From Methylacidiphilum kamchatkense Kam1 (GTDB lineage Bacteria; Verrucomicrobiota; Verrucomicrobiia; Methylacidiphilales; Methylacidiphilaceae), in NCBI RefSeq assembly GCF_007475525.1, contig NZ_CP037899.1:682001-746000 (forward strand): a stretch of DNA of 64,000 bases, given 5' to 3'. A program made the translations under genes and the position numbers. Shown here piece after piece: positions 1 to 64,000 of the stretch (within the stretch, counting starts at the first letter, position 1; each line of letters begins with the position of its first letter). The notes beneath the pieces are model-generated. The model was not told the DNA's origin and made no database searches. It saw nothing but the letters and a program-made list of their open reading frames with translations.

Positions 1-341
1 CTAAAAACAACCCCGTGCAGTTGAATGCCTTGCCTAGTCGTAATCCTAAGGGTTCCATTACCAACCGAATCGCTCAGTTTGTCTAAAGAAAGGTATTGAG
101 AGGCAGTCAAAGCTCCTCCAGGACATTTGGTTCGAACCATAAAAATCCAGGCTTTATCTTGCCCGAGCTTTTTTCGTTCATTCCTTAGATCCCGGTCATC
201 TTGCTGGTAACAGCCGTGAAATTTAAGAATCTGATAATCTTCTTCAGAAAAATGCGTTGCAGAAGCCTTTTTTAGTGTTTTTAAAATCGCTCCACGAAGA
301 TTCCGACTCTTTTCCTTAATGGATTCCACTGGTGATGGCAT
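1..341 (-). CDS. cysI: Sulfite reductase, hemoprotein (beta) subunit, N-terminal part, cut by window edge
   Basis: Only the first 113 codons are present; the gene runs off the left edge. The product would reduce sulfite to sulfide with a siroheme/Fe-S centre for cysteine synthesis. The visible part is the N-terminal half-domain of the Nir/Sir family: a 'KFHGCYQQDDRDLRNERK' stretch, then 'FMVRTKCPGGALTASQYL' and 'GNGTLRITTRQGIQLHGV', all typical of assimilatory sulfite reductases. The siroheme and Fe-S cysteines would lie in the missing part. Start is ATG at 341. A ferredoxin-dependent enzyme or a related nitrite reductase is the alternative. The family call is secure; the subtype is not. Confidence 0.82.
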   Translation of the reverse strand, partial: MPSPVESIKEKSRNLRGAILKTLKKASATHFSEEDYQILKFHGCYQQDDRDLRNERKKLGQDKAWIFMVRTKCPGGALTASQYLSLDKLSDSVGNGTLRITTRQGIQLHGVVF

Positions 342-530
342 AATTATGTATCTCTATAGATATAATAGGAAAATATTATGTTTTTTAAAAAATGAAAGAA
401 AAAAAAGATATTTTACTTCGTAAAATTAATTTTTTGTCTAATGCCTTCTGGGATTTCTATGAGAAGAAAAAGGGTTGAGAGAGAGATTCGATGCCGCTTG
501 TAAGGATCAAGGATCTGGAGTTTGATCGTA
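342..530. other. Intergenic region between cysI and usp
   Basis: About 190 bases, very A+T-rich near the cysI start, which suits a minus-strand promoter for cysI, though I cannot fix -35/-10 boxes. A 31-codon plus-strand frame (491-586) begins here and runs antisense into the 3' end of the usp gene. I do not call it a gene. Confidence 0.4.
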
Positions 531-974
531 TCATTCAGCAGGAGGATGGCGTGCGATCAAGACAGAACATTTTGCCTCCTCGCTAACGCGTGCCGCTGTA
601 CTTCCTAATGCCCGACCCAAGGCACCTGAATACCCACTATGTCCAAGGACAATCAGATCATAGCCATTTTCATTTGCGCAGTTGACAATTTCTAAGGCAG
701 GATGACCATATTTTTTGTAAAATTCCCTTACTTTTATTCCCCACCTATTTTCTGCTTCCTGAATATCTTTTCTTATTTCGGAAAAAAATGACTTCTCTCC
801 TTTTTCTTCTTCTTCGTGTTCGATCACAAGACTAATTGCATAATAAGGAATTGGAGGAACAACCCAAATAACACCTAATTGACATCCCAAAGTTTTGGCT
901 AAACAAAAACCTTCATCGATAGCCATTTTCCCACCTTTGGACCGGTCATAGGCAATTAATATTTTTGTATACAT
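531..974 (-). CDS. Universal stress protein, UspA family
   Basis: A 147-residue single Usp domain, the usual length. It opens with 'ILIAYDRSKGGKMAIDEG', the first strand and nucleotide-binding Asp. Near the C-terminus it carries the ATP-binding signature G-2x-G-9x-G-S/T ('GHSG', nine residues, then 'GST'), so it belongs to the ATP-binding Usp class. These cytoplasmic proteins help survival under stress; the precise role is unknown. It stands alone between cysI and a divergent thioredoxin-fold gene with about 75 bases between their starts, so the two may share a regulatory region. Start is ATG at 974. Confidence 0.9.
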   Translation of the reverse strand: MYTKILIAYDRSKGGKMAIDEGFCLAKTLGCQLGVIWVVPPIPYYAISLVIEHEEEEKGEKSFFSEIRKDIQEAENRWGIKVREFYKKYGHPALEIVNCANENGYDLIVLGHSGYSGALGRALGSTAARVSEEAKCSVLIARHPPAE

Positions 975-1051
975 ATCCTTTTGCTTTCCTCCTTTTTATT
1001 TTTATTTGACTTTTATTGGTTAAAAAAGAAAATTGGGAAAAAATTTTTGGT

Positions 1052-1633
1052 ATGGCTGTTACCTCTCTTATGCTTCCTTTGGGAACAAAGGCTCCTGAAT
1101 TTTCTTTACCAGATGCAGTAAGCGGAAAAATCTTTTCTTTATCTGATTTTGACAGCTTCTCAGCCTTATTAGTGATGTTTATATGTAACCACTGCCCTTA
1201 TGTAAAACATATCCAGCATCATTTGGCGCAAACGATTGCTAGATATCAAAAAGAGGGATTAGCAGCAGTGGCAATTAATTCTAACGATGTGTCAAGATAT
1301 CCCGATGATAGTCCAGAAAAGATGAAAGAAGTAGCTCTTCAAGTAGGCTACACTTTTCCTTATCTTTTCGATGAGACTCAAGAAACGGCAAAAGCTTATA
1401 AAGCAGTCTGTACGCCAGATTTTTTCCTATTCGATAAAGAAAGGAAATTAGTTTATAGGGGGCGCTACGACGATAGTAGACCAAATAGTGGAGTGGCTGT
1501 TACTGGAGCAGATCTCTCAAAAGCCATTGAAGCTACCCTTAAAGGAGAACCAGTCGATCCTGATCAAAAACCCAGTATTGGCTGCAGTCTTAAGTGGAAA
1601 ATTGGAAATGAACCGTCGTGGTGGAATTTCTAA
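1052..1633 (+). CDS. Thioredoxin-fold (AhpC/TSA-like) redox protein
   Basis: About 193 residues. The core follows the peroxiredoxin/thiol-oxidoreductase pattern: 'LGTKAPEFSLPD' at the N-terminus, then the active-site-like 'CNHCPYVKHI' with a CxxC, then 'AINSNDVSRYPDDSPEKM' and the cis-Pro-like 'CTPDFFLFD'. The family reduces disulfides or peroxides; substrate unknown. No signal peptide is seen, so it is probably cytoplasmic. I chose the ATG at 1052 because relatives begin just before the 'LGTKAPEF' block; an in-frame TTG at 1016 would add 12 residues. It is divergent from the Usp gene, hinting at stress linkage (inference). Confidence 0.85.
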   Translation: MAVTSLMLPLGTKAPEFSLPDAVSGKIFSLSDFDSFSALLVMFICNHCPYVKHIQHHLAQTIARYQKEGLAAVAINSNDVSRYPDDSPEKMKEVALQVGYTFPYLFDETQETAKAYKAVCTPDFFLFDKERKLVYRGRYDDSRPNSGVAVTGADLSKAIEATLKGEPVDPDQKPSIGCSLKWKIGNEPSWWNF

Positions 1634-1669
1634 TTCTTTCTAGCATTCGTTCTTCCACTCACGCTTCTT

Positions 1670-2005
1670 TTATTTAAAGGGTCTTTCCTTTATGTGTGAG
1701 GTTGTTCCGATTTTTTTCTTTTCCGGAAGTGCTTTTCCTTTTATTTCTGCAAAAGAAATTTTTGGCTTTTTATTAACTGATTGGGTCTGAACCACAGGAT
1801 CTTTCTTTTTTGAATCAACAGTTTTGAGAGACTGAATGTACACTTTTCCTTTGGGAATCCTCACTATTTTGTTTTTTTCCATGTTCTCTGCACCGTGAGG
1901 ATTGAGAATAGTAATTCTCGGCCCTTTAGATGTCCCCATCATAAGGGCATAAGACAACTGAGGAAGAAGAAGAAAGCTCAAAAAAAAGAATTTTACAAAT
2001 TTCAT
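1670..2005 (-). CDS. Small secreted hypothetical protein
   Basis: 111 residues, not recognised. The N-terminus is a classical signal peptide: 'MKFVKFFFLSFLLLPQLSYA', with likely cleavage after SYA. The mature part is short, Lys-rich and low in predicted structure, with no Cys and no clear domain ('SKGPRITILNPHGAENM', 'VRIPKGKVYIQSLKTV'). It is probably periplasmic. It lies downstream of recR on the same strand with a gap of about 90 bases, so read-through from that operon is possible. A real gene is supported by the signal peptide and open frame; function unknown. Confidence 0.6.
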   Translation of the reverse strand: MKFVKFFFLSFLLLPQLSYALMMGTSKGPRITILNPHGAENMEKNKIVRIPKGKVYIQSLKTVDSKKKDPVVQTQSVNKKPKISFAEIKGKALPEKKKIGTTSHIKERPFK

Positions 2006-2093
2006 CCTACAAGAAAAATCTTAATAAAGATAAAAATTTTTGGAAAGTAACAAATAGCACTCAATCTCCAGAAATATTTTTTTTTGAGAACAT

Positions 2094-2693
2094 TTAAAGT
2101 TCTCTTCTTCCTGACAAAGCATAACTTAAGGTAACGCTGTCTGCGTATTCAAGTCCGCTACCAGCAGGAAGTCCCATAGCTAGGGAAGAGACCTTAATGG
2201 CTCTTTTCTTCAAAATCTGACTGACGAATAAAGCTGTTGCTTCGGCTTCTGCGTCCGTTCCAAAAGCTAGAATGACTTCTCTAGGTTTTTCTCTGTCTAT
2301 CCTCTGAATGAGGTGGGCGATAGGAAGGTCTTCTGGGGTATGCCCTTCTAAGGGAGAGATTTTTTTGCCTAACACATGGTAAACTCCGCGAAAGGCTCCT
2401 GTTCTTTCTATTTTTAAAACATCGACAGGATGAATGACAACACAGAAATATAGAAGATCCCTGGAAGGATCCTGACAGATTTGGCAAAGAGGCTCTTCAC
2501 TATAAAAACCGCATCGAGAACAGAGTGTGATTTTTGTTTCGAGCTCCCTTAAAGAAGCCATAAGCCTTTGTTTTGTTCCTTTATTTTCTTCTAGAAGATA
2601 AAGGATGATCCTTTCGGCTGAGCGTGGGCCAATAGCAGGCAACTCTTTTAAGGCTTCAATAAGGTTTCGAATTACAGGAGGAAAGTCGATCAT
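2094..2693 (-). CDS. recR: Recombination mediator protein RecR
   Basis: 199 residues, the usual RecR length. In order: helix-hairpin-helix 'LKELPAIGPRSAERIILYLL', the C4 zinc finger ('CSRCGFYSEEPLCQIC'), the Toprim domain beginning 'LLYFCVVIHPVDVLKIERTG' with 'AFGTDAEAEATALFV', and the C-terminal 'LPAGSGLEYADSVTLSYAL' segment. RecR works with RecO and RecF to load RecA on gapped DNA. It is the last gene of the ffs-dnaX-ybaB-recR block, 18 bases after ybaB, an order conserved widely in bacteria. Start is ATG at 2693. Confidence 0.97.
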   Translation of the reverse strand: MIDFPPVIRNLIEALKELPAIGPRSAERIILYLLEENKGTKQRLMASLRELETKITLCSRCGFYSEEPLCQICQDPSRDLLYFCVVIHPVDVLKIERTGAFRGVYHVLGKKISPLEGHTPEDLPIAHLIQRIDREKPREVILAFGTDAEAEATALFVSQILKKRAIKVSSLAMGLPAGSGLEYADSVTLSYALSGRREL

Positions 2694-2711
2694 CTGTTTT
2701 GGTTCTTGGTT

Positions 2712-3020
2712 TTAGAACATTCCAGGAATGCCCAAGCCACCCCCTAACTTTTGAAATTGTGCTTGGGAAGCTTCTTTGGCCTTTTCTTGAGCAGCCTGAA
2801 CAGCGACAACGATGAGATCTTCGATCATTTCACCGTCTTTCGTTTCTAACAGGCTAGGATCGATGGCAATTTTGACAAGAACCCCTTCGCCATTGACGGT
2901 TGCTTTGACTTTAGACCCTCCACTTTCACCTTCAAAAGTCAGAGAGGCCAATTGTTCCTGAATCTTTTTTGCTTCTTCCTGCAGCTTTTGGGCTTGTTTC
3001 AGTATCTTATTAATATTCAC
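2712..3020 (-). CDS. ybaB: YbaB/EbfC nucleoid-associated protein
   Basis: 102 residues. The N-terminal helix '[20 protein letters not shown]' and the beta-rich centre ('[20 protein letters not shown]') match the YbaB family, small dimeric DNA-binding proteins. The C-terminus is Gly-rich ('[11 protein letters not shown]'), also typical. It sits between dnaX and recR and its ATG overlaps the dnaX stop by four bases, so translation is probably coupled. The role in nucleoid structure or recombination is inferred from the family. Confidence 0.95.
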
Positions 3021-4807
3021 GGGCCCTCTTCTTTATTTCGTTTTTCAATTCTCAAGATCTTCCCTTTAAAAATCTCTAGGGCTTCTTTTATTAAAGGATC
3101 ATTTTTGAGACTCGATTCGTCAATCGAGAAATTATCTGTTTGGTTTTTTTCTTCGTTTGTTTTATTGGCATAGCCGTTATTTTTGTTTTTGGAAGATGAT
3201 TCAGATTTGGTTACTGCTGTTGTAGCTTTGATATGAAGTGGGAAAAAAACAAGTTTTTTATCAAACACTTTTTTGACTTCCAGATTAAGTGATGGGTAAA
3301 AAGGAGCAATCCGCTTTGCGAATTCAGTTGGTTCCATAGAGTGGTTGATCCTGAGCTCTTCGGCACCAAGTTCGTAAAAGTGAAGATGCTTAGCAATCTC
3401 CTTGAATGCCGGATTAGAAGCGGAAAAGGATTCGACAACAAAAGCCCATTTTTGGGCGGGTGAATCACTAGATGGAAGGGGTTCTCTAGGGTCTTCTTCT
3501 TTGTCCACTATAGAATCCGCTACAGAAATTAAAGAGGTGTTATCGGCTTGGCTTTTTGCGCTTTCCGAAGTCTTGTCTTTAGGTAAAGAGGTGATAGCTT
3601 CGAAGGATGCCTCTTCAATCGGCTTGTCTTCTTTTTTGGCAGAAGGCAAAGGGAAGATCTTTTCTTCGAGGAGGTTCCCTTCGCTTCGAGACCACATGGC
3701 TAGCAGTTCTTCTAGCGCTACTTTTTCTTTTAGCTGGGATAGCTCAAGGATGGCAATTTCAAAAAGGACTTCTTTATGCAGTGCATAACGAAGCTTGTTT
3801 TCCCAACTGTCCATAGCTTCAAGAAGATCGATTACCAAAGGAAGAGAAAGATGGTTTGATACTTCTCTAATCCATTCTAACTCCTCAGGGTCAAGTTGGC
3901 CTTTAAGGGTCGTAATCGAAGCCTTGAAAAGAGCGACATTATGTAAAAGATTACGGAATTCACGAGCCAATAATGTTGGATCTTTGCCTGATTCCAAAAG
4001 CATATGCACTTTTTTCAGTGCTTCTAGAGACTGCCCACTAGCTATATCCTTAAGAATTCCACATAATGGCTCCCATCCAACTATACCAAACATTTCCTGA
4101 ACAGAAGCGAGATCAATTCGTTCTCCATAAAAACTTATAAGCTGATCTAGAGCGATTTCCGCATCGCGTAGCGCCCCTTCACTCATATCAGCAATGATTT
4201 CAAGAGCTTTGCGATCAGCATCGATATGTTCATATGAACAGATTTTTTGGAGATGATCGGCTATAAGCTTTCGGGGAATGCGTTTAAAATGAAAGCGCTG
4301 ACATCGAGAGATAACCGTTGTGGGGATTTTATGAGGTTCGGTTGTTGCGAAAATAAATTTTACATGCTGAGGTGGCTCTTCTAAAATCTTTAAAAGGGCA
4401 TTGAAGGCCGCCTGAGTCAGCATATGCACTTCGTCTATAATATAGATTTTATAGCGTGATTGGACAGGCAGTGTTTTAGCCGCCTCCCGCAGATCTCTTA
4501 CTTGGTCGACCCCGTTATTGGAAGCCCCATCAATTTCAATGCAATCAAATGATCTACCCGCATCAATGTCGAGGCAAATTGGGTCATTAGGATCAAAATC
4601 AGCGTTTGGTCCATCTGTACAATTCAGTGACTTAGCAAGGATTCTAGCAAGGGTGGTTTTCCCAGTGCCTCTTGGTCCGGAAAAAAGATATGCATGGGCG
4701 ACTCTTTGTAGTCGAATCGCATTTTTCAATGTCCTAACTACATGATCCTGGCCAACGACCTCGGAAAAAACTTTAGGCCGGTATTTTCTACTAAAAACTT
4801 GGTACAT
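3017..4807 (-). CDS. dnaX: DNA polymerase III subunit gamma/tau
   Basis: 596 residues. AAA+ clamp-loader ATPase: Walker A '[20 protein letters not shown]' (about residues 44-63), then 'DEVHML' (Walker B variant) and the '[19 protein letters not shown]' sensor region with 'ISRCQRF'. The stretch after Walker A lacks the usual four-Cys zinc knuckle: only one Cys (C63) and a later C78 are seen, so zinc binding there is doubtful. Residues 380-470 are a charged linker. The C-terminus (480-596) is tau-like and should contact the polymerase and DnaB. Start is ATG at 4807, only 12 bases past the 3' end of the SRP RNA gene. Family is certain. Confidence 0.96.
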
Positions 4808-4819
4808 GCATCCAAAAGG

Positions 4820-4907
4820 CCAAGGACAGTAACAGATAAGGTCAAGATACCGTTGCTTCCTTTCGGACCTGGCGGGGTTAGCCTGCCTCTATCTTTACTG
4901 TCCTTGG
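4820..4907 (-). ncRNA. ffs: Signal recognition particle RNA, short 4.5S type
   Basis: Read on the minus strand, the apical part carries the conserved SRP sequence 'AGGTCCGAAAGGAAGCAAC', including the GGAA tetraloop-type core and the asymmetric loop bound by Ffh. The two ends (4820-4832 and 4895-4907) are perfectly complementary ('CCAAGGACAGTAA' with its complement), closing one long hairpin of about 88 bases. There is no Alu domain. The RNA with Ffh targets membrane proteins to FtsY, also encoded here at 17943. It lies 5' of dnaX, a common order. Ends are set by the pairing. Confidence 0.93.
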
Positions 4908-4986
4908 TAAATTAAATAGTAATCGAACTTTCTCTTCGTGTAAAAGAACAAAATAAAAATAAAAAAAATAGATAATAACAATGCAG

Positions 4987-5012
4987 GACTCCCTTAAAAG
5001 AAGGAGGGAGTC
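4987..5012 (-). terminator. Hairpin terminator after the lipoprotein gene
   Basis: An 8-bp inverted repeat ('gactccct' at 4987-4994 and 'agggagtc' at 5005-5012) lies about 40 bases beyond the stop of the lipoprotein gene at 5052. On the minus strand a T-rich stretch follows after about 18 bases. Plausible intrinsic terminator separating that gene from ffs-dnaX; the T tract is not immediately adjacent, so it is moderate. Confidence 0.5.
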
Positions 5013-5051
5013 TAAAGAACTCGTTTTTTTCTATTCTTGTCTCCTCTACCT

Positions 5052-5537
5052 TTATGGCTCTTTTTCAGGAGCTGGAGTTTGCGGCTGATTTGCTGGAGCC
5101 TGAGGCTGAGCTTGTTGTTCTAGATTATTCTCTAGACTTTCAGCTTTCTGTTTTGCTTCTTTTTCAACAGAGTCTGCCTCTTTTTTTACTTCCTGCTGTA
5201 TAGTCTGTTCGGGAGCAGGGGCTTTTGTTTGTTCTTGCTCTCCAGGCTTAGAAGAAGCTGCTGGACTACTTTCTTCCTTCTGCTTTGGTGCCGAAAACTC
5301 CGGAGAAGGCAGCGCTGGCTCCTGAGAAGAGGATTCTTGTGAGGCGGTAGCTTCTTCCTTTTTTTTATCGGGATTTGCATCTCCGCTTTTAGGAGAAGGG
5401 TTGCAACCGATTAAAAAAGAAAACATTAGAAAGGGTAAGAAGAGCTTTTTCCAGTTTGAAATATATCGAGAACATTTCGAATAATTTTTCAATTTATGCA
5501 TGTGAAAACCTATTTTCGGGTTAAATTTGGCATACAT
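5052..5537 (-). CDS. Pro/Glu/Lys-rich hypothetical lipoprotein
   Basis: Up to 161 residues. A hydrophobic stretch ending in a lipobox ('LMFSFLIGC', Cys at about residue 45) points to lipidation and anchoring in the envelope. The rest is low-complexity: repeats of E, Q, P, A, K and S ('KEEATASQESSSQEPALPSP'), with one probable coiled-coil piece ('KKEADSVEKEAKQKAESLEN'). No domain is recognised. The true start is unclear: the ATG at 5537 gives a long pre-signal region, and internal Met codons lie closer to the hydrophobic part. It may span or crowd the periplasm; function unknown. Confidence 0.6.
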   Translation of the reverse strand: MYAKFNPKIGFHMHKLKNYSKCSRYISNWKKLFLPFLMFSFLIGCNPSPKSGDANPDKKKEEATASQESSSQEPALPSPEFSAPKQKEESSPAASSKPGEQEQTKAPAPEQTIQQEVKKEADSVEKEAKQKAESLENNLEQQAQPQAPANQPQTPAPEKEP

Positions 5538-5594
5538 TAAACAAAACTTGTTATTAAGATGTCAATTCAAGAGGAATGCATTAGAAAAAAAATG

Positions 5595-6860
5595 TTATTT
5601 ATCAAATGACAATGGGAATCTACTGGTTAGTTCTAAGACCGATTGCCTAATTTTTTCTAGCGTCTTAGGATCTTTCCTATGCATTAGTGCCTGATGAATC
5701 CATTCAGCAATATCAAACATCTCGTTTTCCTTCATTCCACGTGTAGTGACCGCGGGCGAACCTATGCGGATCCCTCCTCCTTGGTAGGGAGGAACCGTAT
5801 CAAAAGGAATTGTGTTTTTGTTCACTGTAATCCCAACGGAATCTAGAATATCCTGAGCCTCTTTTCCTGTAATACCAAGAGGTCTAAGATCTACAAGAAT
5901 AAGATGATTTTCTGTTCCGCCAGAGACAAGCCGGTATCCATTTTTTTTCAGCCCCTCGGCTAAGGCTTTTGCATTTTTTATCACCTGCTTTTGATATTCG
6001 ATAAAAGACTCTTGCAAAGCTTCATGAAAGCAAACGGCCTTGGCAGCGATCACATGAACTAAAGGACCACCTTGAATACCGGGAAAGACTTGACTGTCAA
6101 TTTCTTTCCCATACTTGGCTTTGGCGAAGATAACTCCACCTCGTGGCCCTCGCAAAGTTTTATGCGTGGTCGTAGTGACAAAGTCTGCATAGGGTATCGG
6201 GGAAGGATGAAGTCCAGTAGCCACAAGCCCAGCTATGTGGGCCATATCGACCATGAGATAAGCCCCAACGCTGTCTGCAATACTTTTAAGCCTTGGAAAA
6301 TCTATTATCACAGGGTAAGCGGAAGCTCCAGCGATGAGCATCTTTGGCTTGTGTTCTCTAACGGCTGCTTCCAGGCTATCATAATCGATTCTTTCATCTT
6401 TTGGACTAACACCGTAATGGAAAACGTGGAAAAATTTCCCTGAAAAATTCATCTTAAACCCATGAGTCAAATGTCCACCATGACTAAGATCCATGCTCAT
6501 GATGGTATCAAAGGGTTTAAGCATCGCAAAATAGACAGCCATGTTGGCTTGAGAACCTGAATGAGGCTGAACGTTCACGTATTCGGCTTTGAAAAGCTCT
6601 TTAGCCCTTTCTATCGCAAGGGACTCAATTTCATCAACATTTTCACAGCCGCCATACCATCTTCTTCCTGGATAGCCTTCGGCATACTTGTTCGTGAGGC
6701 AGCTGCCTTGGGCTTCCATGACTGCAGGACTTGTAAAGTTTTCAGAAGCAATGAGTTCGAGGTTTTGCTTTTGTCTTTGTGCTTCCTTTTTTATAAGGAA
6801 GTAAATTTTTGGATCATTTTGAGCTAAGGCTGATTCGAAATGGGGATGTTGACTATGCAT
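5595..6860 (-). CDS. glyA: Serine hydroxymethyltransferase
   Basis: Converts serine and tetrahydrofolate to glycine and 5,10-methylene-THF; a cytosolic PLP enzyme. Landmarks: '[20 protein letters not shown]', '[20 protein letters not shown]', '[20 protein letters not shown]', the PLP-lysine motif '[14 protein letters not shown]', and 'AVTTRGMKE' near the end. With ATG 6860 the protein is 421 residues, the family norm. The frame stays open to a TTG at 6992, which would add 44 non-family residues but leave only 11 bases to the upstream PTP-RpiB gene. Neither start has a good ribosome site. The rpiB/PTP/glyA neighbourhood is also seen in Firmicutes. Confidence 0.96.
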
Positions 6861-7003
6861 AGGCTGTTGTATGGAAGATTCTAAAGGTTCATAAGGTTCA
6901 TGGTTAGCTGGCTTTTCAATAGAGCCATCTATCCAAGTTTTTAAAATTTGGGGAAGATCGGCTATTTTGACATACTGACTTCCCAGACACAATACGTTGC
7001 AAT

Positions 7004-7807
7004 TTAATTCTTTTTTGCCACCAGAATATCCGAAAGAGCAGTGGCTCGGACAGCTCGGAGCTGAGGAAATTTGTTGGCTGCTATTTCTACATCAATTCCA
7101 TTCTTTGAAAAAAGAATGCTGGTATCAAAGTTTCCTTCAAGAAGCTCCACAGCTATCCTCTCAACCATTCCTACTATGTCGAGAGGATCAGTGGGGACAA
7201 TCTCTTCAAAGGGAATCTGCCACTTTTCAAGAATTTCCTTGGAAGCATTTTTGAGTTCAGTCCCATAAAAATTGGAGCCGAGAAGGACTCGAAGCCTGCT
7301 TTTATCTTTGTTTTCGGTGGCAGAACCTGCGACATTGCTATAGGAAGAAGCTTCGCTCAAGACGAAAGACAGAATTTTTGGCATAACCTGCCTCATTTGG
7401 TCTCGACAGAGTTTATATAGTTCAATGGAACCACCTATAGGATCAGGAATTTCCCTTGCCATTATGGGGAGATCGTTTGCAAATTCCAAAAGAAGAAATG
7501 TTTTTTCCCCAGCCTCTGGGTAGAGAAGTAGTAGCGAGTCCAGATGCGAATAGCTCATGCAGAAAATAAAATCTGCTTTCCTAATTAATTCCGAGTTGAC
7601 TGGCTTACTTCGAATATGAGAAATGTCGATGCCTATTTCGGCCATGACCTCAATAGCATGGGCACTTGGTGGCAGTCCACTAATGGCTCCGATGCCTGCG
7701 GAATCCACTTTAATGTCCTTATTTCCACGGATCAAAGATTCAAAAAGGCCTTTAGCCATAGGGCTTCGGCAAATATTGCCAGTACAAACAAACAAAATGT
7801 TTTTCAT
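7004..7807 (-). CDS. Low-molecular-weight protein-tyrosine phosphatase fused to a shortened RpiB-like domain
   Basis: 267 residues. Residues 1-150 are a low-molecular-weight PTP: P-loop '[13 protein letters not shown]' (C-x5-R-S) and the acid loop 'EIPDPIGGS'. Residues about 168-267 resemble ribose-5-phosphate isomerase B: '[20 protein letters not shown]', '[20 protein letters not shown]'. In RpiB that last block normally reads ILICGTGIG-type with a catalytic Cys; here Cys is Ser and GTG is KNG, and the C-terminal arm is missing. So phosphatase activity is likely and isomerase activity doubtful. It lies just upstream of glyA, and fusing the two neighbours of the classical cluster explains the order. 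Confidence 0.85.
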
Positions 7808-8197
7808 CCCACGATCTTTTCTAAGCCTCTTTCTTTATTATCTTTTTTACATGTTTAGATTTTTTAGCCAAAAAAATTTTCATCGCTTTGACAACATGGA
7901 AAAAGCGGAATGGAAAAGCGGAGAGTATTTTTCAGAAATAGACAATGTATAGAAGAATCTCCCTTGCTCTATGATGAAACGAAAATTTCACTTTCAATCA
8001 AAGAAACACTGATAATTAAAAATTTCAAGAAACTTTCTTTTGAGAAAAATGAAAAATAAGGTTCAAAAGAGCAATCCTTGTAATGAATAAAATTTACTAT
8101 CCTTTCCCATTATGGTCGGAGAAGTTTGCTATGCATTGCATCGGGTTCAATAGTCCAGTTGAGAATATCTTCTTCTTTTGAAAAGCAACCATGGCAA
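7808..8197. other. Intergenic, no gene seen
   Basis: 390 A+T-rich bases between the PTP-RpiB start and the accD stop, both minus-strand genes. It should hold the PTP-RpiB/glyA promoter. Open frames here are short and look non-coding. No clear hairpin or RNA family was recognised. Confidence 0.4.
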
Positions 8198-9031
8198 TTA
8201 GACCAAAAAGTAAAGCAGCTCTTTTAGAGAAGATCTAAGATCTTTTCTGTGGATTATTTTATCGATTAGGCCTTTTTCCAACAGGAATTCCGATGTTTGG
8301 AAACCCTGCGGCAGTTCCTGCTGCGTTGTCTCTTTGATCACCCTACTGCCTGCAAAACCGATCATTGCTTTGGGTTCAGCAATAATGACATCTCCTAGGG
8401 AGGCGAAACTAGCAGTAACTCCGGCCATTGTTGGATTGGTCAATACAGAGATGTAGGGAATGCCCGCCTGAGAAAGCCGTTGGAGAGCCGCAGAGGTCTT
8501 AGCCATCTGCATAAGGCTTATCATCCCCTCGTACATCCGGGCCCCACCCGACGCGGATATGATAATAAGAGGTGTTCTTTCTGTCAGTGATCTTTCGATC
8601 GTTCGGGTGATTTTTTCCCCTACCACACTACCCATACTTCCTCCAAGGAAGTTAAAATCCATCACACTGAGAAAAACTGGAATAGAGCCAATGGTGCACT
8701 TTCCGCAAACCACCGCTTCATTAAGACCTGTTTTTTCCTGATAGTAGCGAAGCCTTTCTTCGTAGCTTTTTTCACCGTTGAATCCAAGGACATCAACAGA
8801 AAGGAGATTGTGATCATATTCAACAAAGCTTTGTGGATCAGCAAGGAAAGAGATACGTTCCAGGGCTTGAAGAGGAAAATGATGCTGACAATATTGACAG
8901 ACTGATTGGTTCAACTGAAGTTCCTTATTATAAAGGAAACGGGAACAAGAAGGGCACTTTGTCCATAGCCCTTCTGGTATATCAAGCACTTTGTCTCCTG
9001 ACGGAATCTGTGGTTTGTCTTTGTTGATCAC
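8198..9031 (-). CDS. accD: Acetyl-CoA carboxylase carboxyltransferase subunit beta
   Basis: 277 residues, full length. N-terminal C4 zinc ribbon 'CPSCSRFLYNKELQ..CQYC', then the carboxyltransferase core 'MDFNFLGGSMGSVVGEK', 'ISASGGARMYEG' (oxyanion Gly pair), 'TNPTMAGVTASFASLGD' and 'AMIGFAGSRVI'. With AccA it transfers carboxyl from biotin to acetyl-CoA to make malonyl-CoA. The start appears to be GTG at 9031, with GGAG 11 bases upstream. A diverged duplicate of its first ~43 codons lies at 13978-14106. It follows a decayed comF, whereas accA is separate at 15668. Confidence 0.96.
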   Translation of the reverse strand: MINKDKPQIPSGDKVLDIPEGLWTKCPSCSRFLYNKELQLNQSVCQYCQHHFPLQALERISFLADPQSFVEYDHNLLSVDVLGFNGEKSYEERLRYYQEKTGLNEAVVCGKCTIGSIPVFLSVMDFNFLGGSMGSVVGEKITRTIERSLTERTPLIIISASGGARMYEGMISLMQMAKTSAALQRLSQAGIPYISVLTNPTMAGVTASFASLGDVIIAEPKAMIGFAGSRVIKETTQQELPQGFQTSEFLLEKGLIDKIIHRKDLRSSLKELLYFLV

Positions 9032-9490
9032 TGTTTTTCAAGCTCCTTAGTTTCTAGCGACGGTCAGAACTGCTATTTCCTTAGCTCTGCCCTTTTTTTT
9101 AAGACTTCCTCTCATGCTCCAACGGGTGCCCCTGTGGGAATGGTATCGTCTATAATTAACTAGTTCTTAGCCGATTAGTCAAAGCTCCTTTTCATCCTAA
9201 AGTTATCTCTTATGCTAGTGCCATTTCTCATGTAAATAAAAACCCATTTGTTGCTGACTAAACTTGAGTCATTTCAAAACTGTTAAGAATTCTAACTATT
9301 GGCATAGGCAAAGAGACCGGAGTATTTTACACACAGAATTTCTTCTTGGACAAGTCCATTGAAAACAAATCCTACTTTTGCAAAAAGAAAAAAAACATAG
9401 GCTGAGCCAAGCAAATTTTACCGCTTTAAAATAGGGTAATTCTTTAGGAAAGGGTAGGTAGGTTGGGGAGCTCAGGGGTGAATAAATTAA
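8902..9490 (-). repeat. Copy A of a diverged comF-accD direct repeat
   Basis: This stretch (accD 5' end plus decayed comF) matches 13978-14750 in the same orientation, clearly more than four bases in five over the best parts (for example 9041-9185 against 14105-14250). Copy A keeps a working accD and a ruined comF. Two internal deletions of roughly 155 and 40 bases distinguish it from copy B. Confidence 0.85.
9047..9490 (-). pseudogene. Decayed comF (phosphoribosyltransferase) copy
   Basis: Aligns by eye with the intact comF at 14112-14810. The shared blocks include the 3' end with the stop (TAA here, TGA there), the PRPP-loop region, the 'SQQQTGLSFLE'-coding stretch and the 'FVFSGLVQEV'-coding stretch. 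A deletion joins bases equivalent to about 14380 and 14537, a second removes part of the N-terminal zinc region, and small indels and stops break the frame. It therefore cannot make a ComF protein. It lies directly upstream of accD in the position that comF would have held in an ancestral comF-accD pair. Confidence 0.85.
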
Positions 9491-9499
9491 ATAACCCAT

Positions 9500-10099
9500 G
9501 AATTACCTTGATTAAGCTGTAGAAAGATGGTTACGGTAATGGCTTCTTGAACGCATATGGGTGGAATAATAACTATTATCGAGTCGTAACGGCTGATTCG
9601 ATTGTTGGATATGCTGGTAATTACCAGAAATTGGGTTAGAAAAAGCCATAAAGATAGAATAAATAAATCTCTTTCTTTTTGATTCGATAGACTAATTATT
9701 CCAAATAGTATTATGAATCATTTCAAAATAATCCAGTCTGATGCTTTTTTATAAAAAAAAATAAGAAAGAGTACTTGGAAGCCGAATTTCTTCGATAAGT
9801 TTGGTTAGATCGTTAGACACTTTCAATCTTCTTCATAAATATCTTTTAGATTTATGACCGAATAGTGCATTGGCCGCTTGATAGTTATTGGCTTCCCTGA
9901 CCCGCAAACCCGACTACTCAAGCCTTCCTAGACCATCTAGCTATTCCATTTTTCTTACATAGATCGTTTCTATACAAGATAGTGCTGTATGCGATTATGA
10001 CATATGCGCAATAATTTAACAATAAATATGTAACACATATGCCATACTACTGACACATATATGTAATAAAAACGACATATAAAATTAACATAGTAAAGC
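9500..10099. other. 600-base intergenic region with a short coding remnant and repeated CATAT motifs
   Basis: No intact gene. A 37-codon plus-strand fragment (9526-9639) looks coding: Gly/Asn/Tyr-rich ('DGYGNGFLNAYGWNNNYY') and ends in TAG, but a stop sits two codons before it, so it is at best the tail of a lost gene. The 100 bases before the TonB receptor contain four CATAT-type motifs (see separate entry). The rest shows nothing I can name. Confidence 0.4.
9999..10080. promoter_or_regulatory. Cluster of CATAT(G) motifs upstream of the TonB receptor
   Basis: Four similar motifs occur: gacatatg at 9999-10006, acacatatg at 10033-10041, acacatatatg at 10053-10063 and gacatat at 10074-10080. 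The two central ones are 20 bases apart, about two helical turns, and one contains the palindrome acatatatgt. This could be an operator array or simply an A+T-rich promoter region. No standard Fur box is visible. Confidence 0.3.
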
Positions 10100-12919
10100 T
10101 TGAAACGATATATTGTGCATTCTTATAAGCACTTTATGCACATACGTTGTCTATGTCTTACTTTTTTCCTACTTGGTAGCACTTATTGTGTAGTTGCCAC
10201 TGAGACAGAGTTACTAGAGAATAACAGATCGACTTCATTGTTGAACGAAGGTGTGCAGAATCCTTCATCTACGCTAGGTGGTGGTCCTGGGAATTGGGAT
10301 AGTATCCCGGAAGATCCACATTCGGCATCCTCACCTTATGGTGACACGAATCTGCAGGTAAGTGATTTAGGAAACCTCCAACCATTACTTGCGCAAAACC
10401 AATCAACCCCACCTCCTTCTTCTTCCTCTTCAACCTCTTCCGGAGGTCAAACCGTCACTATGCCCGAAACCATTGTATCGACGACAAACGATTCGGTTCT
10501 TCCATCTAACTATGAGATCAACTCAGTATACGGAATGCCAATAAACATTATCGATACGCCGAGAAGTGTTCAGGTGATAACTCAGCAAGAAATCCAGCAG
10601 TCTGCTTTCATTTCTCAAAATGTCATGTCCCTCATGTATATGGCTCCTGGACTTTATATGGGAACCACGTTCGGAGAGTTTTCTGTTCCCAACATCCGCG
10701 GCATGCCAGCCAATAAATATATCAACGGGATGCTCTCCTTCTTGCCTGGAACTGGATACGAGGGTGGCCCTATGAATATGAACGACTTTGATCAGATCAA
10801 TATCGTTCAGGGACCGACCATGCCGAGCCTTCTCTCTATTCGAGCTGCTGGTGGCTATCTCGACATTCAGACCAAACGGCCCTACTGGGATGGATTCCAC
10901 GGTTATGCGACTGTTATGGAGGGCATGTATGACCAAAACCTCTGGCAGGCCGATGTGGGAGGCCCTATCAATGATAAGCTTGCCTTTCGGTTCAGCTATC
11001 TGGGCAATTACTCGGGTAACTATTATTATAATGATTATCTTCATAATCAGGCCTTTTATGGGGCATTGAGTTTCCGTCCTTACGAAAACTACGAGATCTT
11101 CTTCAATAATTCATTCTACACAGAGGGCTATAACGAAATTGGTGGAATTAACCGGCCTACTCAGCAGCTTATCTCCAACCATGAATATCTTTCTGCTTTT
11201 ATACCGAACGTATTTTTAGGCCCACCAGTTTTTGTTGATCACCATAAGGTCAACTATAATATTGGACCGGAGTTGTATAACTATGGGGTTTCTGTTCTAC
11301 CAAAGTATTATAACACCATTCACTATGTTCCTTTATCAGCAATTGGTGGCTATCGCGCAAATCTTTTAAATCCTGGCTCTGGAGGATTCGTAGTCAGTGA
11401 GAGGGGTCAGATTATTCAGAGGATTAACATCGATGAAGGATTTCAGGTCATCAACAATAGCAACTTTGAATGGTTCACCTATAATTATCAAAATTTTACG
11501 CCTTATAATATCTATACACCTGGCTCTTGGGTAGGACAAAACAATACGTCATTTCTCCTTAACTTCGACACTCCTATCGGAGGTGACAGGGAAACACTAG
11601 CAGAAGAAAAAGGGGATCAGAGCGACCAAAAAAATCTTCCCCTAAAGAAAAAGCAACCGTTCCGGATTCACCATACAGTTAATACAGGATTTGAAGTCGA
11701 TTATGCCAATATGATTGTCTACGAGGGCGACTTCGAACAGACTTTTAATCCGTGGAATATGGGTCCATTGGCAGATGCGGTCTACCCTTCCTATTTTCAG
11801 TATAACCTGCCTGGTAGGCCTTGGTTTACCAAATACCTCTATCAGGATGTTCCGATTCCTGGCCGTCCCGGTCAGGTGTTTAATCCTGGCAATTTTAGTT
11901 CGACTGATTCCGAGACCTGGTACTTGCGACCTTACTGGCAGCATCAGATTGATTTCGGTGAACACTTTTCTATTTTCATGGGAGCAAGTGTCTTGAGCCT
12001 TATGGGCACAGCGCAGAATCCAGTAGGGACACCCAGCACCTATTATGACTTCGGCGAGGCGCTCCATCCTACCGGAAATTACTTTTCTACTGTTATCCCT
12101 AATTTTGACTTCAGCCCTCGTTGGAAGCCAAATGAGTGGACAACTGTCTATTTTGATTTTCAACAGGCCTATTTAGCTGAAACTGGAGCCTTTTACGGCC
12201 TGTCCCCCTTGACAAGCAATTTCGATCTTCATCTCCATCAGCGACTCTACAGCGGAGGAATTAATTTCAGCCTGCTCAACGGCAAGCTGAACATTTTGAC
12301 CGCAGCCTTTGATCAGGTATTTCAGGAATTAGAATCTTTCAAGAAGGTCCTACTTGTTCCGGTACCAATCGATGTGGTCGGAGGAACAATGCAAGTTGTC
12401 TATCAGCCGGATCGTCATTTATGGCTTGTAGCCAATGCATCGTATATCATGGGTACATTCGACTACGGTCCACCTCTTACTACAGGTCCGAGCATGGATC
12501 AGCCTTATCCAAGCAATTATGTTCTTCTTAATCCAGCGAAATATCCATTCGACCGGTTTGGTTACTTTCCATTTGGGACATATAACTATGTTGGCTGGCC
12601 TAATTTCCAAACCTCGTTCATGGCGACCTATACATTGGATTGTGGGGTTGGTTTTTTTGCATCATTTAACGCTACAAGCCCGCAATATCTCGCTTATGAT
12701 TACCAAGTTAGGATTCCTTGGCAGTATACGCTTAATCTTGGTATTAATTATACGAGTCCTGACAAGCATTGGACAGCCCGAGTATGGTTTTGGAACGTCA
12801 CTGACCAACACAACTGGATGACACTCGGTAGTGGATTTGCAACCTCCTTTGCTAATTATGACGAACTGATGGTTTCTTGGCCATTTTGGATCCAAGGACA
12901 AGTGAGTTACCAATTTTAG
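10100..12919 (+). CDS. TonB-dependent outer-membrane receptor (siderophore-receptor type)
   Basis: 939 residues. Signal peptide ('CLCLTFFLLGSTYCVVA'), a Ser/Pro-rich linker (about 95-115: 'STPPPSSSSSTSSGG'), a TonB-box-like 'PETIVSTT', then the plug: 'NIIDTPRSVQVITQQEIQQS', 'VPNIRGMPANKYINGM', 'INIVQGPTMPSLLSIRAAGG'. The remaining ~650 residues are an aromatic-rich beta-barrel ending in 'QVSYQF' with a terminal Phe. It imports a chelated ligand using TonB energy; ligand unknown. Start is TTG at 10100 or ATG at 10136 (the latter keeps the signal). A Lys/Glu-rich insert near residues 495-520 is unusual. The gene lies between two comF-accD copies. Confidence 0.92.
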   Translation: MKRYIVHSYKHFMHIRCLCLTFFLLGSTYCVVATETELLENNRSTSLLNEGVQNPSSTLGGGPGNWDSIPEDPHSASSPYGDTNLQVSDLGNLQPLLAQNQSTPPPSSSSSTSSGGQTVTMPETIVSTTNDSVLPSNYEINSVYGMPINIIDTPRSVQVITQQEIQQSAFISQNVMSLMYMAPGLYMGTTFGEFSVPNIRGMPANKYINGMLSFLPGTGYEGGPMNMNDFDQINIVQGPTMPSLLSIRAAGGYLDIQTKRPYWDGFHGYATVMEGMYDQNLWQADVGGPINDKLAFRFSYLGNYSGNYYYNDYLHNQAFYGALSFRPYENYEIFFNNSFYTEGYNEIGGINRPTQQLISNHEYLSAFIPNVFLGPPVFVDHHKVNYNIGPELYNYGVSVLPKYYNTIHYVPLSAIGGYRANLLNPGSGGFVVSERGQIIQRINIDEGFQVINNSNFEWFTYNYQNFTPYNIYTPGSWVGQNNTSFLLNFDTPIGGDRETLAEEKGDQSDQKNLPLKKKQPFRIHHTVNTGFEVDYANMIVYEGDFEQTFNPWNMGPLADAVYPSYFQYNLPGRPWFTKYLYQDVPIPGRPGQVFNPGNFSSTDSETWYLRPYWQHQIDFGEHFSIFMGASVLSLMGTAQNPVGTPSTYYDFGEALHPTGNYFSTVIPNFDFSPRWKPNEWTTVYFDFQQAYLAETGAFYGLSPLTSNFDLHLHQRLYSGGINFSLLNGKLNILTAAFDQVFQELESFKKVLLVPVPIDVVGGTMQVVYQPDRHLWLVANASYIMGTFDYGPPLTTGPSMDQPYPSNYVLLNPAKYPFDRFGYFPFGTYNYVGWPNFQTSFMATYTLDCGVGFFASFNATSPQYLAYDYQVRIPWQYTLNLGINYTSPDKHWTARVWFWNVTDQHNWMTLGSGFATSFANYDELMVSWPFWIQGQVSYQF

Positions 12920-12935
12920 TCGGAAAAGAGATACA

Positions 12936-13523
12936 ATGAGCTCACACAGATTCCTAATTCGAGGTTTGGTTTTGTTTTTTCTCTTTGCTATTCCTCTTTG
13001 TGGATTATTCCCTAGGCAAGAGACGAAGTCCACTTCCACCAGATGGCAGCTACAGTTCATCCTTGGAGCTAATGGAGAGGGTAAACAGGCTCAGGCTCTT
13101 TTGCATTCAGGGCATGTGGCAGATGCCGAAAAAGCAGCGGAAGCTGATCTTCATACGATGATGGCGAGAGCTAGCTTTGGCTCATTCAGTCTGCTCCTTC
13201 CCTATAACAATCTTGGAGTGGTCTATGCGACCGAAGGCAAATACTCTGAAGCTCATAAGATGTTTGCTCGAGCTATTGGTCTTGGTCGTGCTGCGGTAAG
13301 CCAGGGAGAAATGTCTAGTGGATATAGCGCTGGTTCTACTTACCGCCAAGCGGGAGCCGGTGGAGGCAAAGGGGTTGTGGTGCAAAAGAAACTACTGGCT
13401 CTCTGTCTTATGAATAATGCCGCTACATTTCGGATGGAAGGGAAAATGGCTGAGGCAGCATCTCTAGAGCACCAAGCACATATCCTTGATCCTAACTTAC
13501 CGCTACCAGCTTCCGATCGCTAG
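12936..13523 (+). CDS. Exported TPR-repeat protein
   Basis: 195 residues, starting 16 bases after the receptor stop, so almost certainly co-transcribed. The N-terminus is a signal or anchor segment ('FLIRGLVLFFLFAIPLCGLF'). Tetratricopeptide-like helices follow: 'QAQALLHSGHVADAEKAAEA', 'LLPYNNLGVVYATEGKYSEA' with 'HKMFARAIGLGRAA', and 'ALCLMNNAATFRMEGKMAEA'. TPRs bind other proteins. Its place behind the receptor suggests a periplasmic partner of that uptake system, but this is inference. A Gly-rich loop ('AGAGGGKG') lies between repeats. Confidence 0.75.
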   Translation: MSSHRFLIRGLVLFFLFAIPLCGLFPRQETKSTSTRWQLQFILGANGEGKQAQALLHSGHVADAEKAAEADLHTMMARASFGSFSLLLPYNNLGVVYATEGKYSEAHKMFARAIGLGRAAVSQGEMSSGYSAGSTYRQAGAGGGKGVVVQKKLLALCLMNNAATFRMEGKMAEAASLEHQAHILDPNLPLPASDR

Positions 13524-13977
13524 TTTCCTTCAGATTCATACCGTATCGAAAACGCCTATGGATGGTTCTTCTTCCTTCTGAACTACTATGACCTCCATAT
13601 TTTAAATAGCCTGTGTTTGCCTGTATTCGATGGAACACTGGAGTGTTTCCTAATTGTACTTTGCGACATTTTTGTTGGTATCCCAGACCTGCAAACTGTT
13701 ATGGTAGTTAGATTGAAGATATGTCTAATTAGTAATCAAGTATGAATTCCTAATAAAAAAAGCTTCAGCCTGTACACTTCAGATGGCCGAGGATCTCTTG
13801 CTGATGCTGAAGAAGAGCAGAAGAGTTTGAAGATGGTGACAAGAAGAAGACCATCGAAGGGAATTCGAACGAGAAAAAGGCGATGATCAAGATCAATGCT
13901 TTCTGGATGTAGGGAATTTCTCTTACGGAAACGGATTGAGGCAAGAGGATGTTCCCTTTGGAGGTCGCATCCATTGT
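13524..13977. other. Intergenic, degraded sequence
   Basis: About 450 bases between the TPR gene and the accD remnant. A minus-strand frame over 13524-13700 stays open for about 60 codons and has a coding look, but I recognise no family and it has no convincing start. Probably gene debris at the right border of the TonB island. Confidence 0.35.
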
Positions 13978-14106
13978 GACAAGAAGGTTATGGAAAAGCA
14001 AATAACAACAAGAAAGGCCTTTTGTCCATAGCCCTTCTGCTATGTCAAGTACTTTGTCTCCAGAAGAAATTTGTGGTTGTTGTCTTTTCTGATTGCTGTT
14101 TTTCAA
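13978..14106 (-). pseudogene. Remnant of accD 5' end (copy B)
   Basis: The minus-strand frame starting at TTG 14106 reads 'QISSGDKVLDIAEGLWTK', against 'QIPSGDKVLDIPEGLWTK' in the true accD at 8198-9031. Similarity continues weakly to about residue 43, where the first zinc-ribbon Cys is already replaced, and then stops. The frame runs to 13765 but its later part is unrelated to AccD. So this is a dead fragment directly behind comF, marking the ancestral comF-accD order. Confidence 0.85.
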
Positions 14107-14750
14107 GCTCCTCAGTTTCTAGCAACGGTCAAAACTGCTATTTCCTTAGCTCTGCCCTCTTTTTTCAAGACTTCCGCGCATGCTTCAACCGTTGCCCCGG
14201 TAAACATTATATCGTCTATAATCAATAAGTTCTTGGCCAATAAGTCAAAACCCCTTTTCAGTCTAAAGCTATCTCTTGTGATAGTACATTTCTCTAGAAA
14301 AGAAAGACCCGTTTGTTGCTGACTAAACTTGACTCTTTTCAAAGCTGGTAAGTATTCTAACTGTTGACGTCGGCAAAGGGAGATTGCGAGTTCTTCAGCC
14401 AAATTAAACCCTCTTTTTCTGAATTTCTTAGGATGCAATGGAACTGGAACAACTCCATGACAACGCCAGCCACCAATATACTTTTTGTACCCTTTTTCTA
14501 ACCATTCTTCAAGAATACCAATAAGATAGTATTCGTTGCGGTATTTTACCCGCTGAATCACTTCTTGGACAAGTCCACTGAAGACAAATCCTGCTCTTGC
14601 AAAAAGAAAAGACCTAGGCTGGGCCGAGCAAATTTTACAGTTTTTAAAATTAGGTAATTCTTTAGGAAAGGGTTGGCAACAGTGATAACAAAAAGGAGGA
14701 TCCAGAGGGTAGATAGGCATGTTGGGAAGCTTGGGTGGTGGATAAATTAA
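13978..14750 (-). repeat. Copy B of a diverged comF-accD direct repeat
   Basis: Direct-repeat partner of 8902-9490, here with an intact comF and a dead accD stub. The repeats bracket the TonB receptor/TPR pair, about 4.5 kb. Extent was judged by eye; the right edge fades near 14750. Confidence 0.85.
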
Positions 14751-14810
14751 AGAAAGAAAACATTGAGCTTCCCTTTGGATTTCCCAGAGTATTTTCTGTA
14801 AAAGATCCAT
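14112..14810 (-). CDS. comF: ComF-family phosphoribosyltransferase-like protein
   Basis: 232 residues. An N-terminal zinc region ('FCYHCCQPFPKEL', 'NCKICS') is followed by 'RAGFVFSGLVQEVIQRVKY', 'GVVPVPLHPKKFRKRGFNLA' (family hallmark) and the PRPP-binding loop 'NLLIIDDIMFTGATVEAC'. ComF proteins are linked to DNA uptake and transformation, biochemical role unsettled. It overlaps the upstream CPBP protease gene by 64 bases, implying coupled expression. A decayed duplicate lies at 9047-9490. Confidence 0.92.
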   Translation of the reverse strand: MDLLQKILWEIQREAQCFLSLIYPPPKLPNMPIYPLDPPFCYHCCQPFPKELPNFKNCKICSAQPRSFLFARAGFVFSGLVQEVIQRVKYRNEYYLIGILEEWLEKGYKKYIGGWRCHGVVPVPLHPKKFRKRGFNLAEELAISLCRRQQLEYLPALKRVKFSQQQTGLSFLEKCTITRDSFRLKRGFDLLAKNLLIIDDIMFTGATVEACAEVLKKEGRAKEIAVLTVARN

Positions 14811-15598
14811 AATATAGCAGAAAAAATTACCAGTATGACACTTTCTTTACTATCAGATAGTAGCCTTTCAGGTTCTATCCAACTTTGGGAATGTACCAAA
14901 AAAACAATGCCCCCATGGATTCCAATGGGCTGCCATATGTTTTTCCCATTTATATAGGCTATTCCTAAAAGGAGGCCGAGCAAAAATAAAATGAGTCCTT
15001 GAATAGAAATCCATTCTAGGCGTAGCACTGGTTGAAACATCTCCAGTAGGACTCGGAAACCACTCCCCAGGTTGAGATGGAAATCAGGATAATTTTGCGG
15101 TTGATTGTTCAAAAAATGGGAAAGAGCAAAAACTCCTGAACTAGCAACCAGAGCAGGGAGCTCTCCAATGGATCTCAGAAAAACTCCAAGCAGTATTCCT
15201 CTCATCATTACCTCTTCAATCAAGGCTACTGCGGCCGCTTTGGAGAAAATTTTGAGACTATCTTCTATTGAACCTGTGGCTTGGGGAAAACGACTGATGT
15301 TGCCAAGAATATCTGGTTCGATAACAAAAGAAAAGCCAACTATGCCTATGGCCCATCCTAAGCCATACAAAAGGGGCCTAAAGACTGGTCTTTTAAAACC
15401 TATATCTTCCCAGCGGTAGAGGCCAAGACGCTTTCGAAAAAGAAAAACTCCTGCCAGCAAAATGATTTCGAGGATTTTGTGATAAAAACGGACAAAAGAA
15501 AGAGGGCCGCTTATCGAGGAAAAAAGAAGATAGGCAAAAGGACTTATGGCTGCTGCTAAGATAAAAGAAAAAAAAATCAGGACCAATAAAAAAACCAC
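14747..15598 (-). CDS. CPBP-family (CAAX-like) intramembrane metalloprotease
   Basis: 283 residues, about seven or eight hydrophobic segments. The ABI/CPBP motifs are visible: 'ALIEEVMMRGILLGVF' (EE-x3-R), 'GVFALSHFLNN' (His) and 'IGIHGGIVFLVHS' (His). These glutamates and histidines are the putative metal and catalytic residues. The substrate is unknown; the family includes prenyl-protein processing enzymes and bacteriocin-immunity proteins. Start appears to be GTG at 15598. It overlaps comF downstream. Confidence 0.87.
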   Translation of the reverse strand: MVFLLVLIFFSFILAAAISPFAYLLFSSISGPLSFVRFYHKILEIILLAGVFLFRKRLGLYRWEDIGFKRPVFRPLLYGLGWAIGIVGFSFVIEPDILGNISRFPQATGSIEDSLKIFSKAAAVALIEEVMMRGILLGVFLRSIGELPALVASSGVFALSHFLNNQPQNYPDFHLNLGSGFRVLLEMFQPVLRLEWISIQGLILFLLGLLLGIAYINGKNIWQPIGIHGGIVFLVHSQSWIEPERLLSDSKESVILVIFSAILWIFYRKYSGKSKGKLNVFFL

Positions 15599-15667
15599 CT
15601 CGATAAGGTAAAGGAAAAACGAAAGGACTTTAAAGAAAAAAGAGAAAGGAAACGCTTCCTCCTTTTT

Positions 15668-16633
15668 CTAGAGCTTTTCTATCCACTGACCTATTTTCCT
15701 ATAACGGAGGTATCGTTTTTCTAACAGTTCCTTAGGGCTTAGGGCTTTTAGCGCTTTTATATTTGAAAGAATATACTCCTTAAGGATTTCGGTGGCTTGA
15801 TCCCAATCCCAGTGAGCAGCTCCTTGAGGTTCAGGAATGATCTGGTCTATAATCCCAAGTTCAAGCAGCTCTTGAGCAGTTAGTTTCAGTAATTTTGCGG
15901 CTTGTGGAGCATGCTTTTTATCTTTCCATAGAATAGCTGCACATCCTTCAGGAGAGATCACCGAATAATAGGCATTTTCCATCATCAAAATTCTGTCAGC
16001 AACCCCTATACCTAAAGCCCCACCACTCCCTCCCTCGCCAATAACCACCGAAACAATGGGCACTGTTAAACCTGACATTTCCATAAGATTCGTAGCTATG
16101 GCCGCTCCAACATGCCTTTCTTCTGATCCAATTCCAGGGTAAGCTCCCGCTGTGTCAATGAATGTAATAATAGGAAGATGAAACTTATTGGCTAGTTTCA
16201 TCAGTCTTAAGGCTTTTCTATAACCTTCGGGAAGAGGACAACCGAAATTCCTGGCTAGGTTTTCTTTGAGTGTTCTTCCTTTCATTTGGCCTATTGCCAT
16301 TGCTTTTATTCCATCAATGGTCAGTAAGCCCCCGACGATAGACAAATCGTTGCCAAAGAGTCTGTCTCCATTAAGTTCAAAAAAATCGGAGGATAACCTT
16401 TTGATGTAATCTAGAAAATAGGGTCTTTTAGGATGGCGAGCAATTTGAACCCTTTGCCATGGACTTAGACTAGAATAAATCGTTTTTTTTAGTTCTTCGA
16501 GTTTGGTATTTAGAATATTTCTTTGTTTTTCAAGTTCTTCAGCGGATAAACCATTGTTGATCTTTAATCGTTCAATTTGTTCGATTACTTCAACAATGGG
16601 CTTTTCGAAATCCAAATAGCCGTTAGAATGCAT
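15668..16633 (-). CDS. accA: Acetyl-CoA carboxylase carboxyltransferase subunit alpha
   Basis: 321 residues. N-terminal helical segment with 'FEKPIVEVIEQIERLK', then 'ARHPKRPYFLDYIKRL', 'ELNGDRLFGNDLSIVGGL', 'TFIDTAGAYPGIGSEERHVG', 'VVIGEGGSGGALGIGVADRI' and 'SPEGCAAILWKD', all standard AccA blocks. It pairs with AccD (8198) to carboxylate acetyl-CoA. Start is ATG at 16633, divergent from ribH with about 95 bases between. It is transcribed toward the CPBP protease and comF. Confidence 0.97.
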   Translation of the reverse strand: MHSNGYLDFEKPIVEVIEQIERLKINNGLSAEELEKQRNILNTKLEELKKTIYSSLSPWQRVQIARHPKRPYFLDYIKRLSSDFFELNGDRLFGNDLSIVGGLLTIDGIKAMAIGQMKGRTLKENLARNFGCPLPEGYRKALRLMKLANKFHLPIITFIDTAGAYPGIGSEERHVGAAIATNLMEMSGLTVPIVSVVIGEGGSGGALGIGVADRILMMENAYYSVISPEGCAAILWKDKKHAPQAAKLLKLTAQELLELGIIDQIIPEPQGAAHWDWDQATEILKEYILSNIKALKALSPKELLEKRYLRYRKIGQWIEKL

Positions 16634-16728
16634 AGAAGGATAGATTTATATTGTTGCTAGCAAACAGTAATAAAATTCCAAATGTGATTATATTTTATCA
16701 TGTCTTTTCATAGAATCTAGAACAATAT

Positions 16729-17163
16729 ATGGATCAGAAGGCACTGTTTCGTTTTGCTATAATAGTTAGTTCCTATCATAAGGAATATACTAGTCGGCTT
16801 GTTGAGTCAGCTTTGGATATCCTTCAAGGACACAAAGTTGATGTCCTTTGGGTGCCGGGGGCATTCGAAATTCCACTGCAGGCCCAAAGACTTGCCCGCA
16901 AAAAAATTTATGACTGCATTCTCTGCTTTGGGATCGTCTGGCAAGGAAAGACAGCACATGCGGCTGAAATCCTTCGAGCTTGTACGGATGCTTTGATGAG
17001 GATAGGGCTTGAAAACGATCTTCCAGTCATTCACGAAGTGCTTTCGATACGTACTGAATCCCAGGCTAAGGCACGGACAATGGGCAAGCTCAACCGAGGA
17101 ATAGAAGGAGCAAAAACGGCCTTGGAAGTATTGTCACTGAAATTTGACAACCCCGAAGCATAG
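16729..17163 (+). CDS. ribH: 6,7-dimethyl-8-ribityllumazine synthase
   Basis: 144 residues, slightly short but complete. Makes the lumazine precursor of riboflavin; forms 60-mers or pentamers in the cytosol. Motifs: 'FAIIVSSYHKEYTSRLVESA', 'VLWVPGAFEIPLQAQRLA', 'GIVWQGKTAHAAEI' (His kept; the usual VIRG is VWQG) and 'PVIHEVLSIRTESQAKARTM' with 'LNRGIEGA'. The Arg-to-Gln change in the third block is a departure from the common pattern. It lies upstream of nusB, a frequent pairing; ribD follows after ftsY. Confidence 0.93.
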   Translation: MDQKALFRFAIIVSSYHKEYTSRLVESALDILQGHKVDVLWVPGAFEIPLQAQRLARKKIYDCILCFGIVWQGKTAHAAEILRACTDALMRIGLENDLPVIHEVLSIRTESQAKARTMGKLNRGIEGAKTALEVLSLKFDNPEA

Positions 17164-17485
17164 TTTCAGTTTTAAGATATTGAAAGTCACGATCAGGTCT
17201 GCTTAAATAACTAGCCCATTTCTTTTTCCTTGAAGAGATAGCCTTCTCATTGTCTCTCTTTTATTTTTGCTTCCATTTTCTGTTTAATTTTTCCCTTCTT
17301 TTTCAGTGTTTATTTTCTTCTTTAGAAGCATTCTAATTTTCCATTTTATTCTTCCGTGTTTTTTTTCTATGTCGGCCAAAGGAGGATTATTTTGTTTTTA
17401 TTGGAATTAAATAGAATATTATGATCCCGTGTCTGACAATCTTCTGCTATCATTTTAACTAAACCTTAAGGGAATGATTCTTCAA
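17164..17485. other. Intergenic between ribH and nusB
   Basis: About 320 T/C-rich bases. It separates ribH from nusB more than usual. An AAGGG ribosome site for nusB lies just before 17474. No convincing terminator or RNA gene was found; there is no RFN-type riboswitch signature that I can recognise. Confidence 0.35.
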
Positions 17486-17917
17486 ATGACAAGCAGGCGT
17501 AAAATTCGAGAACTTATTATTCAATTTCTTTATCAGTGGGAAATGAACAAAGAGAGTCCTTTTGAACAGATACTTAGCCTTTTTTGGGATGTGGCAGAGA
17601 TAAAGGAGGAGGATAAAAAAGTTGTAGAAGAATGGATTAGAGATATTATAAAAAGGAAAAAAACGATTGAAGAAAAGATCAACAGTTATATCAAAAACTG
17701 GAGTCTCGACCGGCTAGCTATTGTGGATAAGTGTATCCTCATGCTAGGCATCTATGAGATTCTTTACAGAAAAGATATTCCTCCAGCGGTAACTATTAAC
17801 GAATCGGTTGAAATTGCCAAAAAATATAGTACAGAGGCATCTGGAAAATTTGTTAATGGGGTACTTGATGCGATCCGCAAGGAATCTGGTAGACAAGCTT
17901 GGGTAACAAGTAGCTAG
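17486..17917 (+). CDS. nusB: Transcription antitermination factor NusB
   Basis: 143 residues from ATG 17486 (an ATG at 17474 would add four). All-helical NusB fold: 'SRRKIRELIIQFLYQWEMN', 'LDRLAIVDKCILMLGIYEIL', 'DIPPAVTINESVEIAKKYS' and 'GKFVNGVLDAI'. With NusE (S10) it binds boxA for rRNA antitermination. The second start fits the family N-terminus better and gives more room after the AAGGG site. It lies 25 bases before ftsY in a likely operon. Confidence 0.95.
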   Translation: MTSRRKIRELIIQFLYQWEMNKESPFEQILSLFWDVAEIKEEDKKVVEEWIRDIIKRKKTIEEKINSYIKNWSLDRLAIVDKCILMLGIYEILYRKDIPPAVTINESVEIAKKYSTEASGKFVNGVLDAIRKESGRQAWVTSS

Positions 17918-17942
17918 AAGGCATGGATAATGGGATGAAGTT

Positions 17943-18791
17943 ATGTCATTTTGGAAAAACTTAGTAGGAAAATTTACAACACTTATTGGTCAAAAAGAAC
18001 AGGTAGATTGGGAAGCTATACTGATCGAATCAGACTTGGGGATAAATCTATCCCAAAAGCTTTATAGTTTGCTTGAAAAAGAAAAATTATTGAATAGAAC
18101 GGATCTAGCCGAAAAAAGAATCCGCAATGAGCTTATCGCTATTCTTGGCAACGGTAACCTTTCTTTTCCTATTGGCCAGCCAGGTGTGATTCTTCTTGTA
18201 GGGGTTAATGGAGGGGGCAAAACGACTACAGCGGCAAAACTCGCATATAAGTTCAAGAGCGAAGGAAAAAAAGTCTATTTGGCTGCCTGTGATACCTTTA
18301 GAGCTGCAGCAACCGAACAGCTGAAAATTTGGGCTGAGAAGCTTGAGCTACCAGTCATCTCAGCAAAAGAAGGAGCAGACGCTGCCAGTGTTGCTTTTAG
18401 AGCTTATAGCCAAGCATCCCAATCTCAGGCTGATTATTTGATTGTTGATACGGCAGGCAGACAAGCAAACAAGAAAAACCTCATGTTGGAATTAGGGAAA
18501 ATTAAAAAGACATTAGAAAAAGCATCTGGCCAGGTCCCACTTTTTGTTTTATTGGTTGTCGATGGGACTTCTGGATCTAATGTCTTAGTTCAAGCCAGAG
18601 AATTTCACGAGGCTTTAGGACTAAGCGCAATGGTTGTAACCAAACTCGATAGTTCCGCTAAAGGAGGAATGATCGCTGCTGTTAAATATGAACTAGGTAT
18701 ACCAACCTTGTTTATTGGTCGTGGAGAAAACCTAGAGGCTTTGGAAGCATTTAGTCCGGAGGGTTTTATTGAAGAGTTTTTCTCTCGATGA
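17943..18791 (+). CDS. ftsY: Signal recognition particle receptor FtsY
   Basis: 282 residues: N-domain helices (1-75), then the GTPase: P-loop 'LVGVNGGGKTTTAAKLAY', 'LAACDTFRAAATEQLKIWA', 'LIVDTAGRQANKKNLMLEL', 'VVTKLDSSAKGGMIAAV' and the closing 'GIPTLFIGRGENLEALEAF'. It is the membrane receptor that pairs with Ffh/4.5S RNA (ffs at 4820). The acidic A-domain of E. coli FtsY is absent, as in many bacteria. The 3' end overlaps the presumed ribD start by 23 bases. Confidence 0.96.
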   Translation: MSFWKNLVGKFTTLIGQKEQVDWEAILIESDLGINLSQKLYSLLEKEKLLNRTDLAEKRIRNELIAILGNGNLSFPIGQPGVILLVGVNGGGKTTTAAKLAYKFKSEGKKVYLAACDTFRAAATEQLKIWAEKLELPVISAKEGADAASVAFRAYSQASQSQADYLIVDTAGRQANKKNLMLELGKIKKTLEKASGQVPLFVLLVVDGTSGSNVLVQAREFHEALGLSAMVVTKLDSSAKGGMIAAVKYELGIPTLFIGRGENLEALEAFSPEGFIEEFFSR

Positions 18792-19866
18792 TCGTTACTG
18801 GATGCAAGAAGCCTTTAAACTGGCTCTTTTAGGGGAAGGTTTAACTAGCCCTAATCCCTCTGTGGGTGCTGTGATTGTAAAGAATGGGGGAATCATTGGA
18901 AAGGGTTATCATAAAAAAGCTGGAGCTCCTCATGCAGAAATCGAAGCTATAGAAGATGCCAAGAGGCATGGCTACTCAGTCAGTGGCTCTACTTTGTATG
19001 TAACCCTGGAGCCTTGTACATGCTGGGGAAAAACCCCTCCCTGCAGTTTGCGAATTATTGAAGAGAAAATAAGTCGGGTTGTGGCTGGTTCTCCGGATCC
19101 CAATCCTAAAAATAAGCCGAGAGCCATGGAGATTTTTCGTGCTCAGGGGATCGATTTTTCATGGGAAATCCTTCCAGAGGCAATTTTTCTTAATCGAGGA
19201 TTTTATCATTGGATTGTAACTGGAACGCCCTGGGTGATAGGCAAGATGGCTATGGCTATTGATGGAAGCTTTTCTGCTGGGATAGGAGATGAGAAATGGA
19301 TTTCTGGGCTTCCAGCACGAACAGTTGCTCATAAACTAAGGATGGTTTCCGACGGTATTTTAATTGGCGCTCAGACAGCCAGGCATGATAACCCTCTGTT
19401 GACTATCCGGCATGTAGATAAAAAATACAAAGTCCAACCTTGGAGAGCCATTGTGAGTCTTTCGGGAAGCCTGCCGAAAGAACTTTTTCTTTTTACTGAT
19501 TCTTTTAAAGAAAGAACCTTACTCTTTGTTAGAGTTCCTTTAGAGATGGTTTTAGAAGAGTTGGGTTCAAGGACCGTTGCCACTTTACTTGTGGAAGGAG
19601 GAAAAACGATTTTTCAGGCTTTTCTTTCTAAAGGACTCATGCATGAGGTGGCATTTTTTCTTTCTCCACTGATTATAGGCAAAGCCCATCACACCGAATG
19701 GAGCAATTCTATGATTGCATCAAAGGCTTTGTCTAGTCCTATTCCTTTGATCAATCCATCTTGGGAAGATTTAAAAGGGGATATTTATTGTCACGGACTT
19801 TTATTAAAGGGCGCTCAGTTCCTTGAAGAGATTCGCAATCAAGCTATTAACCCTGCTAATGTATGA
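18769..19866 (+). CDS. ribD: Bifunctional riboflavin deaminase/reductase
   Basis: 365 residues. N-terminal deaminase: 'LTSPNPSVGAVIVKNG', 'HAEIEAIEDA' and the zinc block 'LEPCTCWGKTPPCSLRI'. C-terminal reductase (about 150-365): 'WVIGKMAMAIDGSFSAGIGD', 'GAQTARHDNPLLTIR' and 'TLLVEGGKTIFQAFL'. Catalyses two steps of riboflavin synthesis. The start is probably TTG 18769, overlapping ftsY; ATG 18802 would remove the first 11 residues, most of which relatives possess. It overlaps hpt by four bases (ATGA). Confidence 0.95.
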   Translation: MKSFSLDDRYWMQEAFKLALLGEGLTSPNPSVGAVIVKNGGIIGKGYHKKAGAPHAEIEAIEDAKRHGYSVSGSTLYVTLEPCTCWGKTPPCSLRIIEEKISRVVAGSPDPNPKNKPRAMEIFRAQGIDFSWEILPEAIFLNRGFYHWIVTGTPWVIGKMAMAIDGSFSAGIGDEKWISGLPARTVAHKLRMVSDGILIGAQTARHDNPLLTIRHVDKKYKVQPWRAIVSLSGSLPKELFLFTDSFKERTLLFVRVPLEMVLEELGSRTVATLLVEGGKTIFQAFLSKGLMHEVAFFLSPLIIGKAHHTEWSNSMIASKALSSPIPLINPSWEDLKGDIYCHGLLLKGAQFLEEIRNQAINPANV

Positions 19867-20426
19867 ATACATTTAATAAGCCAAACGCTAGGTTATCCTA
19901 TAAAATTGGGCGTGTGTTACTTTCAGAGGAAAAAATTCAAAAGAGAATCCTCGAACTTTCGTCAGAAATTCGAGAAGCGTATCGAAAAAGGCCTTTTATG
20001 ATTTTAGGGCTTTTGAATGGTTCGCTCTTTTTCGTTGCAGATCTCCTTAAAAATTTACCGTTGCGGACAGAAGTCGAGTTTTTACAGCTTAAAAGCTATA
20101 CTGGAACAGTTTCCACAGGACGTATTCAAGGACTAGAATGGATAGACAAAAAAAAGTTTGAAGCAAAAAACATTCTTGTCATAGACGATATCCTTGACTC
20201 AGGCCAGACATTAAGTGCAGTTAAAGAAAAACTTTATGATTCAGGGGCATTGAATGTTGAGTTTTGTGTGCTTTTAAAAAAGCTAAAAAAAGAGCAAAAG
20301 CCGATCCAACCAAAATGGGTAGGATTCGAAATACCGGATGTTTTTGTCGTAGGATATGGACTAGATTTTGAGGGGATGTATAGGGGGCTCAAATCGATAC
20401 GATCTTTTTCTCTAATCCAAAAATAG
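19863..20426 (+). CDS. hpt: Hypoxanthine phosphoribosyltransferase
   Basis: 187 residues. Salvages hypoxanthine (and often guanine) to nucleotides using PRPP. Motifs: 'RPFMILGLLNGSLFFVADL', the 'LQLKSYTGTVSTG' flexible-loop region, PRPP loop 'NILVIDDILDSGQTL', and 'KPIQPKWVGFEIPDVFVVGY'. The C-terminal 'GLDFEGMYRGL' is typical of bacterial HPRT. The ATG overlaps the ribD stop, so translation is coupled. Last gene of the ribH-nusB-ftsY-ribD-hpt run. Confidence 0.94.
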   Translation: MNTFNKPNARLSYKIGRVLLSEEKIQKRILELSSEIREAYRKRPFMILGLLNGSLFFVADLLKNLPLRTEVEFLQLKSYTGTVSTGRIQGLEWIDKKKFEAKNILVIDDILDSGQTLSAVKEKLYDSGALNVEFCVLLKKLKKEQKPIQPKWVGFEIPDVFVVGYGLDFEGMYRGLKSIRSFSLIQK

Positions 20427-20540
20427 ACATAAGCTGGAATGTGCATGTTTTATGCGTGGCTCTAGAAGTTGTATTCTTGTTTGAGGTGCCCACTCTGTAT
20501 GATAGGTATCAACTCAATATAACACTGGAATGCTTTAGGC

Positions 20541-21020
20541 TTAATAACTGGTTTGGTCTTCTTTTGGCTCTTTTTGTTGGGTGTTAGAAAGCATTCGCTT
20601 AGTGGAAGAGATGAGGACAGGGGGGAAAAAAAGGGCGACGGTTCGTGCCAAGACAAGGATAAGAACCGCAAGACTCCATATCAAAATATGGATTCCCGAG
20701 ATCTTTTCATCGAATAGTAGGAGCATGAGCTCCCGAAGTACAAAGGCCGCTCCGGCTTCCAAAAGCACGTGAAGTCGAATACGGTCAAATTGGAAATATT
20801 CGACAAAAGCGCGTAATAGCTCGAGGATAACAACTAGAGAAAGAGTCCGTTCAACAAGATCGCGAAAATTTAAATTCGCCCTGTTTTTTGCTAAACCTGG
20901 AGCTAATTCCCATACGCTACGAACGATCTCAACCGCCAATCCAATAAGAAGCAAAAAAATGATGAGATTAAAAGCAATTGCGACCGAAATCCGAAAAAAG
21001 TGGAGCAGAACTTTTTGCAT
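20541..21020 (-). CDS. PsiE-family inner-membrane protein
   Basis: 160 residues from ATG 21020; the frame is open to 21122, but the extra N-terminal residues look non-family. About four membrane helices: 'AIAFNLIIFLLLIGLAVEIV', 'LVERTLSLVVILELLRAFVE' with 'YFQFDRIRLHVLLEAGAAFV', and 'GIHILIWSLAVLILVLARTV'. This matches the phosphate-starvation-inducible PsiE family, function unknown. It lies downstream of lnt with 120 bases between and converges on hpt. Confidence 0.78.
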   Translation of the reverse strand: MQKVLLHFFRISVAIAFNLIIFLLLIGLAVEIVRSVWELAPGLAKNRANLNFRDLVERTLSLVVILELLRAFVEYFQFDRIRLHVLLEAGAAFVLRELMLLLFDEKISGIHILIWSLAVLILVLARTVALFFPPVLISSTKRMLSNTQQKEPKEDQTSY

Positions 21021-21144
21021 TCCAGTGAGTTCCTGTTCTAAATTTGGGAAACAAACTATGGAAGATCTACAAGAAATTGTAATAATAAGCTGAGTAGCAT
21101 CATCTGTCAAATGGAATACCAAGAGTTCAAAGGTGGTTTGGATT

Positions 21145-22728
21145 TCAAGAAACCTTTCTTATTTTAGAAAAAGAAGAAAAACTCAAGGTTAATAAGGCCA
21201 AAGCGACGATCCAGTCTCCAAACTTTTTATATAAAGTTTCGGCTGGTTGATGCCAGCGAGCTTCTCCTAGCATTATTCCTTTACATTCGACAAGTTTCCC
21301 ATCTTTTTTAAGAATATTAATTATTCTTCCTCGTTGGTCTATCCATACAGATACCCCGGTGTTTGTACATCGGAGTAAGGGAGTATCCAGTTCAACTGTT
21401 CGAAATAGTGCGTTAATCATGTGGAGAAAGGCACCTGGTGAGTCCTTAAACCATCCATCATTTGTGATATCGATCATAAGATCAGGTTTTTGAACGGCCA
21501 TTTTTCGTACATAACTGGCGATCGTATCTTCAAAGCAGATAAGGGGAGCAATTTTGAGTTTAGGATTATCCAAAGAAAAGATATTGGATGTTTTCCCTGG
21601 GGTAAGATCAACCTGGAAAGGAACGAGTTTGCGCAGGAATGGAAAAATGTTAGCAAAGGGAATAAATTCCCCGAAGGGAACAAGCCGATTTTTTGCATAC
21701 AGTTCTAGCTCTTCTTGAGGATATTTGAGTAGGACCGCTACATTGAAAAGTTCTTCACCTGTGGCTTTAAAGGATCCAGAGAGAAAAGAAAAGGGCTGTG
21801 CTTGCTGCAGCTTGCGAATTGGTTCAAGAAGTTTTGGAGATGAAAAAAAATCCAAGCCAAACGGGCTTTCTGGCCAGCATATAAGATCTGGAAAATAGCT
21901 TAAAGATTGTCTGCTTAAAGTGATTTCTTCCAGAAAAGCCGCTTCGGGGTCGATCGTAATATTTAAATCCTGAGGGATGTTCGGTTGAATGGCTGCATAC
22001 CGGAGCTTAAAAGCTGGCTGTTCCGAAGGAGGATGTAAGCGATGTGCTCCATAAAAAATACAAAGAGCTAAAAGTAGCAGCAACGACAGTAATTCTAGTT
22101 TTGGAAAATAAAAAGAATGGGAGGCAAGCTGTCGATAAAGCGATCGGAAGGAAAAGAAGATAAGTCCATTAATGGTAGCGATAAGCCAAGAAAGGCTCAG
22201 GACGCCGCCAAGGCTACAGATTTGGATAAGAAGGGGACTTTTATAAGCACTCACTCCTAGTTCATTCCATGAAAAACCACTGAATAGCCAACTTCTGACC
22301 CATTCCAATAGAATCCACAGACTAGCACCGTTTAAAGCATTGAGGAGATTGGTTTTTGAAGAGTAGGAAGAAAATTGAACAATCGGTCTTCCTAAGGCCA
22401 AAAGCCAGAGAGCTGGATAGAAAGAGAGGTAAGCAACCAAAGCAGCCGTTCCTAAAATGGTGACATAACCAATCCACCAGAAAGACAGAGAAAAAAAGAA
22501 TATGCCACTAAGATAACCACTCCAAAATCTTGTCCAGGGCTTTTCCTTATAGTAATCAGCTGCGGCAAAAAGCGGAATAAGGCTAATCCAGCTGAAAAGA
22601 AAAGAAACATGAGGACTGAAAGAAAAAGCCATCCCAACCCCAGATAAAGATGGAACAATGAAAAAGAAGAAAATTCTCGCAGAGAAGATCTGTTTTGTTT
22701 TTTTTTCTTTTATTTTAAGATTTTCCAT
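21145..22728 (-). CDS. lnt: Apolipoprotein N-acyltransferase
   Basis: 527 residues. N-terminal membrane domain (six or so helices, 1-220), then a periplasmic nitrilase domain with the Glu-Lys-Cys triad: 'ICWPESPFGLDFF' (Glu), 'KNRLVPFGEFIPFA' (Lys) and 'IAPLICFEDTIASYV' (Cys). 'DITNDGWFKDSPGAFLHMIN' is the usual end block. It adds the third acyl chain to lipoproteins, last step of maturation. Substrates probably include the lipoprotein at 5052. Transcribed toward psiE; divergent from the PpiD-like gene with about 120 bases between. Confidence 0.94.
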   Translation of the reverse strand: MENLKIKEKKTKQIFSARIFFFFIVPSLSGVGMAFSFSPHVSFLFSWISLIPLFAAADYYKEKPWTRFWSGYLSGIFFFSLSFWWIGYVTILGTAALVAYLSFYPALWLLALGRPIVQFSSYSSKTNLLNALNGASLWILLEWVRSWLFSGFSWNELGVSAYKSPLLIQICSLGGVLSLSWLIATINGLIFFSFRSLYRQLASHSFYFPKLELLSLLLLLALCIFYGAHRLHPPSEQPAFKLRYAAIQPNIPQDLNITIDPEAAFLEEITLSRQSLSYFPDLICWPESPFGLDFFSSPKLLEPIRKLQQAQPFSFLSGSFKATGEELFNVAVLLKYPQEELELYAKNRLVPFGEFIPFANIFPFLRKLVPFQVDLTPGKTSNIFSLDNPKLKIAPLICFEDTIASYVRKMAVQKPDLMIDITNDGWFKDSPGAFLHMINALFRTVELDTPLLRCTNTGVSVWIDQRGRIINILKKDGKLVECKGIMLGEARWHQPAETLYKKFGDWIVALALLTLSFSSFSKIRKVS

Positions 22729-22847
22729 GGATGGTTTTAAAACTTATGAAAATTAAAGTGAATGAAAAAAGGAATTTTCTTTTCTTCTCCTTTTTCTCTT
22801 TTATGCGTATTCCAAAGAAATATAGCTAATGAGGATAAGAACGAAAT

Positions 22848-24374
22848 ATGTTGAAAATATTGCGTACGCATTCGTGGTTGCTTGTAGTTGTGCTTGCTGT
22901 CATTGGCGTCTCCTTCTTGCTGTTTTTTAACATACCCGCAATGAGCGGATTAAAAAATCCGTCAGTTGCCAAAATTGCCGGCAAGAGCATTTCATTAGAA
23001 ACGTTCAGATTAGCTAGGCAAGCCAGCTCGATAGAGATTGCCTTGAGTTCTGGGAATCAACCTTATGGGGAAAATCTCCAGCAAATACTCGATCAAATGG
23101 CCTGGACGCGATTGCTTTTCCTACAAGCCGCAAAAGAGTTGCATTGCTTGGTTCCTGAAGAAGAAGTGGTTCAATTCATTCAGCAGCTTCCCTTTCTTCA
23201 GAAGGAGGGAAAATATGATCCTGCAATTTATCAACGTTTTGTTTCTTCCTTCTTGGTTCCACAAGGTATAACTGAAGAAAGATTTCTGCAGGTGATGCAT
23301 GAAGAGCTTTTGATTGGAGAGGTTAAAAAAGTTTTAGTTGCCCCTGTAGAAGTTGTTTCAGGGGAATTAGATGAAATTTATAATATGACTTTTGGGGCTG
23401 TGCAGGTGGTTCTATTCAGGCTCAACATCGATCCTTTTATGCAAGGTCTTCAAGTGAAACCCGAAGAAATTGAAAAAGAATATAAAAGCCATTCCAAGGA
23501 TCCGGAATATTATACGGCAGAAAAAAGAAAAGCGGGCTATGTGTTTTTTCCTTTTCCTCCAGAATGGCAATCTCTAAAAGGAAAAGACCTTGAAGAGGCC
23601 AAAAGGAAGCTTTTAGAAAAAGCCGAAGATTTTTCAGTAGATACTGTGAGACTAATGGAATCTTCTCAAGCTGCTGAGATTGAAAAGATAGCTAAGGAAA
23701 AAAATCTTTCTTACCGCCTTACTCCCTTTTTTTCTTTAGATCATCCTCCTACGGAGGTAGAGGAACCTGAAAAATTTGCCAAAGCCGTTTTTGAACTCTC
23801 TCAAGAAAAGCCTGTTAGTGATCCGATTGAAACTTCCAAAGGATATTATGTCATCGTTCTCCTTGGAGTAGAAAAAGGGGTGTTGCGGCCTTTTGAGCAA
23901 GTAAAATCCATCATTGAAGAAAAGCTTAAGCGAAAGAAAGCCTTAGAAGCTCTTTTCGAAAAATCGACCGCTATTGAAAAAGAGCTAAATAAGGCGCTGA
24001 AAGAGGGGAGGGACATCGAACAAGTAGCTAGGGCTCAAGGACTTTTGATAGAAAAGCCTCCTTCTTTTATTCCTGTTGATCCTCCAAAAGACTTAAAAGC
24101 CGCTGCTGAAATAGGATTTGCTTGTCAGCTATTGGAACCATCGCGGTTAAGTCGTTTTCTGCCTACACCGGAAGGTGGGGTGTTTGTGTATCTACAGAAC
24201 CGTTTTGCTCCGGCATTGCCCAATGAGATGGAAATTAAAAACAAGCTTGAAAAAGATCTGCTTATGAGCAGAAGGCAAGCATTCCTAGAGGAATGGGTGT
24301 TATGGAGAAGCAAACAGCCAGGTTATATGCCTCCTGCTTCTTTGTTGCAAACCGCTAGTATACAAGATCAGTAA
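22848..24374 (+). CDS. PpiD/SurA-like membrane-anchored peptidyl-prolyl isomerase
   Basis: 508 residues. An N-terminal membrane anchor ('WLLVVVLAVIGVSFLLFF') is followed by a SurA_N-type chaperone region (about 45-150: 'LIEEVVQFIQ'-like helices and 'LPFLQKEGKYDPAIYQRFVS'). A parvulin-like part (about 220-350) ends in 'PIETSKGYYVIVLLGVEKG', and a helical C-terminus follows. It should help fold exported proteins at the outer face of the inner membrane. The parvulin region is weakly conserved by eye. Monocistronic between lnt and lptF/G. Confidence 0.82.
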   Translation: MLKILRTHSWLLVVVLAVIGVSFLLFFNIPAMSGLKNPSVAKIAGKSISLETFRLARQASSIEIALSSGNQPYGENLQQILDQMAWTRLLFLQAAKELHCLVPEEEVVQFIQQLPFLQKEGKYDPAIYQRFVSSFLVPQGITEERFLQVMHEELLIGEVKKVLVAPVEVVSGELDEIYNMTFGAVQVVLFRLNIDPFMQGLQVKPEEIEKEYKSHSKDPEYYTAEKRKAGYVFFPFPPEWQSLKGKDLEEAKRKLLEKAEDFSVDTVRLMESSQAAEIEKIAKEKNLSYRLTPFFSLDHPPTEVEEPEKFAKAVFELSQEKPVSDPIETSKGYYVIVLLGVEKGVLRPFEQVKSIIEEKLKRKKALEALFEKSTAIEKELNKALKEGRDIEQVARAQGLLIEKPPSFIPVDPPKDLKAAAEIGFACQLLEPSRLSRFLPTPEGGVFVYLQNRFAPALPNEMEIKNKLEKDLLMSRRQAFLEEWVLWRSKQPGYMPPASLLQTASIQDQ

Positions 24375-24380
24375 GTTGTT

Positions 24381-25490
24381 TTAGCTTTTCTCAAATAGCC
24401 GGATTCCAAAAAGAGGAGCAATTCTAAATAGAGAAATGGTAGCAAAAACACATAACGGGGTAAAAATTGCAATAGCTGGGGGAATTCTCATGCCTTGACC
24501 TAAAATCTGAAAAAAGTGGAAGATCAAATAAAAGGCGATAAGAATAAAAAGGGCATTAAAAACTCCTGCAGCCGGATGTCTGCTACTAAGTCTTCCTCCT
24601 TCTGCTAACCCAATAAGAAGAAGGACAAGGACTGATAGAGGTTCGGCAATGAGAGTATAGAATTGGACTTGATAGGGAGCAAGGAGTGTTTTTTGGATAT
24701 TTCCTGGATTCTCAATCAGTTTCCATAACTCTGAGGCATTTAGATCACGCGGTTTTTTTTCAAGCGCCACCATTTGTCTGGGAGGCGTTGTCCAGGAAAT
24801 AAGGGAAAGAGACTCAAAATAGGTGCTTTGAAGAAAATTACTTGAGCTGTCATAGTCGATGCGATTGACATCGTTAAGGATCCAGTGGCCATCTTTCCAG
24901 ATGGCTGTACGAGCAAAGTATTTTTTCAAGTCTTTCCCAGAATCTTCTTGAACAACGACTTCAACGTCTTCTCCCTGATTTTTGACAAAATCTAGCTGGC
25001 GGAAATACCATATTCTTTTTTCTGCCTTTTCCCTGTAAATGATGCCACGGACAGCATGAACCGATCCTTTGTTTCCTTTGATATCCTCCATGATTTGATC
25101 TCTTTTTGCCTGTGAATTGCCACCTGGACCAAGCTGTAGGGCGATAAGAAAGACCGTCATAATAAGACCGATTATCAAAAAAGGGGAAAAGATTTTTTGC
25201 AATGGAACACCACAGGCTTGCATGGCAACAAATTCACCATGTCTGTGAAGCTGCATGAGAAAATAAAGAGAAGCAAAAAGGGAAGCAGGCGGAACAATCA
25301 TGATCACTACGGCTGGAAGATAAGCTACATAATAATTAAAAATCTGACGCGCCGTGGCTTTGTTTTGAATGAAATCTTCTAATGATCCAAAAAGATCGGC
25401 AATGATCACAAGCGAACAAAACGCAAGGATCGTAAAGAGTAAGGGATAGAGGAAACCTTTAAAAAGATAGCGGAACAAAATTTTTTTCAT
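24381..25490 (-). CDS. LptF/LptG-family LPS-export permease
   Basis: 369 residues. First helices 'LFKGFLYPLLFTILAFCSLV', 'ADLFGSLEDFIQN' and 'YLPAVVIMIVPPASLFASLY', then a periplasmic beta-jellyroll (about 130-260) and three C-terminal helices ('PLSVLVLLLIGLAEGGRLSS' and beyond). This is the YjgP/YjgQ permease layout, part of the LptBFGC extractor for lipopolysaccharide. Whether LptF or LptG cannot be decided from sequence by eye; the partner is not in the window. The coding end lies 7 bases from the convergent PpiD-like stop. Confidence 0.87.
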   Translation of the reverse strand: MKKILFRYLFKGFLYPLLFTILAFCSLVIIADLFGSLEDFIQNKATARQIFNYYVAYLPAVVIMIVPPASLFASLYFLMQLHRHGEFVAMQACGVPLQKIFSPFLIIGLIMTVFLIALQLGPGGNSQAKRDQIMEDIKGNKGSVHAVRGIIYREKAEKRIWYFRQLDFVKNQGEDVEVVVQEDSGKDLKKYFARTAIWKDGHWILNDVNRIDYDSSSNFLQSTYFESLSLISWTTPPRQMVALEKKPRDLNASELWKLIENPGNIQKTLLAPYQVQFYTLIAEPLSVLVLLLIGLAEGGRLSSRHPAAGVFNALFILIAFYLIFHFFQILGQGMRIPPAIAIFTPLCVFATISLFRIAPLFGIRLFEKS

Positions 25491-25542
25491 TATGGAACCA
25501 CTTGAATTATGATGGACAAGCTAACCCTTTTTTTACAAGAAT

Positions 25543-26136
25543 ATGGAAAAAATGTCGGTCAATTCAACCCAAATTATAGAAAGAGAACTAGAGCAGCTAC
25601 GCCAGCTAGCTTCCAATATGATGATGGATTCTGTGGATATTCTCTCTAGAATTGCTGATAAACTGCTCGAATGTTTCAAAAAAAATGGAAAGCTCCTTTG
25701 TGCTGGCAACGGAGGAAGTGCTGCTCAAGCTATGCATTTTGCAGAAGAACTCTTGGGAAAATTTCGAACCAAAAGAGCGCCTTTAGCGGCTATCTCTTTA
25801 GCATCCGATGGATCCACGCTTAGTTGTATTGCAAATGATTTTGGATTTGAAGAAATCTTTTCAAGACAAATAGAAGCTCTTGGATATCCAGAAGATCTGT
25901 TGATCCTTTTTTCTACAAGCGGTAATTCTCGAAATCTCATTAAGGCGGCGCAATCAGCCAGGAATAGGGGTATGTTTTCAATTGCTTTTCTGGGAAACGG
26001 AGGAGGAGAGCTATGCAGACAGGTCGATCTGTCCTGGATCGTACCGAGTGAAAATCCCTCAAGAATACAAGAAATGCATTGTTGGGCTGTGCATGCCCTT
26101 TTAGAGATTATTGAATCTTGGAAAATCAGTATCTAA
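25543..26136 (+). CDS. gmhA: Sedoheptulose-7-phosphate isomerase (GmhA) / DiaA-type SIS protein
   Basis: 197 residues, one SIS domain: 'KLLCAGNGGSAAQAMHFAEE', 'SLASDGSTLSCIANDFGFEE', 'DLLILFSTSGNSRNLIKAA' and 'ENPSRIQEMHCWAVHALLEI', which includes the His/Glu block of GmhA. In that role it starts ADP-heptose synthesis for LPS core. The GmhA relative DiaA (initiator of replication) is the alternative; LPS context (lptF/G divergent next door) favours GmhA. ATG 25543 used, with ATG 25552 possible. Confidence 0.85.
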   Translation: MEKMSVNSTQIIERELEQLRQLASNMMMDSVDILSRIADKLLECFKKNGKLLCAGNGGSAAQAMHFAEELLGKFRTKRAPLAAISLASDGSTLSCIANDFGFEEIFSRQIEALGYPEDLLILFSTSGNSRNLIKAAQSARNRGMFSIAFLGNGGGELCRQVDLSWIVPSENPSRIQEMHCWAVHALLEIIESWKISI

Positions 26137-26166
26137 TAGCTAGATAAACTTTATTATACAGGCAGA

Positions 26167-26610
26167 TTAGAGCAGTTTTACTTTGAACAAAGGCTTATTA
26201 AAATCTACAGGCTTACCATTTTCTGCTAGCACCTCTGTAATGATCCCATGAACTTCCGCTTTAATTTCGTTCATGACTTTCATCGCTTCTATAATGCATA
26301 CTACAGTATCTTCTGTGACTTCTTGCCCAACTTCTACGTAGGGCTGGGCATTGGGAGAAGGGGATCGATAAAATATGCCTACCATAGGCGAGCGAATTTC
26401 TGTAAACTTGGGAGAAGCAAGTAAAGATGGTTCTTTGTCTTTGACTTCGACCAGATGTCCGCCAGAAGAAGGAGGAGCAGAGACCAATGGAGGATGTGGA
26501 GGAAAGTCTTTTCGAAGCCTCAGTTTGATGTTTTCTTCTTCGATCTCTATTTCATTTAGATTGTTTTTTACCATCAGTTCGATAAGTTCAGCAATTTTAG
26601 CTATATCCAT
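26167..26610 (-). CDS. accB: Biotin carboxyl carrier protein of acetyl-CoA carboxylase
   Basis: 147 residues. N-terminal helix 'IAKIAELIELMVKNNLNEIE' with 'EENIKLRLRK', a Pro/Ser-rich linker (about 38-60), then the biotinyl domain beginning 'IRSPMVGIFYRSPSP' and carrying the biotinylation motif 'VCIIEAMKVMNEI' (Lys in AMKV). It carries carboxybiotin between AccC and AccA/AccD. accC, its usual next gene, is not adjacent and not in the window. BirA (35643) would attach the biotin. It converges with gmhA, stops 30 bases apart. Confidence 0.96.
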   Translation of the reverse strand: MDIAKIAELIELMVKNNLNEIEIEEENIKLRLRKDFPPHPPLVSAPPSSGGHLVEVKDKEPSLLASPKFTEIRSPMVGIFYRSPSPNAQPYVEVGQEVTEDTVVCIIEAMKVMNEIKAEVHGIITEVLAENGKPVDFNKPLFKVKLL

Positions 26611-26910
26611 ATCATTTGTTCCCCTTTTTTCTTAAACCGATGCTTCTCATTTTGTGCAAAATCTCTTTCCAATCAATTCATTTCGTTAATTCTATTGTAT
26701 TGGTTCTTACTTGGCTGAAAAAATGTTCGGTAACTAAACATTCAACTTAGGTATTCCATCCTTCCTCTTTTTCTCTTGTTTTTCTCCAATTCTGTCAATT
26801 TTTTTCCCTTCTTTTGTACTCTTGTTTCCTGTTTGAAAATAATAAGGTTCCTTCTGTTTCCTTTGCTAGCCTTTGTTTGCTTTTTAGACTCTGTTTTTTC
26901 TCTTTTCCTT
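26611..26910. other. Intergenic upstream of accB
   Basis: 300 bases between accB and the holB stop; it should hold the accB promoter. The stretch 26740-26900 is extremely pyrimidine-rich on the plus strand, which produces a spurious Lys/Arg-rich frame on the minus strand. No other structure noted. Confidence 0.4.
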
Positions 26911-27777
26911 TTAAAAAGTTTGAGGAAGGAATGCGGCTTCAATAGCTAGCGATTCATCTACTGCATGTCTAAGATCTTGGTGGAGCTGCTCGATGGTTCT
27001 TATTGCCTCCACATATCTCCAGAAATTTTTTTTGGGGGACTCTTTCTTTAGTTCTTCTTGGATCTTTTGCCAGTAAGCCTGTTCAAGATGGCGCAAGAAC
27101 CGTTCTCTTTTATCCATGATCTTGATATGGATTACTGTTTGGGTTTCTTCTAGGGGTTGTTCTTCTTCATTTTCCTTTTCCAGTTCTGCTTTTGTTTTTT
27201 GGACAAACTCATTGAGCAACGCCATCTTTTTGAACCCTGCGATTGGTTCTCCATTGTCGATTTGCATCCATTTTTGCACTTCGGCCAAAAGCTCTTGGTC
27301 TTCGGGCGAAATTTCAAAAGGAGAACTATTATAGACAGAAACCCGAATGCATCGGGAAAGAATGGTTGGAAATATAGACGAAGGCCTTGTCGAAGTTAAA
27401 AGAATGGTGGTATGCGAAGGAGGCTCTTCAAGGGTTTTTAAAAAGGCATTGGCCGCTTCTCCTCCTCCTAAACACATAGATTCGGCCTCTAAGATGAGGC
27501 AAACTTTTCTAGATTCTTTATAAGCTTTTAAGTAGAGCTGCTGGCAGACTTCCTTTATTTGCTGAACGCTAATGCGCTTTAATTTCGTTTGTGGACGGAC
27601 GAAGTAAAAATCAGGGTGCTTCAATGGATCTCCTTCGAGCAGTTCTCTGGAGAGAGCCATCCCTACGTTAAACAACAAGGAAGCATTGGAACCGCTGAAG
27701 AGATAAGCTGAGGCGATCCTTTGGTTCAGAATCCCTTTTTTGAATAGTTGAATACAACTTTCATAGCTCAAAGACAT
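26911..27777 (-). CDS. holB: DNA polymerase III delta'-like subunit
   Basis: 288 residues from ATG 27777 (frame open to 27867). AAA+ clamp-loader fold: 'FKKGILNQRIASAYLFSGSN' with no true Walker A, as expected of the ATPase-dead delta' subunit, then 'VCLILEAESMCLGGGEAANA', 'FLKTLEEPPSHTTILLTSTR' and 'TILSRCIRV' (SRC motif). The start overlaps the tmk stop by 17 bases, the classic tmk-holB pair. The C-terminal region is Glu/Lys-rich and weakly conserved. With DnaX (3017) it forms the clamp loader. Confidence 0.88.
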   Translation of the reverse strand: MSLSYESCIQLFKKGILNQRIASAYLFSGSNASLLFNVGMALSRELLEGDPLKHPDFYFVRPQTKLKRISVQQIKEVCQQLYLKAYKESRKVCLILEAESMCLGGGEAANAFLKTLEEPPSHTTILLTSTRPSSIFPTILSRCIRVSVYNSSPFEISPEDQELLAEVQKWMQIDNGEPIAGFKKMALLNEFVQKTKAELEKENEEEQPLEETQTVIHIKIMDKRERFLRHLEQAYWQKIQEELKKESPKKNFWRYVEAIRTIEQLHQDLRHAVDESLAIEAAFLPQTF

Positions 27778-28402
27778 GGCTAATCTTCTCCCATACAAGA
27801 GTTGCGATTTCCTTAGGACTTCCTGTGGCTTCCAAGATATAGAATCTTTCTGGTTCTCTGCTTGCAAGCTCTAAATAAGCCTTTCGGACCATCTCCAAGG
27901 ACCTCTCAAAGTCAGCCTGCAGCTTGTCAATGCTTGGTTTTTGGCCATCTCTTTTTTTAATCCTAAACCGAGAACTTGTCACTGGAATGTCCAATAGAAT
28001 CGTTAAAGTTGGCTGTATACCGGCAGTGGCCAGTTGGTTGAGTTCTTCAATGGTCTTTAGAGGAATGCCGCGGACTATTCCTTGGTATACAAGCGTCGAA
28101 TCAGTAAAACGATCGGCAAGAATCCATGTATTCTGTGCCATCTCAGGCTCAATGATTTTTTTTATTAGCTCTGCTCTACTTGCTTCAAACAAAAAGAGTT
28201 CGGCAAGCGGGCAGAAGCCTATAGCCGAATGTTTTAAAAGCCTGCGTAATCGTTCTCCAAGTGGTGTGGACCCAGGTTCTCTAACGAGGATAACCTTCTG
28301 TCCCCGCTCTTCTAATCGTTTTTTTAGTAGACGAATCTGGGTTGTTTTTCCACAGCCTTCACTGCCTTCAAAACTAATAAACCGTCTTTTTACGCTTTCC
28401 AT
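27761..28402 (-). CDS. tmk: Thymidylate kinase
   Basis: 213 residues from ATG 28402, where the family normally begins ('RRFISFEGSEGCGKTTQIRL', P-loop). Further: 'VREPGSTPLGERLRRLL' (DR(Y/H)-equivalent upstream), 'WILADRFTDSTLVYQGIVRG', 'TAGIQPTLTILLDIP' and 'IKKRDG'. Phosphorylates dTMP to dTDP. The start overlaps the cysS end by 13 bases and the stop overlaps holB, so all three are translationally linked. Confidence 0.95.
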   Translation of the reverse strand: MESVKRRFISFEGSEGCGKTTQIRLLKKRLEERGQKVILVREPGSTPLGERLRRLLKHSAIGFCPLAELFLFEASRAELIKKIIEPEMAQNTWILADRFTDSTLVYQGIVRGIPLKTIEELNQLATAGIQPTLTILLDIPVTSSRFRIKKRDGQKPSIDKLQADFERSLEMVRKAYLELASREPERFYILEATGSPKEIATLVWEKISHVFEL

Positions 28403-29844
28403 GCTTTTTGTCCTTCTGGAGTATCTTGGACGATCCAACCCATTTCATGGAGCTGCTGTCGGATCCTATCGCTTGTAGCCCAGTCCTTTTTCTTTCTGGC
28501 TTCAGATCGCATTTGAAGCAAAGTTTTAATTTCAGGAGGGATTTCCACGCTAAACTCTCCGATTCCTAAGATCGAATCAACAATTTGCCAACTTCTTTGG
28601 AGTGGTGGTAAAGGCTCTCCTTTATCCATCATACGATTGGTGTGTCTGATCCAATCGAAAAGATGACCGATTGCCTCTGTAATATTTAGATCATCCGCTA
28701 AAGCCTCAACAAAGCAGCGAAGAAAACGAGTCTCTTCTTCATATTCTTGCAGTTGGAACTGAGATTTAGGAAGGCTTTGGATGCGGCTTAACCACTGGTC
28801 GATTCTTTTGACAGCTTCACGTGAGGCTTCCATGCCCTGCCATGTGAAATTAAGGGTCTGTCGATAATGGGCAGCCGTTAAAAGATGATACCGAAGCGTC
28901 CTAGCATTGAATCCTCTTTCTAAAATGTCTCGGATAGTATAAGTATTACCAATAGATTTAGACATCTTTTCGCCCTCAACCAGTACATGTGCTACATGAA
29001 ACCAGTGGCGAACGAAATTTTGTCCTGTCACAGACTCGCTCTGCGCTATTTCATTTTCATGATGAGGAAAAATAAGATCTACCCCTCCACAGTGAATGTC
29101 TATTTCCTTGCCTAAATAACAGATACTCATGGTGGAGCATTCTATGTGCCACCCTGGTCTTCCTATTTCCCATGGAGAAATCCAACCGACCTCCCCGTCT
29201 TCGGGTTTTTTGGCTTTCCATAAGGCAAAATCCCCATAATGTTCTTTTATATATTCATCAGCCAATATGTGAGATCCAGGTTTTAATTTGTCTTTTTCTA
29301 AATGAGAAAGTTTTCCATAGTCGGGAAATGAAGAGATGCGGAAATAAACTGATCCATCCTCTCCAATATAGGCATGGTCTTTGTCTATCAGTTGGCGGAT
29401 AAATTCAATCATCTTCTCAATATGCTCAGTGGCCTTTGGTTGATAATGCGGCTTAAGCATATGAAGAGTTTGCATATCTTGTTCGAATGCATCGATATAT
29501 TTTTGAGTATATTCGACTAGAGAAAGGCCTGCGGCACGAGAAGCCGCAATTGTCTTGTCGTCAATATCGGTATAGTTCATGGTGTGAATCACCTTATATC
29601 CGAATAATTCAAGAGCTCTTCGAAGAAGATCCACACAGAGAAAGGTTCTAAAATTGCCGATATGAGCTAGGTTATATACGGTTGGTCCGCAAGCATACAT
29701 GGTTACCTGCGGAGGATTGATCGGCTCAATAGGCTCTAGTTTGCGTGAAATGGTATTGTACAAAAGAAAAGGAGGAAGGGGAAAAGAGAATTTCATTTTT
29801 TTTTTGTTGTTGAAAAAGGTTATTTTTTCAATCTTGTTCCTCAT
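28390..29844 (-). CDS. cysS: Cysteinyl-tRNA synthetase
   Basis: 484 residues. 'YACGPTVYNLAHIGNFRTFL' carries the zinc Cys and HIGN; 'GWHIECSTMSICYLG' and 'HHENEIAQSES' hold other zinc ligands; 'EKMSKSIGNTYTIRDILERG' is the KMSKS loop. The C-terminal anticodon-binding part is complete. Start is either ATG 29844, overlapping the upstream stop as TAATG, or ATG 29796, nearer the usual start. Attaches cysteine to tRNA-Cys. Lies between a lipoamide-dehydrogenase-like gene and tmk. Confidence 0.96.
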   Translation of the reverse strand: MRNKIEKITFFNNKKKMKFSFPLPPFLLYNTISRKLEPIEPINPPQVTMYACGPTVYNLAHIGNFRTFLCVDLLRRALELFGYKVIHTMNYTDIDDKTIAASRAAGLSLVEYTQKYIDAFEQDMQTLHMLKPHYQPKATEHIEKMIEFIRQLIDKDHAYIGEDGSVYFRISSFPDYGKLSHLEKDKLKPGSHILADEYIKEHYGDFALWKAKKPEDGEVGWISPWEIGRPGWHIECSTMSICYLGKEIDIHCGGVDLIFPHHENEIAQSESVTGQNFVRHWFHVAHVLVEGEKMSKSIGNTYTIRDILERGFNARTLRYHLLTAAHYRQTLNFTWQGMEASREAVKRIDQWLSRIQSLPKSQFQLQEYEEETRFLRCFVEALADDLNITEAIGHLFDWIRHTNRMMDKGEPLPPLQRSWQIVDSILGIGEFSVEIPPEIKTLLQMRSEARKKKDWATSDRIRQQLHEMGWIVQDTPEGQKAWKA

Positions 29845-31265
29845 TAAACAACAGATTGGTTCATTTCTTTTCGCTTCTGGAGCACATAAAAGATTTCTTC
29901 GGCTGGGTATCCCAAGATTTCGGAAAGGGTAGGATGATAAAAAGGCATATGCAAAAGATCCTCAACTTTCCCTCTAAAATACATGCACGTACTTACTATA
30001 TGAATCAACTCTGAAGCATGAGGACCTATAATGGCACCGCAAAGAATTTCTCCAGTGGAAGGCTCAGCATAGATTTTCACAAACCCTTGTTCTTTCCCTT
30101 CGATAATGGCTTTTCCATGATCTTGGAAAAAATACTTAGCGTTTATTGTTTCACCATTTCGAGGTAAAAGACCTACCATTGCTGTTTCTGGATCAGTAAA
30201 AACAACTTCCATTGTCAAACGTCTTGAAATGACATGGGAAGGTTCTTTACCCGCAAGGATTTCAAGAGCGTTTTTAGCTGCAATTTCTCCTTCTTCTCTG
30301 GCAATGTGCACGATTCCAAAATTGCCCGTAGCATCCCCTGCGGCAAAAATATGGGGGATGGAAGTCTGCATTTTATCATTGACCTCAAGCGATTGAAAAT
30401 CAGTATGAATCCCTATCTTTTCTAATCCAAGGTATTTTAGGTTCGGCCTTCTTCCAAGCGCATAGAAAATTTCTTTAGAGAAAACTTCCTTCTTTTTTCC
30501 TTTAAAAAAGAAAGAAACTTTTTTCAACCCATTTACAGTAGAGACCGCTTCAATTTGAGTATCGCTAAAAACAGTAATGCCCTCGGCTGTGAAACAATCC
30601 TTGAGGCATTGGGAAACTTCTGGATCAAATTGTTTCAAAAGCCTAGGGCTTCTTTGAATGATTGTCGTTTTGCAACCGAGTCGAGAAAAAAATTGGGCAA
30701 ATTCACAAGCAACAGGTCCACCGCCCAAAACGGTTATGCTTTCTGGCAAATGCTCCAGTTCAAGTGCTGAATCACTTGTAAGGAATCCAGACTCCATTAA
30801 GCCTGGAATGGGCAGTGGATCAATGATTGAGCCAGTCGTTATGATGATAACATTTGCATAGAGGAGTTGCTTTTCCCCATCTCTTCCTATTATTTCCAAT
30901 TCGTTTGAGCTCTTGAAAGAAGCTTGGGCTCGAATGAAGTCTACTGGCAATGAAAGGATCTCTTCTTCTCTATATTTAGCAAACGTCTCGACGAGTTTTC
31001 TTTTTCTCCATTGAATCTGCTGCATATCCGCTGAAATAGCCTCTACTTTCAATCCAAAAAATTTGGCTTGTTGCAAATCCCAAAATCTTCGACTTGATTC
31101 TATTAATGTTTTTGAAGGCATACAGCCTTTGAGGATGCAAAGACCCCCAATCTTTTCTCCTCCTTCGATCAGGGCGACTTTGATTCCCTGTTTTGCGGCT
31201 ATAGAAGCAGCAGCAAAACCCGCGGTTCCTGCACCGATGATGGCCAACTGGTATGATCCCTTCAT
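29844..31265 (-). CDS. Dihydrolipoamide dehydrogenase-like flavoprotein disulfide reductase
   Basis: 473 residues from ATG 31265. FAD-binding 'AIIGAGTAGFAAASIAAKQG', the redox pair 'GGLCILKGCMPSKTLIES' (C-x4-C), NAD(P)-binding 'SITVLGGGPVACEFAQFFSR', second FAD motif 'TSIPHIFAAGDATG', and the dimerisation domain ending in 'MPFYHPTLSEILGYPAEEIF' (His-Pro of the catalytic dyad; Glu follows). This is the Lpd/MerA family; the substrate could be lipoamide, mercury or another disulfide. No 2-oxoacid dehydrogenase genes lie nearby, so I leave the symbol blank. About 41 bases downstream of the HAD gene. Confidence 0.88.
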   Translation of the reverse strand: MKGSYQLAIIGAGTAGFAAASIAAKQGIKVALIEGGEKIGGLCILKGCMPSKTLIESSRRFWDLQQAKFFGLKVEAISADMQQIQWRKRKLVETFAKYREEEILSLPVDFIRAQASFKSSNELEIIGRDGEKQLLYANVIIITTGSIIDPLPIPGLMESGFLTSDSALELEHLPESITVLGGGPVACEFAQFFSRLGCKTTIIQRSPRLLKQFDPEVSQCLKDCFTAEGITVFSDTQIEAVSTVNGLKKVSFFFKGKKKEVFSKEIFYALGRRPNLKYLGLEKIGIHTDFQSLEVNDKMQTSIPHIFAAGDATGNFGIVHIAREEGEIAAKNALEILAGKEPSHVISRRLTMEVVFTDPETAMVGLLPRNGETINAKYFFQDHGKAIIEGKEQGFVKIYAEPSTGEILCGAIIGPHASELIHIVSTCMYFRGKVEDLLHMPFYHPTLSEILGYPAEEIFYVLQKRKEMNQSVV

Positions 31266-31306
31266 TGAAAATCCTAAATTTTTTTTTATGCAATCTTTCT
31301 TCAGGG

Positions 31307-31999
31307 CTAATCGGTAAACAGAGAGAAAAAATCTTTTACACAAGCAAGGTCTTTAAAAGAGTAATCAGGTTTGTATTGGTCAAGCTCCTCCTTGCTGAAG
31401 CCTCCAGTAGCCACAGCAATCGAAGTAAAACCTGCAAATTTAGCGCAAAGAACATCATGGGGAGTGTCTCCCACTACCCAAAAATTCTTTTTTTCAATGA
31501 CTTGACCGAACATTGCCATAACAAGCTCAGCAGCCATACTGGCTAAATAATTTCTTGATTCATGAAGATCACCGAACAGCCCAAAAGAGAAATAGGTCCA
31601 TACCCTATAATAGGAAAGTTTGATCTGAGCAGCTTTTCTGAAATTACCTGTCAAAAGCCCCATTTTGACAGAAGAGATAGTACTTATTGTTTGCAAAATA
31701 TCTAATATTCCTGGACAAAGCTTCCCTGTATCCTGACTAGTAAGTTCTTCCCGGAGAACTTTCAAATAATGATTTCTGTAAATGGAAAGGTTTTCAGGGG
31801 TCCATGGCACCTGGCATCTATTCAAAATTTGTTTTGCGATCATGAGATCTGTTCTTCCCCGATAGTCTAGTTCTTTGGGATGCACCTCTATATTATACAG
31901 TTCATTGATAGTCCGAAAAATGGCTCTTACTCCGCTACCACTAGAATGGATAAGAGTGCCATCGATATCCCATAGAATGATATGCTTTGTTTTTGGCAT
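31307..31999 (-). CDS. HAD-superfamily hydrolase (phosphoglycolate phosphatase-like)
   Basis: 230 residues. HAD motif I 'IILWDIDGTLIHSSGSG' (DxDGT), a helical cap, motif II 'MGLLTGNFRKAAQIKL', and motif III/IV 'WVVGDTPHDVLCAKFAGFTS' with 'IAVATGG'. Likely phosphomonoesterase; phosphoglycolate phosphatase (Gph) is a guess only. It lies directly upstream of the flavoprotein gene and downstream of fabI with about 34 bases between, so a common operon is likely. Confidence 0.87.
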   Translation of the reverse strand: MPKTKHIILWDIDGTLIHSSGSGVRAIFRTINELYNIEVHPKELDYRGRTDLMIAKQILNRCQVPWTPENLSIYRNHYLKVLREELTSQDTGKLCPGILDILQTISTISSVKMGLLTGNFRKAAQIKLSYYRVWTYFSFGLFGDLHESRNYLASMAAELVMAMFGQVIEKKNFWVVGDTPHDVLCAKFAGFTSIAVATGGFSKEELDQYKPDYSFKDLACVKDFFSLFTD

Positions 32000-32033
32000 G
32001 AGATGGTAATGTTATAATTGCAGCCTTAAGCTT

Positions 32034-32816
32034 TTAGAATCCAAGGATAGAGTATCCACAGTCAACGTAAATCGTTTGTCCTGTAATGGCTCTGGATTCA
32101 TCTGATGCTAAAAATAAAGCAACCGATGCCACTTCTTTGGCTTCTACATTTCTTTTCAATGGAGATTTAGTTTCACATTCTTTTAAAAACTTTGTAAATC
32201 CGCTGATTCCTCTTGCAGCTAATGTGTTTATTGGCCCAGGACTTACAGCATTGACCCGTATCTGATCTTTGCCAAACTCATAGGCCAGATACCTCACGGA
32301 GGATTCAAGAGCCGATTTTGCGGGCCCCATAATCTTGTAATTTGATATAACTTTTTCCGAACCATAATAGGATAAAGTCAGAATACTGCCTCCATCTCTG
32401 AATAAGGTTTTGGCTTCCCTTGCTAAGGCTATAAAAGAATAAACACTGATTTCAAAAGTTTTTAAAAAATCTTCTCGAGTGGTCTCATAGAAGTTTTTTT
32501 CTAGCGCTTCTTTTGGAGCAAAAGCGATAGAGTGGAGTAAGAGATCGATTTTAGGAAAATGTTTTACAGCCTGCGAAAAGAAAGATTTGATTTCTTGTTC
32601 ATTACTGACATCACAGGGAAAAGCAAAAGAAGGAGGACTAGGAGGGAGTTCAGAAAGGAGAGCTTCCACTGGTTTCTTTAGTCTTTCTCCTTGGTATCCA
32701 ACGATCAAGTTGGCTCCGGCCTCATGCCAGGTTTTGGCAACGGCCCAGGCGATGCTCCATTTATTAGCAACACCAAAGACAAGTGCATTTTTTCCTAATA
32801 GAGGCTTATAATTCAT
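32034..32816 (-). CDS. fabI: Enoyl-[acyl-carrier-protein] reductase, NADH type
   Basis: 260 residues from ATG 32816, chosen because a clean AAGGAT site lies six bases upstream. SDR fold with the FabI-type nucleotide loop 'LVFGVANKWSIAWAVAKTWH' and the catalytic Tyr-x6-Lys 'YKIMGPAKSALESSVRYLA'. Further marks: 'LLLHSIAFAPKEAL', 'RVNAVSPGPINTLAARGISG' and the C-terminal 'GQTIYVDCGYSILGF'. Reduces enoyl-ACP in the last step of each fatty-acid elongation cycle, using malonyl units supplied by the Acc genes in this window. Confidence 0.94.
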   Translation of the reverse strand: MNYKPLLGKNALVFGVANKWSIAWAVAKTWHEAGANLIVGYQGERLKKPVEALLSELPPSPPSFAFPCDVSNEQEIKSFFSQAVKHFPKIDLLLHSIAFAPKEALEKNFYETTREDFLKTFEISVYSFIALAREAKTLFRDGGSILTLSYYGSEKVISNYKIMGPAKSALESSVRYLAYEFGKDQIRVNAVSPGPINTLAARGISGFTKFLKECETKSPLKRNVEAKEVASVALFLASDESRAITGQTIYVDCGYSILGF

Positions 32817-33688
32817 AATAGGATCCTTAATGAAGAAAACAAAATAAAATATAAAGAGCAAATTTTAAATCAGTAAGCACAATCCCGTCTTTTTTCAAAC
32901 GAGTCGTTCGATATTTTTTCTGAGATGTAGATCTAGAACTAATTTCTGAACGAAGTTCGTCCATTCTTTTTTCTCAGCATTTCAAATGGAACGTTCATTT
33001 CAAATCATTGGCTATTTATTTATATCAGAAATCTTTCCTAAAACTAGCCCTACTTTCCAATTAATAGCCATAATTATTTGAATCTACGCCATTGCTACAG
33101 ATTTTCCTTGGTCAATGGAAGTAAAGATCTTCAGAAATTTATCTTCTCAGGAATAGGAAAGAAAATGGGAAGAGCTAGTATTAGATTAGTTTAGAGACAG
33201 ACTGCGAGCCTACCACATATAATAAGAAATAATAAGAAAATACTTTGATTTTTTTCATTAGCAGGTTTGGTTTAGTAGCGGTCTTTGCTTTTATCCTTAT
33301 GCATTCCTTGCCTACTCTAAGATAAAAAATGAGAAAGAGGTTTGTTTATTTGCTGTGGCTCGAATTGTCCAAAAGTTCTGACTGTTTACAATCGGAAATG
33401 GATGGAGAGGAAGATCATTTTGAAAGTAGGAGCAACGCATGCCATGCTAGAACAATGTTAGCAAAGGTCGTTCCTAGCTTCATACAGAAGCTAATTAATA
33501 GGTTAAAACTGTTAATTTTTTTAATACTTCTCTTTCCAAAAAATCTTTCAATATATTTTCTATATTAGGAGATTATATAGATTTATCATTGTCTTTTGAA
33601 TGCATTTCATTTATTAGTAGTATGGCGCTTTTGGTGAAGAATCAAAAAGTGATAGAGATTCAGGTCTATTGATCTGGATCGCAAAGTA
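32817..33688. other. 870-base gene-poor region
   Basis: A+T-rich sequence between fabI and the glycosyltransferase-PHP gene; it holds both divergent promoters. One plus-strand frame (33329-33568, 79 codons) exists but its sequence shows no family, no ribosome site and a biased tail. I call no gene. A decayed gene is possible but nothing identifiable remains. Confidence 0.4.
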
Positions 33689-35626
33689 ATGAAACGAATA
33701 CTTATTTTGACGGCTGGTTTTGGAGAAGGTCATAATACTGCGGCACGGAATATACAGGAAGCCATTGAACATCTGGAGCCGGACGAGGCGATTGTTGATC
33801 GGATTGATCTTTTTGATACCTGTTATGGCAAGTTCAGCGATCTGTTGCGACAAGGCTATCTAACAGCCATTAATCGTGCCCCATTAATTTGGAGAGGGAT
33901 TTATTCCATCTTTGATCGTACGAGTTTTATAGAAGACGTACTGGTGGCTTTTGCCAAAATGAAGCAGGCCTTGGACTGGTTGCTGAGAGAAATGCAACCT
34001 GACGTCGTGCTGTCGACATATCCTTTCTATAATTTTCTGATAGAAGAGATCTTTAAGGACGGGAAGGAAAAAAACTTTGTTCAAATAACCGTCATCACTG
34101 ATTCAATCACCGTCAATTCTTTTTGGTATAGGAGTTGGAGCGATTATTTTGTAGTGCCTAATAAAGATACGGCTAGCATTTTAAAATCAGCAGGCATAGC
34201 TGAGGAGAGGATTCTTGAATTTGGTTTTCCTGTCCAACTTGAATTTTTGGAGTATGCTCAAAACTCCATGCCTTTAGAACCCCTACAACAGCCCAAGATT
34301 TTATATATAATCAATTCGGGAAGGAAAAAAGCATCAAAAATTATTGATCAACTCTTATCCAGGAAGAATTGGGAAGCAACGATCGTTGTGGGAAAAGACG
34401 AAAAGCTCTTTTGCAATATTGCTGATCATGTTAAAGGCTTTGAAGAACGGATTAAAGTTTTGGGATGGACAGATAAAATTCCCGAGCTTTTGCTCAGTCA
34501 TCATGTGGTTATTAGCAAAGCAGGTGGTGCTACGGTGCAGGAAGCTATCGCAGCTTGTTGCCCAATGATTATTCCACAAGTTGTTCCTGGTCAAGAAGAA
34601 GGAAATTATGAATTTTTACGGAGATACGAAGTGGCTTGTTTTGCTGAAAAGCCATCGGATATCGGATCAGCCCTGGACTTTTTATTTGAAAACGAGGCTA
34701 AGCATTGGAAAAAATTAAAGAATAATCTTAAAAAAATTAGCAAGCCAGACAGCTCTCTTAAAATAGCTCAGTTTGTCCTAGAACAATCTGTTTTGGAAAT
34801 AGCTTCTTCGAGGGTTTTCCCTTTTCCTGGGAAAAGGCTTGAAAATATCCATTTTTCGGTGACCCAAGCGAAAAGCTCTCAAGCGTTACTGTGCGATTTT
34901 CATATTCATTCCACTTATTCTGATGGGAGGTTATCCATAGGAGAGATCGTGGATTTTTATGGACAGCGCGGTTTTGATTGTATCTGTGTGACCGATCATC
35001 TGGTTGATAGAAAAAGATTGATCGGTAAGTTCTGCGAACTCACTGGGCTTGTATTGACACCGACTAAAGTCGGAGAGTATTTCGAAACGATAGAGAAAGA
35101 AAAGAAAAGAGCATGGAAAAAATATGAAATGATTCTCTTCTGCGGAATAGAATTTAACAAAGACGGATATAGTCCAAAAACCTCTGCGCATCTACTGGGG
35201 ATCGATCTTAAAAGCCCAATTGATCCATGCCTTTCGTTAAAGGACATTATTGCTGAGATCCATAAACAAAACGGCCTTGCTGTTGCCTCTCATCCACACA
35301 TTTTCCAAAGTGTTTGGGGGCCGAACACTCTATTTTTATGGGAAAATCAGGAAGAATATGCTCCATTGCTTGATGCCTGGGAGGTGGCAAATCGGTATGA
35401 TCTATTTTCTCCCATAGGCTTAAAAAAACTGCCTTTTATTGCCAACAGTGATTTTCATAAGCCAAAGCACATCCATTCCTGGAAAACAATCCTCCATTGT
35501 GCAAAAGACGCGGATGAAATCAAAGAATGTATTCGTTCCAATAGGAATGTTGCCATAACCCTTTACCGGGATCACAAGTTCGGCACGATCTTTCAAAAGA
35601 AGGATATTGAGCTGGAAATTGCCTAA
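33689..35626 (+). CDS. Diacylglycerol-glycosyltransferase-like domain fused to a PHP phosphoesterase domain
   Basis: 645 residues, two parts. Residues 1-370 follow the MGDG-synthase/MurG-like GT28 pattern: 'RILILTAGFGEGHNTAARNI', 'QPDVVLSTYPFYNFLIEEI', 'QITVITDSITVNSFWYRSWS', 'VPNKDTASILKSAGIAEERI' and the sugar-nucleotide site 'VVISKAGGATVQEAIAACCP'. Residues 405-640 are a PHP domain: 'LCDFHIHSTYSDGRLSIGEI', 'CVTDHLVD', 'GIEFNKDGYSPKTSAHLLGI', 'ASHPHIF' and 'FIANSDFHKPKHI', with the metal His/Asp set kept. The first should glycosylate a lipid; the second should cleave a phosphoester. I know no standard function for the pair. Upstream of birA. Confidence 0.85.
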   Translation: MKRILILTAGFGEGHNTAARNIQEAIEHLEPDEAIVDRIDLFDTCYGKFSDLLRQGYLTAINRAPLIWRGIYSIFDRTSFIEDVLVAFAKMKQALDWLLREMQPDVVLSTYPFYNFLIEEIFKDGKEKNFVQITVITDSITVNSFWYRSWSDYFVVPNKDTASILKSAGIAEERILEFGFPVQLEFLEYAQNSMPLEPLQQPKILYIINSGRKKASKIIDQLLSRKNWEATIVVGKDEKLFCNIADHVKGFEERIKVLGWTDKIPELLLSHHVVISKAGGATVQEAIAACCPMIIPQVVPGQEEGNYEFLRRYEVACFAEKPSDIGSALDFLFENEAKHWKKLKNNLKKISKPDSSLKIAQFVLEQSVLEIASSRVFPFPGKRLENIHFSVTQAKSSQALLCDFHIHSTYSDGRLSIGEIVDFYGQRGFDCICVTDHLVDRKRLIGKFCELTGLVLTPTKVGEYFETIEKEKKRAWKKYEMILFCGIEFNKDGYSPKTSAHLLGIDLKSPIDPCLSLKDIIAEIHKQNGLAVASHPHIFQSVWGPNTLFLWENQEEYAPLLDAWEVANRYDLFSPIGLKKLPFIANSDFHKPKHIHSWKTILHCAKDADEIKECIRSNRNVAITLYRDHKFGTIFQKKDIELEIA

Positions 35627-35642
35627 CGCTTCGTTGAGTCGA

Positions 35643-36623
35643 ATGATATTGCCTTCTTGCGCTCCTTCTTCCACCGAATTCCAACTATTAAAACGGCTGC
35701 TTGCCAATAGGAATTGCAAGCTTGCTTTCCGTGATCTATTAGCAGCAGTTCAATCAGATGAAAAGGAAGTGTGGGAAAGTCTTTGCAGGTTGCAAGAACA
35801 AGGGTTTGTCATTAATTGCTCTCCTGTAGTGGGGATATCTCTTGAGGATCCTTTACCAGATATCCTCCATCCGGTAGAACTCCAGATTCTGTTGGAAAGG
35901 CGGGAGTTTCACATCCGTTGGAAACCAGAAATTTTCCAAGTAATTGGTTCGACAAATGACGAAGTAATTAAGCAGGCAAAGAGAGGGGCTAAGGAAGGGC
36001 TTGTTGTCGTCTCTGATAGACAACTGAAGGGAAGAGGAAGACAAGGTCGATCATGGGAATCTTTCCTTCCCTTAGGTCTTTATATGACAGCGCTATTGCG
36101 ACCAAAGTGGCCAGTAGCCAATCCTCAACAATTGGCTATCTTAAGCTCTCTTTCTGCGGCGGAAGCCTTATTTCAAATGGGTTTGAAAACTGTGGCTATT
36201 AAATGGCCTAATGATATCGTTGTTGGTGCTAAAAAGCTTGGAGGAATACTGATAGAAATCGATCGGGATGAAGGTGGAAATTGGTTTGCTGCAATAGGCA
36301 TTGGAATTAACCTGAATCAACACACAATCCACTTTTCAGAATCCTTGCAAGCAAAAGCCACCTCCTTTTACTTGGAGACAGGGAAAAAGGTGCGGAGAGT
36401 GGAGCTTTTGATTGAAATCCTCAGTCAACTAGATCGGAATTCGCAGCGATCTTTTGGCGCAATCAAGTCATTGTGGGAAAAAAGAATGGTGCAGTGGAAT
36501 GAGAAGGTTGTTTTCGAAGCAAATGGTCAAAAAATGGTAGGACGAATGATAGGTATTGATGAAACAGGTTGTTTGCTTATTGAGAGTGAAAGTGGAAGCA
36601 TCCAGAAAATTTTTTCAATTTGA
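35643..36623 (+). CDS. birA: Biotin-[acetyl-CoA carboxylase] ligase
   Basis: About 326 residues from ATG 35643; a TTG at 35607 with AAGGA just before it would add 12 and overlap the previous gene. N-terminal winged helix (about 1-60, 'AFRDLLAAVQSDEKEVWESL') suggests a repressor function as in E. coli BirA. Ligase core: 'EIFQVIGSTNDEVIKQAK', 'VVSDRQLKGRGRQGRSWESF' (biotin/ATP loop), 'TVAIKWPNDIVVGAKKLGGI' and 'IGIGINLNQH'. C-terminal SH3-like part 'NEKVVFEANGQKMVGRMIGI'. Biotinylates AccB (26167). Confidence 0.93.
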   Translation: MILPSCAPSSTEFQLLKRLLANRNCKLAFRDLLAAVQSDEKEVWESLCRLQEQGFVINCSPVVGISLEDPLPDILHPVELQILLERREFHIRWKPEIFQVIGSTNDEVIKQAKRGAKEGLVVVSDRQLKGRGRQGRSWESFLPLGLYMTALLRPKWPVANPQQLAILSSLSAAEALFQMGLKTVAIKWPNDIVVGAKKLGGILIEIDRDEGGNWFAAIGIGINLNQHTIHFSESLQAKATSFYLETGKKVRRVELLIEILSQLDRNSQRSFGAIKSLWEKRMVQWNEKVVFEANGQKMVGRMIGIDETGCLLIESESGSIQKIFSI

Positions 36624-36750
36624 GCTGGTGCATGTCGGTCAAGATATGGTCTTAGAATAGGGGCTAATGATCCAGAAAGAATAAAAAAAAGGTCCACCAA
36701 AAGTAAAAAATGCCCTTTTTTAATTTCTAGAATTAAAATAGAATAATAGC

Positions 36751-36912
36751 ATGGTTGCAAATCCCAAAAGGTGGCCAGGATCCGGTGGAGGAGATCCTGG
36801 TGGCAGATGGGATAAAGAGAATAAAACGATAATTTTTATCTTTTTATTTTTGTTTATTCTTTACATGTCGGCGCTATTTTTTCGAATATGGAGAACGTTT
36901 GGATGGTGGTAG
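36751..36912 (+). CDS. 53-residue predicted membrane protein
   Basis: A short open frame in the 370-base gap between birA and the MBL gene. ATG 36751; the sequence has a hydrophilic Gly/Pro/Trp-rich head ('KRWPGSGGGDPGGRWDKE') and one strong membrane helix ('TIIFIFLFLFILYMSALFF') followed by a basic, Trp-rich tail ('RIWRTFGWW'). That layout is far from random. There is no strong ribosome site, which lowers confidence. Function unknown. Confidence 0.5.
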   Translation: MVANPKRWPGSGGGDPGGRWDKENKTIIFIFLFLFILYMSALFFRIWRTFGWW

Positions 36913-36990
36913 GATACGAGTTTTAAATGGCTAGACAAATGTTCTTTATTTGAATTTCTTTTTTTTAAAGCTAAACAGCACTAGGAGAAA

Positions 36991-37812
36991 ATGCCTATGA
37001 TTCCACTGGAAGACAACTATATCGATGTGATTGGGAAAGCGCAGAGAGGGCTAAACATCAGTGACGAAGAGCTAGCAAAAAGGGCGGCTGTGCCTTTCGA
37101 AAAACTCCAGAAGGTGAAAGAAGGAGTGTTGGATGAGGAGGTTTTAGCAAGAATTGCTCCAGTGCTTGGTCTTGGGAAGAAGGCGCTTTTGGATCTAGCT
37201 AAAGGGTTATATTACCCAAAAGATCAAGGGGTTATTCCTGGCTTCTTTCACTTTAATACGAGATGGGAAGATATGACTGTTAATAATTATCTTTTATGGG
37301 ATACGACGACAAAAGAGGCCGCGGCTTTTGATACGGGAGGCAATTGCACCGAAATGCTTGATGCGATTAAAGTCCATGGGTTGCGCGTAAAATTCATTTT
37401 GTTGACGCATACGCATGCTGATCACATCGCTGAGCTAGGAAGGTTGAAACGGGCTGTAGAGGCTCCTGCTTATTGCTGTCAACTTGAAACTATTCCTGGA
37501 GCCGAGCCGTTCTCTCCAGGCAAGACCTTTCAATTAGGTAGTTTGTCCATTAGCTCTTTTCTTACTAATGGTCATTCCCCCGGAGGGGTTTCTTACTATG
37601 TTACTGGAGGCAAGAGAAATCTAGTCATTGTGGGTGATTCGTTATTTGCTGGCTCGATGGGAGGTGGTAATTATTCCTACACAGAGGCCTTAAAGAACAA
37701 CCGAGAAAAAATTTTAACCCTGCCTGACGACACGATTATATGTCCTGGTCATGGGCCTTTGACAACGGTAGGTGAAGAAAAAGTTCATAATCCTTTTTTT
37801 GCTTTCAATTGA
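36991..37812 (+). CDS. XRE-like helix-turn-helix domain fused to a metallo-beta-lactamase-fold hydrolase
   Basis: 273 residues. Residues 10-70 have a helix-turn-helix look ('SDEELAKRAAVPFEKLQKV', 'EEVLARIAPVLGLGKKALLD'). Residues 80-273 are an MBL-fold hydrolase of glyoxalase II type: 'LLTHTHADHIAELGRL' (HxHxDH), 'TNGHSPGGVSYYV', 'LVIVGDSLFAGSMGGG' and 'IICPGHGPLTTVGEE'. Two metal ions expected. A clean AGGAGAAA lies before ATG 36991. Whether the HTH binds DNA is unknown. Followed by a DUF5069 gene. Confidence 0.85.
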   Translation: MPMIPLEDNYIDVIGKAQRGLNISDEELAKRAAVPFEKLQKVKEGVLDEEVLARIAPVLGLGKKALLDLAKGLYYPKDQGVIPGFFHFNTRWEDMTVNNYLLWDTTTKEAAAFDTGGNCTEMLDAIKVHGLRVKFILLTHTHADHIAELGRLKRAVEAPAYCCQLETIPGAEPFSPGKTFQLGSLSISSFLTNGHSPGGVSYYVTGGKRNLVIVGDSLFAGSMGGGNYSYTEALKNNREKILTLPDDTIICPGHGPLTTVGEEKVHNPFFAFN

Positions 37813-37904
37813 TTAGAAAGTTATGAAATGATGCAGTTGCATCTAAGGGTTTTCTTTCCTAAAGAAAGAAAAATAATGAATATAAACTTAAAAAAGGAGG
37901 TACA

Positions 37905-38345
37905 ATGAAACTAGTTCCCTTAATTGGATCTGGAGTTGCCGGTCCGCTTGGTGTGCTGCATTTGCCAAGAATGTGGCTGAAATGTATCCTGGCTGCTAAA
38001 GGCATGCTAGCTGATGGTTATCCCGACCTAGGTAAAGGGTTTGATGCGATGACCATGAGTGCTCTTAATCTCACTGAAGATGAAGTGCGAAATTACATTA
38101 GAACCAATCTGCCAAGCTATACGGAATTTGAAGCTTGGATCGTACAAAAAAATGGTGGAAAGATTGATGGAGCCAAGGTTGCCGCTCACAATAGGGCTGT
38201 TTTGCAGTATCATCATGACGCGGAGACAAAGAAAGCCATTTTGGAGGAAGCAGGTCTCAAAGACGATGGCTCTATGCCAGATGCCGTGACTTTGAACGCT
38301 ATCGATGATTTTACCTGTTTCCATAAATGGCTAAAAAGCCAATAA
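37905..38345 (+). CDS. DUF5069-family protein
   Basis: 146 residues. The pattern 'LPRMWLKCILAAKGMLADGY', 'GFDAMTMSALNLTEDEVRNY', 'SYTEFEAWIVQKNGGKID' and 'NAIDDFTCFHKWLKSQ' fits DUF5069, a family common in Verrucomicrobia and Acidobacteria with no known role. Perfect AAGGAGG seven bases before ATG 37905 suggests strong translation. Single-domain cytoplasmic protein; a hairpin terminator follows directly. Confidence 0.8.
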   Translation: MKLVPLIGSGVAGPLGVLHLPRMWLKCILAAKGMLADGYPDLGKGFDAMTMSALNLTEDEVRNYIRTNLPSYTEFEAWIVQKNGGKIDGAKVAAHNRAVLQYHHDAETKKAILEEAGLKDDGSMPDAVTLNAIDDFTCFHKWLKSQ

Positions 38346-38372
38346 ACCTATAAGCTTCTTTAAGAGGCTAAG

Positions 38373-38406
38373 AAAGGCTAAGAGCTCTTTTCTCTTAGCC
38401 TTTTTA
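38373..38406 (+). terminator. Rho-independent terminator after the DUF5069 gene
   Basis: Stem 'aaaggctaagaga' at 38372-38384 pairs with 'tctcttagccttt' at 38391-38403, with a short loop, then a T-rich run (38399-38415). Strong intrinsic terminator, 28 bases past the stop. Confidence 0.85.
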
Positions 38407-38421
38407 TTTTTATTGTTTATA

Positions 38422-38440
38422 TTAATAATTCATTATCAAT
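38422..38440 (+). promoter_or_regulatory. Candidate Fur/Zur-family operator
   Basis: The stretch 'ttaataattcattatcaat' just before the metal-transporter operon resembles the A+T-rich ATTATC-type half-sites of Fur-family boxes. It ends six bases before the ATG at 38447. Position and neighbour genes favour a metal-responsive operator; it is only a partial match. Confidence 0.35.
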
Positions 38441-38446
38441 AGTATC

Positions 38447-39423
38447 ATGCGATCATTGCAAAAAAAAGGGCTTGAGGTTTTGTTTTGTCTGTGGGGAATA
38501 GGAATTGGCTTATGGTTTTTGTCTTTTAAGTCTTATGGAGTGGAGAAACTGAAAATTCTTACATCTATTGCGCCCCTGTATTGTTTTTGTGTCAACATTG
38601 GAGGGGATTATGTCACAGTGAAAAACTTGATCTTCTTTGGCGCAGAGCCGCACGAAGTTTCGCTATCTATACGGCAGATGCAAGAAATCAGAGATTCGGA
38701 TTTGATTGTTATTAATGGATTGGGAATGGAAAGTTGGTTGGAAAAGGGGCTCAGTTCAGAAGAAAAAGCAAAAAAATTGTTGTTTCCACAATAGGGATAG
38801 AACCTATTCCTTCTGTTGGCTCTCTTAATAAACTTCCAGCCAATAGCCCTTATTCTTTTAACCCGCATGTTTGGCTTGATCCTAACTTGGCTATTCAGCA
38901 AGTGGTGAACATTAAAAATGCGTTATGCCAACGGGATCCACTCCATTCAGAAGCCTACGAAAAAAATGCCGCTTCCTATATATTCAAATTAAAAGAAATC
39001 GATCGGATGTATCGAGAAAAGCTTCAAGAGATCGCACAAAAAAAAGCCTATTTCTTTGATGACTCTTTTATGTATCTGACAAAGCGTTACGATATCCTTG
39101 TAGCTGGTATTCTTGAAGAGTGCGGCCAAAGAGAAGGCCTGTCTCCTAGAAAACTTGCAACCGCCATTGAAACAATGAGGAAAGAAAAGATACCTTTCTT
39201 TTATACTCCTTTTTCAAAGAAAGCTCTTGTCATGGAAATCATCAAAGAAAGTCAAACTCGCAGCGGAGAAATCGATTCGATGGAGAGCGCCAATCCTGAT
39301 CCATCTGTCTATGAGACGATAGCAAAAAAAAATTTATCGGTTTTGGTAGACGTTTTTGGAAAGAAGAACCTTTCTTGGTTCCATAACTTTGAGGTCTGTG
39401 CCGATGGAAAAGAGCAGAATTAA
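38447..39423 (+). CDS. Metal ABC transporter substrate-binding protein (ZnuA/TroA type), frameshifted
   Basis: The gene is in two frames. The first (38447-38794) gives a signal peptide and 'LKILTSIAPLYCFCVNIGGD', 'AEPHEVSLSIRQMQEIRDSD' and 'LIVINGLGMESWLEKGL', then stops after the A7 run 38770-38776. The second, shifted by -1, continues at 'KIVVSTIGIEPI' through 'FNPHVWLDPNLAIQQVVNIK', 'AYFFDDSFMYLTKRYDI' and 'FGKKNLSWFHN'. His in 'EPHEV' and 'NPHVW' are metal-binding positions. Joined, it is a full ~325-residue periplasmic Zn/Mn-binding protein. The run is a canonical A-AAA-AAA slippery heptamer in phase. It is followed by ABC genes znuC- and znuB-like. Confidence 0.85.
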
Positions 39424-40165
39424 AGCCCCTGAGTCAGTTTCTTTCTTCCCTAGCCAACAAAAGCTTCTTTTAAAGGCTGACTCCGTTACGATTGTTTATA
39501 CAGAAGAATCGGCCGTTGAGGATGTCAGCATGGAAATAGAAAGAGGAAAGATTGTGGCTCTCATTGGCCCGAATGGGGCAGGGAAGACAACACTACTGAA
39601 ATGTTTTGCTGAGATCATTCAACCCAAAAAGGGGAGCATTTGGCGCCGGCCTGGGCTCGTCATTGGTTATTTGCCTCAAAGACCATCTATTCCGCGGTAT
39701 CTGCCGGTAACGGTTGAAGAGTTTATATCGCTGAGGCTTGGAAACTATCAATTGCTTAATGGATTTTTTGGAGGAAAAGAAAGGAAAGAGAAGATCGCTG
39801 AGCTTTTGAAATGCTTTAAGGCTGAAGATTTACTCGAAAGAAGACTACAAGAGCTTTCGGGAGGAGAAATGCAAAAGGTAATGGTTGCTTCTACCCTGGC
39901 AAAAAATCCTGACTTGCTCCTATTAGATGAACCGTTAACTGGAATAGATGCAACTGGTGGCATCGAATTTGATCAACTACTTCATGAGCTTAAAGAAAAA
40001 AAAGAAATAGGCACAGTGCTTGTGAGTCATGATTTACAACTGGTCTCGCATATAGCCGATTGGATCTTTTTTTTGAACCATCGGGTTCTTGCCCAAGGTA
40101 AACCTTCCGATGTACTCCAGGAAGAAAAACTTGCCGCTGTATACAATCTTATTCATGGCAGATAG
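39404..40165 (+). CDS. Metal ABC transporter ATP-binding protein (ZnuC type)
   Basis: 253 residues from ATG 39404, overlapping the binding-protein stop by 20 bases. ABC ATPase: Walker A 'ALIGPNGAGKTTLLKCFAEI', Q-loop 'IGYLPQRPSIPRYLPVTVEE', signature 'QELSGGEMQKVMVASTLAKN', Walker B 'LLLLDEPLTGID' and H-loop 'TVLVSHDLQ'. Energises uptake through the permease that follows, 8 bases downstream. Zinc or manganese cannot be told apart by sequence; the ZnuC name is a family label. Confidence 0.92.
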   Translation: MEKSRIKAPESVSFFPSQQKLLLKADSVTIVYTEESAVEDVSMEIERGKIVALIGPNGAGKTTLLKCFAEIIQPKKGSIWRRPGLVIGYLPQRPSIPRYLPVTVEEFISLRLGNYQLLNGFFGGKERKEKIAELLKCFKAEDLLERRLQELSGGEMQKVMVASTLAKNPDLLLLDEPLTGIDATGGIEFDQLLHELKEKKEIGTVLVSHDLQLVSHIADWIFFLNHRVLAQGKPSDVLQEEKLAAVYNLIHGR

Positions 40166-40173
40166 AAAAGAAG

Positions 40174-41040
40174 ATGGAAATTCTTTCTTTTGATTTTTTA
40201 AGGCGTTCTTTACTAGGGGCGGCTCTAGCCGGGCCAACCTGTGCTCTTTTAGGAATTATCACAACTTCTCGCGGACAAGCCTTCTTCAGTGATTCTCTCT
40301 CCCATGCTTCCATCGCAGGCTATGGTTTGGGGCTGCTTATTGAACTATTTGCTTTTAGATACTTCAACCTGAGTTTCCCTGAGAATTTCCTCTCCGCTTT
40401 TCTTTTTCTCTATTGTCTTGGAATCTCTCTTTGTTTTGCTTATTTTTTGAATAAATCCAAACTGGAATCGGATACTCTACTTTCGATCATTTTTACAGGA
40501 AGTGTAGCCATTGGCATTCTTCTATTAACTAAATTTGTTCGCTATCCTTTGATCGAATCCCTGCTTTTTGGAGACATCAATGCAAGTTCTTGGACCGATA
40601 TTGGTCTTCTGGGAATGGTTGCTGTGGTGACCTTTTCTTTCCTTCTATTTAATATGCCTGCTCTTTTGCTTACCATGATCGATGAAAATATGGCGATAAG
40701 CGAAGGGGTCGAAGTCAAAAAACTTAACTATTGGACGGTGCTGCTAATTGGAGGAGTGGTTGCTTTGAGCCTTAAACTGCTTGGAGCACTCCTAGTAAGT
40801 GCAATGATCGTTATTCCAGCAGCATCGGGAAAAATGTGGGCATGGAATTTCCGTTCTCTTTTGTTGATTTCCCTAGTCAATGGGTTTTTAGGGGCTGTTG
40901 GAGGGGTCGTTCTTTCCTATTATATGGATGCGATGACAGGTCCAACCATTGTGGGATGTGATATTTTTTTGTTACTCTTGGCTCTATTGTTTAAAAATCT
41001 CTTTAAGAAAAAAAACTTAAAAACTATACGGAATAGTTAG
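40174..41040 (+). CDS. Metal ABC transporter permease (ZnuB type)
   Basis: 288 residues with seven to nine membrane helices. Family marks: 'SLLGAALAGPTCALLGIITT' near the start, 'FFSDSLSHASIAGYGLGLLI', 'FGDINASSWTDIGLLGMVAV' and 'LLGALLVSAMIVIPAASGKM'. Last gene of the three-gene metal uptake operon; its end overlaps the convergent HAD gene by four bases. Confidence 0.92.
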   Translation: MEILSFDFLRRSLLGAALAGPTCALLGIITTSRGQAFFSDSLSHASIAGYGLGLLIELFAFRYFNLSFPENFLSAFLFLYCLGISLCFAYFLNKSKLESDTLLSIIFTGSVAIGILLLTKFVRYPLIESLLFGDINASSWTDIGLLGMVAVVTFSFLLFNMPALLLTMIDENMAISEGVEVKKLNYWTVLLIGGVVALSLKLLGALLVSAMIVIPAASGKMWAWNFRSLLLISLVNGFLGAVGGVVLSYYMDAMTGPTIVGCDIFLLLLALLFKNLFKKKNLKTIRNS

Positions 41041-41666
41041 AGGCTTTCTAATCTATCCATCGCCTCTTTTAGATTTTCAAACAGAAAAGAAGGATTGGCC
41101 AACAACAGTTTTTTTTTGGAGTTGTAACCAGTCAACACTGCTGCAGAGAGAATGCCGCCAGCATGGGCCGCTTCGATATCATGAACCATGTCTCCAAAAA
41201 ATATCGTACTTTGAGGATCGATCTTTTCTTTTTCGATGATCTGTTTGATAGCAATTCTCTTGTCATCAATTTCTGTATAAATGCGGTCAAAGTATTGTTC
41301 GATCCCTAACCGCTTGGCTTGTTTTATAAAATGACCCTGATGGATAGTGCTTAAAAGGATTACTTGGTATTGCTTCTTTTGACAAAATTCTAAAAATTCA
41401 AGGGCATAGGGCAATAGTGGAATTTTAACCTGAAACAGTTGAAAGATCGCATGGTAATGTTCGTTCATCTCCATGAAAGAAACTTCTGGTAAATAACTCT
41501 TATAGAATTCCTTGAGTGGTAAAAAAAACGTTTCTTTGAATTCTTCAATCGAAAGTTTAGGCTTTCCGTATAAGCCAAATATAAAATTCGAGGCTTTCAA
41601 GACAAAGGGCAAGTCATTAGCAAGGGTGCCCGACCAATCCAAAAACACAGTTTGAATTTTTTTCAT
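41037..41666 (-). CDS. HAD-superfamily hydrolase with variant motif I
   Basis: 209 residues. Motif I reads 'TVFLDWSGTLANDLPF': the nucleophile Asp is present but the second Asp of DxD is Ser. Motif II 'YQVILLSTIHQGHFIKQAKR' and motif IV 'TIFFGDMVHDIEAAHAGGIL' are normal. A DxA/DxS first motif is also known in phosphonatases, which use a different acid/base. So it may be a C-P cleaving enzyme, a phosphatase with low activity or something else. Convergent with znuB; about 30 bases from the LOG gene on the same strand. Confidence 0.82.
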   Translation of the reverse strand: MKKIQTVFLDWSGTLANDLPFVLKASNFIFGLYGKPKLSIEEFKETFFLPLKEFYKSYLPEVSFMEMNEHYHAIFQLFQVKIPLLPYALEFLEFCQKKQYQVILLSTIHQGHFIKQAKRLGIEQYFDRIYTEIDDKRIAIKQIIEKEKIDPQSTIFFGDMVHDIEAAHAGGILSAAVLTGYNSKKKLLLANPSFLFENLKEAMDRLESL

Positions 41667-41697
41667 CGCTTTTGATTTTTGAAAAGACAGTAAACAA

Positions 41698-42741
41698 TCA
41701 AAACAAATTCAATCGATTAATCAATAATCTCAATCTGCCATAGGATCGTTTGTCAAATGGGAAAACGATTCTGGGAAGATGGGCTATTTCCGGTTCATTT
41801 GATTCCTGTGGTAAGGCAGAAGACAAAGAAAAAGCATTTGGTTTTAAAATGATGTCAGAAAAATCTTCTCGGATCGACTCAAGAGCTTCTGTTGGAGGGA
41901 TTCTGAAGATACGCAAGACTAGATTATCCCCAACAAACCGATAAGAATGAAAGTTATGATAAAAAGAGAGGATTTCTTTTTTGGCTTCATGTATGTCTTC
42001 AGTGACCAAGAATAAATTAAAATCTTCTGCAGATATAAGTCCTCTTTTCAAGAGATTATTTGAAAGAAAGTCGACAAAGTTTTTCCAATAGGTCCCTCCG
42101 GGGACATCAATAAACACAAAAGGGACAAGAGGAGCCTTTCCTGTTTGCAGAAGAGTAAGAGTTTCAAAACATTCATCCATAGTTCCAAACCCACCGGGGA
42201 ACAGGGCGATGGCATGGGATTCTTTGACAAAATGCAGCTTTCGGTTAAAGAAATATCTAAAACTAATGAGTTTCGGATCACCATCGATCACTTCGTTGGG
42301 TTTTTGTTCGAAGGGTAAACGAATGTTAAGCCCGAAACTTTTATCCTTACCGGCTCCAAATTGAGCTGCTTCCATGATCCCTTCTCCACCTCCAGTGATA
42401 ACCATAAAGCCGCTCTCTACCATGATTTTTGCAAAATCTTTTGCACTGAGCCACTCAGGGGTTTGCGGTTTGATGCGGGCTGAACCAAAAATGGTGACTT
42501 TTTTAAAAGAGCGATAAGGTTGAAAAATTGACTCCGCATATCGAATTTCTTTTAAGGATTGATTGACAAGACGGACGTCAGCATAAGGAGTGTTTTGGAA
42601 TGAAAAGCGAAGCACAGTAGCGATCATTTCGAAATATTCACGACGGTTTTCTATGACTCCTGCAGCTTGGAGCAACTCCTCTATTTTTTTGTCGATTTCC
42701 GGTTTACCTGAACTGTATACAAAGCTTTTTTTTTCTGTCAC
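41698..42741 (-). CDS. LOG-family protein (TIGR00730 type)
   Basis: 347 residues. The Rossmann core holds 'VTIFGSARIKPQTPEWLSAK', 'MVITGGGEGIMEAAQFGAG', 'LNIRLPFEQKPNEVID' and 'ALFPGGFGTMDECFETLTLL' (PGGxGTxxE). The family cleaves cytokinin ribotides or related nucleotide monophosphates, and is often mislabelled lysine decarboxylase. Extra N- and C-terminal segments (1-80, 270-347) make it longer than plant LOG. Divergent from the methyltransferase-MTHFR gene with 28 bases between, probably sharing a promoter region. Confidence 0.88.
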   Translation of the reverse strand: MTEKKSFVYSSGKPEIDKKIEELLQAAGVIENRREYFEMIATVLRFSFQNTPYADVRLVNQSLKEIRYAESIFQPYRSFKKVTIFGSARIKPQTPEWLSAKDFAKIMVESGFMVITGGGEGIMEAAQFGAGKDKSFGLNIRLPFEQKPNEVIDGDPKLISFRYFFNRKLHFVKESHAIALFPGGFGTMDECFETLTLLQTGKAPLVPFVFIDVPGGTYWKNFVDFLSNNLLKRGLISAEDFNLFLVTEDIHEAKKEILSFYHNFHSYRFVGDNLVLRIFRIPPTEALESIREDFSDIILKPNAFSLSSALPQESNEPEIAHLPRIVFPFDKRSYGRLRLLINRLNLF

Positions 42742-42769
42742 TTTATCTATAATGCCTTGTTAAAAAAGA

Positions 42770-44605
42770 ATGGCAACTCTAATAGATCGGCTTAATGAAT
42801 CTCTGCTTATTGGCGATGGTGCTTTGGGGACCTATCTTTATTCTCTTGGCATTCCGAGAGGCTATTGTATTGAAGAATTAAGTCTTTCTCATCCTAACTT
42901 ATTGGAAAAGGTTCATCGAGACTATATCGATGCGGGGGCAAAAATTATCCGAACCAATACGGCCGAAGCGAATGCCTACCACTTGTCGTTTTTCAAATTG
43001 GAAAAGAAGCTCAAAGAAATCGTTGGCCGCTCCGTGCAGCTAGCCAGGAAAGCTCTTGGATCCAGAGAAGGGTGGATTGCGGGCACAGTGGGTCCTATCT
43101 GGACTAAGCCTACTGAATCGCCAATCGATATGGCTACAAGACAAAGCCTCTATGAAGAGTTGATTGCCTCTCTAATTGAGGAAGGAGTAGATCTTCTTTT
43201 TTTTGAGACTTTTACCGAGCTTTCCGAACTTTTGCTTGTACTAGATATTGCTCGCAAAAAAGGAGCAGACAAGCTCTTTGCTTTTATCGCCTCCTTTGAA
43301 GAAGGAAAATTGTCGAGTGGGGAGACCCTTGGAGAGGCTTTTTCAAAACTCAGACATGCAGGGGCTACCCTTGTGGGGATCAATGGCGCATGCGGTGTCC
43401 AAGCTTCGATTCATCTTTTAGAGGAGATTGAGCTAAAGGCCGGGGAGTTTCTAGGTGCCTATCCGAATGCTGGTAAACCTGAATTTTATGATGGGACATT
43501 TACCTACTCCGCCAGTCCTTCGTATTTTGGAGAGAATGTTGCAAGATTTGCTGAAGAAGGAGTCTGCCTGCTTGGAGGGGATTACGGCACGGAGCCAGCG
43601 CATATAGCGGCGATGGCTCAAAGAGCCGCGACGATTAAGCCCCTCAAAGAAAAACCACCTAAAAGAAGGCCTCGCTATCTGGTTTCCGAACAGGAGGTTT
43701 TGCCGCAGATTGAACCATCCCTTCTTGATCTGTTAGCCCTAAAGCCTGTTTTCATGGTCGAGTATGATTCTCCTAAGACTTTAGCAATCGGAAAGTTCCT
43801 TGAGGGAGTCAAGGCAATTGAAAAAGCTGGGGCTGATGCGATAACATTGGCTGATAACTCACTTGCGATTTTAAGGATCAGTAACTTTGCAGCAGCCATT
43901 CATGTTAGAAGAGTTTCCAAAATGATTCCTATCCTCCATATAGCTTGCCGGGATAGGAATCTTTTAGGATTGCAATCGGAGTTGATGGGGCTGGGAACCT
44001 TAGGGTTCAGACATATACTGGCCCTGACAGGAGATCCAGCAAAATCTGGCGATCATCCGGGAGCTACATCAGTCTATGATCTTAATTCTATTGGATTAAT
44101 CCGACTGCTTGCTAGTTTAAATAGAGGATTTAATGCCGCTGGAAAAGATCTGAAAGGTAAAACGGATTTTATCATTGGCTGTGCTTTTAATCCGAATACT
44201 TCCCAGTTTGAAGCCCAGGTAAAAAAATTGGAGGCTAAGCTGGCAGCTGGAGCGCAGTTTGTTATGACACAACCCATATTCGATATCCAGCTTATCAAAA
44301 AGACCTATAATTATCTAAAACCTTTGGGCATTCCCGTATTTATTGGGCTAATGCCCCTTTTAAACTACCGAAACGCCGAGTTCCTTCATAATGAGGTACC
44401 GGGGATTTCTATACCTGAAGCTGTACGTGAAAAATTGAAAGCAGTAGATGGGGAAAAAGCTATGGAGGTAGGTGTGGGATTTGCACAAGTACTTGGGGAA
44501 GAAATTCTTTCGCTTTTCAAAGGCATTTATCTAATCACTCCTTTTCTCCGGTATGATATTTCGGTCAGGCTTTTGGAATTGCTCTTTAGTAGGAAAAAAT
44601 CTTAG
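42770..44605 (+). CDS. Bifunctional homocysteine S-methyltransferase / methylenetetrahydrofolate reductase
   Basis: 611 residues. Residues 1-300 are a homocysteine-methyltransferase barrel: 'LIGDGALGTYLYSLGIPRGY', 'GAKIIRTNTAEANAYHL', 'GTVGPIWTKPTE' and 'FLGAYPNAGKPEFYDG'. Residues 320-611 are an MTHFR barrel: 'FMVEYDSPKTLAIGKFLEGV', 'ILHIACRDRNLLGLQSELMG', 'ALTGDPAKSGDHPGATSVYD' and 'AAGAQFVMTQPIFDIQ'. The zinc site looks wrong: the usual GGCCGT reads 'GGDYGTEPAHI' and the first ligand block GxNC reads 'GINGACG'. The MTHFR half should work; methyl transfer is doubtful. Confidence 0.9.
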   Translation: MATLIDRLNESLLIGDGALGTYLYSLGIPRGYCIEELSLSHPNLLEKVHRDYIDAGAKIIRTNTAEANAYHLSFFKLEKKLKEIVGRSVQLARKALGSREGWIAGTVGPIWTKPTESPIDMATRQSLYEELIASLIEEGVDLLFFETFTELSELLLVLDIARKKGADKLFAFIASFEEGKLSSGETLGEAFSKLRHAGATLVGINGACGVQASIHLLEEIELKAGEFLGAYPNAGKPEFYDGTFTYSASPSYFGENVARFAEEGVCLLGGDYGTEPAHIAAMAQRAATIKPLKEKPPKRRPRYLVSEQEVLPQIEPSLLDLLALKPVFMVEYDSPKTLAIGKFLEGVKAIEKAGADAITLADNSLAILRISNFAAAIHVRRVSKMIPILHIACRDRNLLGLQSELMGLGTLGFRHILALTGDPAKSGDHPGATSVYDLNSIGLIRLLASLNRGFNAAGKDLKGKTDFIIGCAFNPNTSQFEAQVKKLEAKLAAGAQFVMTQPIFDIQLIKKTYNYLKPLGIPVFIGLMPLLNYRNAEFLHNEVPGISIPEAVREKLKAVDGEKAMEVGVGFAQVLGEEILSLFKGIYLITPFLRYDISVRLLELLFSRKKS

Positions 44606-45900
44606 TGCTGACTAGGAATGGCTGGAGGCTCTCCGCGGTGAATGGAAATTTTTTCGATCCATCGAATTCTTTCGAAAACGGATGGATGGCTTTCGTAGAA
44701 CATGGAATAGAGGGGATCGGAATCGTAAGTTAAGTAATTTGTAGAAACGATTTTTTTCAGTGCCTCGATCAGCGGTTCTGCGGCCCATTTCAAGGCAGCG
44801 AAGGCATCTGATTCTTTTTCAGCCTTTCTCAAAAGCCAGTTTTTTAAAGGTTCTAGCGGATAAAGTAAAATAGGCAAGAGCACGATTGCCAGTCCAAAAG
44901 TGGATGGAGACCAGTTTGGATCCAGGCTAAATGCAGCTATCCAAGTTTTATGGGTGTCAAGTAGATTAAGGAAAAGAAACATGACCAATCCTCCCAAAAG
45001 GGTTACAAGTCGACTTTTCCAAAGATGACCTAGCCGGTAATGGGCCAATTCATGGAAAAGTACTGCAATAAGTTCCTCCCGGTCTAATTGATTGGTCAAC
45101 GTGTCGTAGAGTATAATACGGCGGTGTTTCCCGAAACCTGTCAAAAAAGCGTTGCTGTGGAGGGAGCGTTTGCTTCCTTCCATAACAAAGATCTGATGAA
45201 TGGGAAAACCATTTTTTTTGAATATTTTTTCTATTTTATCTTTTAAGTCTTTATCTTCCAAGGGTTTTAAACGGTAGAAAAGGGGAATAATCCACACGGG
45301 AAGCATCCATTCTATAAGAAAAAGGGCTATAATCCAAATGACCCAACAGTATAGCCACCACAAGGAAGAGAATTCTTTTATCCAGAGAAATAATAGAAAA
45401 AGTGGGCATAAGAAGAAAAGAGAGAGAATCCAATGGCCAACCTGATCAAAAAGGAATAAAATTGGAGTAGTTCGATTGAAACCAAATTGAGATTCAATCC
45501 CAAAAGTCCTAATGGCAGAAAATAGGGTTCTTAGGGTATCTTCTAGCCAGAGGATGGAGATCAAAAAACAGCAGCCTGACCAGATCTTTGGAAAAGGAAA
45601 AATCTTCCAAAATTCTTCAAACATTCTCAGTCCCCCAAAAGGGATCCAAAAAAGGAACAAAAGATAGAAAAAGACCGAACGAAGTTGCGCCAATTTGATT
45701 TTTTGGTTGGCATAAAGGTAAGAATCGGATGAAGAACTCAAAGAGGCAAAAGAAGTATTGTTGAAAGAGGGGGAGTTTTGTGAATTCTTTGTTTTCGAGA
45801 GATATTTGAGTTGTCTACTGCTTAGCCAGTAGTCCCAAGCGAGTTCAGCACTGGCAATAAGAACAACCAACCAAACAAAACTTTGCCCAAGGATAAGCAT
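44602..45900 (-). CDS. M48-family (Ste24-like) membrane metallopeptidase
   Basis: 432 residues. Several membrane helices (first at about 5-25, others near 75-100 and 150-200), the zinc motif 'AVLFHELAHYRLGH' (HExxH) about residue 280, and a third-ligand Glu region 'EKESDAFAALKWA'. The end 'YESHPSVFERIRWIEK' is typical of M48A/CAAX prenyl protease 1. Located in the inner membrane with the active site facing the cytoplasm. Substrates unknown, possibly misfolded membrane proteins. Convergent overlap of four bases with the upstream gene. Confidence 0.9.
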   Translation of the reverse strand: MLILGQSFVWLVVLIASAELAWDYWLSSRQLKYLSKTKNSQNSPSFNNTSFASLSSSSDSYLYANQKIKLAQLRSVFFYLLFLFWIPFGGLRMFEEFWKIFPFPKIWSGCCFLISILWLEDTLRTLFSAIRTFGIESQFGFNRTTPILFLFDQVGHWILSLFFLCPLFLLFLWIKEFSSLWWLYCWVIWIIALFLIEWMLPVWIIPLFYRLKPLEDKDLKDKIEKIFKKNGFPIHQIFVMEGSKRSLHSNAFLTGFGKHRRIILYDTLTNQLDREELIAVLFHELAHYRLGHLWKSRLVTLLGGLVMFLFLNLLDTHKTWIAAFSLDPNWSPSTFGLAIVLLPILLYPLEPLKNWLLRKAEKESDAFAALKWAAEPLIEALKKIVSTNYLTYDSDPLYSMFYESHPSVFERIRWIEKISIHRGEPPAIPSQH

Positions 45901-46054
45901 CTTTTTATAAAGGAATTTTAAGCAATTTCTTTACCAATAATTATGATAAAATAAATTTAGACGAACTAAAAATAAAAAAGATGGCTTATAAATTAATAGA
46001 TTTATTTGTGTACTTTCTTAATTCTTAAAGGAAAAACGGTCTAGAACAGAACAA

Positions 46055-46669
46055 ATGGCAAAGAAAATTAGTTTTTTGCTCTATTCTTTTTTTTACTTTT
46101 GGCTCATTGCTAATTCTTTTGCAGTGTCCACAGAAGAGAAAAAGGAGGGCAAATCTCCTGCTCCTACAGCAAAAATATTTGTAGTGGCCGAATATGGGCC
46201 AAAACTTCCTCCAGAAAATCTCCAGAACAATGTCGATCGATATATGGAAAAAGTCTCACGCACATTTGATACCTACGTGCAAAGGTCGGCAGCAAAAAAG
46301 AGGATGCATCTTTTGCCTTTTAGCTTTACTCCCTTACATGGTTTTGTAGCTCTTGGCTTCTATGTTAGCCCTTTGGGGGTGATTACTGAAAAAGTGTTTT
46401 TTATCGACTCTGGAGAAATGGCTGATTTGATAGAACAATGTTTGAGAGAAGCCTTAGGGAAGATGGCAGTTTTGGATCCCCCTTCAAAAGAACTTCAACA
46501 AGAGATTGGATCTGGTTTTTGGAAATTTTTTTGTTGTTGGTGGCCTGCGCAATATGAGGGGTTAAACGATGATCTTGAGACTGCCGCCCGATTGTTTAAT
46601 AGAGGAGGCAATTTTGGTCCAGGGGCGGGAGGAGGCATTCCTTTGGAGTTTCATCAAAGAAAAAAATGA
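46055..46669 (+). CDS. Secreted hypothetical protein
   Basis: 204 residues, no family recognised. Signal peptide 'MAKKISFLLYSFFYFWLIAN' with cleavage probably after NSFA. The mature part contains 'VEEYGPKLPPENLQNNVDR'-like text (actual start of the core: 'FVVAEYGPKLPPENLQNN') and a Trp/Cys-rich segment 'SGFWKFFCCWWPAQYEGL'. 'GFVALGFYVSPLGVITEKVF' resembles an energy-transducer-like beta hairpin, too weak to call TonB. It lies upstream of the DsbA-like gene by 36 bases, probably same operon. Confidence 0.6.
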   Translation: MAKKISFLLYSFFYFWLIANSFAVSTEEKKEGKSPAPTAKIFVVAEYGPKLPPENLQNNVDRYMEKVSRTFDTYVQRSAAKKRMHLLPFSFTPLHGFVALGFYVSPLGVITEKVFFIDSGEMADLIEQCLREALGKMAVLDPPSKELQQEIGSGFWKFFCCWWPAQYEGLNDDLETAARLFNRGGNFGPGAGGGIPLEFHQRKK

Positions 46670-46705
46670 GCCTTTAGATGTTGAGGGTTAGTAGCTTTTT
46701 TAGCA

Positions 46706-47844
46706 ATGGATAAGATATTTTTCCTTTTTTTATTTTGTTTTTTTACCATTGTAGCAATGCTTTGGGGACATCCAGCCGAAACTCTTTCTAATAGAGAGAG
46801 AGCCAGCGCCGAAGGCCCAAGAAAATACTTATTCCCCTTAGTAGGAGATTGGATGAAGGGTCCTGTTCGAGCACCTGCTTTTTTGATCGAATATGTCGAC
46901 TTTCAATGCCCGGTGTGTAAAAGGTATAATGAAATCAACAAAGAACTTTTGAAAGATTATCAAGGAAGGCTATTGATCATTTATAGACATAAACCTTCTC
47001 CGACGCATCCTTACAGTTTTATAGCTGCATTAAGCGCTGAAGCCGCTGGCAAAGAAGGATGTTTTTGGCAAATGGCTGATCTGCTTTTTGAAAAACAAGA
47101 TGAATGGGCCAATGCCCAAGATCCATGGAAATTATTTAGACAATATGCCCACTCTTTAAACATAGCCGAAGAACGCTTTTTAAGGAACCTGAAAGATCCA
47201 CAGCAGCAAAATAAGATCTTGAAGGATATCCAGAGTTCTCTTGCTTTAGGAGCGACGACGATTCCCTCTTTTTTCTTGAATGCTGAAAGGATTCCAAATC
47301 CTCAGTCATACGAAGATTTTAAAATACTCATTGAGGCTTCTCTTATTAAATCTAAAAAGACGCAAGTTCATGAGCATGCTGATATTAGAGTGGTGCTTGA
47401 TGGAAAGCCAGTGGATTTTTCGTTGCCTAAATTTCAGTCGAAATACGGTCAGGAGCTAGATCCCTATGTCCATTTGCATCATGGCAATGGGAAGGTGCTC
47501 CATAAACATAAAAATGGGATTAACCTCGGGTATTTTTTAAAACCCTTGGTATGGATTTTGGAAAAGATCATTTTAGCTTGGATACAGGTAAGAGATTTGA
47601 GCCCAGTGGCAATAAAGTTCTCCTGCTTTTTGTCAATGGTCGAAAAGAACCCTTAATGGATGCTTATGAACCTAAGGATCTTGATAGAATTCTTCTCTAT
47701 TTTGGACCAAATTCAGAGGAACTGATTGCTAAGGAATTGGCTCTTGTGAGTGATGAGGCCTGCATTTATTCTTTAAAATGCCCGCAACGAGGAATGCCTC
47801 CAGATGAAGAATGTACTGGGCAACTTGGTTCGGATTGTCAATGA
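46706..47844 (+). CDS. DsbA-like thioredoxin-fold protein with a -1 frameshift
   Basis: Frame one (from ATG 46706) encodes a signal peptide, then 'FLIEYVDFQCPVCKRYNEIN' (CPVC redox pair), 'RLLIIYRHKPSPTHPYSFIA', 'AAGKEGCFWQMADLLFEKQD' and the cis-Pro 'GATTIPSFFLNAERI'. After about residue 225 comes a second part rich in His ('YVHLHHGNGKVLHKHKNGI'). At T6A4 (47533-47542) the frame changes by -1 and then runs 'MDFGKDHFSLDTGKRF' to 'CTGQLGSDC', stop 47842-47844, overlapping the Mut7-C start. Shifted reading across the junction gives 'GYFLKTLGMDFGKD' without gap. Likely periplasmic oxidoreductase or chaperone. Confidence 0.78.
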
Positions 47845-48638
47845 GAAAAAATTCTGAGTCTCTCTCAATGGCAGCAGACGATGCTGCCAAGGAGTTTGAA
47901 TTAACCTTTCGCTTTTATTCTTTGCTGAATGATTTTCTTCCAGTCTGGAAAAGACAAAAAGAAATAAAAAAAGCCTTTGGCAAACATACCACTTTAAAAG
48001 ATGCCATTGAGTCTTTTGGAGTGCCCCATACCGAAATTGGACTCATCCTCTGTAATAGTCTTCCTGCTAGTTTCGAACAAAAAGTTATAGAGGGTGCTCT
48101 TGTGAGCGTTTTCCCTCATTTTAAAACGATCGACATTGGAAAATTAGCTCCAATTCTTTTTGAAAGGCCAAAACAATTTAAATTTATTCTTGATGTCCAT
48201 TTAGGGACCCTAGCTCGATATTTGCGACTGCTTGGCTTTGATACTCTCTACAACAATACCTATTCTGATGCGCAACTGGCAGATATTGCCTATGCAGAGG
48301 AAAGAATTTTATTAACGAGAGATCCAGGACTTTTGAAAAGAAAAAAAGTCAAGCAAGGCTATTTTGTCCGAGCCATTGAGCCCAGACTGCAAGCCATAGA
48401 AATCCTAAGGGAGTTCCATTTAAAAGAAAATCTTAGTCCTTTTGGAAGGTGCCTCCGCTGTAATGGCCTACTTCAATCTGTAAACAAAGTAGAAATTAAA
48501 AATGTTGTTCCTCCAAAAGTCTGTGAAATACATAATTCTTTTTTAAAATGTCAATGTTGTGCTAAAATTTATTGGCCGGGGAGTCATTATCATCGGATGA
48601 AGTCACTAGTTCTTTGGCTTCAGATTCATGCTTACTAA
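47841..48638 (+). CDS. Mut7-C RNase-domain protein with an N-terminal ubiquitin-like segment
   Basis: 265 residues from ATG 47841, overlapping the previous stop as ATGA. N-terminal part (1-90) resembles the Mut7-C ubiquitin-like fold: 'LTFRFYSLLNDFLPVWKRQK', 'SFGVPHTEIGLILCNSL'. C-terminal PIN-like Mut7-C domain: 'FILDVHLGTLARYLRLLGFD' (catalytic Asp), 'DAQLADIAYAEERILLTRD' and zinc ribbon 'GRCLRCNGLLQ..CQCC', ending 'KIYWPGSHYHRM'. Predicted nuclease; substrate unknown. Confidence 0.87.
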   Translation: MRKNSESLSMAADDAAKEFELTFRFYSLLNDFLPVWKRQKEIKKAFGKHTTLKDAIESFGVPHTEIGLILCNSLPASFEQKVIEGALVSVFPHFKTIDIGKLAPILFERPKQFKFILDVHLGTLARYLRLLGFDTLYNNTYSDAQLADIAYAEERILLTRDPGLLKRKKVKQGYFVRAIEPRLQAIEILREFHLKENLSPFGRCLRCNGLLQSVNKVEIKNVVPPKVCEIHNSFLKCQCCAKIYWPGSHYHRMKSLVLWLQIHAY

Positions 48639-48870
48639 CTTCTTTGGGTATGCCAGGATTTTATGCTTATCCCTTAAAAGTATGAATGAATTGTAGAAAG
48701 GGAAGGGATATTCCATAAAAATATACTTGTTTAGGGAAATTAAGGGATTGTTAAGAAGGTAAAATTCGTATATTTTTTCTTGACTAAAATATGATATTGT
48801 TGGGTTGTGTTTTGTGTTATTTTTGGGAATAGAATTATAAGTTTAAGTCTTTAGTTTATAGAGGGATACA

Positions 48871-49680
48871 TTGAAAAAAAAGTTAGATAAGTATAAAAAA
48901 TTCTTTGATCTTCTATCCCAATTGAAAAGTATGTTTTGTCCTGGATATCTGAAAGGGAATCTTCGCTCTTTTAATTTAATAAGTGATATTATCAAAGCCC
49001 TTTATGCAGTCTTAATAGAAAGTAAAAAGAACATCGTTTATGATTTATCAGTTGTAGTCCAAAATGAGATTGAAGAATTTTTCCGGATTCTAGGATTGGG
49101 TGAGCTCTGTATTTTTTATTCTAATGCTGGAGCTGTGTTTGCTGCTCAGCAAACCTTGTTTTCCGGTGTCTGGTGGGTAGAAAACAAAATCATTTCTGAC
49201 AAAGTTTCTAATTTGAGTATTGAAATCGGATTAATCCCTAGATTTGTATCTGCCGAACGAGAAGAACGTCTACAAAACTTGGATTTTGACACTATGCTTC
49301 CATCCCTCAAATCAACGAGCGTAGGATTTCAGGCACTCATCAGTTCTTTAGTGAGGGATACGAAAGGAAACCATTTGGCTATGAACGAAAAAAAGATTCA
49401 ATTGAATCTTCTTCCCCTAGTTCCTCAGGATAAAAAAACGTTGTTTAGCCTGTTACCAAAAACTGCAATTACAATTTATTCTCAACAAAAGCAGGCTTGG
49501 GTTTTTGGGACTCCATGGAAAAATATCTGGTGGATTGAAGAGCTTACCGATGTAGCAATAAATAGGAGGGAGTTAGGCCTACTTGTCTGCGAATTTCCTT
49601 ATTCCTTGTTTCCTGTTAGCTCAGAACTTAGAATAAGCGCTCGAAGACTAGAAAAAATAGCTGCCCAGCTAAAACCATAA
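48871..49680 (+). CDS. HupH/HyaF-like hydrogenase expression protein (divergent)
   Basis: 269 residues. TTG start 48871 is backed by GAGGG five bases upstream. The C-terminal 90 residues match the HupH C-terminal pattern: 'QLNLLPLVPQDKKTLFSLLP', 'AITIYSQQKQAWVFGTPWKN', 'IWWIEEL' and 'ELRISARRLEKIAAQL'. In HupH the comparable text has the same VTILSRGY...VWWV...AERL layout. The middle ('SIEIGLIPRFVSAEREERL') is compatible. HupH helps mature [NiFe] hydrogenases. Supported by the maturation protease and hypA 6 kb away; the match is distant. Confidence 0.55.
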   Translation: MKKKLDKYKKFFDLLSQLKSMFCPGYLKGNLRSFNLISDIIKALYAVLIESKKNIVYDLSVVVQNEIEEFFRILGLGELCIFYSNAGAVFAAQQTLFSGVWWVENKIISDKVSNLSIEIGLIPRFVSAEREERLQNLDFDTMLPSLKSTSVGFQALISSLVRDTKGNHLAMNEKKIQLNLLPLVPQDKKTLFSLLPKTAITIYSQQKQAWVFGTPWKNIWWIEELTDVAINRRELGLLVCEFPYSLFPVSSELRISARRLEKIAAQLKP

Positions 49681-49829
49681 TTTCACGAAATTTTCTTTTT
49701 TCCCTTTTCCCTATGCTCTAAAGTATTAGCCACATCTTACTTTTTAGGGCAACATAGTCCTCCTTACTGGTAAGGAAATAATCGACGGAGAGGCAAAAAT
49801 AGTTATGAAATGACTAGCTTTAATGCTGA

Positions 49830-51359
49830 ATGAAAAAATTTGTTTTTCTCTGTCCCCTTTCTCTAGGCCTTTTTCTACTCTTTGTTTTCTTTGGTGCTTC
49901 TAAATACAAAACCACAGGAAAACAACCTAAAGCTAAAGAGAATGTTTCTTTTTTCTCTAGGCTTGTAAAGAAAGCAAAAGAACTTTCATTCACTTCTTAT
50001 CTGCAGCCTCCACCAGTTCCTGCCCAACTTTCCAATCTTAGTTATGACCAGTGGTTTGGTATTAGTTTTAAAGATCCAAGAGGAATCATTCCCAATGAAA
50101 GTCGGTTTGTGATTAAGCCTTTTCCCTTAGGATATCTTTTCTGTCAGCCAGTTTTTCTCCATCTGATCACTGCCAATGGCGAAGAAAAGAACTATGATTT
50201 TGAACCTTCACTTTTTGATTTTAAGAACGTGGAGCTTGGGAAATTGCCAAAAAATCTTGGATTTTCTGGCTTTAGAGTATTTTATGATTCGAAAGAAAAA
50301 GGGGGATGGTTGGAACTTTTTTCGATTGTTGGGGCCAGCTATTTTCGCAGCTTGGGACTGGGACAGACCTGGGGCCTTTCAGCACGGGCTATAGCTGTCA
50401 ATACTACAGGAAGCAGTAAAGAAGAATTTCCGTATTATAGGGAATTTTGGATTGAAGAACCGAAAAAAGAGGATCGGTCCCTTTCTTTTTATGCGTTACT
50501 CGATGGAGAAAGTCTTACAGGAGCCTTTCATTTTTTATTTAGTCCAGGAGAAACGAGTAAACTGGAGATTGAAAATTACATTTTTTTAAGAAAAACAGTG
50601 GAAAAATTGGGAATTGCCCCTCTAACGAGCATGTTTCTACAGGGTGAAAATAGCCCACTTCTCTATAATCCTTTGCATCCAGAAGAACACGATTCCGATG
50701 GGCTTTCTATTCAGTTGGATACTGGTGAATGGATTTGGAGACCTTTGCAAAATCCACCCTTCTTTTCTTCCTTTGAATTTCCGATTCGTGGAAAGCTACT
50801 TGGGTTTGGATTGATGCAAAGAGATAGAAATTTCGACCATTATAAATCGCTCCTTCTTCATTATGAATCTAGGCCTAGTGCTTGGATTATCCCAAGTCAA
50901 GGATGGGAAGAGGGACATGTGGAACTTGTCGAGCTTCCCACGACAACAGAAACCAAAGACAACATTGTCTGTTACTTTGTTTCCAATACCCCTGCCCTTT
51001 CACAGAAGCAGTTTCACTATGCTTATACGATTTTTTGGGGTAGGGATGTGATAGCTGGTTCGGAGATTGGCCGTGTAGTTTCTACTCGCTACGCACAACT
51101 TGACAAGACCATCCGAGAGTATGTTGTGGATTTCTCCATTCCTGGATCTTCTGAAGGGTTGGATCCACAGCCTATTCTGCTTGTTGGACAGGGTGCTAAA
51201 TTGATTGAACTTAGAATAGAAAGAAATTCGTATGTCAATGGGTTTCGGTTAACTTTTAAGATTCAAAGGCAAGAAGCAGGACCCATCCCACTAAAAGCTT
51301 ATCTTGAAGCAAAAGACTTTCCTTTGACTGAGACTTGGGATTATGTCGATTTTCCATAA
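49830..51359 (+). CDS. opgG: Periplasmic glucan biosynthesis protein OpgG/MdoG, copy 1
   Basis: 509 residues. Signal sequence ('PLSLGLFLLFVFFGASKY'), then the OpgG core: 'LSYDQWFGISFKD', 'LGYLFCQPVFLHLITANGEE', 'LGFSGFRVFY', 'ELFSIVGASYFRSLGLGQ', 'GLSARAIAVNTTGSSKEEFP', 'YYREFWIEEPKKEDRSLSFY', 'IAPLTSMFLQGEN' and 'HDSDGLSIQLDTGEWIWRPL'. It adds branches to osmoregulated periplasmic glucans. First of a paralog pair followed by opgH. It lies 150 bases after the HupH-like gene. Confidence 0.93.
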   Translation: MKKFVFLCPLSLGLFLLFVFFGASKYKTTGKQPKAKENVSFFSRLVKKAKELSFTSYLQPPPVPAQLSNLSYDQWFGISFKDPRGIIPNESRFVIKPFPLGYLFCQPVFLHLITANGEEKNYDFEPSLFDFKNVELGKLPKNLGFSGFRVFYDSKEKGGWLELFSIVGASYFRSLGLGQTWGLSARAIAVNTTGSSKEEFPYYREFWIEEPKKEDRSLSFYALLDGESLTGAFHFLFSPGETSKLEIENYIFLRKTVEKLGIAPLTSMFLQGENSPLLYNPLHPEEHDSDGLSIQLDTGEWIWRPLQNPPFFSSFEFPIRGKLLGFGLMQRDRNFDHYKSLLLHYESRPSAWIIPSQGWEEGHVELVELPTTTETKDNIVCYFVSNTPALSQKQFHYAYTIFWGRDVIAGSEIGRVVSTRYAQLDKTIREYVVDFSIPGSSEGLDPQPILLVGQGAKLIELRIERNSYVNGFRLTFKIQRQEAGPIPLKAYLEAKDFPLTETWDYVDFP

Positions 51360-51374
51360 ACAAATGAAAGACAA

Positions 51375-52888
51375 ATGAAAGGCTGGATTGGGATTATTTT
51401 TTTTACCTGACATTTCTTTTCTTTTTTCCTTTGGAAGGTTTTTCTCAACCGAACTTCTGGGAAGAAATCAAAACAAAGGCTAGGGGGCTATCGAATCTAC
51501 CTTTTCGTGAGCCACGGAGCCGCCTTCCTAGCTGGTTAGAAAAACTCTCTTATGGCCAATGGGAAGCGATCCGATTTGATGCCAATAACAGTCTTTGGAG
51601 AGAAGAAAAACTTCCTTTTGAGATTCAGTTTTATCACTTGGGTTCCATTTTCAGGGTGCCCGTTACTATCTTTGAAGTAGTACATGAGCAAGAAAAGAAA
51701 ATTGAATTTTTGGAAAAATCTTTTTTTTATGGGCCTTCAATAGAAAAAAAGCCGATTGAGAGAGATATCGGTTTTGCTGGCTTTTCAGTTTATAGTACAG
51801 ACTGGCAGAAAAAAGAATATTGTATGATTGCAAAGTTTCTTGGCGCCTGTTTTTTCCAGGGACTCACTTGTGGACAAATCCCTGGAATAACAGCTCGAAC
51901 AATAGCTATCAATACGGCTTTAGCCGAAGGCGAGGAGTTTCCTTTTTTTAGAGAGTTTTGGCTTGTAAAGCCAAAAAAAGAGGATTCTGAGCTCGAACTC
52001 TACTCAATTGTGGATTCCCCTAGTATCACTCAAGCCTGTCGGTTTATTATTCTATCTGAGGGCTTCTCTACGGTGTGCAAAATTGATACACAACTCTTTT
52101 TTCGTTCTTCTCCAAAAAAAATTGGGATAGCTCCTCTGTCTGCCATGTTTGAGTATGGAGAAAATGGTCCCAAAGTCCTGTCGGATTATAGACCTCAGGT
52201 TCATGAGGCTGACGGACTACTAATTGAGTCGGCTACTGGAGATTGGACATGGAGCCCTTTGGAAAATCCTTCACGCTTGGTTGTAAAAGAAATAGCTAAA
52301 GGCCAACTTTTGGGATTCGGATTAGTTCAAAGGAATAGACTTTATGATCATTACCAGGATATCCATAGAAGCTTTCAGGATATGCCCTCTGCTTGGGTAC
52401 AGTTAAACAGCGGATTTCTAGAAGATGGAGAAGTTGAATTGGTGGAGGTTCCACTCAAAGATGATTTGAACAAAAACATTCTGCTTTTCTGGACGCCATC
52501 CAAAACCCCTTTTGCTGGTCAGTCACTGAGCTTTAGTTATTCAGTCTGTTGGCTCAAAGGAGAGGTGCCAGCAGAGGGAAAATTGGGCAAAGTCATTTCG
52601 GCAAGAGTGGATCGAACAAAGACATCTCAGGGTAAAACAGCTATGCTACTCAGTTTTAAGGGAGAATTACTGGAAGAGAATGCTGCTTTAGGATTTAATC
52701 CAGTGGTTCATGTTCTGTCGGGAGGAGAGCTCCTTTACGCTACTGTTGGATGGGAGGCTCAAGAAAAAACGGCGCTGCTAGAAGTGCAAATCCAGGAGAA
52801 CGGTAGAGAACCACTGCGAGTAGAAGGTTGGCTAGAAAATACAGGGAAAAAACTGACCGAAAGGTGGTATCAAGAATTGTTCAAATGA
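51375..52888 (+). CDS. Periplasmic glucan biosynthesis protein OpgG/MdoG, copy 2, frameshifted in signal peptide
   Basis: Main frame (from about 51405) is 485 residues of OpgG: 'LSYGQWEAIRFDANNSLWRE', 'FLGACFFQGLTCGQIPGITA', 'FFREFWLVKPKKEDSELELY', 'IAPLSAMFEYGENG' and 'EADGLLIESATGDWTWSPL'. The protein needs a signal peptide, and an ATG at 51375 supplies one ('MKGWIGIIFF') but in the +1 frame: it ends in TGA at 51408 after T8 (51397-51404). A -1 shift there yields the hydrophobic run 'IIFFYLTFLFFFPLEGF' before 'SQPNFWEE'. Paralog of copy 1, about one-third identical by eye. Confidence 0.85.
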
Positions 52889-53277
52889 AGGATAATCAAA
52901 TGGCATCTTTTCTAAAAGAGAGGCTTCTTTTCTATGCGAGCCTTTGTGCTTGTGAAGAAAAGGAGGCTAGGCAAGCTCTAGAGGAGGCTTTTAGCTCTGC
53001 GGATAATCCTGAAGGAGTTTTTGATACATTTAGATTTTTTTGTTCTGGTGCTAAAAATAATGAAGCCTTTCTTAGGCAGTGGATTGAGATGGAGCTGCAA
53101 CAGTTCTTTGAGGTCAAAGAAAATAGGTTTTGCTTTGATCCAACTTTTTCTAAGCCCTTAGTAGCAGCGATGCTGCCGATCAAAAGAAAATCAATGACGG
53201 CTTCTGTACTCTTGGAACCAAACCAGTTTTTGAAGATTGTTGCATTTTTGGGTCGGTTACAAAGGAAGTCTGCTTAG
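52885..53277 (+). CDS. Small protein between opgG and opgH, unrecognised
   Basis: 130 residues from ATG 52885, which overlaps the OpgG-2 stop as ATGA. No signal peptide. The sequence is helical and Cys-bearing: 'LLFYASLCACEEKEARQALE', 'GVFDTFRFFCSGAKNNEAFL', 'EMELQQFFEVKENRFCFDP'. No family identified. Its tight placement in the glucan operon argues for a role there; inference only. The end is 23 bases before opgH. Confidence 0.65.
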   Translation: MKDNQMASFLKERLLFYASLCACEEKEARQALEEAFSSADNPEGVFDTFRFFCSGAKNNEAFLRQWIEMELQQFFEVKENRFCFDPTFSKPLVAAMLPIKRKSMTASVLLEPNQFLKIVAFLGRLQRKSA

Positions 53278-53299
53278 TTTTATATAACGAAAAACCTCG

Positions 53300-55378
53300 A
53301 TGATACAGCAAAGCTTTTGGGAAAAGATTGCGCTGAGGCGAAGGATTCTACTACTATTTCTGGTAATCGTTCCCACCATAATAGCCAGCGAGTTCATGGC
53401 GGAAATTCTTCCATACAAGGGGTCCAATCCCCTGGAAATAGCCATCATTATTCTTTTTGGAATTCTTTTTGGTTGGATATCGATCGGTTTATGGACGGCG
53501 ATTGCAGGGTTTCTGCTGCTTGTTGGAAATAAAGAAAAGTTGAAAGCAATGCGGGATGAATCCAAATCTATTATGGCCGAAACCAAAGTGGCTGTCTTAA
53601 TGCCCATTTATTGTGAAAAAGTTGAAAGGATTTGTGCCGGGATCGAGGCCATTTATAGGTCCATAGAAGAAAATGGGAAACTTTCTTTTTTTGATTTTTT
53701 TATCCTTAGCGATTCGGATAGTCCAGACAACCAGATAGAAGAGGAGATTGGCTGGGCGAATCTTTGCAGAAAAGTCAACGGCATAGGCAAAATTCTTTAT
53801 AGGATAAGAAGAGTACGGTTAAAAAAGAAAAGTGGGAATATCGCTGAATTTTGTAGGCGCTGGGCTGCTTATTACAAATACTTAATTGTTCTAGATGCGG
53901 ACAGTCTTATGGGAGGGCAAACAATGATAAGGCTTGTGGAAATCATGGAATCCAATCCATCTGTTGGATTGGTTCAAACAGTTCCTAAAGCGCTTGGTGC
54001 CAGTTCTCTTTTTTCTCGGATAGAACAGTTTTCAAGCCATCTTTTGGGTTCCATGTTTGCTGCTGGCATTCATTATTGGCAGCTTGGAGATGGCCAATAT
54101 TGGGGACATAATGCAATTATCCGGACCGAGCCCTTCATAAAATATTGTGGCTTGCCAAAACTATCGGATAGGCTGCCATTTGGCGGAGAAATCCTTAGCC
54201 ATGATTTCGTCGAATCGGCCCTTTTGAGAAAATCAGGCTATTCGGTTTGGTTAGCTTACGAGCTTGAGGATAGCTATGAAGAACTGCCTCCAACCCTTCT
54301 TGATGAATTGAAAAGAGACAGGAGGTGGTGTCAAGGAAATCTTCAACATCTTCGACTCATCTTTTCTAAAGGTTTGTTTATCTTTAATCGATTTCTTTTC
54401 CTTAACGGTGTGATGGCCTATGGTTCAGCGGTACTTTGGGGAGGGTTTCTAGTGCTTACTACTCTGGAAAGTCTGCTTCATATTTTTATCGTTCCAAACT
54501 ACTTTCCTCAAGGGTTAAGTCTTTTCCCTAGCTGGCCTGTTTTTCATGCTGATTGGGCAGCATTGCTTTTTCTGTTTACTCTTTTGGTATTATTAATGCC
54601 GAAGCTCTTAGGGGTGCTTCTTGTGATTTGGGCTAGGGAATTGGGAAAATATGGAGGGCTGAAAAATCTTCTAGAAAGTGTATTCCTAGAAATTCTGTTT
54701 TCGACCTTGATTGCTCCTATCAAAGCACTATTCCATGGACTTTTTATTTTATCTGCTTTCTTGGGGAAGAGGGTCAGCTGGGGCAAACAGATACGGGAAG
54801 GAGCTGAATTTTCTTGGAAAGACGGATTTTATCATTTTTTTCCTGTGACTATTATTGGCATGGCTCTTGGGATTGGTAGCTACCTATTAAATCCTTCGAG
54901 TTTCTGGTGGCTTTTACCTGTTATTTTTTCTTTTTTGCTTTCCATTCCTCTAGCTGTGCTTTCCAGTAGGATCTCTTTAGGAATAAAGGCAAAAGAAAAA
55001 GGAATCTTTACGGTTCCTGTCGAGTCAGATCCAACTCCTGTCATCGTTGCGCTAAAAAAAGCGCTAAACGAAAAGGCTTCTTATGTTAGAAGAGGACTCT
55101 CAATTTATGGCTTTAGATCTGCAGTCGTGGATCCGTTGATCCATGCACTCCATCTCGCCTGCATTGGCTTGTCAAAATGCAAAAAGGAGTCTAGGGAGAT
55201 TAAAGAATGGAAACACCAATTAATTGAACGTTCTCTTCAAAATGGCCCTGAGTCTTTATCCTCTTTCGAAAAAAAAGCGCTCTTAAGGGATCCCTATAGC
55301 TTGAGCCTTCTTCATAAGAAAATATGGACTGCCGATCCACCCATCTGGAAGCTCTGGGTGGGAGATGCCGAAAGGTAA
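53300..55378 (+). CDS. opgH: Glucan biosynthesis glucosyltransferase OpgH/MdoH
   Basis: 692 residues, a membrane GT2 enzyme. N-terminal helices, then the catalytic domain: 'KVAVLMPIYCEKVERICAGI', 'FFILSDSDSPDNQIEEEI', 'KYLIVLDADSLMGGQTMIRL', 'LSHDFVESALLRKSGYSVWL' and 'KRDRRWCQGNLQHLRLIF' (QxxRW-type). C-terminal helices ('FILSAFLGKR' and 'GMALGIGSYLL') form the export channel. It polymerises glucose to the periplasmic glucan backbone. E. coli OpgH is longer (~850), with extra N-terminal residues absent here. Confidence 0.93.
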   Translation: MIQQSFWEKIALRRRILLLFLVIVPTIIASEFMAEILPYKGSNPLEIAIIILFGILFGWISIGLWTAIAGFLLLVGNKEKLKAMRDESKSIMAETKVAVLMPIYCEKVERICAGIEAIYRSIEENGKLSFFDFFILSDSDSPDNQIEEEIGWANLCRKVNGIGKILYRIRRVRLKKKSGNIAEFCRRWAAYYKYLIVLDADSLMGGQTMIRLVEIMESNPSVGLVQTVPKALGASSLFSRIEQFSSHLLGSMFAAGIHYWQLGDGQYWGHNAIIRTEPFIKYCGLPKLSDRLPFGGEILSHDFVESALLRKSGYSVWLAYELEDSYEELPPTLLDELKRDRRWCQGNLQHLRLIFSKGLFIFNRFLFLNGVMAYGSAVLWGGFLVLTTLESLLHIFIVPNYFPQGLSLFPSWPVFHADWAALLFLFTLLVLLMPKLLGVLLVIWARELGKYGGLKNLLESVFLEILFSTLIAPIKALFHGLFILSAFLGKRVSWGKQIREGAEFSWKDGFYHFFPVTIIGMALGIGSYLLNPSSFWWLLPVIFSFLLSIPLAVLSSRISLGIKAKEKGIFTVPVESDPTPVIVALKKALNEKASYVRRGLSIYGFRSAVVDPLIHALHLACIGLSKCKKESREIKEWKHQLIERSLQNGPESLSSFEKKALLRDPYSLSLLHKKIWTADPPIWKLWVGDAER

Positions 55379-55416
55379 GATGAAAAACAAAACGAACCGT
55401 GTTAGAATACTTCTTA

Positions 55417-55896
55417 ATGGCTATTACTATTATTGGTTGTGGTCAATTGCTTAGAAAAGATGATGGGCTTGGACCTGAGTTGATCCGCAGGCTTGCTTCA
55501 TTGCATCCACCCCTGCCTGTAAAACTCATTGATTATGGAACATCGGGGTTTTCTCTTTTAGATGATCTGGAGGAATATGATTCATTGATTGTGATCGATG
55601 GAATAAAGAGTGGATCTATCCCTGGAACAATTTTTATGGTTGACGGCGAGCAGTTTGAAAAATTGCTAGAAACAGATTCCTATGCCGATCTTCATTCTTT
55701 CCGCTGGGATGATGCCTTGAAATGGGGTAAATGGCTTTATAAGGAAAGGTTTCCTAAAAACATCAAAATCTATTTAGTCGAGGTTAAAGAGGTGGGCTAT
55801 GGGATTGGTCTTTCAGAACCAGTAAAAGAAGCAATTGAGAGACTTGTAGAAATGTTCAAAAAAGAGTTTAGTTCAAAAGAACCCGAGCTTACCTAA
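55417..55896 (+). CDS. Hydrogenase maturation protease (HyaD/HupD type)
   Basis: 159 residues from ATG 55417 (GTG 55399 also possible). '[20 protein letters not shown]' carries the nickel-ligand Glu/Asp region typical of the family, '[20 protein letters not shown]', '[20 protein letters not shown]' and '[15 protein letters not shown]'. These proteases trim the C-terminus of the [NiFe]-hydrogenase large subunit after Ni insertion. Directly upstream of hypA. The hydrogenase itself is not in the window. Confidence 0.85.
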
Positions 55897-55900
55897 AGCT

Positions 55901-56242
55901 ATGCATGAACTCTCCCTGTGCGAATCATTGGTTTCTTTGCTTGAGGAAAAGTCTCTAGAATTAGGATTTCAAAAGGTCAAAAAAATTGTCTTAAAGACAG
56001 GTCCCTTAGCCCTTGTTGAACCAGAGGCAATGAAGTTTTCCTTTTCGATTGCTTCTAAAGGAACAATTGCCGAAGGAGCTGAACTTCATATTGAAGAAAT
56101 TCTTGTCAAAGCCTACTGCTTAAGTTGTCAAAAGGAAGGATTTGTAGGAAAAATTGGCGAGAGCTGTCCTGACTGTGAGGGAGTCATGATTTTATCCGAA
56201 GAGGGCAAAGAATTAACAGTAGATAGTATAGAGGTCGAGTAA
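55901..56242 (+). CDS. hypA: Hydrogenase nickel-insertion protein HypA
   Basis: 113 residues, normal length. N-terminal '[20 protein letters not shown]' gives the Ni-binding His2. The zinc finger is '[15 protein letters not shown]' (two CxxC). '[20 protein letters not shown]' is the family core. HypA works with HypB to deliver nickel to the large subunit, fitting the protease upstream, separated by four bases. The C-terminus '[12 protein letters not shown]' is typical. Confidence 0.94.
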
Positions 56243-56244
56243 AG

Positions 56245-56937
56245 GTGGATGGGTGGCCTACAACCATAGAAGAGTTGATTTCAGAACAGAAACGAATAGC
56301 CAGGCTTTCTGTTTCAAATTGGGAAAAACCTTCTAAACCATTTGTCTGTGCTGCAGTCTTTATCTGTTATTTACGACAAACAAGTGGACCCGGTAAAAAA
56401 TCCGATCAAGGGTGGGGGGCTGCCATTGCTCTTTTCCCAGATGGACAAGTAAAGACTTTTACTATTTCTGAAAGAGCTTCTTTCGATTATATTCCAGGGT
56501 TGCTTGCTTTAAGAGATGGACCGTTATTAGAAAAAGCTGTCGTTGGACTTAATCTTCGCCCTGAGCTTCTTTTTGTGAATGCAACTTCAAGGGATCATCC
56601 TCACAGAGCGGGTTTGGCTCTGCATTTGGGTTATAAGCTGGATATTCCAACGGTGGGGATCACAAGAAAACCTTTAATAGCCACAGGCGCTCTTCCTGGA
56701 AAGAACAGAGGAGATAGATCTGAACTTCGAATCGAGAACGAAACTGTTGCCTTTTGGCTTAGAACTCAAGAGAACAAAGCCCCGCTTGTTGTGCATCCAG
56801 GCTACCGACTTGATTGGGAGACAGCGATAGAAATTGTGCTTTGCTATACCAGAAAATATAGGACGCCAGAACCATTAAGACTTGCTAGACAAGCTGCTAG
56901 GTTATGTCGTGCCGAATTCGTTCGTTCACCTCTGTGA
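56245..56937 (+). CDS. Endonuclease V-like protein lacking catalytic acids
   Basis: 230 residues; GTG start at 56245, two bases after the hypA stop. The pattern of EndoV is clear: 'SFDYIPGLLALRDGPLLEKA', 'ELLFVNATSRDHPHRAGLAL', 'LDIPTVGITRKPLIATG' and 'VHPGYRLDWETAIEIVL'. But the residues that should be D43 (ADV-type motif), E89 (FRE) and D110 (VDGHG) read Phe, Asp and Asn. So two of three metal-binding acids are gone and it probably does not cut deoxyinosine DNA in the usual way. Its location behind hypA is unexplained. Confidence 0.83.
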   Translation: MDGWPTTIEELISEQKRIARLSVSNWEKPSKPFVCAAVFICYLRQTSGPGKKSDQGWGAAIALFPDGQVKTFTISERASFDYIPGLLALRDGPLLEKAVVGLNLRPELLFVNATSRDHPHRAGLALHLGYKLDIPTVGITRKPLIATGALPGKNRGDRSELRIENETVAFWLRTQENKAPLVVHPGYRLDWETAIEIVLCYTRKYRTPEPLRLARQAARLCRAEFVRSPL

Positions 56938-57020
56938 TCATGGATTCTTGTATTTTGTTCAGAAGAACAGGTTGTTTCTGATAGAAAAAAAGTTACAATT
57001 ATTAGAAAAGGAGCGAACCT

Positions 57021-57323
57021 ATGCCCACTTTTATTATCCTTAGCCGTTTAACTCCAGAGAGTATGAAAGAGCCATCAGAAATCAAAAATTTATCAAAGGT
57101 AGTTTCCAGTAAGATCAAAGAGGAATGCCCGGGGATAAAATGGAAAGAAAGCTATGCGACGCTAGGAGAATATGACATTGTGGACATTGTTGAGGCAAAA
57201 GATGTAGCTGAGGTAGAAAAAGCAGCAATGATACTCCGGGGATATGGAAAAGAAATCACCGAAACGATGTCAGCTGTCCCCTGGGATGAGTTTGTTTCCT
57301 CTATGGCTATTCATAAGAAATGA
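57021..57323 (+). CDS. GYD-domain protein
   Basis: 100 residues, near-perfect AAAGGAG eight bases before ATG 57021. The pattern 'TFIILSRLTPESMKEP', 'YATLGEYDIVDIVEAKDVAE' (the GxYD motif) and 'ETMSAVPWDEF' marks the GYD domain, a small ferredoxin-like fold of unknown job. Single gene, convergent with the ligase. Confidence 0.85.
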   Translation: MPTFIILSRLTPESMKEPSEIKNLSKVVSSKIKEECPGIKWKESYATLGEYDIVDIVEAKDVAEVEKAAMILRGYGKEITETMSAVPWDEFVSSMAIHKK

Positions 57324-57349
57324 TTGATTAAAAGAAGAGGGCTTTTGTT

Positions 57350-58312
57350 TTATTCGCGAGTGACTTCTAAAGGACTTTTGTCTGTACGGATTCCTACAAA
57401 AATGGGCTGGCGGATTTTACCAAGTGCCGTCCATTCCCTAAATGCAACTTCGCAAAGAATCATTGGTTTTGTCCAGTGGATAGAAAGAGATCTAGGAAAT
57501 TGAATGGGTGGTGTCTGACTGAATGGGGAAGAAGAAATTTCAAGCTTTTTTAGGAGCGTATAAAGCTCCAGAGCTGTTTGTTCTGAAAACCCACTGCCTA
57601 CCCTACCGGCATAGCAGAGAACATTATTTTGATAATAACCTAAAAGAAGAGAGCCAAAAGGCTTTAGCGAGCCTTTTGGCTCTGTCCAACCTATAATGAC
57701 AAACTCCTGTCGCTTTAAAAACTTGAATTTCAACCACGCTGAAGATCTTTTCCCCGATGTGTAGACAGAGTCAGCACGTTTTGCAACGACTCCTTCAAAA
57801 CCTAACTCTTTAATTTTTGCGGCGACCTTCTTTGGTTCTTCAGAAAAATAGGGAATCAAGCGGACAGGGGAGGGAAGATGAGAAAAGAAGTGGTAAAGAA
57901 GATCTTTTCTGGTGCTAAGAGGCAATCTGCGCAGGTCGCGCTTCCTTAAAGAAAGCAGATCGAAGAGATAAAAAACGGTCAAAACTTTGTCTCTAGCCCT
58001 TTGAAGAAGATTAAAAGAAGGTTTGCCCTGTTGGTCGAGAGCAGCAATTTCTCCATCTAGAACCCATGTGGATTCTTCAGAAGAACTTAAAGTTTTAAGA
58101 ATGTCGGGAAATTTTTCATTTTCTGATAACTTCCTTCGAGAAAAAAGAATAGTCTTTTGATTGTCGAATTTGACAGCAATAATCCTCATCCCATCAATTT
58201 TAGGTTCATAAATCCAGCCCGGATAAGGAAGCTGGCAATGACTGCTTTTGGCTAGCATCGGCTCTAAAAACATAGGTTCCAATTTAGGTAACTTTAAGAG
58301 ATCTAAGTTCAC
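57350..58312 (-). CDS. ATP-dependent DNA ligase, LigD-type ligase domain
   Basis: 320 residues. Adenylation motif 'WIYEPKIDGMRIIAVKF' (KxDG nucleophile Lys), 'TWVLDGEIAALDQQGKPSFN', 'LTVFYLFDLL', 'FEGVVAKRADSVYTSGKRSS' with 'AWLKFK', and an OB-fold end 'GSLLLGYYQNNVLCYAGRVG'. This is the ligase module of LigD without polymerase or phosphoesterase parts. It overlaps Ku by four bases, giving a minimal NHEJ pair for double-strand-break repair. Confidence 0.93.
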   Translation of the reverse strand: MNLDLLKLPKLEPMFLEPMLAKSSHCQLPYPGWIYEPKIDGMRIIAVKFDNQKTILFSRRKLSENEKFPDILKTLSSSEESTWVLDGEIAALDQQGKPSFNLLQRARDKVLTVFYLFDLLSLRKRDLRRLPLSTRKDLLYHFFSHLPSPVRLIPYFSEEPKKVAAKIKELGFEGVVAKRADSVYTSGKRSSAWLKFKFLKRQEFVIIGWTEPKGSLKPFGSLLLGYYQNNVLCYAGRVGSGFSEQTALELYTLLKKLEISSSPFSQTPPIQFPRSLSIHWTKPMILCEVAFREWTALGKIRQPIFVGIRTDKSPLEVTRE

Positions 58313-59154
58313 TCTTTTCCCTTTTTTCCTTTTTTATTCTCCTGCTTTAACCCAGAGCCTGTAGAAATCCTTGATCGACCATTCCCCATTCTCAAACTTT
58401 CTTCAAGCAGAGAAACAAGATCCTTTTGTTCTTTTCCTATAGTTTGAGGCTTTCTTTCCTTGGATACTTCTGTATATCCTTTTTTGATTTTCTCTTTAAT
58501 GAGTTTTTCAATAGCTTTCGAATATTCGTCTTGATACCTGCTTGGATCCCAAGGTACAGACATTTTTTCGATCAATTCTATTGCCATTTTCTTTTCACGT
58601 TCATCCAATTCGACTTTTGGTGGAGAGCCTAGTTCTTTGGGATCAACAATTTCTCTTTGAAAATACATCAGTTCAAGAGTCAGGAAGGAATTTTTTGGTT
58701 TCAATGCGGCCAAATGCTCCTTGTTGTGTAATATAATCTTGGCGATGGCAGTTTTCCCAGTCTTGATTAAACCATAATGGAATAATTGGTAGGCTTTTTC
58801 TCCACCTTTATCTGGAAACAAATAATAGGGTTTTTCGAAGTAAATGGGATCAATTTCAGAAAGCGCAACAAAATCTAAAACTTTAACAGTATGAATGGCT
58901 TCTACATCGACTCGATCAAAGTCTTCATCTTTCAGAATCACAAATTTGCCTTTTTCATATTCATACCCACGAACTACTTGATCCCAGGGCACTTCTTTTT
59001 GATCTGTCACAGCCACCCGTTTGTTCGTTATAGGCGAAAGATCACTGCGTCGAAGGAATTTAAACCGCAATGGTTCGGTTTTTATGGCAGGATACAGCTT
59101 GACCGGAATCGTCACAAGCCCAAAACTGATGGTCCCTTTCCATAGGGCTCGCAT
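58309..59154 (-). CDS. ku: Ku protein for non-homologous end joining
   Basis: 281 residues. Begins 'MRALWKGTISFGLVTIPVKL', the Ku start signature. Core: 'RVAVTDQKEVPWDQVVRGYE', 'VILKDEDFDRVDVEAIHTVK', 'YYLFPDKGGEKAYQLFHYGL' and 'AIAKIILHNKEHLAALKPKN'. The C-terminus is Lys/Glu-rich and disordered. Binds DNA ends and recruits the ligase at 57350, with which it overlaps by four bases (ATGA). ATG 59154. Confidence 0.96.
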   Translation of the reverse strand: MRALWKGTISFGLVTIPVKLYPAIKTEPLRFKFLRRSDLSPITNKRVAVTDQKEVPWDQVVRGYEYEKGKFVILKDEDFDRVDVEAIHTVKVLDFVALSEIDPIYFEKPYYLFPDKGGEKAYQLFHYGLIKTGKTAIAKIILHNKEHLAALKPKNSFLTLELMYFQREIVDPKELGSPPKVELDEREKKMAIELIEKMSVPWDPSRYQDEYSKAIEKLIKEKIKKGYTEVSKERKPQTIGKEQKDLVSLLEESLRMGNGRSRISTGSGLKQENKKGKKGKE

Positions 59155-59267
59155 GAATTAATAATAAGTTCTATCAATAGAGGAGGCAACAACCAGTTGG
59201 AATAAAAAAGATGAAAAGGAATGCTTGCAATTCTTCAAAAGCTGAATAAGGAAGAAGAGACAAATTA

Positions 59268-59340
59268 TGCCGCGTGGTGCAATTGGTAGCACATCAGACT
59301 CTGGATCTGAGTGTTCTAGGTTCGAATCCTAGCGCGGCAG
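59268..59340 (+). tRNA. tRNA-Gln (anticodon CTG)
   Basis: Cloverleaf by eye: acceptor TGCCGCG at 59268-59274 pairs with CGCGGCA at 59333-59339, discriminator G. Anticodon stem TCAGA/TCTGA encloses loop CTCTGGA, anticodon CTG (reads CAG). T arm carries GGTTCGAATCC. A U1-A72 pair agrees with glutamine identity. The final CCA is not encoded. Confidence 0.95.
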
Positions 59341-59834
59341 CAGGATTTGAAAAAGTTTTTTTTCAAGACTTTTGCCAATTCTTTTTCCCTCCAATGTTTC
59401 CCAACCCATAGCACTAGGAGGTATAAGCCAATCAATTAGATTAGGACCAAGAAGCAGTCCGAAAGGTGGAAGTGTTACCACATTTACAGACCATCCTCTT
59501 TTACACGATGAAAATTAGGACTGGATTTTTCTTCTTTGGATGGAAGAAGAGTTTGGGGAGTGATAGAGCTAGTTGGTGCAAGAAGAAGCTTAGCCCTGTT
59601 GCTGTTCTCATTAGAGTGCAGATCTCAGCTACTCCATGAGTTGTTGAGCATCAGTTATCGAAACCATATCTTTCATTTATCCCAGATCCTTATTAATTAT
59701 AAAAGTAATAAAACCATTCAATCAATTCAGGATTGTTTTTAACCCCTTTAAACACTTCTTATTAATGAAGAATCGCTAAAAGACTTTGGAAAGCTCAAGC
59801 AGAAGAGGGAAGACTAAAGAAAATAGGATACTCT
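59341..59834. other. Intergenic after tRNA-Gln, probable gene debris
   Basis: About 490 bases with no intact gene. On the minus strand a 50-codon frame (59329-59481, GTG start) reads like a membrane protein ('VTLPPFGLLLGPNLIDWLIP') and ends inside the antisense of the tRNA, so it is more likely a remnant than a gene. A plus-strand frame at 59536-59742 is unconvincing. No RNA was recognised. Confidence 0.4.
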
Positions 59835-60782
59835 ATGTTTTTAAAACACAACCAACAAAACAAAAAAGCACTCTCTTTTCTACTGCTAAAAAAGCAGAAG
59901 AAAAAAAGGACAAAAACGTATTTAAATATAATCTTGTTGATTTCATGGAGTTTTAATTTTTTTTCTTTAAATTTATCTGCCTATGATCCTGTAGCGAATG
60001 ATTCTCTTGAACTTGCTAGGCTCTACGATAAGCTGAGTACTCCTCAATACATTCAAGGAAAAGAACTTATCAAACTTTTAAAGGTTACCCCAGGGAGTTT
60101 TGTTCTTGATTTAGGGTGTGGAACGGGAAGACTTACTGCCTATTTGAAAGAACTCGTTGGTCCTAAGGGATGGGTAATTGGAATGGATCCGTCCCCTTAT
60201 CGAATAGAGATTGCTAAACAGAGAATGAAAGAAGGACTTTCCTTTCAACTTGGCCGGAGTGAGGATCTGGGAGTATTTAAGGACAATTTTTTTGATTTTG
60301 TATATTTAAACAGTGTTTTTTATTGGATTAGAGACAAAGAAACAGCCTTAGTCGAAATTTATAGGATTTTAAAACCTGGAGGGAAATTGGGTATAACTTC
60401 TGGTTATAAATTTGAAAATTCTCCTCTACTGAAAATTGTTAATGATGCCATCATGGAAGTGATGGGTAAAGAATTTGCAAGCAAAGGAATGATGAATGAA
60501 GATTCTTTTAGTAAAGAAGACTTTAAGGAGTTGCTTCAAGAAAGTGGATTTTTTATCATCCACTTTGAGCAAAAAGAATATGCAGACTACTTTCCAAGTC
60601 CTAAGGATGTTGTTCAGTTTTTTAAAGCAAGTAGTAATGGAAATTTACTAGAAGATATCCCTCAAACAAAGCGAGCCTCCATTTTATCAAAAATCGAAAC
60701 AAGGCTGGAAAGGCTACGTTCTTCGAAAGGAATTAAAATTATTCATTGGACAATACTTGCGGTTTGTCAAAAACCCTTATAA
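59835..60782 (+). CDS. Class I SAM-dependent methyltransferase with N-terminal export or anchor signal
   Basis: 315 residues. A very basic head ('LLKKQKKKRTKTYLN') is followed by a hydrophobic stretch ('IILLISWSFNFFSLNLSA') and a likely signal-peptidase site near 'SAYDP', so the enzyme seems exported or anchored. Then a full class I fold: 'GSFVLDLGCGTGRLTAYLKE' (motif I), 'VIGMDPSPYRIEIAKQRM', 'FDFVYLNSVFYWIRDKETAL' and 'IYRILKPGGKLGITSGY'. UbiE/COQ5-like. Outside the cytoplasm there is no obvious SAM, so topology deserves checking. ATG 59835. Confidence 0.78.
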   Translation: MFLKHNQQNKKALSFLLLKKQKKKRTKTYLNIILLISWSFNFFSLNLSAYDPVANDSLELARLYDKLSTPQYIQGKELIKLLKVTPGSFVLDLGCGTGRLTAYLKELVGPKGWVIGMDPSPYRIEIAKQRMKEGLSFQLGRSEDLGVFKDNFFDFVYLNSVFYWIRDKETALVEIYRILKPGGKLGITSGYKFENSPLLKIVNDAIMEVMGKEFASKGMMNEDSFSKEDFKELLQESGFFIIHFEQKEYADYFPSPKDVVQFFKASSNGNLLEDIPQTKRASILSKIETRLERLRSSKGIKIIHWTILAVCQKPL

Positions 60783-61273
60783 GTCAAAATTGCTGAGTAT
60801 GTGGCACCTTTGACTTTCGTTTCCCTACAGATTTTAGCGTTGCAGTGGAGTCGGAAAAATCAAAAAATTGTGAGGATCTTCTAAACTACAAGATGCTCTG
60901 CTGGTAGTATTTCTCTTTAAAGATTCATCGAACTATATTTTTGACCATCTTAGCCATCCAGAAGCACATCCTATAGTTTTCTCTAATTGAGTGTTGAAAA
61001 CGAAATACAAAACGCAGTGGAAAAAATCGGATAAGCTTTTCAAAGATGTCAACTGAAAGAACGTAGTACTAATTTGAAAATTCGAAGCTTGATTTACAAT
61101 AAGTTATGAAATGGTTCCCAAACTCGGGACGTTACCATCCTCTGTAATGAATGAATTTGGGAAAGGAGCCCGTTCCATCCTTGTAAATCCAAACGGGAAC
61201 GGGCCCGCTTTTAGGGAAAGTTTTTGTGCCAATGAGCTTTTCTTTTGTAAGGAAATTCTAAAGCAACCTCTAA
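60783..61273. other. Intergenic between methyltransferase and carbonic anhydrase
   Basis: About 490 bases at a convergent junction. It shows no open frame of note. A G+C-rich hairpin at 61168-61204 lies at its right end (see separate entry); the rest has no recognisable signal. Confidence 0.35.
61168..61204. terminator. Possible bidirectional terminator hairpin
   Basis: Inverted repeat 'gcccgttcc' (61168-61176) with 'ggaacgggc' (61196-61204), loop of about 19 bases. It lies about 70 bases past the carbonic anhydrase stop and 390 past the methyltransferase stop. Only a short T run follows on the plus strand, so termination is not certain. Confidence 0.45.
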
Positions 61274-61858
61274 TTAGCTTTTAGCTTTCCCAACTTCATT
61301 AGCTTCTTTCACCTCGACAAGCTTTCCAGATTTCACATCATAGATAAATCCATAGATTGGAATAGACGATGGGACTAAAGGATGATGGCGTACCCTAAGA
61401 ACATCTTCAACAACGCTTTGCGATAGGTTTTTTATTGTTAACCAACGAATATATTTTCCTTCTGGAGAACCCTTTCCCTTGCCAACGTCCTTCCATTGTC
61501 CATTTTCAAGGACAGCCGTTTCCAAGCTTTTTTCTAAAAGATCTTCCATGATACTATCTGAAAATGTTTCCATGCCACAATCTGTATGGTGAATAATAAA
61601 CCATTCTTTGGTTCCTAATAATTTATATGAAATAACCAAAGAACGGATGGCGTCATCACTGGCTCTGCCTCCAGCATTTCTAATGACATGGGCATCTCCT
61701 TCTTTTAAGCCAGCAAACTTTGCCGGATCCAATCTTGCATCCATACAAGTAAGAATTGCAAAATGCCGCGAAGGCGGCATGGCCAATTGTGCTTTATCTC
61801 CAAAAGTTGCTACATATTGCTCATTTGCCTTTAACACTTCTTGATATATTTGACTCAT
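61274..61858 (-). CDS. Beta-class carbonic anhydrase
   Basis: 194 residues. Zinc ligands and active site: '[20 protein letters not shown]' (CxDxR), '[20 protein letters not shown]' and '[14 protein letters not shown]' (HxxC). Converts CO2 and bicarbonate; likely cytosolic, useful for carbon assimilation or pH balance. A strong GGAGAAAGG site lies a few bases before ATG 61858. Single gene with a long 3' gap. Confidence 0.92.
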
Positions 61859-61999
61859 AACCTTTCTCCTTTAACTGGTTATACATACTCTTTTCATGTA
61901 ATAACATCAATTGCACTTTTTAATTCAAAAATGAAAGCAAAATTTTTAAAAAAGTATTTCTAGCACATGCTTTTGATAAATTTTTAGGTTTGGGATTTT

Positions 62000-62428
62000 T
62001 TAATTGGCAAGATGGTGCTTTGTTCCCGTAGAACAGTCCTGTATAGCTAGAACCATTAGACTACCTCCACCTACAGGAAAAGCAAAGGCAGGCCAAAATC
62101 CGGCAACAGCAAATACCATGGGCTTATTTTTGTCGATAATAATCAGTGCATTACTGTGGTGTTGCTTAGCAGTCCTGATAAAATCTCTCAGGATGCCATT
62201 GTTACTTCGAAAGGCGTCTAGTAAGCTTCCCTTATGAATTATGATTCCTTGTGGTATATATTTTTCAGGAGACCCATACACATAGATTTTAAATTTTGTC
62301 TTGGGTTCTATGTAAAAGGCTCCCCCCTGACCTTTTATTATTTTTAATGGATAGTAATCTAACCATTTGTCGGTAGCCATCAAAAGAGATATCGGAGCTA
62401 AGAGGAAAATAAGGATTAATTTTTTCAC
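62000..62428 (-). CDS. Small exported hypothetical protein
   Basis: 142 residues. GTG start 62428, then a signal peptide 'KKLILIFLLAPISLLMATDK'. The mature part ('WLDYYPLKIIKGQGGAFYIE', 'PEKYIPQGIIIHKGSLLDAF', 'HHSNALIIIDKNKPMVFAVA') matches no family I know. A hydrophobic C-terminal section ('FWPAFAFPVGGGSLMVLAI') could be a second membrane segment. Stands alone between carbonic anhydrase and the SRPBCC gene. Confidence 0.55.
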   Translation of the reverse strand: MKKLILIFLLAPISLLMATDKWLDYYPLKIIKGQGGAFYIEPKTKFKIYVYGSPEKYIPQGIIIHKGSLLDAFRSNNGILRDFIRTAKQHHSNALIIIDKNKPMVFAVAGFWPAFAFPVGGGSLMVLAIQDCSTGTKHHLAN

Positions 62429-62935
62429 CTATCTATGATACATTGGTTGGCTTCAAAGTATGATACGAATGTTCTTCTTTTAACAATCATGTTGTCTATA
62501 AAATTTAGAGTTGTGAATGTCAATGGCATTGAAGGAAGAATCCTTTGAATAAGGTTTACCTACACTTCGAGTTGATTAACAATCCATTAGATTCATTAAC
62601 TAGATAAAGATGCTTAGCAATTAAAAAAAGGGAAATGAACCTATTTGAATCTATTATAAATCAACAAGGTGAGTATATGATCCATTATTTTAAAACCTGC
62701 CAGAAAATAGATGATGGACATTTGTCCTGTAGCAGCTTTAGGTGAGAGCATTATGACAGTTGCTATGGGAAGAACTTTGCTGTCCATAATGGATCTTGTT
62801 ACAGAGAAGTCGCAATCGAGCATGAATCGGAAAAGAAGAAAGTTTGCATAAATATTCTTTAAGTCTTTGCATTCTTTTAGCCTTGGTATGGATTGAGACA
62901 GGGGTGAGGATTTAGAGCATTAAAACATTCATAAT
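62429..62935. other. Intergenic, no gene seen
   Basis: About 500 A+T-rich bases. Two short overlapping frames (plus and minus around 62641-62840) exist but neither has a ribosome site or a recognised sequence. Possibly residue of an older gene. Confidence 0.35.
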
Positions 62936-63376
62936 CTAAGAAAGGGATTCTAGTTTATTTTTAAGGGCATGGTTCATCGATTCAAACCCTTTTCTCACTC
63001 TTTTTTCCATCATTTTCCAAAGTATAGGTAAAAGGAATCCATCGAATGTTTCATGATGAAGGAAGATAACGCTAAGGGGTCGATGTTCTGTCCATTCTAG
63101 AGTATGAATGCCCTTCAGGAAAAAAGGATGGATCAAATAACATTCCCAGCGAATAAGGGAAGGGAAAGAAACCGTCGTGATTTTTCCAGTCATTAAGACT
63201 GGGAAAGAAGATGGGGCTTGAATTAGCAATCTAAGAGGTTGTCCAGACTCCAGTTTTTTGAACCATATTTTCTTTATAAATGGATTCCAATATGGATAGG
63301 CAGAAAAATTAGATAGACAGTCCCAAAGAGCTTCTTTTTTTGCCTTGATTTCAATCTCTGTTGAGATTGTATACAT
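62936..63376 (-). CDS. SRPBCC-family (START-like) small protein
   Basis: 146 residues. The opening 'TISTEIEIKAKKEALWDCLS' and 'FSAYPYWNPFIKKIWF' is the beginning of an SRPBCC lipid-binding fold, and the middle 'RWECYLIHPFFLKGIHTLEW' with the C-terminal helix 'MMEKRVRKGFESMNHALKN' completes it. Binds a hydrophobic ligand in most relatives; ligand unknown. About 25 bases from the radical-SAM gene upstream on the same strand. Confidence 0.75.
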   Translation of the reverse strand: MYTISTEIEIKAKKEALWDCLSNFSAYPYWNPFIKKIWFKKLESGQPLRLLIQAPSSFPVLMTGKITTVSFPSLIRWECYLIHPFFLKGIHTLEWTEHRPLSVIFLHHETFDGFLLPILWKMMEKRVRKGFESMNHALKNKLESLS

Positions 63377-63401
63377 CGATTATATAGAAGATCCGTATCT
63401 T

Positions 63402-64000
63402 TTAATAATTTCTAATAATTACCTTTTTTATTTTCTTAAGGGCATAATTTTTCCATTTTTCAATTATGTCCAAGTCGATTGGATGTTTTGTACTGTACGA
63501 TGGATCGACAAGTGGGGAGGCAGGAAGAAATTTTTGAAGAACATATTTTTTTGCCCCTGCGATAGTTGTTACCATGGACTTAAAATCATCAAAAGTTATG
63601 TCTTCGCTGACAAATGTTGTTCGAAATTCGTAATCTACATTCCCTTTTAGAAGTAAGGAAATGCTTTGAGTTATTTGTTCTTTTTCAATCGTAGATCGAG
63701 TGCTTTCTGTATACTTTTCAAGAGGAGCTTTGAAGTCCATTGCCACATAATCGATAGTTTTCATCAGTTTTTCTAAGACTTCAGGATGACTTCCATTGGT
63801 ATCGAGCTTAACCAAAAACCCCATTTTTTTTATGCTCCATATAAATTCCTCTAGATCTTCCTGAATGGTTGGTTCTCCTCCCGTTATAACGACTCCATCG
63901 ATCTTCTCTTTCCTAGCTTCTAAAAAGCGCCAAACTTTAGCCATGGGAACAAGTGTCCCGTATTGTTCTGGAATAACAAGCTGGGGTACATAACAATAGG
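63402..64000 (-). CDS. Anaerobic ribonucleotide-reductase-activating-type radical SAM protein, cut by window edge
   Basis: About 200 codons, running past the right edge. From the edge inward: 'YCYVPQLVIPEQYGTLVPM', which is the end of the CxxxCxxC cluster site (last Cys visible); then 'IDGVVITGGEPTIQEDLEEF' and 'LVKLDTNGSHPEVLEKLM', 'TIDYVAMDFKAPLEKYTEST' and 'VDYEFRTTFVSEDITFDDFK'. This is the NrdG/PflA-like activase family (anaerobic RNR activating, TIGR02495 type). Makes a glycyl radical in the partner enzyme, not seen here. Confidence 0.87.
   Translation of the reverse strand, partial: YCYVPQLVIPEQYGTLVPMAKVWRFLEARKEKIDGVVITGGEPTIQEDLEEFIWSIKKMGFLVKLDTNGSHPEVLEKLMKTIDYVAMDFKAPLEKYTESTRSTIEKEQITQSISLLLKGNVDYEFRTTFVSEDITFDDFKSMVTTIAGAKKYVLQKFLPASPLVDPSYSTKHPIDLDIIEKWKNYALKKIKKVIIRNY

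Follow-up and report, generated by a model that had tools for sequence, protein, structure and literature searches.

The gene examined here lies on the forward strand at positions 33689-35626 of the window, by which we mean the whole stretch of 64,000 nucleotides that was analysed, in the 2.2 Mb genome of Methylacidiphilum, a genus of acidophilic methanotrophs of the Verrucomicrobiota. The fusion of a GT28-like glycosyltransferase to a PHP phosphoesterase that the original prediction had described at this position is real: open reading frame, Pfam matches and colinear homologues all define a single protein of 645 aa with an ATG start. Its first half (residues 1-365; 33689-34783, + strand) is a GT-B domain of the MGDG-synthase/UgtP type, on the evidence of PF06925, PF04101, NF010135 and a structure match to 4wyi. 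In Pfam, MGDG_synth (PF06925) covered residues 15-182 with an E value of 1.2e-19 and 71.4 bits against a cut-off of 25, and Glyco_tran_28_C (PF04101) scored 24.9 bits against a cut-off of 22; relatives in the PDB were MGD1 (4wyi, E 9e-21) and 9wde, a processive DAG glucosyltransferase. The NCBIfam equivalogs for UgtP diglucosyl-DAG synthase stayed below their cut-offs (NF010135, 154.5 vs 500; NF010134, 93.1 vs 557). In the alignment to 4wyi, an N-terminal motif, GFGEGHN (residues 10-16; 33716-33736, +), fell on the GH motif of MGD1 and a C-terminal motif, PGQEEGN (residues 300-306; 34586-34606, +), on its GQE.GN segment. The family to which this half belongs contains enzymes that glycosylate diacylglycerol, and its sugar and acceptor here are predicted on that basis.

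A variable and mostly disordered linker (residues 366-397; 34784-34879, +) leads into a PHP metal-dependent phosphoesterase domain of the TM0559 type (residues 398-633; 34880-35587, +), recognised from PF02811 (31.1 bits vs a cut-off of 26.4), from 2anu and from a structure match. The closest match of this half was TM0559 of Thermotoga maritima (2anu; E 7e-59, ~41% identity), and alignment placed all nine metal ligands of TM0559 in the Methylacidiphilum protein, so that the PHP domain with intact metal residues is also borne out: H405, H407 and D412 in DFHIHSTYSDG (34901-34924), H437 in TDH (34997-34999), E488 and H501 (35150-35191), H535 in SHPH (35291-35293), and D588 and H590 in NSDFH (35450-35458), all on the + strand. 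The best general models were of the CehA/McbA, PolX and HisJ types, all far under cut-off (44.1 vs 80 for the CehA/McbA metallohydrolase model NF038032), and Pfam found no match to Metallophos (PF00149) anywhere in the protein. The AlphaFold model (pLDDT 83.5, pTM 0.66) had residues 372-394 of the linker disordered at pLDDT <50. Residues 1-370 superposed on Arabidopsis MGD1 (4wyi) with a VIA Z of 34.4 and an rmsd of 2.5 over 316 residues, which together with the two Pfam matches upholds the assignment of the first half to the MGDG-synthase type, and residues 397-628 matched 2anu with a VIA Z of 32.5. On these domain matches, the protein is a member of the GT28/MGDG-synthase and PHP families and stands outside the PlcP family, although it may nevertheless do the job of PlcP.

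Around the gene, the end of the fusion frame is overlapped by birA, encoding a biotin--protein ligase (35607-36623, +; TIGR00121, 155.7 bits). A functional link to BirA was considered and rejected as chance co-orientation, since the pairing did not recur outside close relatives, though the two genes share a strand and are possibly co-transcribed. Upstream, a HAD hydrolase gene (31307-31999, -) identified by Pfam and tblastn synteny marks the ancestral locus, its homologues flanking the GT28 gene in three related genomes (G078, G347 and G008). Elsewhere in the window, Rfam identified the bacterial small SRP RNA (4815-4909, -) and a tRNA gene (59268-59340, +), and positions 42770-44605 encode a homocysteine S-methyltransferase fused to methylenetetrahydrofolate reductase, which we take to be a known bifunctional arrangement. 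A second GT28 gene, resembling diglucosyl-DAG synthase, lies in an LPS-type cluster of the same genome (L159:7906-9086; C1, about 967900-969090); it is split over two frames here and forms a single open frame in G042 and G054, and would be either a pseudogene or a sequencing error.

The fusion is conserved well beyond Methylacidiphilum. Full-length colinear homologues with 48-96% identity were present in six related genomes of the same genus, family and order, and a scan with the PHP half showed glycosyltransferase and PHP in one frame at 78 of 80 loci among the best 80 of 236 relatives, the two exceptions being L094, at a contig edge, and L051, where PHP had no detectable glycosyltransferase. 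Together, these observations rule out an assembly artefact. Essentially all of the best 80 of the 236 relatives were verrucomicrobial; some were MAGs that carry the names of other groups (Klebsiella, Proteobacteria), probably wrongly. The check on phylogenetic spread that the original prediction had called for thus shows a fusion found across many Verrucomicrobiota, in 72 of 384 sampled genomes of the class. No standalone PHP protein of the TM0559-like fusion type was detected in the plasmids searched, and strong matches within the class all lay in fusion-length frames, save contig-edge fragments and L051. In that locus, positions 4957-5889 encode a PHP of the same type apparently lacking the glycosyltransferase half, perhaps as a true standalone derivative, perhaps through a gap in the assembly. 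In a Methylacidimicrobium-like genome (G262), a partial, decayed copy of the GT28 half (L154:4717-5275) lies ~3 kb upstream of an intact fusion.

The two halves are not conserved to the same degree. Across an alignment of 43 diverse fusions, mean column conservation was 76% in the PHP domain, 60% in the glycosyltransferase domain and 27% in the linker, and the nine ligands H405, H407, D412, H437, E488, H501, H535, D588 and H590 were invariant in 43 of 43. The glycosyltransferase motifs were conserved in most fusions and degenerate in about 8 of the 43: they were lost in at least six (L039, L041, L043, L045, L049 and L074) and altered in two more (L052 and L091), with the PHP ligands kept throughout. 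This suggests that the PHP activity is the part that selection never lets go. Because the glycosyltransferase half looks inactive in several fusions, PHP does not necessarily supply the glycosyltransferase of its own chain in every case, and not all members can carry out a two-step reaction. Upstream of the fusion in two of the degenerate loci (L043 and L049) is a gene resembling lipase maturation factors, checked with Pfam for L043.

A calcineurin-like phosphoesterase stands out in the surroundings of GT28 genes without the PHP domain. The encoded proteins carry a GNHD motif, where the LpxH motif is GNRD, and an LpxH identity was rejected: scores were 25-43 bits against LpxH cut-offs of 134-190, and LpxH structures were only marginally similar, whereas a PlcP-type, plasmid-borne P. 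aeruginosa protein encoded beside a glycosyltransferase was 41-51% identical. The setting of this P. aeruginosa relative matches the published Pseudomonas arrangement, in which PlcP (PA3219) lies beside Agt1 (PA3218) (PMC8528852). PlcP turns phospholipids into diacylglycerol, the acceptor on which Agt places a sugar (PMC8528852, PMC9239053). In 11 genomes, the PlcP gene lay within about 2 kb of GT28 on the same contig; in others it adjoined a GT4 gene, once with phoU alongside, and in family f85 it was near a BtaA-type gene (G333 and G409). In Akkermansia-type genomes (L186-L195), PlcP is fused C-terminally to an Agt-like GT4 in one chain of ~650 aa (for example L186:2194-4149, -), and we know of no description of such a single-chain GT4-PlcP protein. 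Family f73 showed PlcP followed by another glycosyltransferase and then a GH1 gene (G482 and G292). These two runs belong to a recurring set of GH1-like genes beside the lipid glycosyltransferases, which also includes L042:6879-8126, L100:3052-4641, L107:3094-4689, L234, L235 and L159:6217-7842; plant SFR2, a galactolipid transferase, is likewise a GH1 protein.

The distribution of PlcP and of the fusion was mutually exclusive. The PlcP-like phosphoesterase occurred in 0 of 54 fusion genomes and in 36 of 42 genomes whose GT28 is unfused. Of the six GT28-only genomes without it, three are small (G036 and G057 at 0.9 Mb, G277 at 1.7 Mb) and three have only a distant GT28. Among the 384 class genomes, many of them MAGs and with counts inflated by kinship, the fusion was found in 72, PlcP in 195, both in 0 and neither in 117, these being genomes and not independent events; the corresponding Fisher p of about 1e-26 ignores kinship and is only descriptive. 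Three genera (g4, g167 and g190) and four families (f2, f73, f85 and f99) nevertheless hold both fusion genomes and PlcP genomes, never with both genes in one genome, which shows that deep ancestry alone does not account for the swap. In genus g4, the fusion of G078 lies beside a HAD gene, and G347 carries beside the same HAD gene a GT28 without PHP, with PlcP elsewhere in the genome. The G347 GT28 is nested inside the fusion clade of the GT28 tree with moderate support (SH-aLRT 87-92), so the PHP domain was most likely lost there. This swap between fusion and PlcP is the strongest evidence, and the genome comparisons indicate that the fusion alone performs the exchange of phosphorus-containing membrane lipids for sugar lipids that takes two proteins, PlcP and Agt, in other bacteria.

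No conserved operon partner of the fusion emerged across the whole locus set; links to phosphate and lipid genes were scattered among loci and were therefore counted by homology. Genes for pst/phoU were near the fusion in six loci, against an expectation by chance of about 0.15 (~0.65 Mb of flank, on the rough assumption of one operon per 4-5 Mb genome). The pstSCAB-phoU genes directly follow the fusion in L104, directly precede it in L081 and adjoin it in L109. L085 has pstB-phoU two genes upstream of it, L089 has phoU ~3 kb away together with genes for a response regulator and a kinase, and L111 has pstS and a pstC-like gene nearby. The phosphate-regulon linkage typical of PlcP-Agt modules thus occurred in these six homologous loci and not in Methylacidiphilum itself, whose fusion gene has no adjacent phosphate genes. 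DUF3419 genes, of the BtaA family and hence betaine-lipid related, adjoined the fusion in L078 (with a methyltransferase) and L084. Ornithine-lipid genes were represented by OlsB-type acyltransferases near the fusion in L072, L075, L080 and L099, together with an OlsA-type gene in all of these but L099; these names hold only at family level because the scores were below NCBIfam equivalog cut-offs. Genes of these kinds go along with PlcP and phosphate starvation in Proteobacteria (PMC4796936). A response regulator consisting of a receiver domain only was found immediately upstream of the fusion in L065, L072, L075 and L080, with a receiver domain ~45-52% identical to that of the regulator after phoU in L104. 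Upstream of 20 fusion genes, the Pho box CTGTCAT-N4-CTGTCAT scored no better than in shuffles, this consensus being proteobacterial and possibly not verrucomicrobial; L100 and L107 share TTGTTAC-N4-TTGTCAC-like repeats upstream, which did not stand out by Pho-box score.

Taken together, these comparisons make it probable that the fusion combines the PlcP-Agt lipid-remodelling pair in one chain, with PHP in the place of PlcP. The PHP domain, which belongs to the trinuclear-metal phosphoesterases and is unrelated to PlcP, would cleave the phosphate head from a glycerophospholipid to yield diacylglycerol, acting either on PE/PG, like a phospholipase C, or on phosphatidic acid. The GT28 domain would then transfer a hexose from a UDP-sugar to this diacylglycerol, giving MGDG or MGlcDG, so that the two steps would leave a phosphorus-free glycolipid and freed phosphate, a likely means of replacing phospholipids when phosphate is scarce. 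Where the glycosyltransferase has decayed, the diacylglycerol might pass to other users such as a BtaA-type enzyme. We infer the PHP substrate (PE/PG or PA), the order of the steps, channelling and induction by phosphate starvation from the sequence comparisons, and the PlcP swap favours PE/PG, and thus a phospholipase C, over PA and a phosphatase. The membrane-lipid remodelling step of the original prediction accordingly gains partial support, from the pst/phoU, BtaA-type and OlsBA neighbours, the exclusion of PlcP and the analogous GT4-PlcP fusion. Its proposal that the phosphoesterase acts before the glycosyltransferase fits a context in which PHP prepares the lipid acceptor, but the chemistry may be phospholipase C action on PE/PG rather than simple dephosphorylation of PA.

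That simpler chemistry, a phosphatidate phosphatase turning PA into DAG for constitutive glycolipid synthesis, neither a PlcP-like lipase nor tied to phosphate starvation, strikes us as unlikely, though it has points in its favour. It would supply DAG to the glycosyltransferase equally well, regulation by PA is a feature of the MGD synthases of plants, and both the lack of a recognisable Pho box, with the same reservation about the consensus, and the isolation of the Methylacidiphilum gene from phosphate genes would fit. However, the partner in the exclusion is PlcP, a phospholipase C, and not PAP2, and pst/phoU linkage recurs in the six other loci. The Methylacidiphilum genome encodes two PAP2 phosphatases; they could supply diacylglycerol, which counts against the preferred reading, and their coexistence with the fusion counts against PHP being a phosphatidate phosphatase. 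The substrates of characterised PHP enzymes are small phosphates, nucleic acids and phosphoproteins. PHP protein tyrosine phosphatases are the subject of two reports (PMC10816263, PMC6759763). A PHP domain directed at a signalling molecule, or at a water-soluble effector or by-product of the glycosyltransferase reaction (UDP, a sugar phosphate or a nucleotide bisphosphate), thereby relieving product inhibition or regulating the glycosyltransferase, would agree with these substrates and with the CehA/McbA, PolX and HisJ types being the best general models, far under cut-off as they are. We regard this as improbable, because it accounts neither for the fusion never coexisting with PlcP, nor for PHP conservation where glycosyltransferase motifs have decayed, nor for the BtaA/OlsBA neighbours. 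That the exclusion is a mere by-product of shared ancestry or habitat, with PHP in an unrelated housekeeping role, would suit the clustering of many counts by family and the 117 of 384 genomes with neither gene, but is very unlikely in view of the mixed genera and families and of G347, whose positional orthologue lacks PHP and whose genome has gained PlcP.

A broader form of the preferred reading, the PHP domain in the place of PlcP, is one on which we are evenly divided: that this PHP lineage may have become a phospholipase C for membrane phospholipids, several times replacing the unrelated PlcP in Verrucomicrobiota, and that, fused with an MGDG-synthase-type glycosyltransferase, it would convert phospholipid to glycolipid in one chain, perhaps with direct hand-over of diacylglycerol, and provide the methanotrophs of this phylum with a route to remodelling that they were believed to lack. 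We know of no PHP enzyme that acts on membrane phospholipids. Our search of the open-licence literature found no description of a GT-PHP fusion or of a PHP enzyme acting on membrane lipids, which is weak evidence of absence and agrees with the earlier statement that the pairing has no standard description. According to a methanotroph study of 2022, the PlcP route is missing from verrucomicrobial methanotrophs (PMC9239053), and replacement by PHP, if true, would fill that reported absence. As PlcP is the marker now used to trace how bacteria remodel their membrane lipids when phosphate is limiting, such a replacement would mean that PlcP-based surveys score a large phylum wrongly and that the PHP superfamily gains a lipid-active branch.

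Compared with known systems, the fusion most resembles the PlcP-Agt pair (PA3219-PA3218 in Pseudomonas; plcP-agt in Methylosinus, SAR11 and roseobacters), which likewise couples a phosphoesterase to a DAG glycosyltransferase in a gene context of phosphate regulon and phosphorus-free lipids, and whose PlcP the fusion replaces genome-wide. The pair differs in consisting of two proteins, a calcineurin-like phosphoesterase and a GT4 glycosyltransferase, whereas the fusion unites PHP with a GT28 of the MGDG-synthase type in a single chain. Plant MGD1 and bacterial UgtP-type enzymes share the GT-B fold and the GH and GQE.GN motifs with the glycosyltransferase half, but have no phosphoesterase domain and only 24% identity to it. 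TM0559 (2anu), at ~41% identity, shares the ligands and fold of the PHP half, yet is a standalone protein of unassigned substrate, in contrast to a PHP tied to GT28. The Akkermansia-type GT4-PlcP fusion, known here from sequence alone, has the same order of glycosyltransferase first and phosphoesterase second at a similar length of ~650 aa, with both domains drawn from other families. If our reading is true, the two would represent a convergent enzyme fusion, with PHP for the calcineurin-like domain and GT28 for GT4, each in one chain and in the same order.
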